Below are positions 1 to 47,031 of a stretch of 47,031 bases of DNA, one piece after another. The DNA lies in NCBI RefSeq assembly GCF_003149045.1, contig NZ_QGDU01000029.1, positions 1-47,031 of the forward strand, read 5' to 3'. Below the pieces are notes generated by a model, which worked only from the letters and a program-made list of their open reading frames with translations, did not search any database and was not told the origin of the DNA. Position 1 is the stretch's first letter; the number at the start of each line of letters is the position of its first letter. This DNA is from Fibrobacter sp. UWR4. GTDB lineage: Bacteria > Fibrobacterota > Fibrobacteria > Fibrobacterales > Fibrobacteraceae. A program made the position numbers and the translations under genes.

Positions 1-275
1 CGTTGCTCGCCCCCTCGTGTACCGGAGTACACCACGGCGGCTCGCGCCTTGTCCCGCTCGTCCCTGGGAAAAATACGGTACGTCGGGCGTAATCGAGGCG
101 CACGCCTCGCATCCCTCGGCCATCCGGCGGATATGTGCGTCGCGCCTTGTCCTGCTCGGTCCCGACGTGGACATGGCCGGATGGATGATTTCGTTCGGCT
201 GAGGCTTCTGGATGCAAAGCGCATTTACACAAAAATATTGAGCCTTTTCACCATAAATTTGTTATTCTTAGTCGT
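1..275. repeat. GC-rich intergenic stretch with direct and inverted repeats
   Basis: No convincing gene is seen. A 23-24 base direct repeat occurs at 42-64 and 140-163; both copies carry the core TCGCGCCTTGTCC. There are inverted repeats at 94-109 (CGAGGCG/CGCCTCG around CA) and at 120-127/177-184 (CCATCCGG/CCGGATGG). The stretch is clearly richer in G+C than the genes after it. Short reading frames across it look like translated repeat DNA. The last 40 bases turn AT-rich and hold the promoter of the next gene. Confidence 0.5.
263..268 (+). promoter_or_regulatory. Putative -10 element for a leaderless transcript
   Basis: TATTCT lies 7 bases before the ATG at 276 and there is no Shine-Dalgarno sequence. 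Transcription starting about 7 bases after a -10 box would begin at the start codon. The same arrangement recurs before six other genes in this window. Confidence 0.4.
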
Positions 276-2138
276 ATGGAACCTACCTTATCTATGGTGT
301 TGCAGTTGCCGCCTTCTACAGCTTATGAGAAGCTGGATGCGGTTGCGAAGAACTTGCTGATGGGCATCGGAAAGATGCTTGAATCGGGCAAGGTGCGTTT
401 TTCGATTTTTTTGGATGGACCGACTCTTGAAGCTGCTCATAGGGTTGCAGGGCCTCTTACTTTCGGACGCTTGAGAAAGGCTGTAGAAGAGGGATACCTG
501 GAAATTTTGGGCGGTGGGTTCCTTGACCCTATGTTGCCTCTGTTCCCTACGGTGTTACAGTCCGCACAATTGGAGCAGCATGGCAAGCTTGTACAGAAAC
601 TTTTTGATATAGAACCTGCTGGCTACTTCAATTCCTCTATGGTGTGGGAAATGGAGATGACGGAACTTCTGGAGAAGAACCGTTTTGAATACGCCTTGGT
701 TCAGGAGTCTGCTCTTCAGGATGCTCTCGGACGCTCTACGTCTGTTTCTGGATGGTATTCCGTGGAAGACAAGGGTTCCTTCCTGCGTGTGGTGCCGGTA
801 TCTGAAAAGCTTTCCCAGGCGATTGCAAATGACGATTTTAACTGGGTTGAAATTGCGGAACCTTATTGCCGTGATGGTAGGTCTGCTGTTGTCGTTCTGG
901 ATATCCCGCCCAAGCCGGGGGACATAGTTCCTTTTGTGGAACGACTGATTGACTTTATTGAAACGAACGACGTTGCTACCAAGACTGTGGGAAGTGCTGT
1001 CAACGACCAGAATCCTGAGGGTCGACTGAGTTTTCTTGTTTCTGCGGGAAGGCGTATTGGTTTGCCCGCTACTGCAAAGACTTGTCGCGAATTGTTGGTG
1101 CGTCGTCCTGAAATCAATTTGTTCCACAAGATCCTTCTTTCCTTGTTCCGTCGCGGGACGGCAGGCTTGAAGGATAAGACTCAACAGAAGTTTCTTGAAA
1201 CGCTTTACCCTGCGATGTCTCCCATTTATTATCGTGACATGCAGGACTCCGAAGGTATGCGTACCCCTATGGTGCGTTTCTGGGGGTATCGTTTCTTGAC
1301 GGAAGCGTCTGCTTTCCTTTCCGAGAATCTTTCCTTTGATGGTATTCGAATGGAGATTGCGGATTTCCTTCTGGAAGGGCGTAAATTAATTGCGGCAGAA
1401 AGCCATTCTTATACATTCATACTGGATTATTTCAGCGGTGGTGTACTTCGTTATTTGAATGCCAAGATGTCCTCCTTTAATGTGCTTGGTTCCTGGCATG
1501 ACGATGGTGAAGCTGCTGTGGGCTTCCAGGATTATTTGCTTCCAAACATTGACTACAGTGCTGCTAAGCTGGACCAGGTTTTGGCCGATCGCGAGAATTC
1601 CCTTACAGCGCCCTATGATTACAAGTTTAAGCGCAACGAAGATGGCTCTGAAATCCTGCTTTTGTCTGAACAGCCTGTTTCTAGAGCCGAAGAGCAGGGA
1701 ATGCTCCATGTGGAGAAAAACTTTGCCTTGTCTTCAGATGGATCCGACTTCAGCTTGAGTTATCATCTGGAAAATGTTGCGGAAGCGCTGCAAAAAGGAT
1801 TCTTCGGATTCCTGTTGGAGACGGGTCTTGCTGCCTGCGAACGTGGCGATGGCGCTGTCGTGGTGGATGGTAAGGAATTGAAGTTTGACTTTAAGTCTCC
1901 TATGATCTATCCGGAAGCAAAGACTTTGGAAATTGTGGATTCCTACACGTCTAGCCACTTGCATCTTGTGTTTGATAAAGAGACCAATATCCTTCTGTCT
2001 CCTATCTTCGGTGCGTCTTCTGCGTCTGCGGCTCCTGATGCCTTGCAGGGGGTCCGTGTATTCCCGTTCTGGAAAGTATCGCTTGAAAACCAGGATATTT
2101 TTGACGTCAAGGTCAACGTACGCTTTTCCAGGAGGTAG
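276..2138 (+). CDS. GH57-like protein (amylase/4-alpha-glucanotransferase family), probably catalytically altered
   Basis: This 620-residue protein is built like a GH57 4-alpha-glucanotransferase. It has an N-terminal barrel segment with the family motif EILGGGFLDPMLP near residues 70-85, and a C-terminal beta-rich part (about 450-620) resembling DUF1925/DUF1926. Two hallmark sites look lost. The N-terminal HQP motif reads LQLPP. The nucleophile region, normally WLAERVWEP-like, reads FNSSMVWEM, which puts Ser where the catalytic Glu is expected. An Asp is kept in the later motif AVVVLDIPPKPG. It has no signal peptide, so it is cytoplasmic. The start is the ATG at 276, with a -10-like box 7 bases upstream and no Shine-Dalgarno. 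The AGGAGG for the next gene lies in its last codons. The family assignment is fairly firm; loss of activity is inferred from alignment by eye. Confidence 0.7.
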   Translation: MEPTLSMVLQLPPSTAYEKLDAVAKNLLMGIGKMLESGKVRFSIFLDGPTLEAAHRVAGPLTFGRLRKAVEEGYLEILGGGFLDPMLPLFPTVLQSAQLEQHGKLVQKLFDIEPAGYFNSSMVWEMEMTELLEKNRFEYALVQESALQDALGRSTSVSGWYSVEDKGSFLRVVPVSEKLSQAIANDDFNWVEIAEPYCRDGRSAVVVLDIPPKPGDIVPFVERLIDFIETNDVATKTVGSAVNDQNPEGRLSFLVSAGRRIGLPATAKTCRELLVRRPEINLFHKILLSLFRRGTAGLKDKTQQKFLETLYPAMSPIYYRDMQDSEGMRTPMVRFWGYRFLTEASAFLSENLSFDGIRMEIADFLLEGRKLIAAESHSYTFILDYFSGGVLRYLNAKMSSFNVLGSWHDDGEAAVGFQDYLLPNIDYSAAKLDQVLADRENSLTAPYDYKFKRNEDGSEILLLSEQPVSRAEEQGMLHVEKNFALSSDGSDFSLSYHLENVAEALQKGFFGFLLETGLAACERGDGAVVVDGKELKFDFKSPMIYPEAKTLEIVDSYTSSHLHLVFDKETNILLSPIFGASSASAAPDALQGVRVFPFWKVSLENQDIFDVKVNVRFSRR

Positions 2139-2143
2139 CCTAG

Positions 2144-2833
2144 ATGATATCTGATATGATCAACATCCAGGTGGAATCCCGAGAAGACGATGTGGAAATC
2201 GTCTTGTCGGGTTCTCTAGGCCATGCCCAGTATGCAGCGGTCAAGGAAAAGTTGGCGATGCTCCTGGATGGGCCGGGGTGTTTCTTCTATTTGAATTTGA
2301 ACCAGGTGCATTTTACCAGCGACAAGTATCTGGATTTGTTCCTGGAATTACTGAATGGAGCGAAAGCCCGTAAGGCGAGCCTGATCCTGATATTTGATTC
2401 GGAAGAACTGTACAGCTATTTCTCCCGCTATAAGAACATTTTCCAGATTTACGAAAATCGCGAGGCTTATAAAAAATCCGGAACGAAGAAGCAACTGCTG
2501 CAGATAGGTATGCATTATGGTGTCCGTTCCGGTATTACGGTTAGCCCGGGCGTTGCAGTTTCGTTCTTTTTGCTTCTGTTGGGCTGGATCATTACTCTTT
2601 TCATTATCGTGTCCAACCAGGGGGCTGAACTGGCTGATAAGCAGGCTCAGATTATTGCCTTGCAGAACCAGAAATCCCGTTATATTCAGGAAATCGATAA
2701 ACTGGAAGCCTCCATTGGTCCCTTGCGTAAGCTTGGGGTGGTGCAGGATACGACCATGCTCAGCTCTTTTGGATTGATTGGTAGCTGGGTGGAATATCTT
2801 GAATACCTGGAGAACACCAGGCGTGAGAGGTAA
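2144..2833 (+). CDS. STAS-domain membrane protein with coiled coil
   Basis: The protein has 229 residues. Residues about 5-110 have the pattern of a STAS/anti-sigma-antagonist domain: alternating strands and helices, LSGSLGHAQYAAVKEKL, then YLNLNQVHFTSDKYLDLFLELL. A hydrophobic segment follows at about 135-155 (SFFLLLLGWIITLFIIV), then a Gln/Lys/Glu-rich stretch at about 160-190 suited to a coiled coil. The usual phospho-acceptor Ser/Thr context is not obvious, so it may be a protein-interaction rather than a phospho-switch module. It starts 5 bases after the GH57-like gene, with AGGAGG at 2130-2135, and its end overlaps the lytic transglycosylase gene. That suggests one transcript and a shared envelope role, but no specific function can be assigned. 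Confidence 0.65.
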   Translation: MISDMINIQVESREDDVEIVLSGSLGHAQYAAVKEKLAMLLDGPGCFFYLNLNQVHFTSDKYLDLFLELLNGAKARKASLILIFDSEELYSYFSRYKNIFQIYENREAYKKSGTKKQLLQIGMHYGVRSGITVSPGVAVSFFLLLLGWIITLFIIVSNQGAELADKQAQIIALQNQKSRYIQEIDKLEASIGPLRKLGVVQDTTMLSSFGLIGSWVEYLEYLENTRRER

Positions 2834-3509
2834 TGTCCGTATATCTCCCATTGGGGTGGGGATTTTCTTTGTGCTCTGGTTTGGAAGCCTAGGGCTGTTT
2901 GTTTCACGTTGGTTCGTTCAAAAAACGGAAATGGAATCTCTTGCGGTGGAGGAGACGGAACTTCGTAACCAGTTGGAACAATTGGCTGGTTATGGCAAGT
3001 GGACAATCGAGTATGTGAAAATTGATAAGGCCCTGAACTATCTTAGTAAGAACAAACTAACGAATGAGCAGAGGGTCATGCTGACGGAACAGCTTTGGCA
3101 AATTTCCAGATCCTATGCGACGGATCCCCTGCTGATCTTGGCGGTGGTTGCCCAGGAAAGTCATGGAAATCCTAATGCCCGCGGGCGAGTCCGTTCCGGA
3201 AAGTTTTCGGGTGCACTGGGCTTGATGCAGATTAAGCTTGAAACCGCAAAATCCATGAGTGCTCGCTTTGGCCTGAAAATCGAGACTGAAGAGGACTTGT
3301 TGCGTCCCGAAATTAATGTGACTGTTGGTACTGCATATCTGATCCGCCTGATTGCCAAGTATGGTAATTGGAAGGACGCTCTTGTGGCGTATAACTTGGG
3401 ACATTCGGCTGTGGACCGCCTGCTTGAACAGGGAAACCCGTTGCCTACCACCTATTACGAACGGGTGACCGCTAAATACAGGAATCTTTTAAGCCTGTCA
3501 TTTCTGTAA
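2823..3509 (+). CDS. Membrane-anchored lytic transglycosylase (SLT domain)
   Basis: This protein cleaves peptidoglycan glycan strands. From the GTG at 2823 it has 228 residues: a single N-terminal membrane helix (GVGIFFVLWFGSLGLFVSRWF), a short coiled-coil-like linker, then a Slt-type catalytic domain. The catalytic Glu lies in AQESHGNPNA. The family motifs GALGLMQI and TAYLIRLI..YGNWKDALVAYNLG follow. GTG 2823 is chosen because GGAG at 2809-2812 sits 10 bases ahead and the membrane helix then falls at the start; an upstream TTG at 2778 is also open in frame. The gene overlaps the STAS gene by 11 bases, so the two are probably co-translated. Confidence 0.85.
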   Translation: MRGNVRISPIGVGIFFVLWFGSLGLFVSRWFVQKTEMESLAVEETELRNQLEQLAGYGKWTIEYVKIDKALNYLSKNKLTNEQRVMLTEQLWQISRSYATDPLLILAVVAQESHGNPNARGRVRSGKFSGALGLMQIKLETAKSMSARFGLKIETEEDLLRPEINVTVGTAYLIRLIAKYGNWKDALVAYNLGHSAVDRLLEQGNPLPTTYYERVTAKYRNLLSLSFL

Positions 3510-3522
3510 CAAGTAAATTTTG

Positions 3523-3528
3523 TAAATT
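3523..3528 (+). promoter_or_regulatory. Putative -10 element for a leaderless transcript
   Basis: TAAATT sits 7 bases before the ATG at 3536 of the TolC-like gene, in an AT-rich 26-base gap with no Shine-Dalgarno. Confidence 0.4.
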
Positions 3529-3535
3529 TGCGTCA

Positions 3536-4894
3536 ATGTTGCGTGTTTTGTTTACATCTCTGCTTCTGGTAAGTGTTGTCTTGGCTGGCGAGGTCCGCTA
3601 TGACCTTTCCCGCTTTGTGGAACAGGGAATGGAAAATGATCCCCAGCTGGATGAGACCAGACAGGGAACTCAAGCTAAGAAAGACAAGATTCGCGCTTTG
3701 AAGGCAGAAGCCATTCTCCCCACATTTTACGTTTCCATGATGGTAGGCCCTGCTCCAGGCCTGAAGCAGGAACTGGATGGTGGCGATACTGTCGATGTGT
3801 ATGACTTTACCAAGATGGGGCCGTTCTGGGGTGTGGAAGGCAAGTTTATCCAGCCGCTGAATTTCGGTCAGTACAATTCCGGAAAGATGGCTCTGGAAGC
3901 GGATCTTCAGCAGAAAACTTACGAAATCGAGAACAAGCTGAACAAGAAGGAAGTTGAACTTCAGAGTTACTATTACAACTACCTGCTGGCTCTCGAAATG
4001 ACCCGCCTGGCGGAAGACGCACAGAAGCAGGTGGACAATGCCTACGACAAGATGGAAGAAGCTCTTGACGAAGACGATGGCACTGTTTCCCAGATGGATT
4101 TCCTGAATCTGAAAGCCAAGATGCACACCGTGAAGGAAGGTGTGATTGATGCCCAGTTGGGAATGAAGCGTGTCCAGCTTGCAATCCGCTTTTCTCTGGG
4201 CTTGAAGGATGGCGATACTTTCGTTGCGGAAGATTCCCTCCTGTTGCCTCGTTCCGAAAGGATGCCTACTCTGGATGAAGTACGTTCCCTGACTTCAACC
4301 ACCCATCCGGAACTGAAACAGCTGGAAGCGGGTCTTAAGGCTCGTCGTGTCCAGATGGATCTGGCGGAAGCGAAGCTTGCTCCGGAATTCTTTGTGATGG
4401 GCCAGTTCAAATACGTGAAGAGCTGGGCCGGCAACAGAAAGATTATGCAGAAGGATGCCTTTGCCGAGGACGCCGTGAATAAGCTGGATGGTCTTATTGG
4501 TGTCGGCCTCCGTTACAATTTGAATTTCTGGAAGAACTGGGAAAAGTTCCGTGCCAGCCGTACCGAATACAAGGGCTTGCAGCTGAAGGAGCGCTATGCT
4601 GAAGAAGGCCTGGTCGCAAAGGCCGAGGAACAGTACTATCAGCTCCAGGCTGCCAAGGAAAAGATGGACGCCCTCAAGGAAAGTCTCCGTGCATCGGAAT
4701 CTATTCTGAAGGGTGCTGCCATGCAGTATGATTTGGACAAGTCCAAGACAGGCGACCTGGTATCCGCCTACACTCAGAATGTGAGCATGAAGAAGGATTA
4801 CTACTTCGCAGTCTGTAAATATAACGTGGAGTTTGCCCAGCTGATTTTTACTATGGGCTATTCCCTGAAAGAATTCCACAGCGTGTTTAAGTAA
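3536..4894 (+). CDS. TolC-family outer-membrane efflux protein
   Basis: The protein has 452 residues with a cleavable signal peptide (MLRVLFTSLLLVSVVLAGE) and the long amphipathic helical repeats of the outer-membrane efflux (OEP) family. Examples are the EIENKLNKKEVELQSYYYNY and MEEALDEDD-type helices in the first half and the matching helices in the second half. It would trimerise into an outer-membrane and periplasmic tunnel. No inner-membrane pump or adaptor gene is adjacent. Instead an MlaC-like protein follows 15 bases downstream, so the pair may handle lipid or envelope traffic rather than drug efflux; that role is inference. Confidence 0.8.
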   Translation: MLRVLFTSLLLVSVVLAGEVRYDLSRFVEQGMENDPQLDETRQGTQAKKDKIRALKAEAILPTFYVSMMVGPAPGLKQELDGGDTVDVYDFTKMGPFWGVEGKFIQPLNFGQYNSGKMALEADLQQKTYEIENKLNKKEVELQSYYYNYLLALEMTRLAEDAQKQVDNAYDKMEEALDEDDGTVSQMDFLNLKAKMHTVKEGVIDAQLGMKRVQLAIRFSLGLKDGDTFVAEDSLLLPRSERMPTLDEVRSLTSTTHPELKQLEAGLKARRVQMDLAEAKLAPEFFVMGQFKYVKSWAGNRKIMQKDAFAEDAVNKLDGLIGVGLRYNLNFWKNWEKFRASRTEYKGLQLKERYAEEGLVAKAEEQYYQLQAAKEKMDALKESLRASESILKGAAMQYDLDKSKTGDLVSAYTQNVSMKKDYYFAVCKYNVEFAQLIFTMGYSLKEFHSVFK

Positions 4895-4909
4895 AAAAAA
4901 GAGGTGTTT

Positions 4910-5488
4910 ATGGTTAAGAAACTGATGATTGCTTTGGCTCTCGCTTCCGTGATGGGCTTTGCTGCAGATGATCCTGTCTCTGCGATCAAGAAGAAGGATG
5001 TGGAACTGCAGACTCTGTTGAAGAAGTCCAGCCGCAATGCCAAGGAAACGGAACGCGTGAAGGCCTTGCTGAACGACTCCTTTAACTTCGAGGAACTGGC
5101 TCGCAAGTCCCTGGCTGCAGACGTATGGAAGGCTCAGGACGAAGCTTCCCAGAAGAAGTTCGTTGCTGAATTCCAGCGCATGGTCCGAAATTCCAGCGCC
5201 AAGCGTCTTGAAGTTTACCGCGCCGATTCTACCGTTTATGAACCTGCCAAGATGAAGGGTGACAAGGACGCTCGCGTGATTGCCCATCTGTGGAACAAGG
5301 GTAAGGAATCTGTCCTGGAATACAAGATGAGCCAGGTGGATGGTAACTGGAAGGCCTGGGACCTGGTCATCGACGACCTGTCTACAGCTCGTAACTACAA
5401 GGACCAGTTTGGCCAGATTCTCAAGAACAAGAGCTTTGCCGAACTGATTGACGTTATCAGCAAGAAGGCTGACGAAGCGGAGAAGTAA
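4910..5488 (+). CDS. MlaC/Ttg2D-like periplasmic phospholipid-binding protein
   Basis: The protein has 192 residues. Its signal peptide (MVKKLMIALALASVMGFAADD) is followed by a single MlaC/Ttg2D-like domain: an N-terminal helical part (NFEELARKSLAADVWKAQ), EFQRMVRNSSAKRLEVY, then beta strands ending in GNWKAWDLVIDDLSTARNY. Proteins of this family shuttle phospholipids between the membranes. The ATG at 4910 has AGAGG 5 bases upstream and gives a clean signal peptide. Other Mla genes (permease, ATPase, MlaD) are not in the window. It sits directly behind the TolC-like gene, probably in the same operon. Confidence 0.75.
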   Translation: MVKKLMIALALASVMGFAADDPVSAIKKKDVELQTLLKKSSRNAKETERVKALLNDSFNFEELARKSLAADVWKAQDEASQKKFVAEFQRMVRNSSAKRLEVYRADSTVYEPAKMKGDKDARVIAHLWNKGKESVLEYKMSQVDGNWKAWDLVIDDLSTARNYKDQFGQILKNKSFAELIDVISKKADEAEK

Positions 5489-5520
5489 TCCTGTTTGCGT
5501 TCATTGACACAGGGCTAGTG

Positions 5521-6309
5521 GTGTGCATGGTTCTATGCGCATTGGTTCTTGTTGCCCTGTTTTTCCCTTTCACCTTCTGGATGCATGGGGAACTCAATGC
5601 GCGCGGGGCTAAGGCCTGGGGATTTTTTTTCAGAAAAAAAATGTTTGAAGTGGAAAAGACTTTCGGCGATGATGAAGACGTCGAAAGTTTTTCTGCATCT
5701 CCTGCGGCTTCGGCTCCGGTGGCAAATGCTACGGCTGAAGAAGATAATTCAACGCAAAATGGAGAGCGGAATAATGCTTCCCAGGAACCGCCGGAGACGT
5801 TCCGCGCGGATGCGGACGCTGCCGTAGGTTTTGACGGGACGGAAGGCAAGAAGGAAAAGCGTTCCCTGACGGAAACGGAATTCTGGTCCATTCTCCTGAC
5901 TCCGGAATTTGATGCGAAGGCATGGTGGGCCGTCAAGAAATTGCTGGTGGGCCTGTGCAGACTTTGCCACCTGAAGTTTATCAACTGCTTTGTGGAAGGC
6001 ATCCGTACGGACTATGCCCGAATGGGAGAGCTTGCCTCCTTGAATGCCTTCCTGAAGTCTTACCCTTACATTGGTGATTGGGACTTCCGGATGGACTGGA
6101 CTCAGGATCATGAACTTCGCGGTGAAGGTCATGTGAGACTTCGAGTTAATCTTTGCCGCTTCATTGGGCTGCTGATGATTATTCTGTTCTATGGCGGTAT
6201 TGTACTGTTTAGTTTCTGGCGTCGTAGAGCTCATGTGCTGAAGACCAATGAACTGCCCGAACTGGGCTGGATTAGAACGAAAATTGTGAAAATGATGGCG
6301 GAGGAATAA
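5521..6309 (+). CDS. DUF2953-like membrane protein of unknown function
   Basis: The protein has an N-terminal membrane helix (VLCALVLVALFFPFTFWM) and a low-complexity Ala/Glu/Ser-rich linker at about 55-120. A conserved-looking core ends in a second membrane helix (LLMIILFYGGIVLFSFW). The order and spacing (FINCFVEGIRTDYARMGELAS, then GDWDFRMDWTQDHELRGEGHVRLRVNL) recall DUF2953 proteins, but this is recognition by eye only. AGGG at 5511-5514 favours the GTG at 5521; GTG 5518 and ATG 5527 are also possible. Its stop overlaps the next start (TAATG), so it is translationally coupled to the pseudouridine synthase. Confidence 0.5.
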   Translation: MCMVLCALVLVALFFPFTFWMHGELNARGAKAWGFFFRKKMFEVEKTFGDDEDVESFSASPAASAPVANATAEEDNSTQNGERNNASQEPPETFRADADAAVGFDGTEGKKEKRSLTETEFWSILLTPEFDAKAWWAVKKLLVGLCRLCHLKFINCFVEGIRTDYARMGELASLNAFLKSYPYIGDWDFRMDWTQDHELRGEGHVRLRVNLCRFIGLLMIILFYGGIVLFSFWRRRAHVLKTNELPELGWIRTKIVKMMAEE

Positions 6310-7043
6310 TGCCTGCACTGACTTTGGAACGACTGATTGCATCTATTGGCTTTGGCTCCCGTAAGGAAGCCCGCGCTCTGATTCGTGCCGGTATGGTGGA
6401 AATGGATGGCGAGGTAGTGGACAATCCGTTTGTGGAATTCAAGACTCGTCCCGAAGTCATTACCGTCAATGGCGAGGAAGTTCCTACGGTTGAAAAACTG
6501 TACATCATGATGGACAAGCCTCTTGATGTGGAATGTAGCCATAATGCTCGTGACCATCAGTCCATTTATGACCTGTTGCCGGATCGCTTTACGGCTATGG
6601 GCCTGCAGTCTGTAGGCCGCTTGGATGCAGACTCCTCCGGACTGATCTTGCTTTCCAATCAGGGCGATTTTATCCATAAGGTGGAAAGCCCCAAGAAAGG
6701 CTACCTGAAAAAGTATCGCGTGACTTTGGCCCGCGAATTCACTGCGGAGCAGAAGGCCGAACTTCTGAAGGGCGTGATGCTGAAGGACGAACGCCGCCCG
6801 GTGCTTGCCCGCGAACTTTCCGAGGAACAGGTGACTGCCGCGGACGGCACTGTGCAAAATACCGTGGTCATTTCCATCGGTGAAGGTTTGTACCATCAGG
6901 TGCGCCGCATGTTCGCCGCTGTCGGGAACCACGTGATGACCCTTTCCCGCGAAGCCATCGGCCCTGTGGCCATGGACGATACTTTGGGTAGCGGCGGCTG
7001 GCGCTTTATGACAGAAGAAGAAGTCGCGAGTTTGACGAAATAA
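6309..7043 (+). CDS. 16S/23S rRNA pseudouridine synthase, RsuA/RluB family
   Basis: This enzyme isomerises a specific uridine in ribosomal RNA. The 244 residues hold an N-terminal S4 RNA-binding domain (LERLIASIGFGSRKEARALI, then VEMDGEVV) and a pseudouridine synthase domain. The catalytic Asp is in GRLDADSSGLILLSNQGD, where the family norm is GRLDxxTxGL. The motifs YLKKYRV and EGLYHQVRRMFAAVGNHV follow. The length is normal for the family. The target uridine (RsuA-, RluB- or RluE-like) cannot be decided by eye. Confidence 0.88.
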   Translation: MPALTLERLIASIGFGSRKEARALIRAGMVEMDGEVVDNPFVEFKTRPEVITVNGEEVPTVEKLYIMMDKPLDVECSHNARDHQSIYDLLPDRFTAMGLQSVGRLDADSSGLILLSNQGDFIHKVESPKKGYLKKYRVTLAREFTAEQKAELLKGVMLKDERRPVLARELSEEQVTAADGTVQNTVVISIGEGLYHQVRRMFAAVGNHVMTLSREAIGPVAMDDTLGSGGWRFMTEEEVASLTK

Positions 7044-7067
7044 AAATACTTGGGTTGGGAGATTGCA

Positions 7068-8177
7068 ATGAATAAAATTGTTGTTATAGCGGCACTGTTT
7101 TTTGCTGCGGTATCTTTTGCCGATGTGTCCATCAAGGATCCTGATGTAAAGCCGGGCTCTTTGAATTACAAGACAATGCCTGTAAAACCCGATAGGTTTC
7201 ATATGGGCTTGTATGAGATTCGAGAGCCTGCTGCCATACTTTCCGAATCATATACCGAAAGTGATGTAATCGATATCCGGTCCGGGCTTATTTTCCATCC
7301 TTTTATCGCCATGGTGGGTGAAGCATTTGCAAATCATTACTCCGTTGAAATTTCTCCCGACGACATTTGGCTTTTGATTTTAGACGGGACCCGCATTCAT
7401 GTTTCGGCTAACCGTGAAGCGTTAAAAAAGAAGTTTGTGCTGCCTAAGGCCGATACCGCATTGGTGGTACGAAATGATAGTCTTAGAGTAACCTCCTCTG
7501 CTGAGGAATGGGATAAAACCACTTTTGCACTTTTTGACTCGCTGGGTTCTAAGCTACCCCCAAAGACAATGGACGCTTTCAACGCAAGTTTCTCTACCAC
7601 CACCGCCATTCATGCCAACGTGGCGAAGGCCATGATTCTTTCTGTGGCATCGGAGTATTATTCCTATGAATTTTCGACACTTTGCGGCATTCCCGAAATT
7701 CTTGTGAAGGGCGAAAAGGAAGACTGGATTTTACTGAAAAAGAAGTATAATCAACTGGTCAAGGAACTGAATATGGGCTGGTGGGCAAAGGAAGTCAATC
7801 CCATCCTAGACCAGTTTATTGCGGCCTACGACGGCAATATCAAAATGGAATTTTGGAGAGGCATCTACAAGTACCTTTCAGCTGGAGAGAACAGTGGAGC
7901 CATAGGTGGCATTAACGGTTGGCTCAATAGGTTTTTCCCCTATAATGCTGTGAATCCCTGGAAAGGAAACAAACCTAAAAGAAGAACCGACTGGAAGTCC
8001 CCTATGAAAGAAAATGATTTGCCGAGGGGAACCTCCTATATTACAATCCGATGGAAGATGTCTGCAGAGACAACTTCATTGAATTTCCAAATGGGATTTA
8101 TGGGGGTCCATCTGGACAAGGAACATCAAAGGCTAAAGGCGGTACACGGACACGCCTTAGTAATGCCTTCACGATAA
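7068..8177 (+). CDS. Secreted DUF4419-domain protein
   Basis: The protein has 369 residues starting at the ATG at 7068, with GGGAG 6 bases upstream. MNKIVVIAALFFAAVSFAD is a good signal peptide, so it is exported. The body matches the DUF4419 pattern: HPFIAMVGEAFANHYSVEISP, then PDDIWLLILDGTRIHVSAN, FSTTTAIHANVAKAMILS and LCGIPEILVKGEKEDWILLK. The family has no established biochemical function known to me. It follows the pseudouridine synthase by 24 bases and is closed by a strong terminator, so it may ride on the upstream operon. Confidence 0.75.
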   Translation: MNKIVVIAALFFAAVSFADVSIKDPDVKPGSLNYKTMPVKPDRFHMGLYEIREPAAILSESYTESDVIDIRSGLIFHPFIAMVGEAFANHYSVEISPDDIWLLILDGTRIHVSANREALKKKFVLPKADTALVVRNDSLRVTSSAEEWDKTTFALFDSLGSKLPPKTMDAFNASFSTTTAIHANVAKAMILSVASEYYSYEFSTLCGIPEILVKGEKEDWILLKKKYNQLVKELNMGWWAKEVNPILDQFIAAYDGNIKMEFWRGIYKYLSAGENSGAIGGINGWLNRFFPYNAVNPWKGNKPKRRTDWKSPMKENDLPRGTSYITIRWKMSAETTSLNFQMGFMGVHLDKEHQRLKAVHGHALVMPSR

Positions 8178-8184
8178 AAAAATA

Positions 8185-8210
8185 AAAGCCTCGGTTTGAA
8201 CCGGGGCTTT
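8185..8210. terminator. Rho-independent terminator, probably bidirectional
   Basis: AAAGCCTCGGTT (8185-8196) pairs with AACCGGGGCTTT (8199-8210), a 12-bp stem with one G-U pair. It is flanked by A and T runs and lies between the convergent DUF4419 and HU genes. Confidence 0.75.
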
Positions 8211-8285
8211 AAACGTTTTGGTGTATAACTTAAGCTGGTTCCGCCTGGACGGGCAAGAGGAACTGCTGTTCGATATCAGCGAAGA

Positions 8286-8675
8286 CTAGACTTCTTCGGC
8301 GGAGACTTCGGAATCGTCGGACTTGACCGCGATCATCACGTCCTTGTCTTCGGATTCCAGCTTGGCGTTGACGCCTTCGACGATTGCTTCAAGGGAGTTG
8401 ATCTTGTCCTTGATGTCGTTGCTGAACTTGAAGGAAGGAACCATGCGTTCTTCGATCATGACGGTTTCGCCAGTACGGGGATTGCGGGCCGGACGGGACT
8501 TGCGGGGCTTGCAACTGAAGGTACCGAAACCACGGATTTCGATAGTGTTGCCTTCGATCAGTTTTTCGCCCACCAGGTCGAGGAACTGTTCGATGACGGT
8601 CTTGATATCGTTACGCACAAATCCGGTGGACTTGGCGATTTCTTGAATAAGCGATTGTTTAGTTATATTTGCCAC
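8286..8675 (-). CDS. HU/IHF-family DNA-binding protein
   Basis: This is a nucleoid-associated protein that binds and bends DNA as a dimer. Residues 1-95 hold the full HU fold: the ANITKQSLIQEIAKSTG start, then IEIRGFGTFSCKPRKSRPAR and NPRTGETVMIEERMVPSFK, the DNA-binding arm. A further Ser/Asp/Glu-rich tail of about 30 residues is unusual, since HU proteins are normally about 90 residues. The start codon is GTG at 8673-8675. No Shine-Dalgarno is present, and TATATT lies 6 bases upstream, so the mRNA may be leaderless. After the stop, a shifted frame continues with plausible protein sequence to 8230 (see findings). Confidence 0.88.
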   Translation of the reverse strand: MANITKQSLIQEIAKSTGFVRNDIKTVIEQFLDLVGEKLIEGNTIEIRGFGTFSCKPRKSRPARNPRTGETVMIEERMVPSFKFSNDIKDKINSLEAIVEGVNAKLESEDKDVMIAVKSDDSEVSAEEV

Positions 8676-8681
8676 GCCGTA

Positions 8682-8687
8682 AATATA
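8682..8687 (-). promoter_or_regulatory. Putative -10 element for leaderless HU mRNA
   Basis: On the minus strand TATATT is followed by 6 bases (TACGGC) and then the GTG start of the HU gene. Confidence 0.45.
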
Positions 8688-8780
8688 GGTTTATCAATGA
8701 GTTAGCGTATATGTGGCTGCGAAATTAAATAAATTTTTCGGGCACACTTTGCGAACTTTTTGTGGATAATTGTTGTTAAT

Positions 8781-9950
8781 ATGTTGAAAGATGTTGAAAG
8801 TTTAAAACCGGCTGTTAAGTCCTTCAAACTTAGGGACTTAGAAGTGTTCCCCAACACCATTTTGAGCCCCATGGACGGGGTGACGGACGCTCCTTTCCGC
8901 CGTTTGTGCCGAGTTTTGTCCGGAAACCGCATGGGACTGTTGGTATCTGAGTTCGTTCCTACCAATGCGGATGAGGTTTTCTGCCTTACAGGCCATAAAC
9001 AGCTGAAATTCTACCCGGAAGAGAAGCCTTTTGGCATCCAGATTTTCGGCTGCTATCCCGATAAGATGGCTGCGGCGGCAAAAAAGATCGCTGACGGCCT
9101 CCATCCTGACTATATAGAGGTGAATGCGGGCTGTCCGGCCCCCAAGGTGGCGGGCAAGGGGAGCGGTTCCGGTTTGCTTCGGGATTTGCCCCGCCTGCAG
9201 GAGATTTTGCACGACGTGCGTGCTGCGCTGGATACTTGCGAAGTGAATATTCCGCTGACTCTCAAGTGCCGTATTGGCTGGGATGATGAGTCCATCAACG
9301 TCTTGGAAACCCTGAAAATTGCCGAGGGTGAAGGCGTGGAACTTCTGGTGGTTCACGGACGCACCCGCCTGCAGGGCTACAACGGCCTGGCCAACTGGGA
9401 CTGGATCGGGAAGGTGGCTACTGCCGCTAGGATTCCCGTGGTAGGTAACGGCGACGTGAACAGCGTGGAATGCGCCCTGGAACGCATCAACACCTATGGC
9501 GTCGCTGGCGTGAGCATCGGCCGCGGTGCCATGCACAACCCCTGGATTTTCGGACAGATCGCCGACGCCTGGGAAGGTAAGCCCGCCCACATCATTACCG
9601 CCGAAGAGGCTCTGGACGTGTTCTCCATCTACTACAAGTTCCTGGATGAAGAAGGCCGCACGGAAATGGGTGCCATGGGCCGCCTAAAACAGCTGGCCGC
9701 ACGACTTTGCAAAGGTTTTGTGGATGATTTAGGGGACAGGGGACAGGGGACAGGGGATAGTTTGTCTGCAGCCATGGAAGTCCGTCAGACTTTGCTCACC
9801 GCCCAGACTCCCGAGGAATTTTTCGAACGCAAGGAAAAGCTGAAAAATGGCATCGCCAAGAGCCTGCGCTACGAACCTAACCGCCTGGTAAATCTGAACG
9901 GCGCCAAGGATAACACCCTGGTTTTCGGAAATCGCTACGAGAATCGGTAA
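8781..9950 (+). CDS. dus: tRNA-dihydrouridine synthase (Dus family)
   Basis: This FMN enzyme reduces uridines in tRNA D-loops. The TIM barrel runs from ILSPMDGVTDAPFRRL, the FMN-binding start. The catalytic Cys is in VNAGCPAPKVAGKGSGSGLL. LVVHGRTRLQGYNG, VVGNGDVNS and GVSIGRGAMHNPWIF follow, all family landmarks. From the ATG at 8781 it has 389 residues, somewhat longer than usual; an in-frame TTG at 8760 is less likely. A heptanucleotide repeat inside the gene (9731-9758) encodes the odd segment GDRGQGTGDS near residue 320, between the barrel and the helical C-terminal domain. Which uridine is modified cannot be told; the Cys context looks DusB-like. Confidence 0.9.
   Translation: MLKDVESLKPAVKSFKLRDLEVFPNTILSPMDGVTDAPFRRLCRVLSGNRMGLLVSEFVPTNADEVFCLTGHKQLKFYPEEKPFGIQIFGCYPDKMAAAAKKIADGLHPDYIEVNAGCPAPKVAGKGSGSGLLRDLPRLQEILHDVRAALDTCEVNIPLTLKCRIGWDDESINVLETLKIAEGEGVELLVVHGRTRLQGYNGLANWDWIGKVATAARIPVVGNGDVNSVECALERINTYGVAGVSIGRGAMHNPWIFGQIADAWEGKPAHIITAEEALDVFSIYYKFLDEEGRTEMGAMGRLKQLAARLCKGFVDDLGDRGQGTGDSLSAAMEVRQTLLTAQTPEEFFERKEKLKNGIAKSLRYEPNRLVNLNGAKDNTLVFGNRYENR
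9731..9758 (+). repeat. Heptanucleotide tandem repeat (AGGGGAC)4 inside dus
   Basis: There are four tandem copies of AGGGGAC, the last ending in T. The unit is not a multiple of three, so gain or loss of one copy would shift the dus reading frame around residue 320. Confidence 0.9.
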
Positions 9951-10037
9951 TTTTAGAATAGCAAGTTCCTGTACAGATTGTTGTCTAAAGACTACGGTTT
10001 ACCTATGGGGCGGCTAGCCCTTCACGCGCTTTTGATT

Positions 10038-10071
10038 TATATTCATAGATGACGGTTTGGTGTACTGTCAT
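10038..10071 (+). promoter_or_regulatory. Putative promoter and leader inverted repeat of pectate lyase gene
   Basis: A TATATT -10-like box lies at 10038-10043. An inverted repeat follows: ATGACGGT (10049-10056) and ACTGTCAT (10064-10071), 7 of 8 positions complementary. It sits in the short leader just before the GGAG at 10073-10076. It could be an operator or an mRNA hairpin. No clear -35 is seen. Confidence 0.35.
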
Positions 10072-10082
10072 TGGAGTTTTGT

Positions 10083-12602
10083 ATGGGATTTAAATCATGG
10101 GTGTTTGGTCTCGGGCTCGTTTCTATTGCGGGTTCCGTTTTTGCTGCTGATGCTGTAAAGGCTTTTCCGGAGGCGCTTGGCTTTGGCGAGTTCGTTACAG
10201 GTGGCCGCGGCGGCACTGTTTACCACGTAACCAATTTGAACGATTCTGGCGAGGGTTCTTTCCGTGATGCTGTAAGCGCGCCCAACCGCATTGTGGTTTT
10301 TGATGTAGGTGGCATCATCAACATTAAAACAGCTGTTTCGGTCAAGAGCAACATTACTATTGCTGGCCAGACGGCTCCTGGCGAAGGCATCGCCATTCAC
10401 GGCGGTAAGGTTTCTACGGGCAAACAGTCCAACATCATTATCCGCTACCTGCGAATTCGACCCGGCGAAAAGACTGCGTCCAACAACGATGACGCCCTGA
10501 ACCTTTACGATTCCAAGAACATCATCGTGGACCATTGCTCCATTGAACTTGCTCCCTGGAATAACTTTGGCGGCAGTTCCGATAACGCAAATTACCGCAT
10601 TACCGGCGTTACAGTGCAGAATACATTGGTGGCGAATCCTATTTATCAGCAGTTCGGTGCTCATATTGAATCGGTGGACGGCACCTGGGCTTGGTATTAT
10701 AACGCTTTCATCAATACCCACAATCGTAATCCCCTGGATAAAATCAACGACGTTTTCGTGAACAACGTCCTCTATAACTTTGAAGCGGGTTACACCACCC
10801 ACACCTCCACTCATTTCAAGCACGATATCGTAAACAACTACTTTGTGTATGGCCCCAAGGGGAGCAATCCCTGGTTCCAGGTGGATAAGAACCAAAGTAT
10901 TTACGCCAGCGGCAACATGATCGACACCAACCGCGACGGTGTCTTGAACGGCGGGGCTTCCAACATTTACTATTACCAGGGCCCGGGCGAGGAACTGAAG
11001 GAACCCTGGAACGAGATGACCAACAAGAATCCGGTTTATAGCGCGGCAACCGCCTGGCGCTTGGTGAATTCCCAGTCCGGCGTTTTGCCCTACGATGACA
11101 TTGATTCCTTGATTTGGTACCAGGCAAGTACCTTGGGCAAGGAGGGGGCCTTGGTCAAATCCGTTGGCGCTATGGGCCTAACGAAAAATGATGGCTGGGG
11201 CGAAGTCATCGCCGGCAAGCCCGAAGTGGATACCGATAAGGATGGCATGCCTGACTACTTTGAAGGAGCCATGGGCTTTAACATAGGCAAGGATGATGCC
11301 ATGGTCATCGGTAGCGATGGTTATGCCAACATCGAAAAGTACATCAACTGGCTTGGGGCTATGCACACCCGCGTGCTGAAGAACGGCTCTGTCGATTTTG
11401 ACCTGCGATCCATTACCAAGGGCTTTCTGCCTGTGGCTCCCAAGTACAGCGTCATGAGTTTGGAAAACGGATCAGTCACGCTGCTGGACGATGGTTACAC
11501 TGCACGCTTTACGCCTAACCCGGGATTTATGGGGCTGACCGCCTTTAAATACACCGTCAAGGGCAATGACGGAACGGAATACACCGGACGGGTGGAAGTT
11601 CTCGTAGAAAATAGCGACTTGACTGCGGGTCCTTCTTTGGTGGTGCAGTCTGGAAGCATGAACCAGCAACTGTTCAAGGGCGAAGCCCTGAAGGACATTG
11701 TTCTTGCTTACGGCGAATGCGGTGGTGCCCAGGCCATGGACCTTCCCGACGGAATCAAGGCCACGGTGGATGCAACTGCAAAGACAATTACCTTGAGCGG
11801 AACGCCCATTCAGACCGGCCTTCAGAAGTTCTCTGTGAAGACGATTGACGATGGTGGCGAAACCGTTGTGGTGGAAGGCTCCGTTAATGTGCAGTTTAAC
11901 GCAGAACTTGTTGCCGATGCAAAGGTTGTTAGTGGCGTGAATGCGGCATACCCCAATGACGCTCACGGTGTTTACGAGGAAACCAACGCCGGTTGGCGCG
12001 ATGAAGGCTACTACAACTTCTCCAACATTGCAGAAAGCTATGGCGTGTGGAATCTGGTTGCCGAAAAGGGTAAGGCCGGAGTTGTCGTGACATTCCGATT
12101 TGCAAATGGCGGTAAGGCGGCCCGCCCCATGGAACTGTTCATCAACGACGTAAATTACGGGATTATCGAATTTCCGCCTACCGGAGCATGGACGACCTGG
12201 GATAGCGTTTCCGTGAAGGCGGATCTTGTGACCAAGGGCAATGTGCTGAAGCTGCAATCCCTCAGTACCGATGGCGGCCCCAATATGGACCAGATTGGTT
12301 TTGATATTGCGGGCGTCAAGCAAACTGCCAATGAAATCATCGTGGAAAAGGGTGACCAGAGCGATACACAGGCTATTGCCACCACTGTTCCCCTGACCCA
12401 CGCAGCCGTGGCAACCTTCGACTTGAATCGCGGTATTCTGCATGCGACTCGTGATGGCTTTGCTACAGTTGCAGTGTACAACATGTCAGGCCGATTGGTT
12501 GGAAAATTCAGCGGTAAAGTTCATACGGGATACAACAAACTGAACATCCAGAAAAACAAGCTACCGAAGGGACATTACGAAATCCGCGTGAATTTCCAGT
12601 AG
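10083..12602 (+). CDS. Secreted pectate lyase (PL1-like) with Ig-like, CBM and sorting-type C-terminal domains
   Basis: This 839-residue exported enzyme would cleave pectate by beta-elimination. Domains in order: a signal peptide ending AGSVFAADA; a right-handed beta-helix PL1-type domain at about 25-380 (GFGEFVTGGRGGTVYHVTNL, RIVVFDVGGII, NIIIRYLRIRPG, KNIIVDHCSIE); an EF-hand-like DTDKDGMPDYFEG at about 382; a cadherin-like domain at about 435-510; an Ig-like domain at about 515-605; a CBM35/CBM6-like sandwich at about 615-755; and a C-terminal tail (VAVYNMSGRLVGKF, then LPKGHYEIRV) resembling type IX secretion sorting domains. The ATG at 10083 has GGAG 6 bases upstream. It converges on a GH43 gene across one terminator. 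The catalytic Arg was not mapped. Confidence 0.85.
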   Translation: MGFKSWVFGLGLVSIAGSVFAADAVKAFPEALGFGEFVTGGRGGTVYHVTNLNDSGEGSFRDAVSAPNRIVVFDVGGIINIKTAVSVKSNITIAGQTAPGEGIAIHGGKVSTGKQSNIIIRYLRIRPGEKTASNNDDALNLYDSKNIIVDHCSIELAPWNNFGGSSDNANYRITGVTVQNTLVANPIYQQFGAHIESVDGTWAWYYNAFINTHNRNPLDKINDVFVNNVLYNFEAGYTTHTSTHFKHDIVNNYFVYGPKGSNPWFQVDKNQSIYASGNMIDTNRDGVLNGGASNIYYYQGPGEELKEPWNEMTNKNPVYSAATAWRLVNSQSGVLPYDDIDSLIWYQASTLGKEGALVKSVGAMGLTKNDGWGEVIAGKPEVDTDKDGMPDYFEGAMGFNIGKDDAMVIGSDGYANIEKYINWLGAMHTRVLKNGSVDFDLRSITKGFLPVAPKYSVMSLENGSVTLLDDGYTARFTPNPGFMGLTAFKYTVKGNDGTEYTGRVEVLVENSDLTAGPSLVVQSGSMNQQLFKGEALKDIVLAYGECGGAQAMDLPDGIKATVDATAKTITLSGTPIQTGLQKFSVKTIDDGGETVVVEGSVNVQFNAELVADAKVVSGVNAAYPNDAHGVYEETNAGWRDEGYYNFSNIAESYGVWNLVAEKGKAGVVVTFRFANGGKAARPMELFINDVNYGIIEFPPTGAWTTWDSVSVKADLVTKGNVLKLQSLSTDGGPNMDQIGFDIAGVKQTANEIIVEKGDQSDTQAIATTVPLTHAAVATFDLNRGILHATRDGFATVAVYNMSGRLVGKFSGKVHTGYNKLNIQKNKLPKGHYEIRVNFQ

Positions 12603-12642
12603 TATGCTAGAAGAAATCGTTTAAGTGATCGTTTGAAATTAA

Positions 12643-12679
12643 AAAAGAGTAATTTGCAAAAAATGCAAATTACTCTTTT
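12643..12679. terminator. Strong bidirectional terminator between pectate lyase and GH43 genes
   Basis: There is a 16-bp perfect stem: AAAAGAGTAATTTGCA at 12643-12658 pairs with 12664-12679 around an AAAAA loop. It ends in a T run in both directions and serves two convergent genes. Confidence 0.9.
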
Positions 12680-12715
12680 CTTATTCTACCAGAATCTGTA
12701 GGAAATTTTGAGCAA

Positions 12716-14776
12716 CTAGTTCGCGAACTGCCAGGTATCGAACTGCACATCACCCTTGATTATCAAGTAGACGGTGTGAACGCCGCTTGTTATGCCACTG
12801 CACTTTGCTTCCAGTTCCTGCCAGTCGCTTGCAGAACTGTTGACTGTGGCAACGTTTGCACCATCCCGTTTATCAAGACGGAGAGTTACAGAACCCTTGC
12901 CCTTCACCAAAGCCTTCAGAGTTTTTGCACTGCTGAAATTTACATTACGAACTTCGATGATGCCTTCTGTAGGTGCGGGACCGTCCTTGCTGGGAGTACC
13001 GATTGTAGCCACCATGTGGCCCGGTTCCTCTGTCTGTACGTAGCGAATGCCCAAGGTAGCCGCAGCTGTTGATGCCTGCTGCACAATATAGGGGTCAAGA
13101 TTCTTGATAGCCTTTACGCCCTTGTAAGTCGGCTTAGCTTCCTTGATGACAACCTTTGCTTCGTCCACCTCGATTTCGTCAACCAAGATGCTGCGGAAAC
13201 CGCCATGGGAACCGATGGAAGCCTCAAGAATTGCTGCCTGATAGAACAGATACCACTTGTCCTGATACTTATGGAGATGGGTGTGGTTGTTGCCGTAGGT
13301 CATGCCATTTTCACCCATGTTCTTGAAGTAGTTTCCGCCGTAGGTCCAGGAATCGGGATTCAGCGGCTCGGTGCTGGTAAAGTAATTCATGCTGCAGGCA
13401 GTTGGCGCCTCGCCACCCCAATCCCAGGGCGTATGGTCATCCCAGTTGTTGTTGAAGGTGTACACGTACTTGCCGTTAATATAATTGAGCTCATTAGCCT
13501 CGAAATGGAACGGGGACGGAAGCTTGACCGGATCCCCATCGAGAGAGTGCAGATCTGGTTTGAGCTTGGCGATCCAGCCTTGACCATTACCAAACGAAAG
13601 CCATCCATCACCATTGTCGTCAATTACTGCACCTGGGTCAAATATGGAGCCGCTGCCCTTTACAACAGGATGGTCGCCATCGATAAGGCTCTTGCTCAAA
13701 GGAGATGTCCACGGGCCTACCGGAGACTTTGCCTGGATAACACCGGTGCCAAAACCGCTATTGGAGAAATAGAGGGAGAAGAGGGTGCTGCCATCGGCCT
13801 GTTCCTTGCTGATGATGCTTGGTGCCCATGAAGCCATAATCCAGGGAGCCACCTCGCCGACAGGAATCAACCCGTGGTAAGTCCAGTTGACCATATCGTC
13901 GGTGGACATCATTACCAAAGTTTTGATCTTCTCGTAAGTATTGCTGACGCCTTCTTCGTACTGCTGATGGTCATTGGTTCCATACACATAGAGGCGTCCC
14001 TTGTGTTCAATGGCGGTCGGGTCTGCGCAGTACTGGAAATCCAGAATAGGGTTGCCATTGCCCACGCCCAGTTTTGGGGACTTCACTGGCATCTTGCTTA
14101 CTGTGCCGTCAGAGTCCTTTGCGCGGATAATGATTTTACCGAAATTAATGGTCGCTGCATCACTAGGTGTGTTGGGGCTTACGACCAGTGCCAAGCTAAC
14201 GAGAGTTTTGCCCGGTTCAAAGGTCAACGCAAAACTTTTTGCACCGCTAGAGATTCTTTCCGTTGTCTTGGTTTCGTCGCTGTAGGTTGCGATTACGTCA
14301 ATATTGTCGTATTCGACGGCCTTGGTAAAAGCTATCTCAACCTTTGTGAAAACGTCCGTATCCAGATCGTGAATATCCCAATAGTTGTTGGCGTATTGCT
14401 TGTAGGTAAAGCTATTGTTAGTTGTGTCCTTTTCGCCGCCGCCGCCAAACCAGTCCACGATGATATCTTCAATAGTGAGAGCGATATCGTACTTCGCCAC
14501 GTTCTTTATGCCATCATCCTTGTCGAGAGGGTCGCTTGGCTGCTCTTGAGAGACGCTGTCCTTAGGCTGAATAGGATTGAGGGAATCCTTGGGCTGTTCC
14601 GGATTAGTAATATCACCGGAATCATCTCCAGGTAGTTCCTGGTCAAGTGAGTCGCTGGGCTGTTCCAGAGTGGGGTCGTCATCAAGGTTCTTGTTTACGG
14701 AATCATCGTCTCCGCATGACATTACCATGGACGAAACGGACACAAGCGTTGCCGCAAGAAAGATTTTCTTATTCAT
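12716..14776 (-). CDS. GH43-family lipoprotein with C-terminal CBM6-like domain
   Basis: This is probably an arabinofuranosidase or xylosidase acting on plant hemicellulose side chains. The 686 residues begin with a lipoprotein signal (MNKKIFLAATLVSVSSMVMSC) and a Pro/Ser/Asp-rich repeat linker (variants of EQPSDSLD and PKDSL, about 30-90). A beta domain follows, then the five-bladed GH43 propeller from about 240. Candidate catalytic acids are the Asp in FQYCADPTAI (base), the Asp in IFDPGAVIDDNG and the Glu in HFEANELNYINGKYVYTFN (acid). A CBM6-like module occupies about 560-686. The ATG at 14776 is chosen because it gives the lipoprotein signal; a GTG at 14803 is open upstream. Exact substrate specificity is not readable. 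Confidence 0.83.
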   Translation of the reverse strand: MNKKIFLAATLVSVSSMVMSCGDDDSVNKNLDDDPTLEQPSDSLDQELPGDDSGDITNPEQPKDSLNPIQPKDSVSQEQPSDPLDKDDGIKNVAKYDIALTIEDIIVDWFGGGGEKDTTNNSFTYKQYANNYWDIHDLDTDVFTKVEIAFTKAVEYDNIDVIATYSDETKTTERISSGAKSFALTFEPGKTLVSLALVVSPNTPSDAATINFGKIIIRAKDSDGTVSKMPVKSPKLGVGNGNPILDFQYCADPTAIEHKGRLYVYGTNDHQQYEEGVSNTYEKIKTLVMMSTDDMVNWTYHGLIPVGEVAPWIMASWAPSIISKEQADGSTLFSLYFSNSGFGTGVIQAKSPVGPWTSPLSKSLIDGDHPVVKGSGSIFDPGAVIDDNGDGWLSFGNGQGWIAKLKPDLHSLDGDPVKLPSPFHFEANELNYINGKYVYTFNNNWDDHTPWDWGGEAPTACSMNYFTSTEPLNPDSWTYGGNYFKNMGENGMTYGNNHTHLHKYQDKWYLFYQAAILEASIGSHGGFRSILVDEIEVDEAKVVIKEAKPTYKGVKAIKNLDPYIVQQASTAAATLGIRYVQTEEPGHMVATIGTPSKDGPAPTEGIIEVRNVNFSSAKTLKALVKGKGSVTLRLDKRDGANVATVNSSASDWQELEAKCSGITSGVHTVYLIIKGDVQFDTWQFAN

Positions 14777-14956
14777 ATTCGCACCCAATGTTTCAATAAT
14801 CACCTCTTATGAAAATACGCTAAATCCATAGGTTGTGAAAATATGGAGGGTGGAACCTCAAATGTTTCGTTGAGAATTTCTAAACGCTTTGCAACAACGT
14901 AAAAAACGGAATCTTACACAACGAGACTGTTCTCGTTCGATATTTTTTCTAACATG

Positions 14957-15066
14957 AACTTGTTGGAAATTCCGACAAGTTGCATTTTATGAGTTTTCTA
15001 AATATCGGTAAAAATTTAACTTTTACCGACAAATGTATTGACGGAGCTAAGGTTTTCGTTTATATT
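14957..15066 (+). promoter_or_regulatory. Sigma-70-type promoter with two inverted repeats upstream of the AbiEi-like gene
   Basis: TTGACG (15038-15043), a 17-base spacer and TATATT (15061-15066) form a near-consensus promoter. Just upstream is CGGTAAAA (15006-15013) with TTTTACCG (15021-15028), an 8-bp inverted repeat. A near-palindrome of 25 bases lies further up (14957-14981, arms AACTTGT and ACAAGTT). AbiEi antitoxins bind inverted repeats in their own promoters, so both are candidate operators. The rest of the gap from 14777 is AT-rich, with no gene seen. Confidence 0.55.
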
Positions 15067-15086
15067 TTGAACGCGTAGAGAAAAAT

Positions 15087-15647
15087 ATGGCGAACGAATA
15101 TAAAGTTGTAAAAACGTATAGTGCATGCCTAAGAGAGTGTGGTAGCCAGTATCAGGTGCAAAGGGCTGTCGAAACAGGTTCGCTCTTTAAAGTTGAGGAG
15201 GGCGTTTATGCTGCAGAGCCGAATGTCCCCGAGATTGCCTTGATTTCTGCGAAGTATCCCAATGCGATTATTGCAGGGGAGTATGCGTTTTATTATCACG
15301 GGTTTACCGATGTGATTCCGGAAAAGTACAGTATGGCGACAAAGTCAAAGGCTGCGAAAATCTCGGACCCCCGCGTGTTTCAAATTTATGTTCGTGATGA
15401 TTTGCTGGAACTAGGAGCCCAGACGCAGTCTGTTGATGGCTACGAGTTCAGAATCTATGATCGCGAACGGATGTTAATCGAATTGCTGCGTAATAAGAAC
15501 ACCATGCCATACGATCTGTATAAGGAAATCTTGCTGAAGTATCGTGGGCTGGTCAATTCTCTTGAGCTGTGGCGTATTCAGGAATATGCAGAAAAGTTTC
15601 CTAAAAGCAAGATGATCAAAAAAGCCCTTGATGAAGAGGTTTTGTGA
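15087..15647 (+). CDS. AbiEi-like antitoxin/transcriptional regulator (type IV toxin-antitoxin)
   Basis: The 186-residue protein has the AbiEi layout. An N-terminal winged-helix part carries the VKTYSACLRECGSQYQVQRAVETGSLF and VEEGVYAAEP pattern. The C-terminal domain includes ALISAKYPNAIIAGEYAFYYHG, then YEFRIYDRERMLIELLRNK and DLYKEILLKYRGLVN. In complete systems it represses its own promoter and antagonises the AbiEii nucleotidyltransferase. Here its stop overlaps a GTG by 4 bases (GTGA, 15644-15647), the usual coupling to the toxin gene, but that second frame ends after 31 codons. It is therefore an antitoxin left without a full toxin next to it. A strong promoter precedes it. Confidence 0.75.
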   Translation: MANEYKVVKTYSACLRECGSQYQVQRAVETGSLFKVEEGVYAAEPNVPEIALISAKYPNAIIAGEYAFYYHGFTDVIPEKYSMATKSKAAKISDPRVFQIYVRDDLLELGAQTQSVDGYEFRIYDRERMLIELLRNKNTMPYDLYKEILLKYRGLVNSLELWRIQEYAEKFPKSKMIKKALDEEVL

Positions 15648-15739
15648 TTCTTAACTTCAAAGAAATGATTGCTTCCTATCTTGTGTTACAATTGATTAAG
15701 ACCCATTTAAACCCCTCGAATTCAATGGGTTTAACGTGA
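15644..15739 (+). pseudogene. Stump of the expected AbiEii-like partner gene
   Basis: A GTG at 15644 overlaps the antitoxin stop (GTGA). It opens a 31-codon frame starting MILNFKEMIASYLVLQL before TGA at 15737-15739. The position and 4-base overlap are those of the toxin in AbiEi-AbiEii pairs. The nucleotidyltransferase motifs (GGT, DxD) are absent, so at most the first residues survive. The frame ends inside an inverted repeat (TTAAACCC/GGGTTTAA, 15707-15734). Calling it a remnant is inference from position; the 31 residues are too few to prove homology. Confidence 0.45.
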
Positions 15740-15911
15740 TTTTAGAACGCGTCAAGAATTTGTTAATATAACGGAAATCAGTAACATTGCGATAAATCTT
15801 CATAAAGTTGTCAAATTCGACCACTTTAAATATGGCGAATTCGCTATATTTATTACAAACGCAATATCTTTATAGTTTCCATTAATAGGGGTCGAATTCG
15901 ACCCCTTTAAA
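15701..15911. repeat. Cluster of palindromes centred on GAATTC
   Basis: This gap after the antitoxin holds a 20-base perfect palindrome AGGGGTCGAATTCGACCCCT (15887-15906). It also has a 24-base near-palindrome at 15828-15851 (core GGCGAATTCGCT) and a hairpin around CGAATTC at 15701-15734. A 16-base direct repeat, ATTCGACCACTTTAAA (15815-15830), recurs with one change at 15896-15911. The last palindrome lies directly after the stop of the RhuM-PLD gene and may act as its terminator. No gene is seen here. Confidence 0.7.
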
Positions 15912-15914
15912 ACT

Positions 15915-16856
15915 TTAGTTGTTCTTTTTCCCGGACGCCTGCGACACCATTTCCAGCAGTTGCTGCTTTGAAACAAAATTCAGCACGGAGAATGCGGTCA
16001 GTTTTTTCCCAAGTTCGTTGAAGGATGAACCGATGTGATAAACGGTCTCGTCCACGATGATGAACCTGTCATGAACATTCTGCATGCCTTCGAGTTTTAC
16101 GGTTGGGAATTGACGATTCAGTCGTTCTTCTTCCTCTCGCAGATGTCGGTTTACATGGCCGGAATAGACAAACGCATTTACACCCGCAGACTTCTTGGCA
16201 ACAAGTGAGAGTGCGACATCGTCTGCAAAAGGATCGATGACGATGATTTCTTCCTTTGCGGAACGCACCAGCTGGCAGGCAAATTCATACCCACTCCACC
16301 AGGATTTTGCATTCAGGATGCCCTCACTGGGAGGCAGGTTTGCCTTGACGAAAAAGTCCACCTGCTTTTCGAGAGTGGCTAGGCGAGTGCTCGTTTCCAC
16401 GCCTTTTGAGTCAAGCTCGTCCAAACGTTTTTCGTGATTAATCAGTTGCCTGTCAACTCGTTCTTCCGTCAGCATAAAGCGTTGATTTACGCTTGCTCCG
16501 CGCAGAAGATGTTCCTTGAGAACCTGGTTGGCCCATTGGCGAAATAAAATGCCATTTTGCGATTTAACCCGGTAGCCTACAGATAAAATCATGTCAAGAG
16601 TGTAGTGCTCAACATTTCTTGAGACTTTTCTCCCGCCTTCTTCTTGAACTGTCGCAAAATTTGCGACAGTTGGAAGCCCTCGCAATTCTTCCTTCAAGGC
16701 GTTATTGATATGCTTTCCTATTGTTTTGACATCTCTACCGAATAGAACTGCCATTTGTTGGCGATTTAGCCATACAGTATCTTTATCCAAACGCACTTCA
16801 ATGTGAAATTCGCCGCCCTCGGGCTGATACACGATGATTTCGTTTCTCTCTTCCAT
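15915..16856 (-). CDS. RhuM-family protein with PLD-like C-terminal domain (copy 1)
   Basis: The 313-residue protein has an N-terminal Virulence-RhuM domain (VRLDKDTVWLNRQQMAVLFG, KTIGKHINNAL, LDMILSVGYRVKSQNGILFR, WANQVLKEHLLRG). A coiled-coil linker spans about 135-180. The C-terminal PLD-like domain has WWSGYEFACQLVRSAKEEIIVIDPFADD and HDRFIIVDETVYHIGSS. The HxKx4D signature appears as H-D-R-F-I-I-V-D, with Arg for Lys. The first half resembles phage-type DNA-binding/antirepressor proteins and the second half PLD-type nucleases; no activity is established here. The ATG at 16856 has AGGAG 7 bases upstream. A clear paralogue lies at 28053-29000. Its place beside antitoxin and restriction genes suggests a defence or mobile-element role. 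Confidence 0.75.
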   Translation of the reverse strand: MEERNEIIVYQPEGGEFHIEVRLDKDTVWLNRQQMAVLFGRDVKTIGKHINNALKEELRGLPTVANFATVQEEGGRKVSRNVEHYTLDMILSVGYRVKSQNGILFRQWANQVLKEHLLRGASVNQRFMLTEERVDRQLINHEKRLDELDSKGVETSTRLATLEKQVDFFVKANLPPSEGILNAKSWWSGYEFACQLVRSAKEEIIVIDPFADDVALSLVAKKSAGVNAFVYSGHVNRHLREEEERLNRQFPTVKLEGMQNVHDRFIIVDETVYHIGSSFNELGKKLTAFSVLNFVSKQQLLEMVSQASGKKNN

Positions 16857-17016
16857 ATTTACTCCTTTGTGTTACAAGCTGGATATAAAAACACAAATTT
16901 AATGCACAAATGTTCTAGTGAACAAAATATAACTAATTTTATAAAAATGGGCAATAGGTGCGCCGAAAAAATTTGAGTGACACCTACTGACATGTCGGAT
17001 TATCTATATTCCCCGT

Positions 17017-17299
17017 GTACATAAAGAGTTTTGCTCTTGTTCCTCACCCGAAACTTCGACAATTTCTGAACAGGGAATAAGGCGACGCTCACGCTTGCTA
17101 CCGGGCTATGCTTGGCGGCATCGTTTTGCTATATGCATATTTAATAGATCTGCCTGTACGCAAACGACCCTTTTTGGTGCATCTTGCACCAGCTGCCGTT
17201 TTTACGGCACGCTTTTGGGGCGTGGGTTGTTTGCGTTTATTTGTTCAGGGCAGTCGAAGGCCTCAGGTGAGTAAGCGCATTCAGCCTCACGCCTTTTTT
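17017..17299 (+). ncRNA. Candidate structured non-coding RNA upstream of the restriction-modification operon
   Basis: TATATT at 17005-17010 could be the -10 box. A 13-bp stem pairs ACGCAAACGACCC (17158-17170) with GGGTTGTTTGCGT (17224-17236), one pair being G-U. It encloses two further hairpins: TGGTGCA/TGCACCA (17175-17191, loop TCT) and TGCCGT/ACGGCA (17194-17209, loop TTTT). A smaller hairpin is at 17023-17039. The stretch ends in a terminator-like hairpin, AAGGC/GCCTT (17257-17261 and 17291-17295) with inner GTGAG/CTCAC, followed by six Ts at 17294-17299. Promoter-like start, branched fold and terminator together suggest a stand-alone RNA of about 280 bases. It matches no RNA family I recognise, and no reverse transcriptase lies nearby. 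Confidence 0.4.
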
Positions 17300-17399
17300 C
17301 ATTGATATCGTGTGGAAGTTTCGCAATAAGAACGGCTCTTGCTGGGTTTGCTCTTATTCGCACCTGAAACTTCGACACTTTCTGAACACGAAATAAGAC
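17029..17399 (+). repeat. Pair of about 54-base imperfect direct repeats flanking the candidate RNA
   Basis: Copy 1 (17029-17083) and copy 2 (17347-17399) share TTTGCTCTT, GAAACTTCGACA and TTTCTGAACA in the same order and spacing, roughly 85% alike by eye. Copy 2 also pairs with the sequence just before it. GTGGAAGTTTC (17312-17322) is complementary to 17366-17376 with one mismatch, and ATAAGA (17326-17331) to TCTTAT (17352-17357), giving a long hairpin. Confidence 0.65.
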
Positions 17400-17592
17400 A
17401 AACGTTCGTTGATCTATGGTTGCATAGGCCATGCTGTACCCTGGGCGTACTGTATTCACTCGGTGCCCGGGGAATTCGTGCGTGTATCCACACGTGCGTT
17501 TGCGAGCGTTTTCTTTGCTTGTTTTGACATCGCGGTTTCTTGCTCCCGACTGAGGGTGAACTCGTTCACCTTCAACTCGAGGAACGAGATAC
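17300..17592 (+). promoter_or_regulatory. Hairpin-rich leader before the methyltransferase gene
   Basis: No gene is seen. Besides repeat copy 2 there are hairpins CGTGT/ACACG near 17482-17495 and GGTGAAC/GTTCACC near 17555-17570, then GAGGAACGAG as ribosome-binding region about 9 bases before the ATG at 17593. Such structures could modulate methyltransferase expression; no known operator or C-protein box is recognised. Confidence 0.35.
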
Positions 17593-18600
17593 ATGGCTAA
17601 GTCCAAGAATGACGCAAATGCAAAGTCCATTCAGGAATTTCATTTATTCGCAGGTATAGGCGGAGGAATTTACGGAGGTGAACTTCTTGGACATCAATGT
17701 TGCGCTGGTGTTGAAATCAGTGAGTTTTGTCAGACGGTTTTGAAGCAACGCCAAAAAGATGGCTGGATGAATGAATTTGAAATTTATGGAGATCTTCGTT
17801 CCTTAAACGGCAAAGATTTTAAAGGAAAGTTTGATGTCCTTTGTGGAGGCTTCCCGTGCCAAGCATTCAGTACCGCAGCGCACGGAAAAAATATTGCCGA
17901 AAAAAATCTTTGGGACGAAATGTTCAGGTTCGTAAAGGAATCTGATGCGCCTGTAGTATTTGGTGAGAATGTTGTTTTGCGAGCAATAAGTAAAGCGAAA
18001 ACGGATTTGGAATCTGTTGGGTATAAAGTCAAATTCTGTAGACTGAGTTGTTCTGATTTAGGTGCAGATCATCAGAGAAATCGTTTTTGGCTTTTAGCTG
18101 TAAAAGACGATGAAGTGTTTGATCATATTAAAGAACATATTCTTTCCTTACCCGTTTTCAAGGGAAAGTATTGGAACAAAAATCCTGATCAACTTGGGAA
18201 TGAAGTTGCAACAACGGATCGTCGCGAACAATTAAAAGGTGTTGGCAATGCTCAGTCTCCTTTTGTAGCTGCATCTGCTTTTAGGATTCTTGTAAATCGA
18301 CATATAGAAAATGGTAACTATACAGAAGTTGTTTCCGATGAAGAAATAGCAAAAGTTTTTGAAATTCAGAAAACATGGATTAAGGAAACTTTTGGTGATG
18401 AGATGGGATTGGTTCATACCCCGACTACGATGGCAAATTATTCTGCACCATCCATGATGAAACATCAGGGTTGTAGAAACTTCAAGAAAGTGTTTGATAG
18501 GCCCGCGCCCAAAAACGCAGAATATCTCATGGGATTCCCACTTGGAGCAAGTTCTCCAGAACCTCAAGGCAAAAATAATTTGAAGAAGTGGGGTGCGTAA
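17593..18600 (+). CDS. DNA (cytosine-5) methyltransferase of a LlaJI-like restriction-modification system
   Basis: It transfers a methyl group from SAM to C5 of cytosine in a specific DNA site. The 335 residues show motif I (HLFAGIGGGIYGGELLG, 17-33), motif IV with catalytic Cys89 (GGFPCQAFS), motif VI (FGENV, 123-127), motif VIII (QRNRFWLL, 161-168) and motif X (LKGVGNAQSPF, 214-224). The order is odd. Only about 45 residues separate motifs VIII and X, while a stretch that usually lies between them (PTTMANYSAPS, then NAEYLMGFPLG) sits after motif X at about 277-318. Its stop overlaps the next start (TAATG). The gene is AT-richer than the flanking enzyme genes, which fits horizontal transfer. 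The recognition site cannot be read from sequence. Confidence 0.88.
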   Translation: MAKSKNDANAKSIQEFHLFAGIGGGIYGGELLGHQCCAGVEISEFCQTVLKQRQKDGWMNEFEIYGDLRSLNGKDFKGKFDVLCGGFPCQAFSTAAHGKNIAEKNLWDEMFRFVKESDAPVVFGENVVLRAISKAKTDLESVGYKVKFCRLSCSDLGADHQRNRFWLLAVKDDEVFDHIKEHILSLPVFKGKYWNKNPDQLGNEVATTDRREQLKGVGNAQSPFVAASAFRILVNRHIENGNYTEVVSDEEIAKVFEIQKTWIKETFGDEMGLVHTPTTMANYSAPSMMKHQGCRNFKKVFDRPAPKNAEYLMGFPLGASSPEPQGKNNLKKWGA

Positions 18601-18875
18601 TGACTGCCTATGAAATTTCCCTTCTGCTAAAAAAACTTGGGGTTCGAGAAACAAAGGCAGAGACTTATCCAAACACTTATAGTATAGTAAATGGCTCAAG
18701 TTTTCTTGCTCAGCAGGTAAACAATCGAGATTCTGCATCATGGAAAAAAGCAGAATATATAATTCTAACAGAATCTCATGTTTCAAAAGAAATCATAGAT
18801 GGGTGGAAAAAATTAACAGAGCGAGAACCTCTTCCTAGTGCGATACAAAAAGCTATGCGTTCCAACATCGGATGA
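18600..18875 (+). CDS. Probable N-terminal part of the McrB-like restriction subunit, split off by a frameshift
   Basis: The ATG at 18600 overlaps the methyltransferase stop (TAATG). The 91-residue frame begins MTAYEISLLLKKLGVRETKA and contains SFLAQQVNNRDSASWKKAEY. It ends at 18875 inside the start of the McrB-like frame. Both frames share the region around 18838-18875. If one A of the A5 run at 18847-18851 were absent, this frame would read straight into the ATPase frame (AIQK, then LCVPTSDDKFDVY). I read it as the N-terminal domain of one split gene. A separate small subunit or programmed frameshifting are alternatives. Confidence 0.6.
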   Translation: MTAYEISLLLKKLGVRETKAETYPNTYSIVNGSSFLAQQVNNRDSASWKKAEYIILTESHVSKEIIDGWKKLTEREPLPSAIQKAMRSNIG

Positions 18876-20100
18876 TAAATTTGATGTTTATGATTCTCAA
18901 GGGAAATTGATTGAATCGGATTCGCTAGATAGAGTTATAAGGCATACTCCTGATATAGTTGATTTCTTGAATGAAAGTGAAACTTCTGTAAATTCAAAAT
19001 CAGTCAAAAACGTTTCTTCCTTCACTCCTTCCCAAGTCATCTACTACGGAGTTCCCGGCTGTGGCAAGAGTAAAAAGATTCAGGATATAACCAAAACCGT
19101 TCCTGAGTACAATAAGATTCGAGTTGTATTCCATCCCGGGTACGAGAGCACTGATTTTGTCGGACAGATATTGCCTTGCGTGAGAGAAGATGGGAAGGGT
19201 GTAGATTACAAATTCAATGCAGGGCCGTTTACAAAAATTCTTCGTCGTGCATATCTCAATCCGCAACAGCAATTTTATCTCGTAGTTGAAGAAATTAACC
19301 GTGGCAATGCTGCTGCGATTTTTAGCGATGTCTTCCAGTTACTTGATCGTTTAAAGAATAATGATGAAGATAACATTGGCGGAAATACCTACAAGAAAGG
19401 CTGGAGTCAATACTTCGTTGATAACGTGGATATCAATGGTTATATCCGTAGCGAATCTGCATATCTAAATGAGATTGACGACGAGAATAGAGAAAGCATT
19501 CATCTTGGTGTATTCCCTAGCTCTGATTTGACCTCTACAAGATGTTTCAAGTCTGTCAAGATAAAAGATTGCAATGGCTGCGACATCACTTTCACCGCAA
19601 ATACGGCAATCCGTCTCCCGCCCAATCTTTCCATTTATGCGACCATGAACACTTCCGACCAGAATGTGTTCACTTTGGACAATGCCTTTAAGCGTCGCTT
19701 TGATTCGGAGCTTGTTAAAAATACATTGGATGGCGAACAGCACAAGGCTCAGCGTGAAACGAAAATTGAAAATACTGACATTACTTGGGGTGTGTTCTGG
19801 GAAAAAGTCAATGATTTGATTCTTGAAAAGAATACCTCCATGATCAGCTCCGAAGACAAACGCTTTGGCGCCTACTTTATCATCGGCGAAGAAAAGACGG
19901 ATGATGCGGGCAACAAGTATCGTGAAATTTCCAGAAAACTTTTTGGTGAAAAAGTCCTGGAATATCTTTGGGATGACGCCTTTAAGTACAAGCGCAAGGA
20001 AGTCTTTGCCGAAAGTTGCAAATCTGTGGAATCATTGATTGAAAACTTTGAAGAAGGTGGTTTTGCCGCAATATTCAAGGATGGAATTTTAGGACTGTAA
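18838..20100 (+). CDS. McrB-like AAA+ GTPase/ATPase restriction subunit (LlaJI R1 type)
   Basis: This is the NTP-driven translocase subunit that works with the nuclease encoded next. From a GTG at 18838 it has 420 residues: Walker A GVPGCGKSK (71-79), Walker B FYLVVEEINRGN (146-157; McrB has DEINR, here EEINR), sensor motif MNTSDQN (270-276) and FKRRF just after. These are McrB family marks. No good ribosome-binding site precedes 18838, and the first about 60 residues read like the tail of a preceding domain, so the native start may be the ATG at 18600 in another frame. The gap to the next gene is one base. In LlaJI-type systems an McrB-like protein and a LlaJI nuclease act together on unmethylated sites. 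Confidence 0.85.
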   Translation: MRYKKLCVPTSDDKFDVYDSQGKLIESDSLDRVIRHTPDIVDFLNESETSVNSKSVKNVSSFTPSQVIYYGVPGCGKSKKIQDITKTVPEYNKIRVVFHPGYESTDFVGQILPCVREDGKGVDYKFNAGPFTKILRRAYLNPQQQFYLVVEEINRGNAAAIFSDVFQLLDRLKNNDEDNIGGNTYKKGWSQYFVDNVDINGYIRSESAYLNEIDDENRESIHLGVFPSSDLTSTRCFKSVKIKDCNGCDITFTANTAIRLPPNLSIYATMNTSDQNVFTLDNAFKRRFDSELVKNTLDGEQHKAQRETKIENTDITWGVFWEKVNDLILEKNTSMISSEDKRFGAYFIIGEEKTDDAGNKYREISRKLFGEKVLEYLWDDAFKYKRKEVFAESCKSVESLIENFEEGGFAAIFKDGILGL

Positions 20101-20101
20101 A

Positions 20102-21517
20102 ATGAACGGAGTTCGTTTTAGCGATTTTTGCTGTCGTCAAGACGACTTGCAAAAAGTGAATGAACAATTCGTAGGTGTAAAGTTTGATGGTGGTAAACCA
20201 CGGATTTATTTTCCCTACGGATGTTTTTCTGATTTTGCAAAAACTCCAGATGAAGTTCTGCGAGAAGTTTTCTCAAGTTTGATGAGTGTTCTTTCGGATC
20301 AAAGTTTAATTGCCGATGCGGAAAACTCAAACTACGCCGCTACATCTGAATTTGAGGCCTTGCTGGAATTTCCTTTTCAAGAATTTTTGTATGTGCTGGA
20401 TTATTATCTTAATTTCGGACTGTACAAGGAAACGGAGAAAAGCTATAAGCAGGGGGTTCATGGAAAAATCAACTGGAGCCGTACCATAAAGCAAATTCGT
20501 CCTCAAGTTTACGAGAACGATGATGGTTACGGAGTTGTTTATCTGGACCCCATTTCTTGCTGTAATTCCCAAAATGAAAATCAGCTGGTGACCTTAATCC
20601 ATGAATTCTGTGTTGCACAAGCGCAAAGGTTGATTGGACCTCTTTACAGCATTGAATTGTCTGTGGAGCCGACTCTTGAATTTGACTACGAATTGTTTTC
20701 AGCAGTTCTCATGGAGAAAGTTTCTAAGACTTTTAATGACCGAAAACTTAGGCTGTTCAACGCCATGCAAACGATTGTTGAATTTCTGCATGGAAATTCT
20801 GTGAATGGAACCCTCAGTGAATATTGCTTTGGTGTAACTAGTTTCGCTCCCATTTGGGAAAAAATGCTGGATCGCATTTTTGGAAATCTTCGCGATGGAG
20901 AAACGAAGGATATGTACAATCCTCATTGCGGTTGGAACATCGGTGGCAAGGAACGAAACGCCGATGATCAGAAATTTGCTATGCGTCCGGATACAATCGT
21001 GTGGCAGGGTGACCACATATTTATTGTTGACGCAAAATTCTACACTGGGGATAATCTTCCCTCATCAAGTTCCATCAGCAAGCAGATTGTGTACGGTCAG
21101 TTTGTGGAACAGAAACTGTGTAACGAGAATCTTCGGGATGGCGCGACTTACCAAGACTGCGCAAGCATTGGTAACAAAATTTTCAATGTGTTCTTGTTGC
21201 CCTACTGTTACGAAAATTGCGAAGCAAATCGCTACGAATGCCGCGAGCCTGAAATTTTGAATCAAATCCCCTTTGATCCGTATAAAATGCAGTTTCTGGG
21301 CACAGCCTCTAGCGACTGGATGGACAATTCTAAACCTTACCACAAAATCGTTGGCATCCAGCTGGATGTAAAATCCGCAATGCGGAACTACCGTCGCAAC
21401 GAAATTGCTCAATTCAAGTTGGCGGAAATTGTGAAGGAAAAACTGTTAAAAATTGCAAAGTCTTCTGTATCGGATGAAATGATTGAACAAAATTCTGTTG
21501 CTTTAACTGCCGAATAA
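20102..21517 (+). CDS. LlaJI-family restriction endonuclease subunit (McrC-like partner)
   Basis: This is the nuclease partner of the McrB-like protein. The 471 residues resemble the LlaJI restriction enzyme family. A long N-terminal region includes QEFLYVLDYYLNFGLYKE and GKINWSRTIKQIRP. The PD-(D/E)xK core is visible as MRPDTIVWQGDHIFIVDAKFY near residues 295-317, with Asp in RPD and the acidic-x-Lys as DAK. NEIAQFKLAEIV follows near the C-terminus. The gene starts one base after the upstream stop, in the same operon. Known LlaJI has two methyltransferases for an asymmetric site; only one is present here. Confidence 0.8.
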   Translation: MNGVRFSDFCCRQDDLQKVNEQFVGVKFDGGKPRIYFPYGCFSDFAKTPDEVLREVFSSLMSVLSDQSLIADAENSNYAATSEFEALLEFPFQEFLYVLDYYLNFGLYKETEKSYKQGVHGKINWSRTIKQIRPQVYENDDGYGVVYLDPISCCNSQNENQLVTLIHEFCVAQAQRLIGPLYSIELSVEPTLEFDYELFSAVLMEKVSKTFNDRKLRLFNAMQTIVEFLHGNSVNGTLSEYCFGVTSFAPIWEKMLDRIFGNLRDGETKDMYNPHCGWNIGGKERNADDQKFAMRPDTIVWQGDHIFIVDAKFYTGDNLPSSSSISKQIVYGQFVEQKLCNENLRDGATYQDCASIGNKIFNVFLLPYCYENCEANRYECREPEILNQIPFDPYKMQFLGTASSDWMDNSKPYHKIVGIQLDVKSAMRNYRRNEIAQFKLAEIVKEKLLKIAKSSVSDEMIEQNSVALTAE

Positions 21518-21525
21518 TGGCTTCT

Positions 21526-21587
21526 CGGATTTTATTAAAGAATTTATTTTTAGATTGTTATTATAAAATCTGAAAATTTAAAATCCG
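21526..21587. promoter_or_regulatory. Inverted repeat between the restriction gene and the GH gene
   Basis: CGGATTTTA (21526-21534) pairs with TAAAATCCG (21579-21587). A smaller inverted repeat (AGATT/AATCT) lies inside. The 79-base gap is very AT-rich. It may end the restriction operon or regulate the hydrolase gene that starts 9 bases later. Confidence 0.4.
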
Positions 21588-21596
21588 AAAAGTTTT

Positions 21597-24500
21597 ATGA
21601 AAAAGAAATTTGTTTTGTCGGCGGCAATGATTGCTGCTCTTGGTTTGGCGGGTACCGCCCAGGCGGCACAGACGGTGATTAAGGTGGATGATACCAAGCC
21701 GGGTGTGGTGATTAACAAGAATAATATGATGTCTGCGGATTTGGCCATCTGGAATCCGCCTAGCCGTTATTACGATATGACCGACGCCCTGGTGGATGGC
21801 GGTTACACTTTGTTCCGCTTCCCTAACGGCAGCTTGAGCAATGATTACCACTGGAATGGTATTGGCAAGTATGATAGCACGGGCCTTTGGATCACTACGG
21901 AAGAAGAGGGCAAGTATGCTCCGGGTTTCTTGGGCGAAACCATTTACCGCGGCACCACCAAGGACAATTACGGTTTTGTGCGTCGCAGTCATTTGGCCGA
22001 CGGCAAGATGGAAACCATGTGGTGGGGCGAGATTCTGGACCCTAACGATCCGCCCTGGGTTGTGGTGGAATTCCCCGAAAAGAAGAACATTGATTCCTTG
22101 CAGATTAGCTGGGGCGATTTGCGCCCCAAGGCTTTCCAGTATGAATACTGGACTACGGATTATGCGGAATATCCGGGTGTGCATCAGGCGCTGACCAACG
22201 ACTTGAAGCTGGAAGCCAGCGTGAAGGTGACTGGCCCTGAGACCATGTACAAGGGCAAGTCCGTGCGCACTCGTTATGTGGCGATCCGCTTTAAGTTGCA
22301 GGACTTGCCGGGCAAGGGCGTGCAGATTCGCGAGATGAAGATGTTCAGCAACGGCGAGGATTTGCTGGCCGGAAACGAATACAAGATGTATGCCATGTCC
22401 ACCCGCAATGGCGACAAGGCCCGCACCGACTGGACCAACATTCCCTGGCATTTCGAAGAGTTCATGAAGTATCTGGGAACGCTGCCGAAATCCGCCGACG
22501 GTAAGCCGGCCCAGGCTGTGATTTGCGTGAATGCGGGTACGGGCACATCCAAGGAGGCTGCCGCCTGGGTGCGTTACGCCAACAAGGTGAAGGGTTACAA
22601 TATTAAGCAGTGGGAAATCGGTAACGAACTGGACGGCGAATGGGAAGAATCTGGCCCCATTTCTGCCCGCCATTATGCGGCCCGCTATTTGGAATACGCC
22701 CGCGCCATGAAGGCTGTGGATCCCACTATCATTTTGCATGGACCGCTGCTCAGTACTCACAAGATGATGCAGAAGGGCGCCGGCATTCTGGATGGAAAGT
22801 ACTGGATGGAAGAATTCCTCCGCATTGTGGGGGAGGCGGAAATCGCCGATGGCAAGCGCTACCTGGATGCAGTGGACTTGCACAATTATCCGTACTGGAC
22901 TCCCAATGGCGCCAACGCCAAGGACATGCTGAAGGCGATGCTGGATGTGGGCCCCAATATGGATACGCTGGACGTTTGGATGAAGCGCCACTTGCCTGGT
23001 GTGGACAAGGTTCCTTCTGCTTCTGGCGAAGAAAAGCGCCGTGTGTTCCTGTCTGAATTCAGCACCAACGTTCAGGGCTACAGCCTGTTGATGGATTACC
23101 CCCAGGCAACGGCCATGGCTATGATTTTTGCGCAGCATGCGGTGCGTTTTGGCGACCGCTTGCAGGTGCTGCCCTGGGACGCTTTCGGTAACCTCTTCAA
23201 GAGCCCGGACGATACTTGGGGTACCATCAGTATGACTGCCCTTCTGAAGGAAGGTTCCTGGAACAAGTGGAAATCTCTGGAGCCTACTGCGGAATACTAT
23301 GGCGTGTATATGACTTTCAAGCAGTTCCTGGAAGACGGCTTTGCTGTGGTTCCTGTGGAAAGTTCCAATTCTGAAGTTGTGGCTTATGCCTTGGCGAAGG
23401 ATAAATCGGCTCGTGTTCTTTTGGCAAATCTGTCTGACGTTGCGCAGGTTGTGCAAATCGACCGCGTTTCTGTAGGCGCTGGAGCCGATAAGGCCGCCAT
23501 CGAAGTGGATGTGTTTGGCGAGGAACAGTTCAAGTGGGTGGGCGATCAGAAAAACGCTTATCCCTATCCGAAGATGGGCCCCAGCGGACGCCGTCTGAAT
23601 CCGGAAAAGTCCCGCGACATTACCATTCCGCCTTTCGGTCTCGTAGTGGCTCAAATTAATCCTCGCGCAGTTGGGACTGACAAGGCCACCGCAAAGAACG
23701 CCGCAACGCCTGTGGTTCTCGCCGCAGCCTTGGAAAAGAAGGTGATGATGGTGGGGGATACGGTGGACCTGTTTGTGACCGCCGTGCAGCAGAATGGTCA
23801 GCTGACAGGCGCAACTCTCAAGATTCCTGGCTTTGGAAAGAAGGGTAGTGCCATGACTGTGAACGTTACGCCTGATGACGGCAAGTGGGACGCCTCTGTA
23901 GAAAGCTTCCATGTGAAGGTTCCTGTACCCGAACATGCAAAGACGACGCCTGTGGTGGTGCAGGGTACCGGAGCCAAGGGTACTGAAATTGAATTGACGG
24001 TTACAGGCCTTGGCGGTAAAAAGACTGTGCAGAAGATTCCGTTCCGCGTGCGTGGCGCCTATCGAACCACAAGCGTTTTGCAGAACTTTGATAACGGCGT
24101 CGATGCCGTGGATTGGTTCCCGGTGGTGGGCGAAGGCAATACAGAAATGGGTGCCAAGGTCTTTAACGGAAATCCGCCCCATGGTGGCTTTATCCGTCAT
24201 GATTTCCACATTGAGCAACCGCCTACTCTTGGCTGGCCCAACTACTCTGGCGCCTACTACGTTGTTCCCCAGGAAATCAAACAGTCTGTAGGTGTGGTGT
24301 TTGATTACGCCACCAACCACAACAATCCCGATGGCTACATCGAAGTTCAGGTGCAGAGCGATCAGGTGAAGGACTACGACGAGTTCATGGTTCGCCTCCG
24401 CAATACTCACGGCAGCTGGGTCCGCGACACCCTCATCTGGGAGAACATGACTCAGGAAGGTTGGGGCAAAACCATTCCTCAGCTGGATCCTACAAAGATC

Positions 24501-24623
24501 AAGACCATCAATTTCCGCGCCCGTCATAGCGGCGTGGGCTACATCAGCCTGGACAACATCTTCCTCTTGCAGGAAGACGGCACCGAAGTGCCTATGCCCA
24601 AGGGCTTGCGCCGCCTGAGGTAA
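21597..24623 (+). CDS. Large secreted clan GH-A-like glycoside hydrolase with inserted and C-terminal binding domains
   Basis: The 1008 residues start with a signal peptide (ending GTAQAAQ). The barrel has the clan GH-A pair: acid/base Glu344 in QWEIGNELDGEW and probable nucleophile Glu487 in VFLSEFSTN. The first motif resembles GH51 arabinofuranosidases (GNEMDG). A region at about 115-265 (VRRSHLADGKMETMWWGEIL, WVVVEFPEKKNIDSLQISWG, TRYVAIRFKL) looks like an F5/8-type (CBM32-like) sandwich inserted in the barrel. After the barrel come beta domains, then at about 820-1000 a jelly-roll-like module (VLQNFDNGVDAVDWF, then GYISLDNIFLL). The short basic end is LRRLR. Substrate is unknown, likely a plant polysaccharide. 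No Shine-Dalgarno is clear before the ATG. Confidence 0.72.
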   Translation: MKKKFVLSAAMIAALGLAGTAQAAQTVIKVDDTKPGVVINKNNMMSADLAIWNPPSRYYDMTDALVDGGYTLFRFPNGSLSNDYHWNGIGKYDSTGLWITTEEEGKYAPGFLGETIYRGTTKDNYGFVRRSHLADGKMETMWWGEILDPNDPPWVVVEFPEKKNIDSLQISWGDLRPKAFQYEYWTTDYAEYPGVHQALTNDLKLEASVKVTGPETMYKGKSVRTRYVAIRFKLQDLPGKGVQIREMKMFSNGEDLLAGNEYKMYAMSTRNGDKARTDWTNIPWHFEEFMKYLGTLPKSADGKPAQAVICVNAGTGTSKEAAAWVRYANKVKGYNIKQWEIGNELDGEWEESGPISARHYAARYLEYARAMKAVDPTIILHGPLLSTHKMMQKGAGILDGKYWMEEFLRIVGEAEIADGKRYLDAVDLHNYPYWTPNGANAKDMLKAMLDVGPNMDTLDVWMKRHLPGVDKVPSASGEEKRRVFLSEFSTNVQGYSLLMDYPQATAMAMIFAQHAVRFGDRLQVLPWDAFGNLFKSPDDTWGTISMTALLKEGSWNKWKSLEPTAEYYGVYMTFKQFLEDGFAVVPVESSNSEVVAYALAKDKSARVLLANLSDVAQVVQIDRVSVGAGADKAAIEVDVFGEEQFKWVGDQKNAYPYPKMGPSGRRLNPEKSRDITIPPFGLVVAQINPRAVGTDKATAKNAATPVVLAAALEKKVMMVGDTVDLFVTAVQQNGQLTGATLKIPGFGKKGSAMTVNVTPDDGKWDASVESFHVKVPVPEHAKTTPVVVQGTGAKGTEIELTVTGLGGKKTVQKIPFRVRGAYRTTSVLQNFDNGVDAVDWFPVVGEGNTEMGAKVFNGNPPHGGFIRHDFHIEQPPTLGWPNYSGAYYVVPQEIKQSVGVVFDYATNHNNPDGYIEVQVQSDQVKDYDEFMVRLRNTHGSWVRDTLIWENMTQEGWGKTIPQLDPTKIKTINFRARHSGVGYISLDNIFLLQEDGTEVPMPKGLRRLR

Positions 24624-24683
24624 TGGCTCTTGTTTTAAATACAAGCGGGAACTTTCTGCTTGTATAAAATGAAAATCAAAAAG

Positions 24684-24712
24684 AAAACCTCGCAGTAGAG
24701 CTGCGAGGTTTT
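24684..24712. terminator. Bidirectional terminator between the GH gene and gltA
   Basis: AAAACCTCGCAG (24684-24695), loop TAGAG and CTGCGAGGTTTT (24701-24712) form a perfect 12-bp stem between convergent genes, with A and T runs at the ends. Confidence 0.9.
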
Positions 24713-24737
24713 TGCTTAACGCTTGATCGCTGCGCGA

Positions 24738-26027
24738 TTATCTCTTGTCCCTATCAACCCAGGGTCTCAGGTTTTCGCCAGTGTAAATCTGACGAGGACG
24801 ATTGATCTTGGAGTTGGGATCGTCGTGCATTTCCTTCCAGTGAGCAATCCAACCCGGCAAACGACCGATGGCAAACATCACGGTAAGCATTTCGGTGGGG
24901 ATGCCCATGGCGCGGTAGAGGATACCGGAGTAGAAATCCACGTTGGGGTAGAGCTTACGTTCGATGAAGTATTCGTCCTTCAGGGCGGCTTCTTCAAGCT
25001 TCAGGGCAATGTCAAGCAGCGGGTCGTGAACGTGTTCGCGTTCAAAAACCTGATACATGAGCTTCTTCAGCACCTTGGCGCGGGGGTCGTAGCTCTTGTA
25101 GACGCGATGACCGAAACCAGAGAGACGGAACGGGTCGTTCTTGTCCTTTGCCTTTGCCATGACCTGATCGATGGTCATGCCGCTCTGCTGGATGCGGAGC
25201 AGGGTTTCCAGCACAGCCTGGTTTGCTCCACCGTGGAGAGGTCCCCACAGGGCGCAAATGCCTGCACAGATAGATGCGTAAAGGTTTGCCTGGGAGCTGC
25301 CCACCATACGGACTGTAGAAGTGGAGCAGTTCTGTTCGTGGTCCGCATGAACGATGAGCAAGGTGTTCAGAGCCTTTTCCATAATCGGATCCGGGTGGTA
25401 AGGGCGAGCCTTACTGCTGAACATCATGTTCAGGAAGTTACTGCAGTAACTGCGTTCTGCTTCCGGGTAGACGAACGGTTCACCGATGCTTGCCTTGTAA
25501 GCGAAAGCGGCGATGGTACGAATCTTGGAAATCAAGCCTGCAGTGGTCAGTTCGAATGCGCTGGCAATGTTTTCATCGTCGTAGAAGCGGGGGGTGAAAA
25601 GACCCACAGCGTTCACGATGGAACTGAGGATACCCATAGGATGTGCGTTAGGCGGCATCTGACGGAAGAAACTCAGCAGGTTTTCGTGGAGGAGTGCGTT
25701 TTCGGTCAGGAGAGTACGGAAGTGGGAAAGCTGCTGGGATGTGGGCAGTTCGCCGTAAACCAGCAACCATGCTGTTTCAGGGAAGGTAGCCTTTTCAGCC
25801 AAGTCTTCGATGGCGTAACCGCGATAGCGCAAGATGCCCTGTTCACCATTCACGTAGGTGATGGAGCTCTTGGTGCTACCAGTATTCAGGTAACCGTAGT
25901 CAAGCGTTACAAGGCCAGATTCCTTGCGGAGCTTGCTGATGTCGAGACCGTGTTCGTTCTCAGTACCTTCACAGACGGGGAGTTCGAAACTCTTTCCGTT
26001 GTAGTTCAGTATTGCGTTGTCGGACAT
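24738..26027 (-). CDS. gltA: Citrate synthase
   Basis: This enzyme condenses acetyl-CoA and oxaloacetate into citrate, the entry to the TCA cycle and to 2-oxoglutarate/glutamate synthesis. Its 429 residues are normal for the type found in E. coli. Active-site landmarks are HADHEQNCSTSTVR, GPLHGGANQAVL, GFGHRVYKSYDPRA and the catalytic Asp in PNVDFYSG, with the C-terminal NRPRQIYTG. The ATG at 26027 has GGAGG 6 bases upstream. An exact-consensus sigma-54 promoter lies about 137 bases upstream on the same strand (26164-26179), so expression may follow nitrogen or another enhancer-driven signal. Confidence 0.97.
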   Translation of the reverse strand: MSDNAILNYNGKSFELPVCEGTENEHGLDISKLRKESGLVTLDYGYLNTGSTKSSITYVNGEQGILRYRGYAIEDLAEKATFPETAWLLVYGELPTSQQLSHFRTLLTENALLHENLLSFFRQMPPNAHPMGILSSIVNAVGLFTPRFYDDENIASAFELTTAGLISKIRTIAAFAYKASIGEPFVYPEAERSYCSNFLNMMFSSKARPYHPDPIMEKALNTLLIVHADHEQNCSTSTVRMVGSSQANLYASICAGICALWGPLHGGANQAVLETLLRIQQSGMTIDQVMAKAKDKNDPFRLSGFGHRVYKSYDPRAKVLKKLMYQVFEREHVHDPLLDIALKLEEAALKDEYFIERKLYPNVDFYSGILYRAMGIPTEMLTVMFAIGRLPGWIAHWKEMHDDPNSKINRPRQIYTGENLRPWVDRDKR

Positions 26028-26141
26028 TGATCCTCCAGGGGGTAGTAGACGGTAGTCAGTAGGAAGTTAGAAGTGAGTTCTAAATCTCTGACTCCGACTA
26101 TTATTCATTTTCATAAAAAGTAGAATTTGTTTTTGTCTTTA

Positions 26142-26169
26142 AGACTCGTTGCAAAAGACTTGTTGCAAA
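26142..26169. repeat. Two tandem 14-base units at the gltA promoter
   Basis: AGACTCGTTGCAAA (26142-26155) is directly followed by AGACTTGTTGCAAA (26156-26169). The second unit contains the sigma-54 -12 element on the minus strand, so the duplication creates a second TTGCA 14 bases downstream of the first. Confidence 0.75.
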
Positions 26170-26179
26170 TTTTGTGCCA
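26164..26179 (-). promoter_or_regulatory. Sigma-54 (RpoN) promoter of gltA
   Basis: Read on the minus strand: TGGCAC (26179-26174), 5 bases AAAAT, TTGCA (26168-26164). This is the exact -24/-12 consensus TGGCAC-N5-TTGCA. Transcription would start near 26152 and run into gltA, whose ATG is at 26027. An inverted repeat, AGTAGG (26179-26184) with CCTACT (26202-26207), lies just upstream. Confidence 0.7.
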
Positions 26180-26233
26180 GTAGGTTTCTGCAGCAAAACT
26201 GCCTACTTCCTACTGTCTACTTCCTACTTCTAA

Positions 26234-27529
26234 TTACTTCTGCAGTTCCTTAACAGCCTTGTAGATGTTGTCGAAGAGCTTGGCCAGCTTTTCGGTGGGC
26301 ACTGCGGAGAAGGCCAGACGGATAAGGCCGCTCAGCATGATGGTGCCGGTGCTGTAATCCTTGATGAGCTTCTGGCGGAGTTCTTCGGCGTCCACACCCT
26401 TGGGCTTGACGCACATGAAGTAACCGCTGTTGAAGGGCATGGCTTCGAAGGATTCTGCATATTCCGGATGGGAAGCCAGGATATCCTTGATGATGTCGTA
26501 GCGCTTCTTGAGGGTAGCGTACTTTTCAGCCTTCTGGGAATCGTATTCGGCAGACTGGTAGGCGGCCAGCAAAATCTTCTGGGAAATGGACGGACCGTTG
26601 GAGATGTTGCCACGGACGGTACCGGCGGCCTTGTCTTCCAGAGCCTTCAGCTGTGCTTCGGTAGCACCCTTGAAGCCGAAGCTCATGAAACCAACGCGGA
26701 AGCCCCAAACGTAGTCTTCCTTGGTGGGGCCGTCCAGCTTCACAGCCAGCAAGTTTTCGTGGGCGTCGACAATTTTTGTAAAGAGGGATTCGCGAGTTAC
26801 ACCATCTTCGTAAACCAGGCCGAAATAGGCGTCGTCCATGAGGGCCACGACCTTGTTGCCGGCAGCGGCACATTCGGTGAGGATCTTAGCGATTTCCACA
26901 GCTTCGGTTTCGGTGGCGGTGTAACCGGTGGGGTTGTTGGGGAAGTTCAGGAGAACAACCTTCTTGTCGCTCTTGCCAGCTGCAAGGGCTGCCTTGAGGG
27001 CTTCGGTATCGAAACCGCCGTTCTTGAAGGTGTTGAACGTCTTGATCTTTGCGCCGCGAGCGTTTTCGAAGACCAGTTCGTAGTTATCCCAGTACAGGTC
27101 CGGAATGATGACTTCGTCACCAGCGTCCAGGAACATGTAACCGGCGCAGCTGATAGCGTGGGTCAGAGCGCAGGTGACCACCGGGTTGGAGAAGTTCTTG
27201 GAAGCGAGGGTGGGGTTCTTCTTGATGACCTGTTCCTTCCATGCCTTACGCAGGTCCGGATTACCGAAGCTGGGGGCGTAGAGGAAGGAGTTCTTGGGGA
27301 GGTTCAGGGACTTGAGAACGCAATCCAGAACCAGCGGAGAACCGTCGTCTTCGAGAGCGGTACCGATGGTAGCGTTGATGTCGGAGCCCTTAGCTTCTGC
27401 ACCCTGGCCAAGAATACCCTTGCGGGGGAAGAAAATGGCCTTGCCCTGTTCAGAGAGCATATCGAGGACCTTGCAGCCGTTTGCGGAAAGTTCGGCGTTC
27501 AAGGCAACTGCGAGAGGATTGTAGTTCAT
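26234..27529 (-). CDS. Aminotransferase class I/II (PLP-dependent)
   Basis: This PLP enzyme probably transfers an amino group between an amino acid and a 2-oxo acid. From the ATG at 27529 (AGGAAA upstream) it has 431 residues. Fold-type I features include YAPSFGNPDLRKAWKEQV, VTCALTHAISCAGYMFLDAGDEVI (cofactor-binding loop region), NFPNNPTGYTATETE and ALMDDAYFGLVYEDG (PLP-binding Asp/Tyr). LAVKLDGPTKEDYVWGFRVGF holds a candidate Schiff-base Lys, and the C-terminal IRLAFSAV an Arg that binds the carboxylate. Aspartate- or alanine-type specificity cannot be told. Frames continuing upstream of 27529 lack a start supported by a ribosome site. Confidence 0.85.
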   Translation of the reverse strand: MNYNPLAVALNAELSANGCKVLDMLSEQGKAIFFPRKGILGQGAEAKGSDINATIGTALEDDGSPLVLDCVLKSLNLPKNSFLYAPSFGNPDLRKAWKEQVIKKNPTLASKNFSNPVVTCALTHAISCAGYMFLDAGDEVIIPDLYWDNYELVFENARGAKIKTFNTFKNGGFDTEALKAALAAGKSDKKVVLLNFPNNPTGYTATETEAVEIAKILTECAAAGNKVVALMDDAYFGLVYEDGVTRESLFTKIVDAHENLLAVKLDGPTKEDYVWGFRVGFMSFGFKGATEAQLKALEDKAAGTVRGNISNGPSISQKILLAAYQSAEYDSQKAEKYATLKKRYDIIKDILASHPEYAESFEAMPFNSGYFMCVKPKGVDAEELRQKLIKDYSTGTIMLSGLIRLAFSAVPTEKLAKLFDNIYKAVKELQK

Positions 27530-27862
27530 TTTTCGTTTCCTGTTGAAAAATTTGTTTAAACCGAGGGTCAAATTTAGCATAAGCCGAGCGTCGCGGCAAC
27601 AAAGAATTTGTTGACATGACCGAGGCGAGCTAAATGCGGCAAACCTGCCGCAAGATAGTTTTTTTTGACCCACCTCGCAAGGTTCGGCACACATACGAAA
27701 ACGTTATTTAAACCCAAAAATCCGTTATAAATCCGTAGAGGTTTGCCTTAAACCCTGTAATTTTCAAATATTGTAAGTAAAGTGTGGATCTGTAAGGTGT
27801 GCAGGATTCTTTTTTTTGACTCAAATCGCAATGAAAATCTAGTTTGTGTACTGGAGCTCACA
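27530..27862. other. Gene-free divergent gap with a hairpin and T run
   Basis: This 333-base gap separates the divergent aminotransferase and small membrane-protein genes. It holds a perfect 7-bp hairpin TGCGGCA/TGCCGCA (27635-27652, loop AACC), followed 6 bases later by eight Ts (27659-27666) on the plus strand. A TTGACA lies at 27611-27616 without a clear -10 at normal spacing. The hairpin could be an attenuator or the end of a short transcript. Nothing else is recognised. Confidence 0.35.
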
Positions 27863-28072
27863 ATGTTTTTGATTCCTCTGATACTAGGTTTCCTAATCGA
27901 ATTTCTGCTGGTCCCTTACTTTGTCAAACGTAAGGCAGTTCGTGGCCGCGGCTGGATCACCAAGGCCCAGTATCCAAAACTCTACGTTTTTGGAATCGTC
28001 ATGTACATTTTGCTTGGGCTGTACCTGATGGCCATGAGCTACCCAGTCTATCTCATCGGCCTGGAAAAATAG
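27863..28072 (+). CDS. Small two-helix membrane protein
   Basis: The 69-residue protein has two predicted membrane helices (FLIPLILGFLIEFLLVPYFV and FGIVMYILLGLYLMAMSYPVYLI) joined by a basic loop (KRKAVRGRGWITKAQYPK). The ATG at 27863 has GGAG 6 bases ahead, which favours it over longer frames from 27782. Its end overlaps the end of the convergent RhuM-PLD gene by 20 bases. No family is recognised. Confidence 0.6.
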   Translation: MFLIPLILGFLIEFLLVPYFVKRKAVRGRGWITKAQYPKLYVFGIVMYILLGLYLMAMSYPVYLIGLEK

Positions 28073-29000
28073 GCGGGGAACTAATCAGATTTAGCAATTG
28101 CTCTTTCGTCAAAAATTCTAAAACAGAAAATGCGGTCAACTTGTTGCCCAAATCCTTTATGGATGCTCCTACGTGATAGACTATGTCGTCGACGATGATA
28201 AAACGGTCGTGAACATCTCGAATATTCAGGACTTGTACGGTGGGGTTTTGACGATTTAATAGATTCTCTTCTTCTTTCATTGTGCGGGTGACTCGTGCAG
28301 AATAGACAAATCCCTTTACTCCTGCAGACTTTTTTGCCAGGAGTCGGAGAGTTCTGTCGTCTGCATAGGGATCGATGATTATGATTTCTTGTTTTGCTGA
28401 ACGGACGAGTTGGGCTGCGAATTCGTAGCCGCTCCACCAGGATTTCGCAGGAATTGCGCCTTCTGTGGGAGGCGTGTTTAGCTTGACAAAGAAATCTACT
28501 TGCTTTTCGAGAGCGTCAAGGCGATTTTCAGAGACGTCTAGCCGATTGTCGTGAGATTGTAGATGTTTCTCGTGATTGACTAGTTGCTGGTCAATACGTT
28601 GCTCGGATAGCATCAAACGTTGGTTGATACTGTAGCCTTTGAGAAGGTGGTTTTTCAGGACTTGGTTTGCCCAGCGACGAAAATAAGTTCCTTGAATAGA
28701 TTTTACCCGGTATCCTACGGAAATAATGACATCCAGTGAGTAAATAGTAGTCGGTTTAAATTTTGAGAGGGTATTATGCAAAATTTGCATATTACTTTCT
28801 TTTTCAATTTCTTTTTCTTTAAAAGCATTTTGAATATGTCTGGCAATGACGGATTGATTTTTTTGAAATAACTCCGCCATTTGAGCCTGCGTCAGCCAGA
28901 CGGTTTCGTTTTCGAGACGGACATCAAGATGCAATTCGCCATCGGCATGGTAGGCGATGATTTCGCCTTTTTCAGGCGCTTTTTCCGGTTGATTTTCCAT
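28053..29000 (-). CDS. RhuM-family protein with PLD-like C-terminal domain (copy 2)
   Basis: The 315-residue paralogue of the protein at 15915-16856 has the same layout. The RhuM N-terminus has LENETVWLTQAQMAELFQKN, SLDVIISVGYRVKSIQGTYF and WANQVLKNHLLKGYSINQR. A coiled-coil linker is slightly longer, with heptad-like repeats (NRLDVSENRLDALEKQV). The PLD-like end has KSWWSGYEFAAQLVRSAKQE, IIIDPYADD and HDRFIIVDDIVYHVGAS, again H-D-R with Arg in place of Lys. The ATG at 29000 has GGAG 6 bases upstream; an ATG at 29021 is also open. It stands alone between a small membrane gene and lipoprotein genes, not beside restriction genes. Confidence 0.75.
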   Translation of the reverse strand: MENQPEKAPEKGEIIAYHADGELHLDVRLENETVWLTQAQMAELFQKNQSVIARHIQNAFKEKEIEKESNMQILHNTLSKFKPTTIYSLDVIISVGYRVKSIQGTYFRRWANQVLKNHLLKGYSINQRLMLSEQRIDQQLVNHEKHLQSHDNRLDVSENRLDALEKQVDFFVKLNTPPTEGAIPAKSWWSGYEFAAQLVRSAKQEIIIIDPYADDRTLRLLAKKSAGVKGFVYSARVTRTMKEEENLLNRQNPTVQVLNIRDVHDRFIIVDDIVYHVGASIKDLGNKLTAFSVLEFLTKEQLLNLISSPPIFPGR

Positions 29001-29182
29001 CGGAAACTCCGAGGAACGCATTTCCCATGATGCGAGGAAACTCGCGGGCCCCTGTCGGGGGATGTAATAAAAACCGGCGTTTCCGGCTGGGATAAATATA
29101 CAAATTGCAAAAGTCAGATTATGACAATTTGCGTATTTGACTATATTTATTTTGAGATAAAGGGAATAAATTAGGAGAACAT

Positions 29183-30541
29183 ATGAATATAGGCCGCCTG
29201 CGAACTATTCTGAGCGCAAAACCGCGTGTCACTCAGCTCGCTATGCTGTTGATCGTGGCAACAATGCTTATTGCCTGCGGAGGTGATAATGGTTCCAGCG
29301 CCAGTAGCGATGAAAGTTCTTCCTCTAGCGAAGTCAAGGACAGTTGCTCCTCCAGCGTCATTCCCGGCTCCGACCGGGAATCTAGCAGTTCCTCTAACGT
29401 CATTCTGAGCGGCAGCGAAGAATCCAGTAGTAGTGTGGTGGGTTCCTGTTCGTCTGAATTAGGCGAGTCGGGGCTTGAGGCAATTTCCGCAATGGCTTAC
29501 TATTGTGTCCATGATTCTGCAAAGGTTGATTCCCTTTTGGCAATCTATAAGGCCGATGGTAATTTCGGGGATATGACGACATCGTTTGCCGATTGCGCCT
29601 ACGAAATGTCCTTTGATTATTTGGATGATGATGTTATTATGCCGTCACCACTAAAAATGTTTTACCTTAATGAGAAACCTTACTCTAATTTTAAAATTTC
29701 GTGGGTAAAGTTCAGGGAGACGATTTATAAATTTTGGCAGGATGACTATGGTGTTGGGCCATGCAACAGGGATTTCGAAAACGTCGTGAAACGCAACCAG
29801 GATTCCCTAAGTGAATCGCCAAGATATTTTATATGCACTGATAGAAGACCTGGTTATTACAGCGAAATAAATTGGGTCTCTGCCTCGGCACTTCAAGTGG
29901 CTACCTACGGCTTGGAATGTGACAGCTCTGATTATCGTTCAATAACGGATAGTGCCGATGGCTCCATGTATGTTTGCGATAGAGGTGATTGGCGCTTGCC
30001 TAAGGATGTTGAAAAAGAATATGGGTTGTGTAAGGCCGAAAACAACGGTGAAGTCAAAGCCGGCGAAATATACGAGTACATCTGCGATTCTGCAAGTTGG
30101 AAACTGAACGAGTTGGTCCTAGTGGATTCCTCCGACAACCGTGAATTTCGTGCCCTGAAAATTGCGGGCCTTTACTGGATGAGCGAAAATTTCAAAACGG
30201 ACTCTTCCAGGTATTTTTGGAATGAAGTCATGGATGAAAATTTCTGCCCGAAAGGATGGCGAATTCCCTCAGATAAAGAATGGGAATCCATGCTGGATAC
30301 TTTGCGTGGTGTAAGAGCGAATGAATATCCCATGAATTTGGTTGAGAGGTTTGGTGGAGTTGTGAATTGGTGGAGCTCTACCGAATATGGTGCGGACAGC
30401 GCTGTGGTATTTGGAATTGACTATCACCCCATGGATTATGCGAGTTCGCGGAAATTTACATATCATAGAGGTATTCAGCCCAAGGAATCCAAATACAGAT
30501 ATGATTACGCCCGCTGCGTGAAGGATGGACCCATTCAGTAG
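29183..30541 (+). CDS. Ser-rich lipoprotein with FISUMP domain
   Basis: This surface or periplasmic lipoprotein of 452 residues has the signal LAMLLIVATMLIAC, with the lipobox Cys at about 32, then CGGDNGSS and a Ser/Glu-rich linker to about 95. A Cys-rich middle region follows. The C-terminal Fibrobacter major paralogous domain (about 325-448) carries GLYWMSENFKTDSS, CPKGWRIPSDKEWESML, WWSSTEYGADSAVVFGI and YARCVKDG. FISUMP proteins are abundant in Fibrobacter; their function is not established. Two palindromic repeats lie inside the linker-coding part. The ATG has AGGAG 7 bases upstream. The next gene has a related N-terminus. Confidence 0.82.
   Translation: MNIGRLRTILSAKPRVTQLAMLLIVATMLIACGGDNGSSASSDESSSSSEVKDSCSSSVIPGSDRESSSSSNVILSGSEESSSSVVGSCSSELGESGLEAISAMAYYCVHDSAKVDSLLAIYKADGNFGDMTTSFADCAYEMSFDYLDDDVIMPSPLKMFYLNEKPYSNFKISWVKFRETIYKFWQDDYGVGPCNRDFENVVKRNQDSLSESPRYFICTDRRPGYYSEINWVSASALQVATYGLECDSSDYRSITDSADGSMYVCDRGDWRLPKDVEKEYGLCKAENNGEVKAGEIYEYICDSASWKLNELVLVDSSDNREFRALKIAGLYWMSENFKTDSSRYFWNEVMDENFCPKGWRIPSDKEWESMLDTLRGVRANEYPMNLVERFGGVVNWWSSTEYGADSAVVFGIDYHPMDYASSRKFTYHRGIQPKESKYRYDYARCVKDGPIQ
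29356..29425 (+). repeat. Two palindromic repeats inside the lipoprotein linker coding region
   Basis: Repeat A (29356-29383) contains ATTCCCGG/CCGGGAAT around CTCCGA. Repeat B (29398-29425) contains ATTCTGAGC/GCGAAGAAT around GGCA, with a tandem G-A mismatch. Both begin CGTCATTC and both are read in frame, giving VIPGSDRESS and VILSGSEESS. Confidence 0.75.
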
Positions 30542-30585
30542 GGTGGTTGCCCGATTGAAATACTGTGTTTGTTAAGGTAAAAACG

Positions 30586-31737
30586 ATGAAAGTGAATGAT
30601 CAAAGAAATGTGCGAAATGGTTTGAAAAAATTTGCTGCAATGTTTATTGTCGCGTTGACACTAGTTGCTTGCGGAGGCGATAATGGCTCCAGCACTACGG
30701 ATGAGGGTTCCGGCAGTTCCTCTAGCGTCATTCTGAGCGAAGGCTCCGCCGAAGTCGAAGAATCCAGTTGCAGTGTGGCCCTTTCGTCGTCATCGAACCT
30801 TGAGCCTGTAGCGAATTCATCCAGCAGCTTCGTCCAGTTGCGTGAAGATACGGAGGACTCTACTCGCCAGACCATTTATCGATTCCTGTATCCCCGCGCA
30901 GACATGTCCTTAGATACAGGCTATTTCGATGGTTACGAATGTAATGTCGAAATGGATGGAAAGTTTAGTTGTATGCAAAGGTCCTGTGTTCCCACTGAAG
31001 GTGGTCTAATTCATCTCCCGTATAGTTTCGGCATTCTTGCCGTTCCCGCAATTGCTAAGGATGGTGCCGACAGTGTGTATTTTCGCGCCAGTACAAATAT
31101 TACGCGACTGGTGGATATAAACTTTGGCGATAGTGCACTTACTACATTCATTCCGTTTGCTGACATTCCCGAGTTTGATAGGGATGGCATCTTGGAACAA
31201 CTCTCTGTTTTACCTGCCGAGCCATGCTCAACTTTATTTCATTTTGAAGGAAATTATCTATTGCAGGCGGATGGATTGCCTGAAGGAATTGTACTTTATC
31301 GCGATGGCCAAGGAATCAAGGGGCGTGGAGATTCTCGGGAATACTATTCGGCTTTATTCCCGAAGGAAGAGTTGGACGCCGTAAAGGCGCACATTTATGA
31401 GGCCGGTCAAGATGAAAAGTCTTCTTACAACAAACTCATGGTAGGATATTACAGTGAACTGAAATATGCTCCAGATAGAGGACTTGATATCTCCAACCAA
31501 GCGATTACAGCAGAGATTAATGATTTTGGCTGCGGCGTTGTGTCGACATCCTATAAAACGGCTGTGCTGGCTGGACTTTGTGAAGGCTGGAAAATCCCCG
31601 AAGATGCAAAGGTGTTTTCCTATCGCCTAATCAACATTTCTGACAAGGTCCCTGAAAATCCTGTCCAGTGGAAGTTGACCTATATGGATCAGTATGGCCG
31701 AGGTGGCTCCTTGGATATTGTCTCCCAATTTGAATAG
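30586..31737 (+). CDS. Ser-rich lipoprotein of unknown function
   Basis: The 383-residue lipoprotein has the signal FAAMFIVALTLVAC, with the lipobox Cys followed by GGDNGSS exactly as in the upstream gene. A Ser/Glu-rich linker runs to about 90. The body (about 100-383) is not a family I recognise; it has paired cysteines (YECNVEMDGKFSCMQRSC) and a beta-rich look. No FISUMP motif is present. The ATG at 30586 has AAGG 8 bases upstream. The gap to the upstream lipoprotein gene is 44 bases, so the two may be one operon with duplicated N-termini. A canonical long copy of the CGTCATTCTGAGC repeat lies in its linker. Confidence 0.6.
   Translation: MKVNDQRNVRNGLKKFAAMFIVALTLVACGGDNGSSTTDEGSGSSSSVILSEGSAEVEESSCSVALSSSSNLEPVANSSSSFVQLREDTEDSTRQTIYRFLYPRADMSLDTGYFDGYECNVEMDGKFSCMQRSCVPTEGGLIHLPYSFGILAVPAIAKDGADSVYFRASTNITRLVDINFGDSALTTFIPFADIPEFDRDGILEQLSVLPAEPCSTLFHFEGNYLLQADGLPEGIVLYRDGQGIKGRGDSREYYSALFPKEELDAVKAHIYEAGQDEKSSYNKLMVGYYSELKYAPDRGLDISNQAITAEINDFGCGVVSTSYKTAVLAGLCEGWKIPEDAKVFSYRLINISDKVPENPVQWKLTYMDQYGRGGSLDIVSQFE
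30726..30765 (+). repeat. Third in-frame copy of the palindromic repeat
   Basis: This 40-base copy begins CGTCATTCTGAGCGAAG and ends CGAAGTCGAAGAATCC. ATTCT and AGAAT form the outer arms. It is translated as VILSEGSAEVEESS within the Ser-rich linker. Confidence 0.75.
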
Positions 31738-31880
31738 GCGTGTAAGCTTCAGTTGCCTTTTAGGGTGTATCAGCCCTCAAAAAATAAACGAATTTGAATT
31801 TTTTACGTCTGTTTTTTATAAATTTCAAGCAGAAATTTTTAACTCTGGCGCCTTGTGACGCCTTATAAAAGGTCGCAAAT

Positions 31881-32915
31881 ATGCAGATTGATTTGAATAA
31901 TGTCGATTGGAAGACTCTCCCCTTCGGTTACTCCGACACCGATTACAACGTTCGTTGCTACTACCGCAATGGTCAGTGGGGCAAGATTGAAGTTTCCTCC
32001 GACAAGAACATCAGCATTCACATGGCCGCTACCTGCCTCCACTACGGTCAGGAAGGTTTCGAAGGCCTGAAGGCTTACACTGGCAAGGATGGCAAGGTCC
32101 GTCTGTTCCGCGTTGACGAAAATGCAAAGCGCATGCAGAGCACTGCAAACCGCGTTCTCATGGCTGTTCCGCCTATCGAACTTTTCCGCGAAATGGCTCA
32201 CCTGGTAACCAAGCTCAACGCTCGCTTCGTTCCGCCCTATGGCCATGGTGCAACTCTTTACATTCGCCCGCTCCTCATCGGTACTGGTGCAGAAGTTGGC
32301 GTGAAGCCTTCTGACGAATACCTGTTCATGATGTTCGTCTGCCCGGTTGGCCCCTACTTCAAGGATGGTTTCAAGCCTGTTGACATGATGATCAGCCGTA
32401 ACTACGACCGTGCCGCTCCTCAGGGTACCGGTACTGTGAAGGTTGGCGGTAACTACGCTGCTTCCCTCCAGTCTCTTGCCGAAGCCAAGAAGCTGGGCTA
32501 CTCCAGCACCATCTATCTGGATGCCAAGGAAAAGAAGTACATCGACGAATGCGGTCCGGCAAACTTCTTCGGTATCAAGGGCAAGTCCTACATTACCCCG
32601 AAGTCCGAATCTATTTTGCCGTCCATCACCAACAAGAGCTTGCAGCAACTGGCCGAATACCTGGGCTACACTGTTGAAAAGCGTCCGGTGGCTTTCGAAG
32701 AACTGGCTGAATTCTCTGAAACTGCAGAATGCGGTACCGCAGCTGTGATCACCCCGATCAAGAAAATCGTGGACCCCGTTGCCGGCAAGGAATTCACCTA
32801 CGGCGATGGCAAGAATCCGGGCCCTGTCTGCACCGAACTCTTCACCAAGTACACTGCTATCCAGTTCGGTGAAGCTGAAGACCCGTTCGGCTGGACCGAG
32901 GTTGTAGACCTGTAA
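31881..32915 (+). CDS. ilvE: Branched-chain amino acid aminotransferase
   Basis: It makes or degrades leucine, isoleucine and valine by PLP-dependent transamination with glutamate. The 344 residues have class IV features: SIHMAATCLHYGQEGFEGLKAY, LYIRPLLIGTG and the Schiff-base Lys in GTVKVGGNYAAS. IYLDAKEKKYIDECGPANFF and AECGTAAVITPI follow. The length fits the larger subgroup (about 340-360). The ATG at 31881 has a weak AAAGG 8 bases upstream. A terminator follows at 32947. It is a single-gene unit between unrelated genes. Confidence 0.95.
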   Translation: MQIDLNNVDWKTLPFGYSDTDYNVRCYYRNGQWGKIEVSSDKNISIHMAATCLHYGQEGFEGLKAYTGKDGKVRLFRVDENAKRMQSTANRVLMAVPPIELFREMAHLVTKLNARFVPPYGHGATLYIRPLLIGTGAEVGVKPSDEYLFMMFVCPVGPYFKDGFKPVDMMISRNYDRAAPQGTGTVKVGGNYAASLQSLAEAKKLGYSSTIYLDAKEKKYIDECGPANFFGIKGKSYITPKSESILPSITNKSLQQLAEYLGYTVEKRPVAFEELAEFSETAECGTAAVITPIKKIVDPVAGKEFTYGDGKNPGPVCTELFTKYTAIQFGEAEDPFGWTEVVDL

Positions 32916-32946
32916 TTAACAGGTTCGAGGAAATCTCAAAAATTTA

Positions 32947-32981
32947 AAAGGCTCGCGATGAATGTTGCGGGTCTTTTTTTT
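32947..32981 (+). terminator. Rho-independent terminator of ilvE
   Basis: AAAGGCTCGC (32947-32956) pairs with GCGGGTCTTT (32967-32976) through 10 bp with two G-U pairs, followed by a T run. Confidence 0.8.
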
Positions 32982-33020
32982 GCATATTGAATGCGTAGGA
33001 TCTGTTTTGTATAAACGATC

Positions 33021-33428
33021 CTAGAAGACTTTCAGGAATCTTAAAAGTTGAGTAAGAAAGATGGAAAAAACAGCGATGTTGACCGCCGCCATGACAAGGC
33101 CCACTTTCTTACACCAGGGGCAGGGCGCGAGGTTTATGCCGTTTTGGGTTGTGTAGGTTCCGTTGCCGATTTTGTATAGATCGATTAGGTTCCAAATGAC
33201 GGATATGAACGCTGTAATGCCCAAAAAGGTGCAAACCAGTTTGATGATGCCGTTACGATTGTTGCCGCAGAAGAAATCGTGAACGCCTAAGGTTCCCATG
33301 ATGATGGAAAGTATGGCAACGAGGCTTGCTTTATCCTGGGGAGAAGAATCCTTTGGCTTGCAGGATTTTTTCCGCGGAGTTTCTACGGGAAAACTCATCT
33401 CAAGATTGTTGTTGTCTTTTTCCATCAT
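33021..33428 (-). CDS. TM2-domain membrane protein
   Basis: The 135-residue protein has a charged cytoplasmic N-terminus. A TM2-type hairpin follows at about 35-90: LVAILSIIMGTLGVHDFFCG, then NGIIKLVCTFLGI and WNLIDLYKIGNG, which matches the TM2 pattern GxxGxHxFY...G...WxxxDL. A third helix sits at the C-terminus (VMAAVNIAVFSIFLTQLL). CPWCKK between helices could bind metal or form a disulphide. Its function is unknown. TACACT lies 7 bases before the ATG with no Shine-Dalgarno, fitting a leaderless mRNA. Confidence 0.75.
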   Translation of the reverse strand: MMEKDNNNLEMSFPVETPRKKSCKPKDSSPQDKASLVAILSIIMGTLGVHDFFCGNNRNGIIKLVCTFLGITAFISVIWNLIDLYKIGNGTYTTQNGINLAPCPWCKKVGLVMAAVNIAVFSIFLTQLLRFLKVF

Positions 33429-33435
33429 GAGATAA

Positions 33436-33441
33436 AGTGTA
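33436..33441 (-). promoter_or_regulatory. Putative -10 element for leaderless TM2-protein mRNA
   Basis: On the minus strand TACACT is followed by 7 bases (TTATCTC) and the ATG. Confidence 0.4.
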
Positions 33442-33446
33442 GAATT

Positions 33447-35597
33447 TTAGGAAAGTCTTTCGGTGAGTCTCGTAAAACGGCGGGTGCTTCGGACGTTGCG
33501 GACTGCCTGGTGGAAGGCTCCAGGGGCAGAAAGAATCCACACGTGTCCTTTGGCGCGGGTGATGGCGGTGTAGATTAGGTTGCGTTGCAGCATGATGGAG
33601 TGGCTAGAATCCAGGACCACGACTACTGCGGGATATTCGCTACCCTGGCTCTTGTGGATGGTGCAGGCGTAGGCGAGGGTCAGTTCCTCCAGTTCATCCT
33701 CTTCGTAATCTACGGTCTTGTCATCAAAGAAAACCGTAATCTTCTTGTTGGCGGCGTCAATGCGCCAGATGATGCCTACGTCCCCGTTGAACACGTTCTT
33801 TTCGTAGTTGTTCTTGATTTGCATGACGCGATCCCCGTTGCTCCATTCCACACCTTGCATTTTGTGGCGAGGAGCGCTTGGGTTCAGCAGCGTTTGCAGG
33901 AACGGGTTCAGTTCGAAAATTCCCAGAGGGCCTTTCCGCATGGGGACAAGGACCTGCATTTGTTCGATGAGATTAATGTCCAGCTTGCTCTTGATGCCTC
34001 TTGCAATGAGCTCCTCAAGGAGGGCCTTGCATTCCTCAGGTGTTTCGAAGGGCATAAAGTGAAAGTTGGGACCATCCAGCGGGGATGGCGTAATGCCCTT
34101 GTTAATCTGGGCGGATTTTGCGGCAATATCGTTGTCGCCGGCCTGACGGAAAATGTGCTGCAGGCGGACGCTTGGAATGTTTGGACTGCGGAGAAGATCG
34201 TTCAGGACGTTCCCTGGCCCGACACTGGGCAGCTGGTCTGCGTCCCCCACAAATACAATGCGGGTGCTTTCGCCAACGGCTTCCAGCAGGGACGATGCCA
34301 GCCAGGTGTCCACCATACTGAATTCGTCCACGATCAGGAGTTTGCACTGCAGTTGGTTCTCGGAGTTCTTCACGAACTTTCGGGAAACAGGATCCACTTC
34401 CAGAAGCCTATGGATAGTGCTTGCCTTTTCGCCACAGCAGTCACCCATGCGCTTGGCGGCGCGTCCCGTGGGGGCGGCAAGCAAAATGCTTTCGCCCATT
34501 TTCCGCGCCAGATGGAGGATGCCTTTCAGGATGGTGGTCTTACCAGTGCCAGGACCGCCCGTAATGATAAACACCTTATGGGAAAGTGCCTTCGTGATTG
34601 CTTCCCGCTGGATAGGGTCGAAGGCAAACTTATGGTCCCGTTCCCAGTCAATCAATTCACGATTGATGTATTCGGGACTGATGAATTCATCCTGGTTGTT
34701 GATGCGGCAAAGAAGATCGTTTGCGATTTTTTCTTCTGCACGATACAGGGGCGGGAAAAAGCAATCGTCGTCAATCCGCTTGATGCGTCCCGTGGCGCAA
34801 GCATCCTCAAAAAGGTCCAGCAACGAATTGATGGAATCGTCATCGCTGTAGTCAATGCGCAAGTTCTTTAAGGTACGGCCAATCAGATTGTCCTTGGGCA
34901 GGTACGTGTGGCCTTCGCTCATGGCCGCTTCCTGCAGGGTGTACAATAAGGCTTCCTGCAGTCGCATGGGACTATCTTTGGGGATTCCCACTTTCATGGC
35001 GATTTCGTCGGCCTTAAGGAACCCGATGCCGAAAATTTCCTCGCATAGCATGTAAGGATTTTCATGAATTTTCTCTATAGTTCCCTGACCGAACTTCATC
35101 CAGATTTTCTTGGCCACACTACCTACGATGTCGTGGCTATATAAGAACATCATGGTCTCGCGGCTATGACGTACTTCCTGCCAACGTGCTAAAAAAATCA
35201 TGGCCTTGGATTTCGGGAGTCCCTTAATCTTTTGTTCCAGGAACTGCTCCGGATGATTGTCCAAAATGTCGAAGGTGCTTTCGCCAAAGATGTCGTAAAT
35301 GTTCTGGGCGGTCTTGGGACCAACACCCGGACAGATGCCGCTACCCAGGAAGGTTACGACGTCGCTGTCATCGGCTGTGGCAACGAGTTCAAAACTGGTA
35401 CACTTGAATTGTCGCCCGAACTTGGGATGACTTCCCCAATCTCCTGTGAACTTTACGCTTTCTCCCACATTTAGTTGGGGGAGGGTACCCGTCACCACTA
35501 CCACTTTCTTGGACTCTGCATCCGTAAGGCGCAAAACGGTAAAACCATTCTGCGGACTGTGGAATGTGATGGATTTTACGGTCCCCTGAATATCCAT
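33447..35597 (-). CDS. recD2: RecD2-type 5'-3' DNA helicase
   Basis: This superfamily 1B helicase works in DNA repair without RecBC. The 716 residues match the RecD2 layout: an N-terminal OB-like region (MDIQGTVKSITFHSPQNGFT), helix-hairpin-helix repeats (GICPGVGPKTAQNIYDIFG, GFLKADEIAMKVGI), then the motor. Walker A is GGPGTGKTT. Motif Ia is AAPTGRAAKRM, motif II LLIVDEFSMVD, motif III VGDADQLPSVGPG, motif V AYACTIHKSQGSEYP and motif VI LIYTAITRAKGHVWIL. Its start lies 15 bases below the CstA gene stop, so it may be cotranscribed with it. Confidence 0.93.
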   Translation of the reverse strand: MDIQGTVKSITFHSPQNGFTVLRLTDAESKKVVVVTGTLPQLNVGESVKFTGDWGSHPKFGRQFKCTSFELVATADDSDVVTFLGSGICPGVGPKTAQNIYDIFGESTFDILDNHPEQFLEQKIKGLPKSKAMIFLARWQEVRHSRETMMFLYSHDIVGSVAKKIWMKFGQGTIEKIHENPYMLCEEIFGIGFLKADEIAMKVGIPKDSPMRLQEALLYTLQEAAMSEGHTYLPKDNLIGRTLKNLRIDYSDDDSINSLLDLFEDACATGRIKRIDDDCFFPPLYRAEEKIANDLLCRINNQDEFISPEYINRELIDWERDHKFAFDPIQREAITKALSHKVFIITGGPGTGKTTILKGILHLARKMGESILLAAPTGRAAKRMGDCCGEKASTIHRLLEVDPVSRKFVKNSENQLQCKLLIVDEFSMVDTWLASSLLEAVGESTRIVFVGDADQLPSVGPGNVLNDLLRSPNIPSVRLQHIFRQAGDNDIAAKSAQINKGITPSPLDGPNFHFMPFETPEECKALLEELIARGIKSKLDINLIEQMQVLVPMRKGPLGIFELNPFLQTLLNPSAPRHKMQGVEWSNGDRVMQIKNNYEKNVFNGDVGIIWRIDAANKKITVFFDDKTVDYEEDELEELTLAYACTIHKSQGSEYPAVVVVLDSSHSIMLQRNLIYTAITRAKGHVWILSAPGAFHQAVRNVRSTRRFTRLTERLS

Positions 35598-35611
35598 AAA
35601 TGTGGTAAGCC

Positions 35612-37147
35612 TTATTTCGGCTTGTACTGATTCTTTACGTCAAGTTCTGCGTTCCACTTGTCGGGATCGAAGTCTGACATGGTGGTCAGTTTCTTGCCGC
35701 GCTTTACAAGCCAAACGCCCAAGGCGATTGCGATGAATATTGCCAGGGCCCTAGCGGTATTGTAGTCCAGACCGAAGCCTACGGGAGCGCCCTTCAGGTT
35801 GGTGGGGCTTACCCACAGAATGTAATCTGCGGTAATGAAGGTCATGAACATGCAGGGCAGAAGAGCGATCCAGAAATTCTTGCACTTGCTGCGGAGATAG
35901 ACTGCTGTAACGCAGAGGCTACATACGGCCATGAGCTGGTTGCTCCAGCTGAAGTAATTCCACAGGATGTTGAAACCTTCCTTGTCCAGGTTGCTCCAGA
36001 AGATAATGGCAAGGCAGATGGCGAACATGGGAACGGTTAGGAGCAGGCGATTCTTGGTAGATGCCTGGTCGATGCCGAACAGTTCGGCGATGGTCAAACG
36101 AAGGCTACGGAGACTGGTATCGCCGCTAGTGATGGCAAGGACGATCACGCCTACCACCACCAGGACAGAAATCGGTGCGAAGGGAAGAACGTCATTGACC
36201 AAAGTGCTCAGAACTTTTACGCCGCTTGCGCCAGTAATGAGTTCCGGGAACTTGTGGTAGATGTACATGCCGCCTGCAGCCCAGATCATTCCGATAAGGC
36301 CTTCCAGGATCATCATGCCGTAGAAAGTTTGACGGCCGGTCTTTTCGGTAAATTCAGTACGGGCCACCAGAGGACTCTGGGTGCTATGGAAACCGCTAAT
36401 GATTCCGCACGCAATGGTGACGAACAGCATGGGAAGAATAGGCTGGTGAGCCGGATGCTGCGTGAAGTTACTGCCAAAGTCGCTGAAGTTGATTTCGGTA
36501 AGAACATTCAGGTTGGGGGCGATTCCAATCAGGATGGCGATGGATGCAACAATCAGAAGGCCGCCAAAGATGGGGTAGATACGACCGATGATCTTATCGA
36601 TGGGGAAGAAGGTGCTCAGGAAGTAGTAGACGAAAATGCAGGCTACTGCAACCCAGAAAAGGGTGGGAGAAACTGCGTTACCAACCAGGATGGGGGTGTT
36701 GATGAGCTGAGCCGGAGTATTGGTAAATACGGCGCCTACCAGGATCAATGCCACGGAAATCAATGTCATGACAATTTTGGAAGGACCCTTGCCTAGGAAC
36801 TTTCTGGAAAGTGCCGGAACATTGTAACCGTTGTTACGCATGCTCACCATTCCGCTGAAGTAGTCATGGACGGCGCCGCCCAAAACGTTTCCCAGCGGGA
36901 GAAGGATGAAGACGATGGCACCAAACTTAATGCCGAGAATCACACCGATCACAGGACCGATACCCGCGATATTCAGAAGCTGGATCAGCATGTTCTTCCA
37001 GTGGGGAAGAACCAGGCGGTCCACGCCGTCGGGATTTTCGGTAGCGGGGGTCTTGCGATCATCGGGGCCGAACACATGTTCTACGAACTTTCCGTAAGTA
37101 AAGTAGCCGCCGATCAGGATTGCGACGCCAATCAGGAATGTGATCAT
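35612..37147 (-). CDS. cstA: CstA-family carbon-starvation transporter
   Basis: This inner-membrane protein of about 13-14 helices would take up peptides or pyruvate. The 511 residues include GKFVEHVFGPDDRKTPA, LPHWKNMLIQLLNIAGIGPVIGVILGI, FGAIVFILLPLGNVLGGAVHDYFSGMVSMR and FHSTQSPLVARTEF, all typical of CstA. It is shorter than E. coli CstA (about 700), like the shorter clade. The ATG at 37147 has AAGAAGG upstream. Substrate is not readable. Confidence 0.9.
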   Translation of the reverse strand: MITFLIGVAILIGGYFTYGKFVEHVFGPDDRKTPATENPDGVDRLVLPHWKNMLIQLLNIAGIGPVIGVILGIKFGAIVFILLPLGNVLGGAVHDYFSGMVSMRNNGYNVPALSRKFLGKGPSKIVMTLISVALILVGAVFTNTPAQLINTPILVGNAVSPTLFWVAVACIFVYYFLSTFFPIDKIIGRIYPIFGGLLIVASIAILIGIAPNLNVLTEINFSDFGSNFTQHPAHQPILPMLFVTIACGIISGFHSTQSPLVARTEFTEKTGRQTFYGMMILEGLIGMIWAAGGMYIYHKFPELITGASGVKVLSTLVNDVLPFAPISVLVVVGVIVLAITSGDTSLRSLRLTIAELFGIDQASTKNRLLLTVPMFAICLAIIFWSNLDKEGFNILWNYFSWSNQLMAVCSLCVTAVYLRSKCKNFWIALLPCMFMTFITADYILWVSPTNLKGAPVGFGLDYNTARALAIFIAIALGVWLVKRGKKLTTMSDFDPDKWNAELDVKNQYKPK

Positions 37148-37168
37148 TTTGATGCCTTCTTTAGGTTG

Positions 37169-38341
37169 TTATTCTTCTTCAGATTCTTCTGCCGGTTCGG
37201 TTTCCGGTTCTTCCGTATTCATATCCGGTTCGTCGTAGGATTCTTGAGCCCTTGCACGAACGTTTTCGTTCTTGTTTTCTGCAGCGGGCTCGGACTTGGC
37301 GTTACGATCGTAACCCTTTTCCTTGGCGATTTCGTCAGGAGTCTTGTCAGTGCCGAACTGCTGCTTGAAGTAAAGAATGTTGGTGGTGTAGCTGGACTTG
37401 CCTGCATAATCGAAGCCAACCACAGGGTTGAAGGATGCGCCCAGATGGAATGCGACTTCAAGACCAAAACGGAAACCGTTGTTACCTTCGATTGTCAAAT
37501 CGGGGCTGATGACCTGTCCATAATAAGCGCCGGGACCACCGGTAAGCTTATCCTTGGCCATGCAGGTGAGCTTGCCGCCGGAAGCCATTTCTGCAGACTG
37601 GTAACCCAGGGACATCATGATTTCAACAGTCTTGATAGGCTTATAACCTAAAATCAAGGAAATGTTCAGGGTGGAAACATCCAGATCCAGTTGGCCCTTG
37701 TAATCTTCTGGCTGGTAGCTAATGCTGCTGGTGTTATAACCAAAGCCAAGGCTGACGTTCAAGCCCTGAGCGGCAGGAGGAAGCATGTACTGGAATAAAT
37801 GACCGAAGCTGTACTGAAGTCCGAAACCGAATTCGCTAAAGCCACGAAGTTCGCTGATAGCGGGAAGCATCATCCAGCGAAGTACGGCACGGGCATGGAA
37901 CATGCTGGCGGCAACCTGCAAATAGGGATAGGTAAACACGCCAAGACCATTCAGGGTTTCGTTACCATAGATGCGGCCATCGTAAGGCTGGGTCATGTTG
38001 TGGTTTTCGCCGAAAATGGTGGGGACTTCTGCTCCGCCGTACACAGGATCGTTAAATACGCGGTCGTCATCTCCAATGGGAATGATGGAGAAGGGAAGAC
38101 CTGCTTCAAAGGAAAAGCTATTGGCGACTTCTGCGCTGACGAACCAGTTGCTATTCAGCACATTACCCAGGTTTGCAATAATAGGCTTTACATAGCCGGG
38201 ACGGTTACCATATAAAGGAATCTTGCTGTCGAATGCGGCAAGGGATTCGTAGGTGGATGCCCAACCTTTATCGTCCATGGCAAAAGAAACCGCGGTTGAA
38301 CAGAGGGCTATGATGGAAGATAGAATTGCAAGTTTTTTCAT
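37169..38341 (-). CDS. Outer-membrane beta-barrel protein with acidic tail
   Basis: The 390-residue exported protein has the signal peptide MKKLAILSSIIALCSTAVSFA. A series of alternating beta strands with aromatic ends follows (GFGLQYSFGHLFQYM, LNVSLGFGYNTSS, ISLILGYKPIKT, FRFGLEVAFHLGASFNPVVGFDYAG), as in outer-membrane barrels. The last about 70 residues are charged and end in a Glu-rich run, which is unusual for a barrel whose final strand normally closes the C-terminus. The family is not named with certainty. It lies 21 bases upstream of the CstA gene on the same strand. Confidence 0.55.
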   Translation of the reverse strand: MKKLAILSSIIALCSTAVSFAMDDKGWASTYESLAAFDSKIPLYGNRPGYVKPIIANLGNVLNSNWFVSAEVANSFSFEAGLPFSIIPIGDDDRVFNDPVYGGAEVPTIFGENHNMTQPYDGRIYGNETLNGLGVFTYPYLQVAASMFHARAVLRWMMLPAISELRGFSEFGFGLQYSFGHLFQYMLPPAAQGLNVSLGFGYNTSSISYQPEDYKGQLDLDVSTLNISLILGYKPIKTVEIMMSLGYQSAEMASGGKLTCMAKDKLTGGPGAYYGQVISPDLTIEGNNGFRFGLEVAFHLGASFNPVVGFDYAGKSSYTTNILYFKQQFGTDKTPDEIAKEKGYDRNAKSEPAAENKNENVRARAQESYDEPDMNTEEPETEPAEESEEE

Positions 38342-38365
38342 GGGAGTCCGAATAATGGTTGCTTG

Positions 38366-39031
38366 TTAGAATTGATACCGCAAGGCTAAAGAAACCAGAA
38401 TCATCGTTTGCCATAAGTTGTGGTTCATGGCGTCGTTTTCAATGCGATCTGCGTCTACGGTAAAGAAACAGTTCTGGTAAAATTTCAGGGACGGGACCAT
38501 GGCAATGTGGTCTGTAATGAAGTAGTGGATGTTGGCGATGAATCCGAATCCAAGACCGGTAAAGTCAGTGTCATACATGTCCGCACCATAGAACAGGTTC
38601 TCGTCGGTCTTGATATTGACTAAGGATATGCCTGCTCCGATTCCTGCCTGAAAGAATTCCGGCCAGAAAATATTGTACGTGAATTCAAGACCTAGACGCA
38701 TGATGCGGGTATCTCTTTCCATGGTTTGGTCAGGATAGGCAGTCATGTTCTGTTCCGAAGTCCAGTGCTGAAAATTCAAGGCTAGGGACAGTTCCTTGAT
38801 GTTTACCCCAAGAGAAAAATCAGTGCTGCCCAAAACGGATAGCGTAGCGGGATGGAGATTTCCCTTGACTCCGTTGCCGTCTTCAACTTTCAGAACGTAA
38901 TCGTTCATATCGCCTTTGGAAACAAGAAGTCCAAAACCGGCTTGTCCAAAGAATGTTACGGGCTTAGGTGCGGCCCAAAGGGTAGGCGCAAGCAGAAGAA
39001 TTAAAGCGGAAATACCCTTGAGAAATTTCAT
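38366..39031 (-). CDS. Small outer-membrane beta-barrel protein (copy 1)
   Basis: The 221-residue protein has the signal peptide MKFLKGISALILLLAPTLWAA. An eight-strand-like barrel pattern ends in Phe (VSLALRYQF), the classic outer-membrane barrel terminus. RLGLEFTYNIFWPEFFQAGIG and IHYFITDHIAMVPSLKFYQN closely parallel the next gene upstream. The function is unknown. AAGGA lies about 10 bases before the ATG. Confidence 0.65.
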   Translation of the reverse strand: MKFLKGISALILLLAPTLWAAPKPVTFFGQAGFGLLVSKGDMNDYVLKVEDGNGVKGNLHPATLSVLGSTDFSLGVNIKELSLALNFQHWTSEQNMTAYPDQTMERDTRIMRLGLEFTYNIFWPEFFQAGIGAGISLVNIKTDENLFYGADMYDTDFTGLGFGFIANIHYFITDHIAMVPSLKFYQNCFFTVDADRIENDAMNHNLWQTMILVSLALRYQF

Positions 39032-39043
39032 GAATGAAAATCC

Positions 39044-39715
39044 TTAGAATTGATATTGGATTGAGAGACCTGCAGTAAAGAAGGTCTGCCACAGGTAAGG
39101 ATCTGCGTCACAAAGCTCTGAAGCCTTGGTGTAGATGTTCTTGAACCAGTTCTCGTAAATTTTCACGGACGGAACAATCGCGATGTGCTCGGTAAAGTAA
39201 TAGTGGGCGTTGAGGATGAAGTTTACCCCAAGTCCCATGTATTCCGTGTTGTAGGCTTCGTCGTCTATGAAGGATGAACTGCTCGCTTTCAGAGTGGAAA
39301 AGGAATAGCCTAATCCCAGACCGACCTGGAAGTCTTCCGGCCAGTTGATGTTGTAGACGAATTCAAAACCGAAACGCCAGAAAGTCATGTCCGTTTCTTT
39401 GTCGTCATCAAAGTCTACCATATCCGTTGATCGGGTGGTGTACTGGAAAAGAATGGACAGGGAGAAGAAACGCATGTTCACGCCGGCAACGATTTCCGGA
39501 GAAATCAGGAAGCCGATGTCCGGCGGATAGACTTTCATCATTTCGCCGGTTGTGTCTTCCAGGGAGAGAGCTCTCTCGTTCAAGTCACCGTTGCTGTAGC
39601 CGCCGTTGACGCCTGCTTGTACGAAATAGGACTTTGGCCAATAATTTTCGGCAAGGGCCTGTGTGGTAAACAGTCCCGCAATCAGTAGACAGAAAATGAG
39701 CATCGTCTTCTTCAT
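39044..39715 (-). CDS. Small outer-membrane beta-barrel protein (copy 2)
   Basis: The protein has 223 residues from the ATG at 39715, which gives the signal peptide MKKTMLIFCLLIAGLFTTQALA. It is a tandem paralogue of copy 1, sharing RFGFEFVYNINWPEDFQVGLG, NAHYYFTEHIAIVPSVKIYEN and the closing LSIQYQF. The gap between them is 12 bases, so they are an operon and probably a gene duplication. A frame extending to 39790 has no support as a start. Confidence 0.65.
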   Translation of the reverse strand: MKKTMLIFCLLIAGLFTTQALAENYWPKSYFVQAGVNGGYSNGDLNERALSLEDTTGEMMKVYPPDIGFLISPEIVAGVNMRFFSLSILFQYTTRSTDMVDFDDDKETDMTFWRFGFEFVYNINWPEDFQVGLGLGYSFSTLKASSSSFIDDEAYNTEYMGLGVNFILNAHYYFTEHIAIVPSVKIYENWFKNIYTKASELCDADPYLWQTFFTAGLSIQYQF

Positions 39716-39760
39716 GAAATACCTAACGCAGAAAAACCGGAATATGCATCTCGCCCCATG

Positions 39761-39815
39761 CCTCAAAGAGCCGAAGGCTCGACCTCGCACCTCAAGCCCC
39801 GTAGGGGCGACCTCG
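39761..39815. repeat. Two tandem CCTCA...CGACCTCG palindromic repeat units
   Basis: Unit 1 (39761-39787) and unit 2 (39790-39815) both begin CCTCAA and end CGACCTCG. Between these constant ends lie different palindromes: GAGCCGAAGGCTC in unit 1 and GCCCCGTAGGGGC in unit 2. They lie between the outer-membrane protein gene and nadA. Confidence 0.75.
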
Positions 39816-39825
39816 TCTCTAATCT

Positions 39826-40842
39826 CTACTTAGCTGCGTAATAGAACATGGCGTCGATGCACTTCTTGGCGGCGACGCGGGTGGCTTCGTCCAGTTCCAC
39901 ATGCTGGGCTGCTTCCGGATGGCGCAGGGTTTCCAGGATGTTTTCCAGGGAGTTGGACTTCATGTACTTGCACATGCTGCAGCTACCGATGAAGCGCTTG
40001 TTGGGGAATTCGTACTGCATACGGGCATTGAGACCGCATTCGGTGAGGAGCAGGAACGGGGTGCCTTCGGGCTGGTCCTTGATGTAGGTGACCATCTGGC
40101 CGGTGCTGCCCACGTAATCGCTGAGGAGGGCGACGCCCGGGTGGCATTCGGGGTGGCTCACCACCTTCAGGCCCGGGTTCTGGCTGCGGAAGAAGTTGAT
40201 CAGTTCGGAATCGTAGGTTTCATGCACGTAGCAGCAACCGCTGTGGAGCACGATTTCCTTCTTGATTCCCTTGCGCTTCATTTCTTCGATGAGGTTCTGG
40301 CCCATGAGGCCATCGGGGACGAACACGATCTTGTCGTTTTCCAGACTGCTTACGATCTTCATCACGTTGGAGCTGGTGACGCAGACGTCGCAGTTTGCCT
40401 TCACGTCGGCGGTGGTGTTGATGTAGCAGACGAAAGTGTGGTCGGGATACTTTTCGCGGAGGGCGCGGACTTCGGCTCCGGTAATGGAGTCGGCCAGACT
40501 ACAACCGGTAAGAGGACCCGGAATCAGAACGTCCTTGGTGGGGTTCAGAATCTTTGCGGTTTCGCCCATGAAACGGACTGCGGAGAACACGATGGTCTTT
40601 GCTTCCACCTTGGTGGCGTCCTGACTCAGCTTGAAGGAGTCGCCATCGTAGTCGGCAACGCCCAGGATGATTTCCGGGGCAACGTAACTGTGGGCGAGAA
40701 TCACGGCGTCGCGCTCCTTCTTCAGTTCGTTGATTTCGTTGATGATGGGAAGCATCTGTTCCACTTTTTCCATGGAATAGGTGCAAAGGACAGCGCCGGG
40801 CTGGATAGTCTTAAGACGATTGTAAAGTTCTTCTGCAGTCAT
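39826..40842 (-). CDS. nadA: Quinolinate synthase A
   Basis: This 4Fe-4S enzyme condenses iminoaspartate with dihydroxyacetone phosphate to quinolinate in NAD synthesis. The 338 residues contain AVILAHSYVAPEI, then GDSFKLSQDA, VFSAVRFMGETAKIL and the cluster cysteines in GPLTGCSLAD, LTECGLNARM and GSCSMCKYMKSN. HPECHPGV and VGSTGQM are also family motifs. nadB and nadC are not in the window. The upstream region carries TAAATT 6 bases before the ATG, with TTGCAG at 17-base spacing. Confidence 0.95.
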   Translation of the reverse strand: MTAEELYNRLKTIQPGAVLCTYSMEKVEQMLPIINEINELKKERDAVILAHSYVAPEIILGVADYDGDSFKLSQDATKVEAKTIVFSAVRFMGETAKILNPTKDVLIPGPLTGCSLADSITGAEVRALREKYPDHTFVCYINTTADVKANCDVCVTSSNVMKIVSSLENDKIVFVPDGLMGQNLIEEMKRKGIKKEIVLHSGCCYVHETYDSELINFFRSQNPGLKVVSHPECHPGVALLSDYVGSTGQMVTYIKDQPEGTPFLLLTECGLNARMQYEFPNKRFIGSCSMCKYMKSNSLENILETLRHPEAAQHVELDEATRVAAKKCIDAMFYYAAK

Positions 40843-40848
40843 ACCTTA

Positions 40849-40877
40849 AATTTAGAAAAAACCGCAAGGATCTGCAA
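40849..40877 (-). promoter_or_regulatory. Putative leaderless promoter of nadA
   Basis: On the minus strand: TTGCAG (40877-40872), 17 bases, TAAATT (40854-40849), 6 bases, ATG. AAGG just before the ATG could alternatively act as a weak, very close ribosome site. Confidence 0.5.
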
Positions 40878-40911
40878 AAAAGTGAGTTTTTAACAAGCTC
40901 TTTTCGGGGCT

Positions 40912-40927
40912 TGGCACGGCTTTTGCA
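40912..40927 (+). promoter_or_regulatory. Sigma-54 (RpoN) promoter of the FISUMP gene
   Basis: TGGCAC (40912-40917), GGCTT, TTGCA (40923-40927) is the exact -24/-12 consensus, including the flanking T before and G after TGGCAC. Transcription would start near 40938, leaving a leader of about 58 bases that contains a TTACAA/TTGTAA palindrome. Confidence 0.7.
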
Positions 40928-40995
40928 ACCATAGAAGCGAATAAATCTGCAAAGATTTGAAAAATTACAAAAATTGTAAAGATTGACGGTTCTAT

Positions 40996-41643
40996 ATGCT
41001 TACGGATGATTGTTCTAGTACAAGAAATGTAAAAGATAGCGAGTTAGGTTCTTACCTCATGAAGAACGCCACGAAATTCGAATACGGGACCTTGGTAGAT
41101 GATCGTGATGGGGAAATTTACTGTACCGTAAGGATTGGAAATCAAATGTGGATGGCCGAAAACCTTCGTTACGTATCCGTTGGCGGTGTGGCTGACGATG
41201 ATAAGGATAGCTTTGTCTATGGCGAAGTGGAATCCAATGTGGATCGGTATGGACGTCTCTACACTTGGGATGCCGCCCTGAAAGTTGCTCCGGAAGGTTG
41301 GCATCTTCCTTCGGACGAGGAATGGGGCGTTCTATGTGATTATCTTGCCTCTATGGGGGACGAACTCCCTGGAAACGCCTTGAAGGCATCTTCTTTCTGG
41401 GAAGAAAAGTATGGCGTCTCCATGGGGACGGATTCCTCGGGTTTTGCGGCGGTTCCTGCGGGTGGCCGCTACAGCATGGGTTACTTCCATGACGCAAATC
41501 GTCATGCCTATTTCTGGACATCCGACTCGGAAGGTCGCGAATATGCCAAATATCGGTGCCTTTGCTGCCGCGGAGGGCAGGTCAGTTGCGATTATTCCTA
41601 CAGAAGTGACGCTTTTTCCGTTCGTTGCGTTCGGGATATCTAG
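40996..41643 (+). CDS. FISUMP-domain protein without a signal peptide
   Basis: The 215-residue protein is almost entirely one Fibrobacter major paralogous domain: VRIGNQMWMAENLRYVSVGG, YGRLYTWDAAL, APEGWHLPSDEEWGVLCDYL, GFAAVPAGGRY, AYFWTSDSEG and FSVRCVRDI. Unlike most members it has no signal peptide or lipobox. An in-frame stop at 40984-40986 rules out a longer N-terminus, so it is either cytoplasmic, exported by another route, or has lost its leader. A sigma-54 promoter precedes it. No good Shine-Dalgarno is seen before the ATG. Confidence 0.8.
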   Translation: MLTDDCSSTRNVKDSELGSYLMKNATKFEYGTLVDDRDGEIYCTVRIGNQMWMAENLRYVSVGGVADDDKDSFVYGEVESNVDRYGRLYTWDAALKVAPEGWHLPSDEEWGVLCDYLASMGDELPGNALKASSFWEEKYGVSMGTDSSGFAAVPAGGRYSMGYFHDANRHAYFWTSDSEGREYAKYRCLCCRGGQVSCDYSYRSDAFSVRCVRDI

Positions 41644-41709
41644 ACAAAGTTTCTAAATTTGGCTCCGGTGTGATTGGCAAAATTTGGATGGATCAGATTC
41701 GGAGACTAT

Positions 41710-42474
41710 ATGTACTGTTCCCATTGTGGTGAAAAGAATGATGATGGCGCACGCTTTTGCAAGAGCTGCAATGCTTTGCTGTTCCTTGTTGCGCCGACAA
41801 AGATGCCTTTTCAGAGTGCACCTCGTCCCTCTGCAGACAAGGATGCAAAGAGTGCGAAACCTGTCGTTTCGAGAGTCAGGACTCCGAGAATTGATCTCCA
41901 GAATCTGAATGAGCCGAAATTGGAAGCGTCTATCGTAAAGGCAGCAAAGCCTTCTCCGGCAATCAATCCCTTTGGCGATGCCATCGTTATTGAAGATGAT
42001 CGCATGAATCCCTTTGACGAATCCGCCGATTCTGAAGAAGTATCCCAATCCCATTGGGGCGCCCGCATTACCATGGTGCTGATGCTCATCGCCATGCTTG
42101 CAGTGGTCTTTGCTAATATCAGCGGCAAGGCAACCGCAATTTCTGATGGCGGCAACACCGTCTATTCCGTCTTTGCCGTGATGTTCCTGGCGGGAACGAT
42201 TCTGTGTGGCGTGCTGACCTTGCTTTTCACCCTTTTCAGCCCTTACAAGAATTCCAAAAAGATTGTCGTGATCCTGATTGCTTCTGTGGCGGGAATCGTT
42301 GCTGAAACGGCTGCAGGTAGTGATGGAATGGCTTTTGTTCCGGCCATTGTATCCACGGTAGTTTCCGTTCTGCTGTTGATTTTCAATAGTGGCCTTGCCA
42401 TCAAGGAGTCTGTAGACGACGAAATTGACTTCGGTTCTGTTGACACTGAAGCCAATAACAATCCTCTGCTTTAA
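41710..42474 (+). CDS. Zinc-ribbon membrane protein
   Basis: The protein has 254 residues. The N-terminal zinc ribbon (YCSHCGEKNDDGARFCKSC, a CxxC...CxxC finger) is followed by a disordered Pro/Ser/Ala linker to about 125. Four hydrophobic helices follow (MVLMLIAMLAVVFA, VFAVMFLAGTILCGVLTLLF, KIVVILIASVAGIV, VVSVLLLIFNSGLAI). The layout is common among bacterial zinc-ribbon membrane proteins of unknown role. The ATG at 41710 has GGAG 6 bases upstream. It is 66 bases after the FISUMP gene and could share its sigma-54 transcript. Confidence 0.7.
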   Translation: MYCSHCGEKNDDGARFCKSCNALLFLVAPTKMPFQSAPRPSADKDAKSAKPVVSRVRTPRIDLQNLNEPKLEASIVKAAKPSPAINPFGDAIVIEDDRMNPFDESADSEEVSQSHWGARITMVLMLIAMLAVVFANISGKATAISDGGNTVYSVFAVMFLAGTILCGVLTLLFTLFSPYKNSKKIVVILIASVAGIVAETAAGSDGMAFVPAIVSTVVSVLLLIFNSGLAIKESVDDEIDFGSVDTEANNNPLL

Positions 42475-42502
42475 TATGACGCAGGCTAAATAAGCCCGTG
42501 AT

Positions 42503-45103
42503 TTAAGCTTCGCCTATTCTCAACATCTTGATCAGGGGCATTCCCGCTTCCTTGCATTCATCCAGGTCGATTTCAAAATCGATACTCCAGTCGTTGAAAT
42601 CTTCTTCGTCCTGAAGCATTTGCTGGATCAGCATCTTGTTACCTTCGTAGGTAATAATGCTATGCTGCATGGAACGCCCTTCCACATCCATACGGAAGTT
42701 GTGGTGTTCTGCGATGTAGCCTGCCATGATTTCCATCAGGCCATTTTCAGTCCAGGGCTTTCCGTTTCCATCCACAAGCATCTGGCCTTCTGCCAGGTCG
42801 TCTGCCAATAAGTCCAGGACGTCGCCGTAAGCCTGCTTCTGCAGGGCGCTCATAAGCTGGAAAATGCGCTGGCGAACCATCTTGACAAAACGTTTCTTGT
42901 CGTAGGTAATGTCTGCAGCCGCCTTTTCAGCGCCGAAGGCGGTTTCCAGTTCGGTGGCGCCAGCGGCGTCCATACGTTTCTGGTAATCTTCCGGATGGGC
43001 CATCTTTTCCCATTCTTCCAGCAGGCTGGAGTCCGTACGACGAATCATGTCGCCCAGATAGTCTTCCATCTCGTGAAGTTCCTCGTTCTTGTAGCTTTCG
43101 GGAACGGTCTGCTGGAGAACTTTATAGACGTAGTTCAGATGACGTAACAAGATGGCTTCCATGCGCTGGAGGCCGTACTGCTTGATGTATCCGCTAAAGG
43201 TGGTGAAGTTCTCGAACATTTCGCGAACGATGGACTTGGGCTCCACATTCACGTCTACCCACGGGTGGGTTTCTGCAAAACTATTGTAAGTGTCGTAGAT
43301 GAAATCCCGGAGGGGCTTGGGATACTCCACCTTCTCCACTTCTTCCACACGCTGGTTGAATTCCATCCCCTGAGCCTTCAGTTCGTCCATGCGGGCGTTG
43401 CGGGCCTTGTTCTGCTGGATACGTAGAATTGCTTCGGGATTTTCCACAATGCTTTCGCAGAGGGTGATTACATCCAGGGCGTACTCGGGACTTTCCCTAT
43501 CCAGACGGGGGAGGGTGTCCAGCAGGTAGAGGGACAGGGGCTGGTTCATGGAGAAGTCATCCTGCAGGTCCATGTTCACACGGAGCTTGCTATAGCCAGG
43601 GGCTACCTGAGGGACGAATTCAATAATATGGCCTTCCACCAGGGAACGGAACAGCTGGAAGGATCTCTTTTCCAGTTTTCTCTTGCTGGCAGCGGTTTCG
43701 TGACAGTCCTTCAGTAGGTTGCGCATGGCTCTGCATCCATCCGTAGGTCTGCTCAGGATGTTCAATAGCATTCCATGGGATACTTGGAAACTGGATGTCA
43801 GCGGTTCTGGTGCCGCCTGAATCAAGCGCTCGTATGTACTCTTGTCAAAAGGAACGTAACCGTGTTCAGGAGGTTTTTTCTTCTGGAACTTCTTGCCGGT
43901 CTGCTTCGTTTTTGCTTCCAGCTTCAAGTTCTCGATGACGTGCTCGGGGGCTTGCGCCACGACAAATCCCACGTCGTCAAAACCCTTACGTCCAGCACGT
44001 CCTGCGATCTGGTGGAAGTCTCGTGCCGTAAGGATGGCAGTCTTGTCACCGCTGTACTTGCAAAGCTGGGTGAAAAGCACCGTACGGATAGGCACGTTCA
44101 CGCCAACGCCTAGCGTGTCTGTTCCGCAGATGACTTTAAGAAGACCCTTCTGTGCCAGCTTTTCGCAAAGGATTCTGTATTTGGGCAGGAGACCTGCATG
44201 ATGAATGCCAATACCCTGCTTCAGCCAGCGCTTTACATCGGGACCATAAGGGCTGCTGAAACGTACTTCCTTGATGGCTTCGTTAATCGCTTGTTTTTCT
44301 TCCTTGCTGCATAGGTCAAGACTCATGAAATTCTGGGCGTTGCTGGCTGCTGCAGCCTGGGTAAAATGCACCACATAAACGGGGGCTTTTCCCTCGTTAA
44401 CCAGTCGCTGGACCGTGTTGGAAAGTTCCTGTTCGGAATAGGTAAAATCAAGGGGCACGGGACGCTGGGTGGATCGTACGGTAACGGATTCCTTGCCCGT
44501 GTGCTTTGTCATTTCCTTCTCAAAAAATTCCGTGGCGCCTACCGTTGCGCTCATGAGAAGGAATCGAGTGTTGGGCATGGTAAGCAGGGGGACCTGCCAG
44601 GCTACACCGCGTTCCTTGTCGGAGTAATAATGGAATTCGTCCATGACTACATCGGAAATGGTAGACTGTTCCCCTTCGCAGAGGGCCATATTGGCTAGGA
44701 TTTCTGCGGTACAGCAGATAATAGGTGCGTCGCGATTGACGGTTGCGTCGCCTGTAGAAAGACCTACGTTTTCTGGACCGAATTCCTTACACAAAGCCAT
44801 CCATTTTTCGTTCACCAGAGCCTTGATGGGGCAGGTATACACGCTGCGGCGTCCGTGGGCGAGGCTATCGAAATGGAGGGCTAAAGCCACTAGGGACTTG
44901 CCGGAACCAGTGGGGGTGTTCAGGATAACATTTTTGCCGTCTAAAAGTTCCAGGATGGCTTCTTCCTGGGCGGGGTAAAGGCTTGTGCCTTTTGCTTCTG
45001 CCCATCCGAGGAAGGATTCCAGCAGTTCTTCAGAGGAAGGAACTTCCCCGGAATCTCTTGTTTGTAAAAAATCTTTTAAAACAACGGCGTTTTTTTCGGT
45101 CAT
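42503..45103 (-). CDS. DEAD/DEAH-box helicase with DUF3516-like C-terminus (Ski2-like)
   Basis: This is a probable RNA helicase. The 866 residues show the superfamily 2 motifs NTPTGSGKS (Walker A), [22 protein letters not shown] (DEFH box), [36 protein letters not shown] and [11 protein letters not shown], the last typical of the Ski2/Mtr4 group. A long helical C-terminal region resembles DUF3516. TATCTT lies 6 bases before the ATG at 45103, so the mRNA may be leaderless. It is divergent from the phosphatase gene, with only 50 bases between starts. Confidence 0.85.
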
Positions 45104-45109
45104 AGCTTA

Positions 45110-45146
45110 AAGATAGCTTCTTTGAAACGTAAGAAAATGTTACATT
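45110..45146. promoter_or_regulatory. Divergent leaderless-type -10 elements between helicase and phosphatase genes
   Basis: On the minus strand, TATCTT (45115-45110) lies 6 bases before the helicase ATG. On the plus strand, TACATT (45141-45146) lies 7 bases before the phosphatase ATG at 45154. Neither gene has a Shine-Dalgarno. Confidence 0.45.
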
Positions 45147-45153
45147 TAGCACA

Positions 45154-45600
45154 ATGAAAAATATTCTTGTAATTTGTACCGGCAACATTTGCCGTAGTCC
45201 CACAGGTGAGTACCTCCTGAAAAAGGAACTCGGTCCTGATTTTAACGTGATGAGTGCTGGTCTCGGCGCTCTGGTGGATCATCCTGCCCATGAAACCAGC
45301 CAGAAGATTGCTCTGGAACATGGGGTCGACATGAGTGCTCACCGCGCACGCCAGATTAACATGGACCTCCTGAAGTGGGCTGACTTGGTTTTGACTATGG
45401 AAAATGGCCACAAGCAGGAACTCATTTCGAAGTATCCTTTCCTGGAAGGCAAGGTTTTCCGTTATGGAGAACCGCAGAAGGTGGACGTACCTGACCCGTA
45501 CCGTCGCCCGGAAAGCGCCTTTGTCCTGGCATGGAACTTTATTTCGAAGCTGACTCCCTACTGGGTTGAAAAGATTAAACAAAGTGAACAAAAAGCGTAA
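45154..45600 (+). CDS. Low-molecular-weight protein-tyrosine phosphatase (Wzb-like)
   Basis: It dephosphorylates phosphotyrosine, usually on the Wzc-type kinase that drives capsule or exopolysaccharide export. The 148 residues have the P-loop CTGNICRSP (catalytic Cys and Arg) and the general-acid Asp in VDVPDPYRRP. The polysaccharide export gene follows 16 bases downstream and ManC after that, which supports the role. The tyrosine kinase gene is not in the window. Confidence 0.9.
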   Translation: MKNILVICTGNICRSPTGEYLLKKELGPDFNVMSAGLGALVDHPAHETSQKIALEHGVDMSAHRARQINMDLLKWADLVLTMENGHKQELISKYPFLEGKVFRYGEPQKVDVPDPYRRPESAFVLAWNFISKLTPYWVEKIKQSEQKA

Positions 45601-45616
45601 TCCATAAAAGGTGAAT

Positions 45617-46747
45617 ATGAAACGTTTGAGTGTTTTTATTTGTGGTGCTGTAGCCCTTCTCGTGAATGGTTGCGCATTAGCCCCTCAGATGCGTATGAAT
45701 GTGCCCGATGACTCCTCGGAATATAACGGACTGACCGTTCGTATTCATTCCATTGACAAGGGTGAATTTGGTGCTACTGCTGCAAGTGCAGAAAACCAGA
45801 CAGAAGACTTTGGCGATCTGAAGGAACTGATCGTGGATTCCCTTCCCTCCCTGGAATACCGTATCGGTCCTCTGGACATGGTTCAGGTGGTTGTCTGGGA
45901 ACATCCGGAACTGACTTCCCCTATGGGGCAGTACCAGCCGGCTGGTCAGAAGGTGACTACCGATGGTACTCTGTTCTATCCTTATGCTGGTGAAATCCAG
46001 GTGGCAGGCCTTACCGCCCAGGAACTTCGCAAGGAAATTACCACTCGACTTTCCAACAAGATCCTCAATGATCCGCAGGTGGACGTTCGCGTGACTGGCT
46101 ACAACAGTCTTCGCGCTACGGTGACCGGCGCCGTTAATAAGCCGGGCTCCATTTCTTTCACTGAAGCCGCCATGACCTTGCCTCTGGCAGTGGCTGCTGC
46201 AGGTGGTTTCTCCGAACTTGCCGATCCGTCCGGCATCCAGCTCCGCCGTGGCAATAAGGTATACAACATCAACTACATGGATGCCTTCAGTAACAATCTT
46301 CCCCTGGACCGCATTGTCCTTCAGCCGGATGACCAGCTGTTCATTCCGGCCCTTTCTGAAACCCAGAAGGATGACAAGGTTTTTGTTCTTGGCGAAGTGG
46401 GACGCGTCGGTGTCGTGAATCTGAACCATGGTTCCCTCTCTCTAGTTGAAGCTCTGGCTTCTGCTGGAGGCCTCCAGGCTCTGTATGCAGCCTCCAGCGC
46501 CATTTATGTTCTCCGTAACTCCGGCGAAAAGCAGGTGGATATCTATCACCTGGATGCAAAGAACGCTATGGCACTTGCTATGGCGAATCGTTTTGACTTA
46601 AACGCTCATGACATTGTATATGTAGATGCTTCTGGCCTTGCTACCTGGAACCGTCTCCTGACTTTGATCAAGCCTAATGTTGACCTTCTCAACAATGCAT
46701 CTTCCTTTGTTAATAACATTAACCAGGTTAATGCTCGCGGTTGGTAA
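45617..46747 (+). CDS. Wza-like polysaccharide export lipoprotein
   Basis: This outer-membrane secretin-like channel component exports capsule or exopolysaccharide. From the ATG at 45617 it has 376 residues: a lipoprotein signal (ALLVNGC), a poly-export domain (YRIGPLDMVQVVVWEHPELT, then TDGTLFYPYAGEIQVAGLTAQELR and NDPQVDVRVTGYNSLRATVTG) and two SLBB-like beta-grasp repeats (GSISFTEAAMTLPLAVAAAGG, VGVVNLNHGSLSLVEALASAGG). AAGG is about 6 bases upstream; a GTG at 45611 is also in frame. It is closely linked to the phosphatase and manC. Confidence 0.9.
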   Translation: MKRLSVFICGAVALLVNGCALAPQMRMNVPDDSSEYNGLTVRIHSIDKGEFGATAASAENQTEDFGDLKELIVDSLPSLEYRIGPLDMVQVVVWEHPELTSPMGQYQPAGQKVTTDGTLFYPYAGEIQVAGLTAQELRKEITTRLSNKILNDPQVDVRVTGYNSLRATVTGAVNKPGSISFTEAAMTLPLAVAAAGGFSELADPSGIQLRRGNKVYNINYMDAFSNNLPLDRIVLQPDDQLFIPALSETQKDDKVFVLGEVGRVGVVNLNHGSLSLVEALASAGGLQALYAASSAIYVLRNSGEKQVDIYHLDAKNAMALAMANRFDLNAHDIVYVDASGLATWNRLLTLIKPNVDLLNNASSFVNNINQVNARGW

Positions 46748-46750
46748 TAC

Positions 46751-47031
46751 ATGATTAACTTAATTCTCTGTGGTGGTAACGGTACTCGCCTTTGGCCTGT
46801 GAGCCGTTCCCTGATGCCCAAGCAGTTCGCTCCGCTTTTTGACGGACAGTCCCTGTTCCGCAAGACTGTGGTGACCAATTCCGCGGTTTGTGATTGCCAG
46901 TTTATCGTTTCCAACGCTGACCAGTTCTTCCTGGCAAAGGACCAGCTGGAAGCCGAAGGCAAGAAGGGCAGCAAGTTCCTCCTGGAACCGGTGGGCCGCA
47001 ATACTGCTCCCGCAATCGCTCTCGCATGCTT
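46751..47031 (+). CDS. manC: Mannose-1-phosphate guanylyltransferase (partial, cut by window end)
   Basis: This enzyme forms GDP-mannose, a sugar donor for exopolysaccharide or O-antigen. Only the first 93 residues are visible: MINLILCGGNGTRLWPVSR, the nucleotidyltransferase signature, then MPKQFAPLFDGQSLFRKTV and LLEPVGRNTAPAIALA. The ATG follows the Wza-like stop by 3 bases, so the phosphatase, export and manC genes form one operon that continues past 47031. Confidence 0.88.
   Translation, partial: MINLILCGGNGTRLWPVSRSLMPKQFAPLFDGQSLFRKTVVTNSAVCDCQFIVSNADQFFLAKDQLEAEGKKGSKFLLEPVGRNTAPAIALAC

Follow-up and report, generated by a model that had tools for sequence, protein, structure and literature searches.

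Structured leader RNAs that alter termination by RNA polymerase are known from phage HK022 (put) and from Bacillus (EAR), and C-protein control regulates the methylase operons of restriction–modification systems. To our knowledge, neither put nor EAR has a conserved terminator of its own with an exactly alternative pairing. We analysed a 47,031-nucleotide stretch of Fibrobacter sp. UWR4 DNA (the window), in which a structured RNA lies between a RhuM gene, a member of the PADLOC candidate family PDC-S05, and a LlaJI restriction operon, neighbours that a preliminary description of the sequence had named correctly. We propose, with a probability of about 0.7, that this RNA belongs to a new class of RNA switches that act in cis as leaders, namely transcription attenuators for accessory genes; its transcription, its termination and the existence of a signal are what we infer from sequence.

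The region from 17005 to 17310 folded at −109.7 kcal/mol (z = −5.3), and 0 of 100 dinucleotide shuffles were as stable. The opposite strand was also stable (z = −4.0), as is usual for inverted-repeat-rich sequence. The preliminary description had placed a structured RNA at 17017–17299 and considered its features a rare outcome of chance; the fold score and the match to a conserved family agree, and the unit of homology is almost exactly 17021–17300. The landmarks it had listed are in the sequence: the TATATT box, the inner hairpins, a terminal hairpin ending in six Ts (17294–17299) and a 13-bp outer stem with one G–U pair (ACGCAAACGACCC with GGGTTGTTTGCGT, the latter at 17224–17236). This outer stem exists, yet the main fold lies elsewhere: the bases of its 3′ arm belong to the 5′ side of a longer terminator hairpin shaped like a rod (17217–17293). 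The stem does no more than give the switching strand Y another possible partner in the window copy and some relatives; its 5′ arm is not family-wide. The main long-range pairings, N:N′ and L:L′ (Table 1), had been missed.

Table 1. Features of the leader element and of the operon that follows it, in window coordinates.
Feature	Position	Strand	Remarks and basis
−10-like box TATATT	17005–17010	+	Predicted start about 17012–17017; sequence and family frequency
Leader RNA proper	17012–17299	+	5′ switch domain, variable middle, terminator; homology unit, fold z, R1
P2 hairpin	17036–17081	+	CTTGTTCC (17036–17043) with GGAATAAG (17074–17081); covarying stem
N strand	17042–17048	+	Pairs with N′ (17266–17272)
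L loop CTTCGAC	17054–17060	+	Pairs with L′ GTCGAAG (17253–17259)
X strand ACGCTCACG, putative antiterminator strand	17085–17093	+	Near invariant; pairs with Y
5′ arm of the 13-bp stem	17158–17170	+	Competitor for Y; direct reading
Y strand GGGGCGTGGGTTGTT	17217–17231	+	Partners X (antiterminator) or Z (terminator)
Terminator apex	17253–17272	+	L′ and N′; L:L′ and N:N′ pairing
Z strand CAGCCTCACGCC with T6	17282–17299	+	3′ half of intrinsic-terminator-like rod; rod pairing
A′ hairpin, second N–L copy past the terminator	17350–17397	+	N″ 17361–17367, L″ 17370–17376; 37-nt direct repeat
Remaining leader to the methylase start codon	17398–17592	+	Conserved in the G000:C47 copy before an unrelated methylase
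C5 DNA methyltransferase, first gene of the putatively controlled operon	17593–18600	+	Pfam DNA_methylase, 1.3e-27
AAA-domain restriction protein	18838–20100	+	AAA_5; PADLOC REase_II, 1.4e-70
LlaJI restriction endonuclease	20102–21517	+	RE_LlaJI, 7e-24

Searching with a covariance model built on the 3′ hairpin (R1) gave 699 copies across 79 of the 80 Fibrobacter genomes (1–25 per genome, median 7), with the window matched at 17212–17299 (E = 9e-28). Strong copies also turned up in three more genera of the same family, and a single genus from a second family of the phylum had diverged ones. Partial copies occurred in all 36 genus relatives first searched, in one of them only at E = 0.25, and 104 places were fetched, each with 4.5-kb flanks. 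The same genome holds a second copy (G000:C47:4612–5307) that is 87–88% identical to window positions 16857–17590. No Rfam 15 family matched the window or 12 further homologous loci at the gathering score, and the single weak match at E ≤ 5 lay outside the element; together with the promoter-like box, the terminator and the strong compensatory changes seen among homologues, this upholds the earlier claim of a new RNA. The literature that we covered, a partial sample with a catalogue of 224 candidate motifs lying outside it, held no prior Fibrobacter leader or riboswitch of this kind. From the sequence comparisons, we are nearly certain that this is a real, conserved class of structured RNA. 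Weak model matches in genus g17 (L278, L279), in which the 5′ domain was absent by eye, were not counted. The exact Y motif was also seen at L152, L154, L162, L202, L220, L223, L233, L244, L248, L270 and L271, on contigs of metagenome-assembled genomes labelled Paludibacteraceae, Bacteroidales, Bacilli or Lachnospiraceae, many of them short and from rumen or horse faeces; these are probably misbinned Fibrobacter DNA.

Aligned copies open with the −10-like box, a small GAG..CUC hairpin and then P2, whose stem (consensus CUUGUUCUC/GAGAAUAAG) carries a loop consisting of N followed by GAAA-L-UUUC. TAT[ATC]TT stood at the corresponding position in 75 of 95 copies, against 16.5 expected from shuffles, and 7 of 10 P2 pairs changed on both sides in alignment A3. 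The X consensus, AACGCUCACG, is near invariant across copies, the middle segment ranges from 3 to 160 nt, and the rod hairpin has the consensus Y = GGGGCGUGRGUYGUUUG and Z = CRACUCCACGCC-UUUUUU around an apex GGC-L′-GCC-N′, with a T tract that is conserved in alignments (A2).

Two adjacent long-range helices link the loop of the 5′ hairpin to the apex of the 3′ hairpin in all 68 non-redundant copies, their sequences coming in dozens of versions. L:L′ had at least 6 Watson–Crick pairs in each of the 68, in 26 sequence versions (some nested), compared with a mean of 14 and a maximum of 24 copies when partners were re-paired at random. N:N′ was equally universal (mean score 8.3 versus 4.0 on permutation, maximum 4.5), and N and L combined gave a self-match of at least 13 per copy, 15.5 bp on average, whereas matches to other copies came to about 8. 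In a full-length alignment of 25 copies (A4), 99.5% of cells were paired under the structure comprising N:N′ (100%), L:L′ (99.4%) and X:Y (99.1%), 10 of 23 pairs changed on both sides, and the covariation score was 0.43, compared with 0.10 for shuffles; a shift of 1–3 columns lowered pairing to 28–45%. The terminator fold was 98.5% paired in A4, and its rod 100%. Variation in the rod was mostly G–C/G–U exchange in the 3′ strand while Y stayed fixed, which is what a requirement for Y to pair with X as well as Z would produce. In the second-family copies, L:L′ and N:N′ were both retained in a different sequence (by eye and in folds), and X and Y had changed together, to GAACGCGC and GCGCGGCUUC, and still pair. 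X:Y covariation comes only from these few copies; within Fibrobacter, where the two strands hardly vary, X:Y rests on complementarity and thermodynamics. There was no support for selection against cross-pairing among copies that share a genome, cross-complementarity being equal within and between genomes (2.2% of pairs reached 13). Judged from base-pair covariation, which was dominant, and from the variable length of the middle, a decayed coding gene is unlikely. A further reservation of the preliminary description, that the stretch might be a common dispersed repeat, was half right: the element does recur at dispersed sites, yet what recurs there is a leader whose pairs covary.

Two partners are open to Y, the terminator strand Z and the invariant upstream X. 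When RNAs were truncated at the apex, X:Y was predicted at 9.7 of 10 nt on average, in nearly all copies, and when they extended to the T tract the predicted pairing was split between X:Y (5.5) and Y:Z (7.3). Constrained folds placed the antiterminator lower by 5.4 kcal/mol on average, with 37 of 68 copies within 5, a rough comparison in that one strand is artificially unpaired and the folding energies ignore the pseudoknot. Past the terminator, the A′ hairpin was detected by the pattern used in 29 copies, the window included, with L and/or N matching the same apex; the A/A′ likeness could also be kept by gene conversion. A GGAG-type ribosome-binding site was present in 70 copies; 21 of these (30%) had CTCC at most 32 nt upstream of it, versus a background of 8%, and therefore some leaders may also mask the site. 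At L062, L090, L099, L116 and L137, the apparent N-terminus MEAVMA is read from ATGGAGGCTGTNATGGCT, in which the first ATG overlaps the GGAGG ribosome-binding site, making the second ATG the likely start; CTCCAT upstream of these starts could mask the ribosome-binding site.

The element lies, in almost every copy, upstream of a gene and in its direction, has an intrinsic-terminator-like hairpin with a U tract and includes a mutually exclusive antiterminator that evolution has kept (X:Y, with joint change in the second family), all of which are expected of an attenuator. In the mechanism that we propose, RNA would start near 17012, and the stretch would be the 5′ leader of the methylase operon, working as an attenuator with two states. 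With N:N′, L:L′ and X:Y formed, Y would be kept from Z and polymerase would read on into the gene; with the 5′ P2 hairpin and Y:Z formed, polymerase would stop in the T tract after about 285 nt. The balance might be shifted by a factor or metabolite that recognises the invariant parts (CUUGUUCUC/GAGAAUAAG, AACGCUCACG and GUUUGYGYUUAU/GGUAA), and in the long-leader class, which mostly precedes methylases, A′ past the terminator may serve as a third, competing partner.

The longest downstream open reading frame was co-directional with the element in 98 of 99 copies, and the upstream frame was on the plus strand in 37 and on the minus strand in 54; because the frames were picked from their length and a simple codon score, individual assignments may be in error. 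Gene starts lay at bimodal distances past the T tract (40–65 and about 240–390 nt, some falling outside both), and the short distance of the first group leaves little room for another promoter. Most downstream genes encode DNA methyltransferases of unrelated families, and the remainder largely surface or lipoproteins. Overlapping counts among the 96 downstream proteins scanned gave 23 C5 methylases, 14 of EcoRI type, 7 N6_Mtase, 5 of MmeI type and a few Tsp45I, Eco57I and N6_N4, besides 8 proteins with Fib_succ_major and others with TM2/zinc-ribbon, transglutaminase-like, collagen, GLUG, UvrD or Band-7 domains; restriction systems are thus the largest client group, not the sole one. There was no evident common pathway among these genes. 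A restriction-specific role was not supported, nor was the role in defence that the preliminary description had thought plausible beside a regulatory one: genes of the Fib_succ_major, GLUG, transglutaminase-like, TM2/zinc-ribbon and other kinds follow the same RNA. A leader that acts in cis on the next gene fits the data better than a free-standing defence RNA.

The G000:C47 copy also stands beside a RhuM-type gene, before an unrelated D12-class methylase, and its similarity to the window stops at the start codon. Leader identity that ends at start codons suggests swapping of leaders or genes. The two leaders (L002 and L048) thus precede C5 and D12 methylases, with a RhuM-PLD-type gene opposite in both. 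Elsewhere, EcoRI-like methylase genes were regularly followed by a second gene of about 365–400 amino acids (L105, L107, L109, L113, L120 and others; for example, MKIELKQIKIRDLVEGYENDDETGR or MKTELRKYSVKDICEGFVYNELEGK), perhaps an endonuclease partner. Upstream of the element, L049 and L111, from two different species, had a similar gene of about 500 amino acids (MINEHVMEMLHAGEGLRVEFKKAKD) at 53–64 nt, and the upstream protein of L019/L114 and L134 (MDPNHVPFEELPITNRFMFALVFSH) resembled the Rpn/PD-(D/E)XK transposase family by eye.

Conserved structure alone cannot separate a leader from a small RNA encoded upstream of a gene. The element could be a free-standing small RNA, about 285 nt long, that stops at the terminator and acts in trans while the downstream gene has its own promoter, and as a complete unit with a −10-like box and a terminator, a compact long-range fold and 1–25 copies per genome it would look the part. 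We nevertheless consider this unlikely: neither near-total co-direction with the next gene nor short, bimodal spacing to it is expected of a trans-acting gene, and the N–L hairpin past the terminator of long-leader copies would have no evident use unless transcription continues. Dispersed copies, cargo typical of mobile genes and the presence in one genome of two leaders that share 87% identity as far as the start codons and precede unrelated methylases would also fit an element of recombination or mobility, folded as single-stranded DNA in the manner of attC, REP or MITE sequences and acting in the gain or swap of accessory genes. That reading is improbable, given that the element is always upstream and in a single orientation, that its heavy reliance on G–U pairs favours folding of the coding strand as RNA, and that the −10 box, the T tract and the closeness to start codons fit transcription; moreover, plasmid and phage DNA gave no matches to the element, and a scan of viral contigs for the exact Y motif found none. 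Single copies upstream of genes in one orientation do not suggest an integron attC site, and no integron features were noticed in passing. It is very improbable that the RNA, like put or EAR, acts by processive antitermination over long operons rather than as a simple on/off attenuator; it is large and structured and several downstream genes or operons are long, but others are not, and the element carries a conserved terminator for which an exactly alternative pairing exists.

Two other candidates were rejected. A leader-peptide frame in the window (GTG TAC ... GAA TAA) was dismissed by eye because L loops such as CTAGAC, with their flanks, bring stops in other copies. A type III toxin–antitoxin RNA would consist of tandem short repeats with a ToxN-like gene; the 37-nt repeat in the window had only two copies, 316 nt apart, and the genes that follow encode the methylase, AAA and LlaJI proteins.

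The attenuator reading can be extended, tentatively, to a phylum-specific class of leader in which a private complementary pair in each copy joins the 5′ hairpin to its own terminator, the extra post-terminator segment of the long-leader class forms a three-partner switch, and one common signal, for example phage infection or stress, might govern a large part of the accessory genome, namely restriction systems and surface proteins. If the attenuator reading is correct, one RNA class with hundreds of copies and near-ideal covariation controls a good share of the accessory genes of an important cellulose-degrading genus of the gut, and it opens a way to study how restriction systems are restrained or set free. 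The signal sensed by the RNA would then be a well-posed question, and the copy-specific long-range helices would provide a clean experimental system for co-transcriptional RNA switching.

Compared with known systems, the element resembles attenuating leaders and riboswitches in its position as a 5′ leader, its promoter-like box, its exclusive X:Y and Y:Z pairings, its T tract and the occurrence of one class upstream of many genes. It differs from them in the copy-specific N/L pairing of 13–16 bp between the 5′ hairpin and the terminator apex and in the A′ partner past the terminator, and it has no Rfam family and no known ligand. Unlike put and EAR, it holds its own terminator and a strand switch; unlike C-protein control, it is an RNA leader rather than a protein, and it also precedes non-restriction genes. 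The HMP-PP (thiS motif) riboswitch, with a terminator-embedded aptamer, is likewise reported to have conserved features inside the terminator hairpin (PMC6478431), whereas the Fibrobacter RNA is much larger, precedes other genes, has no Rfam match and was found only in Fibrobacterota. The leader RNA of integron-borne aminoglycoside resistance cassettes (PMC7588185) is similarly a leader on mobile accessory genes; in Fibrobacter, by comparison, each gene has its own copy.
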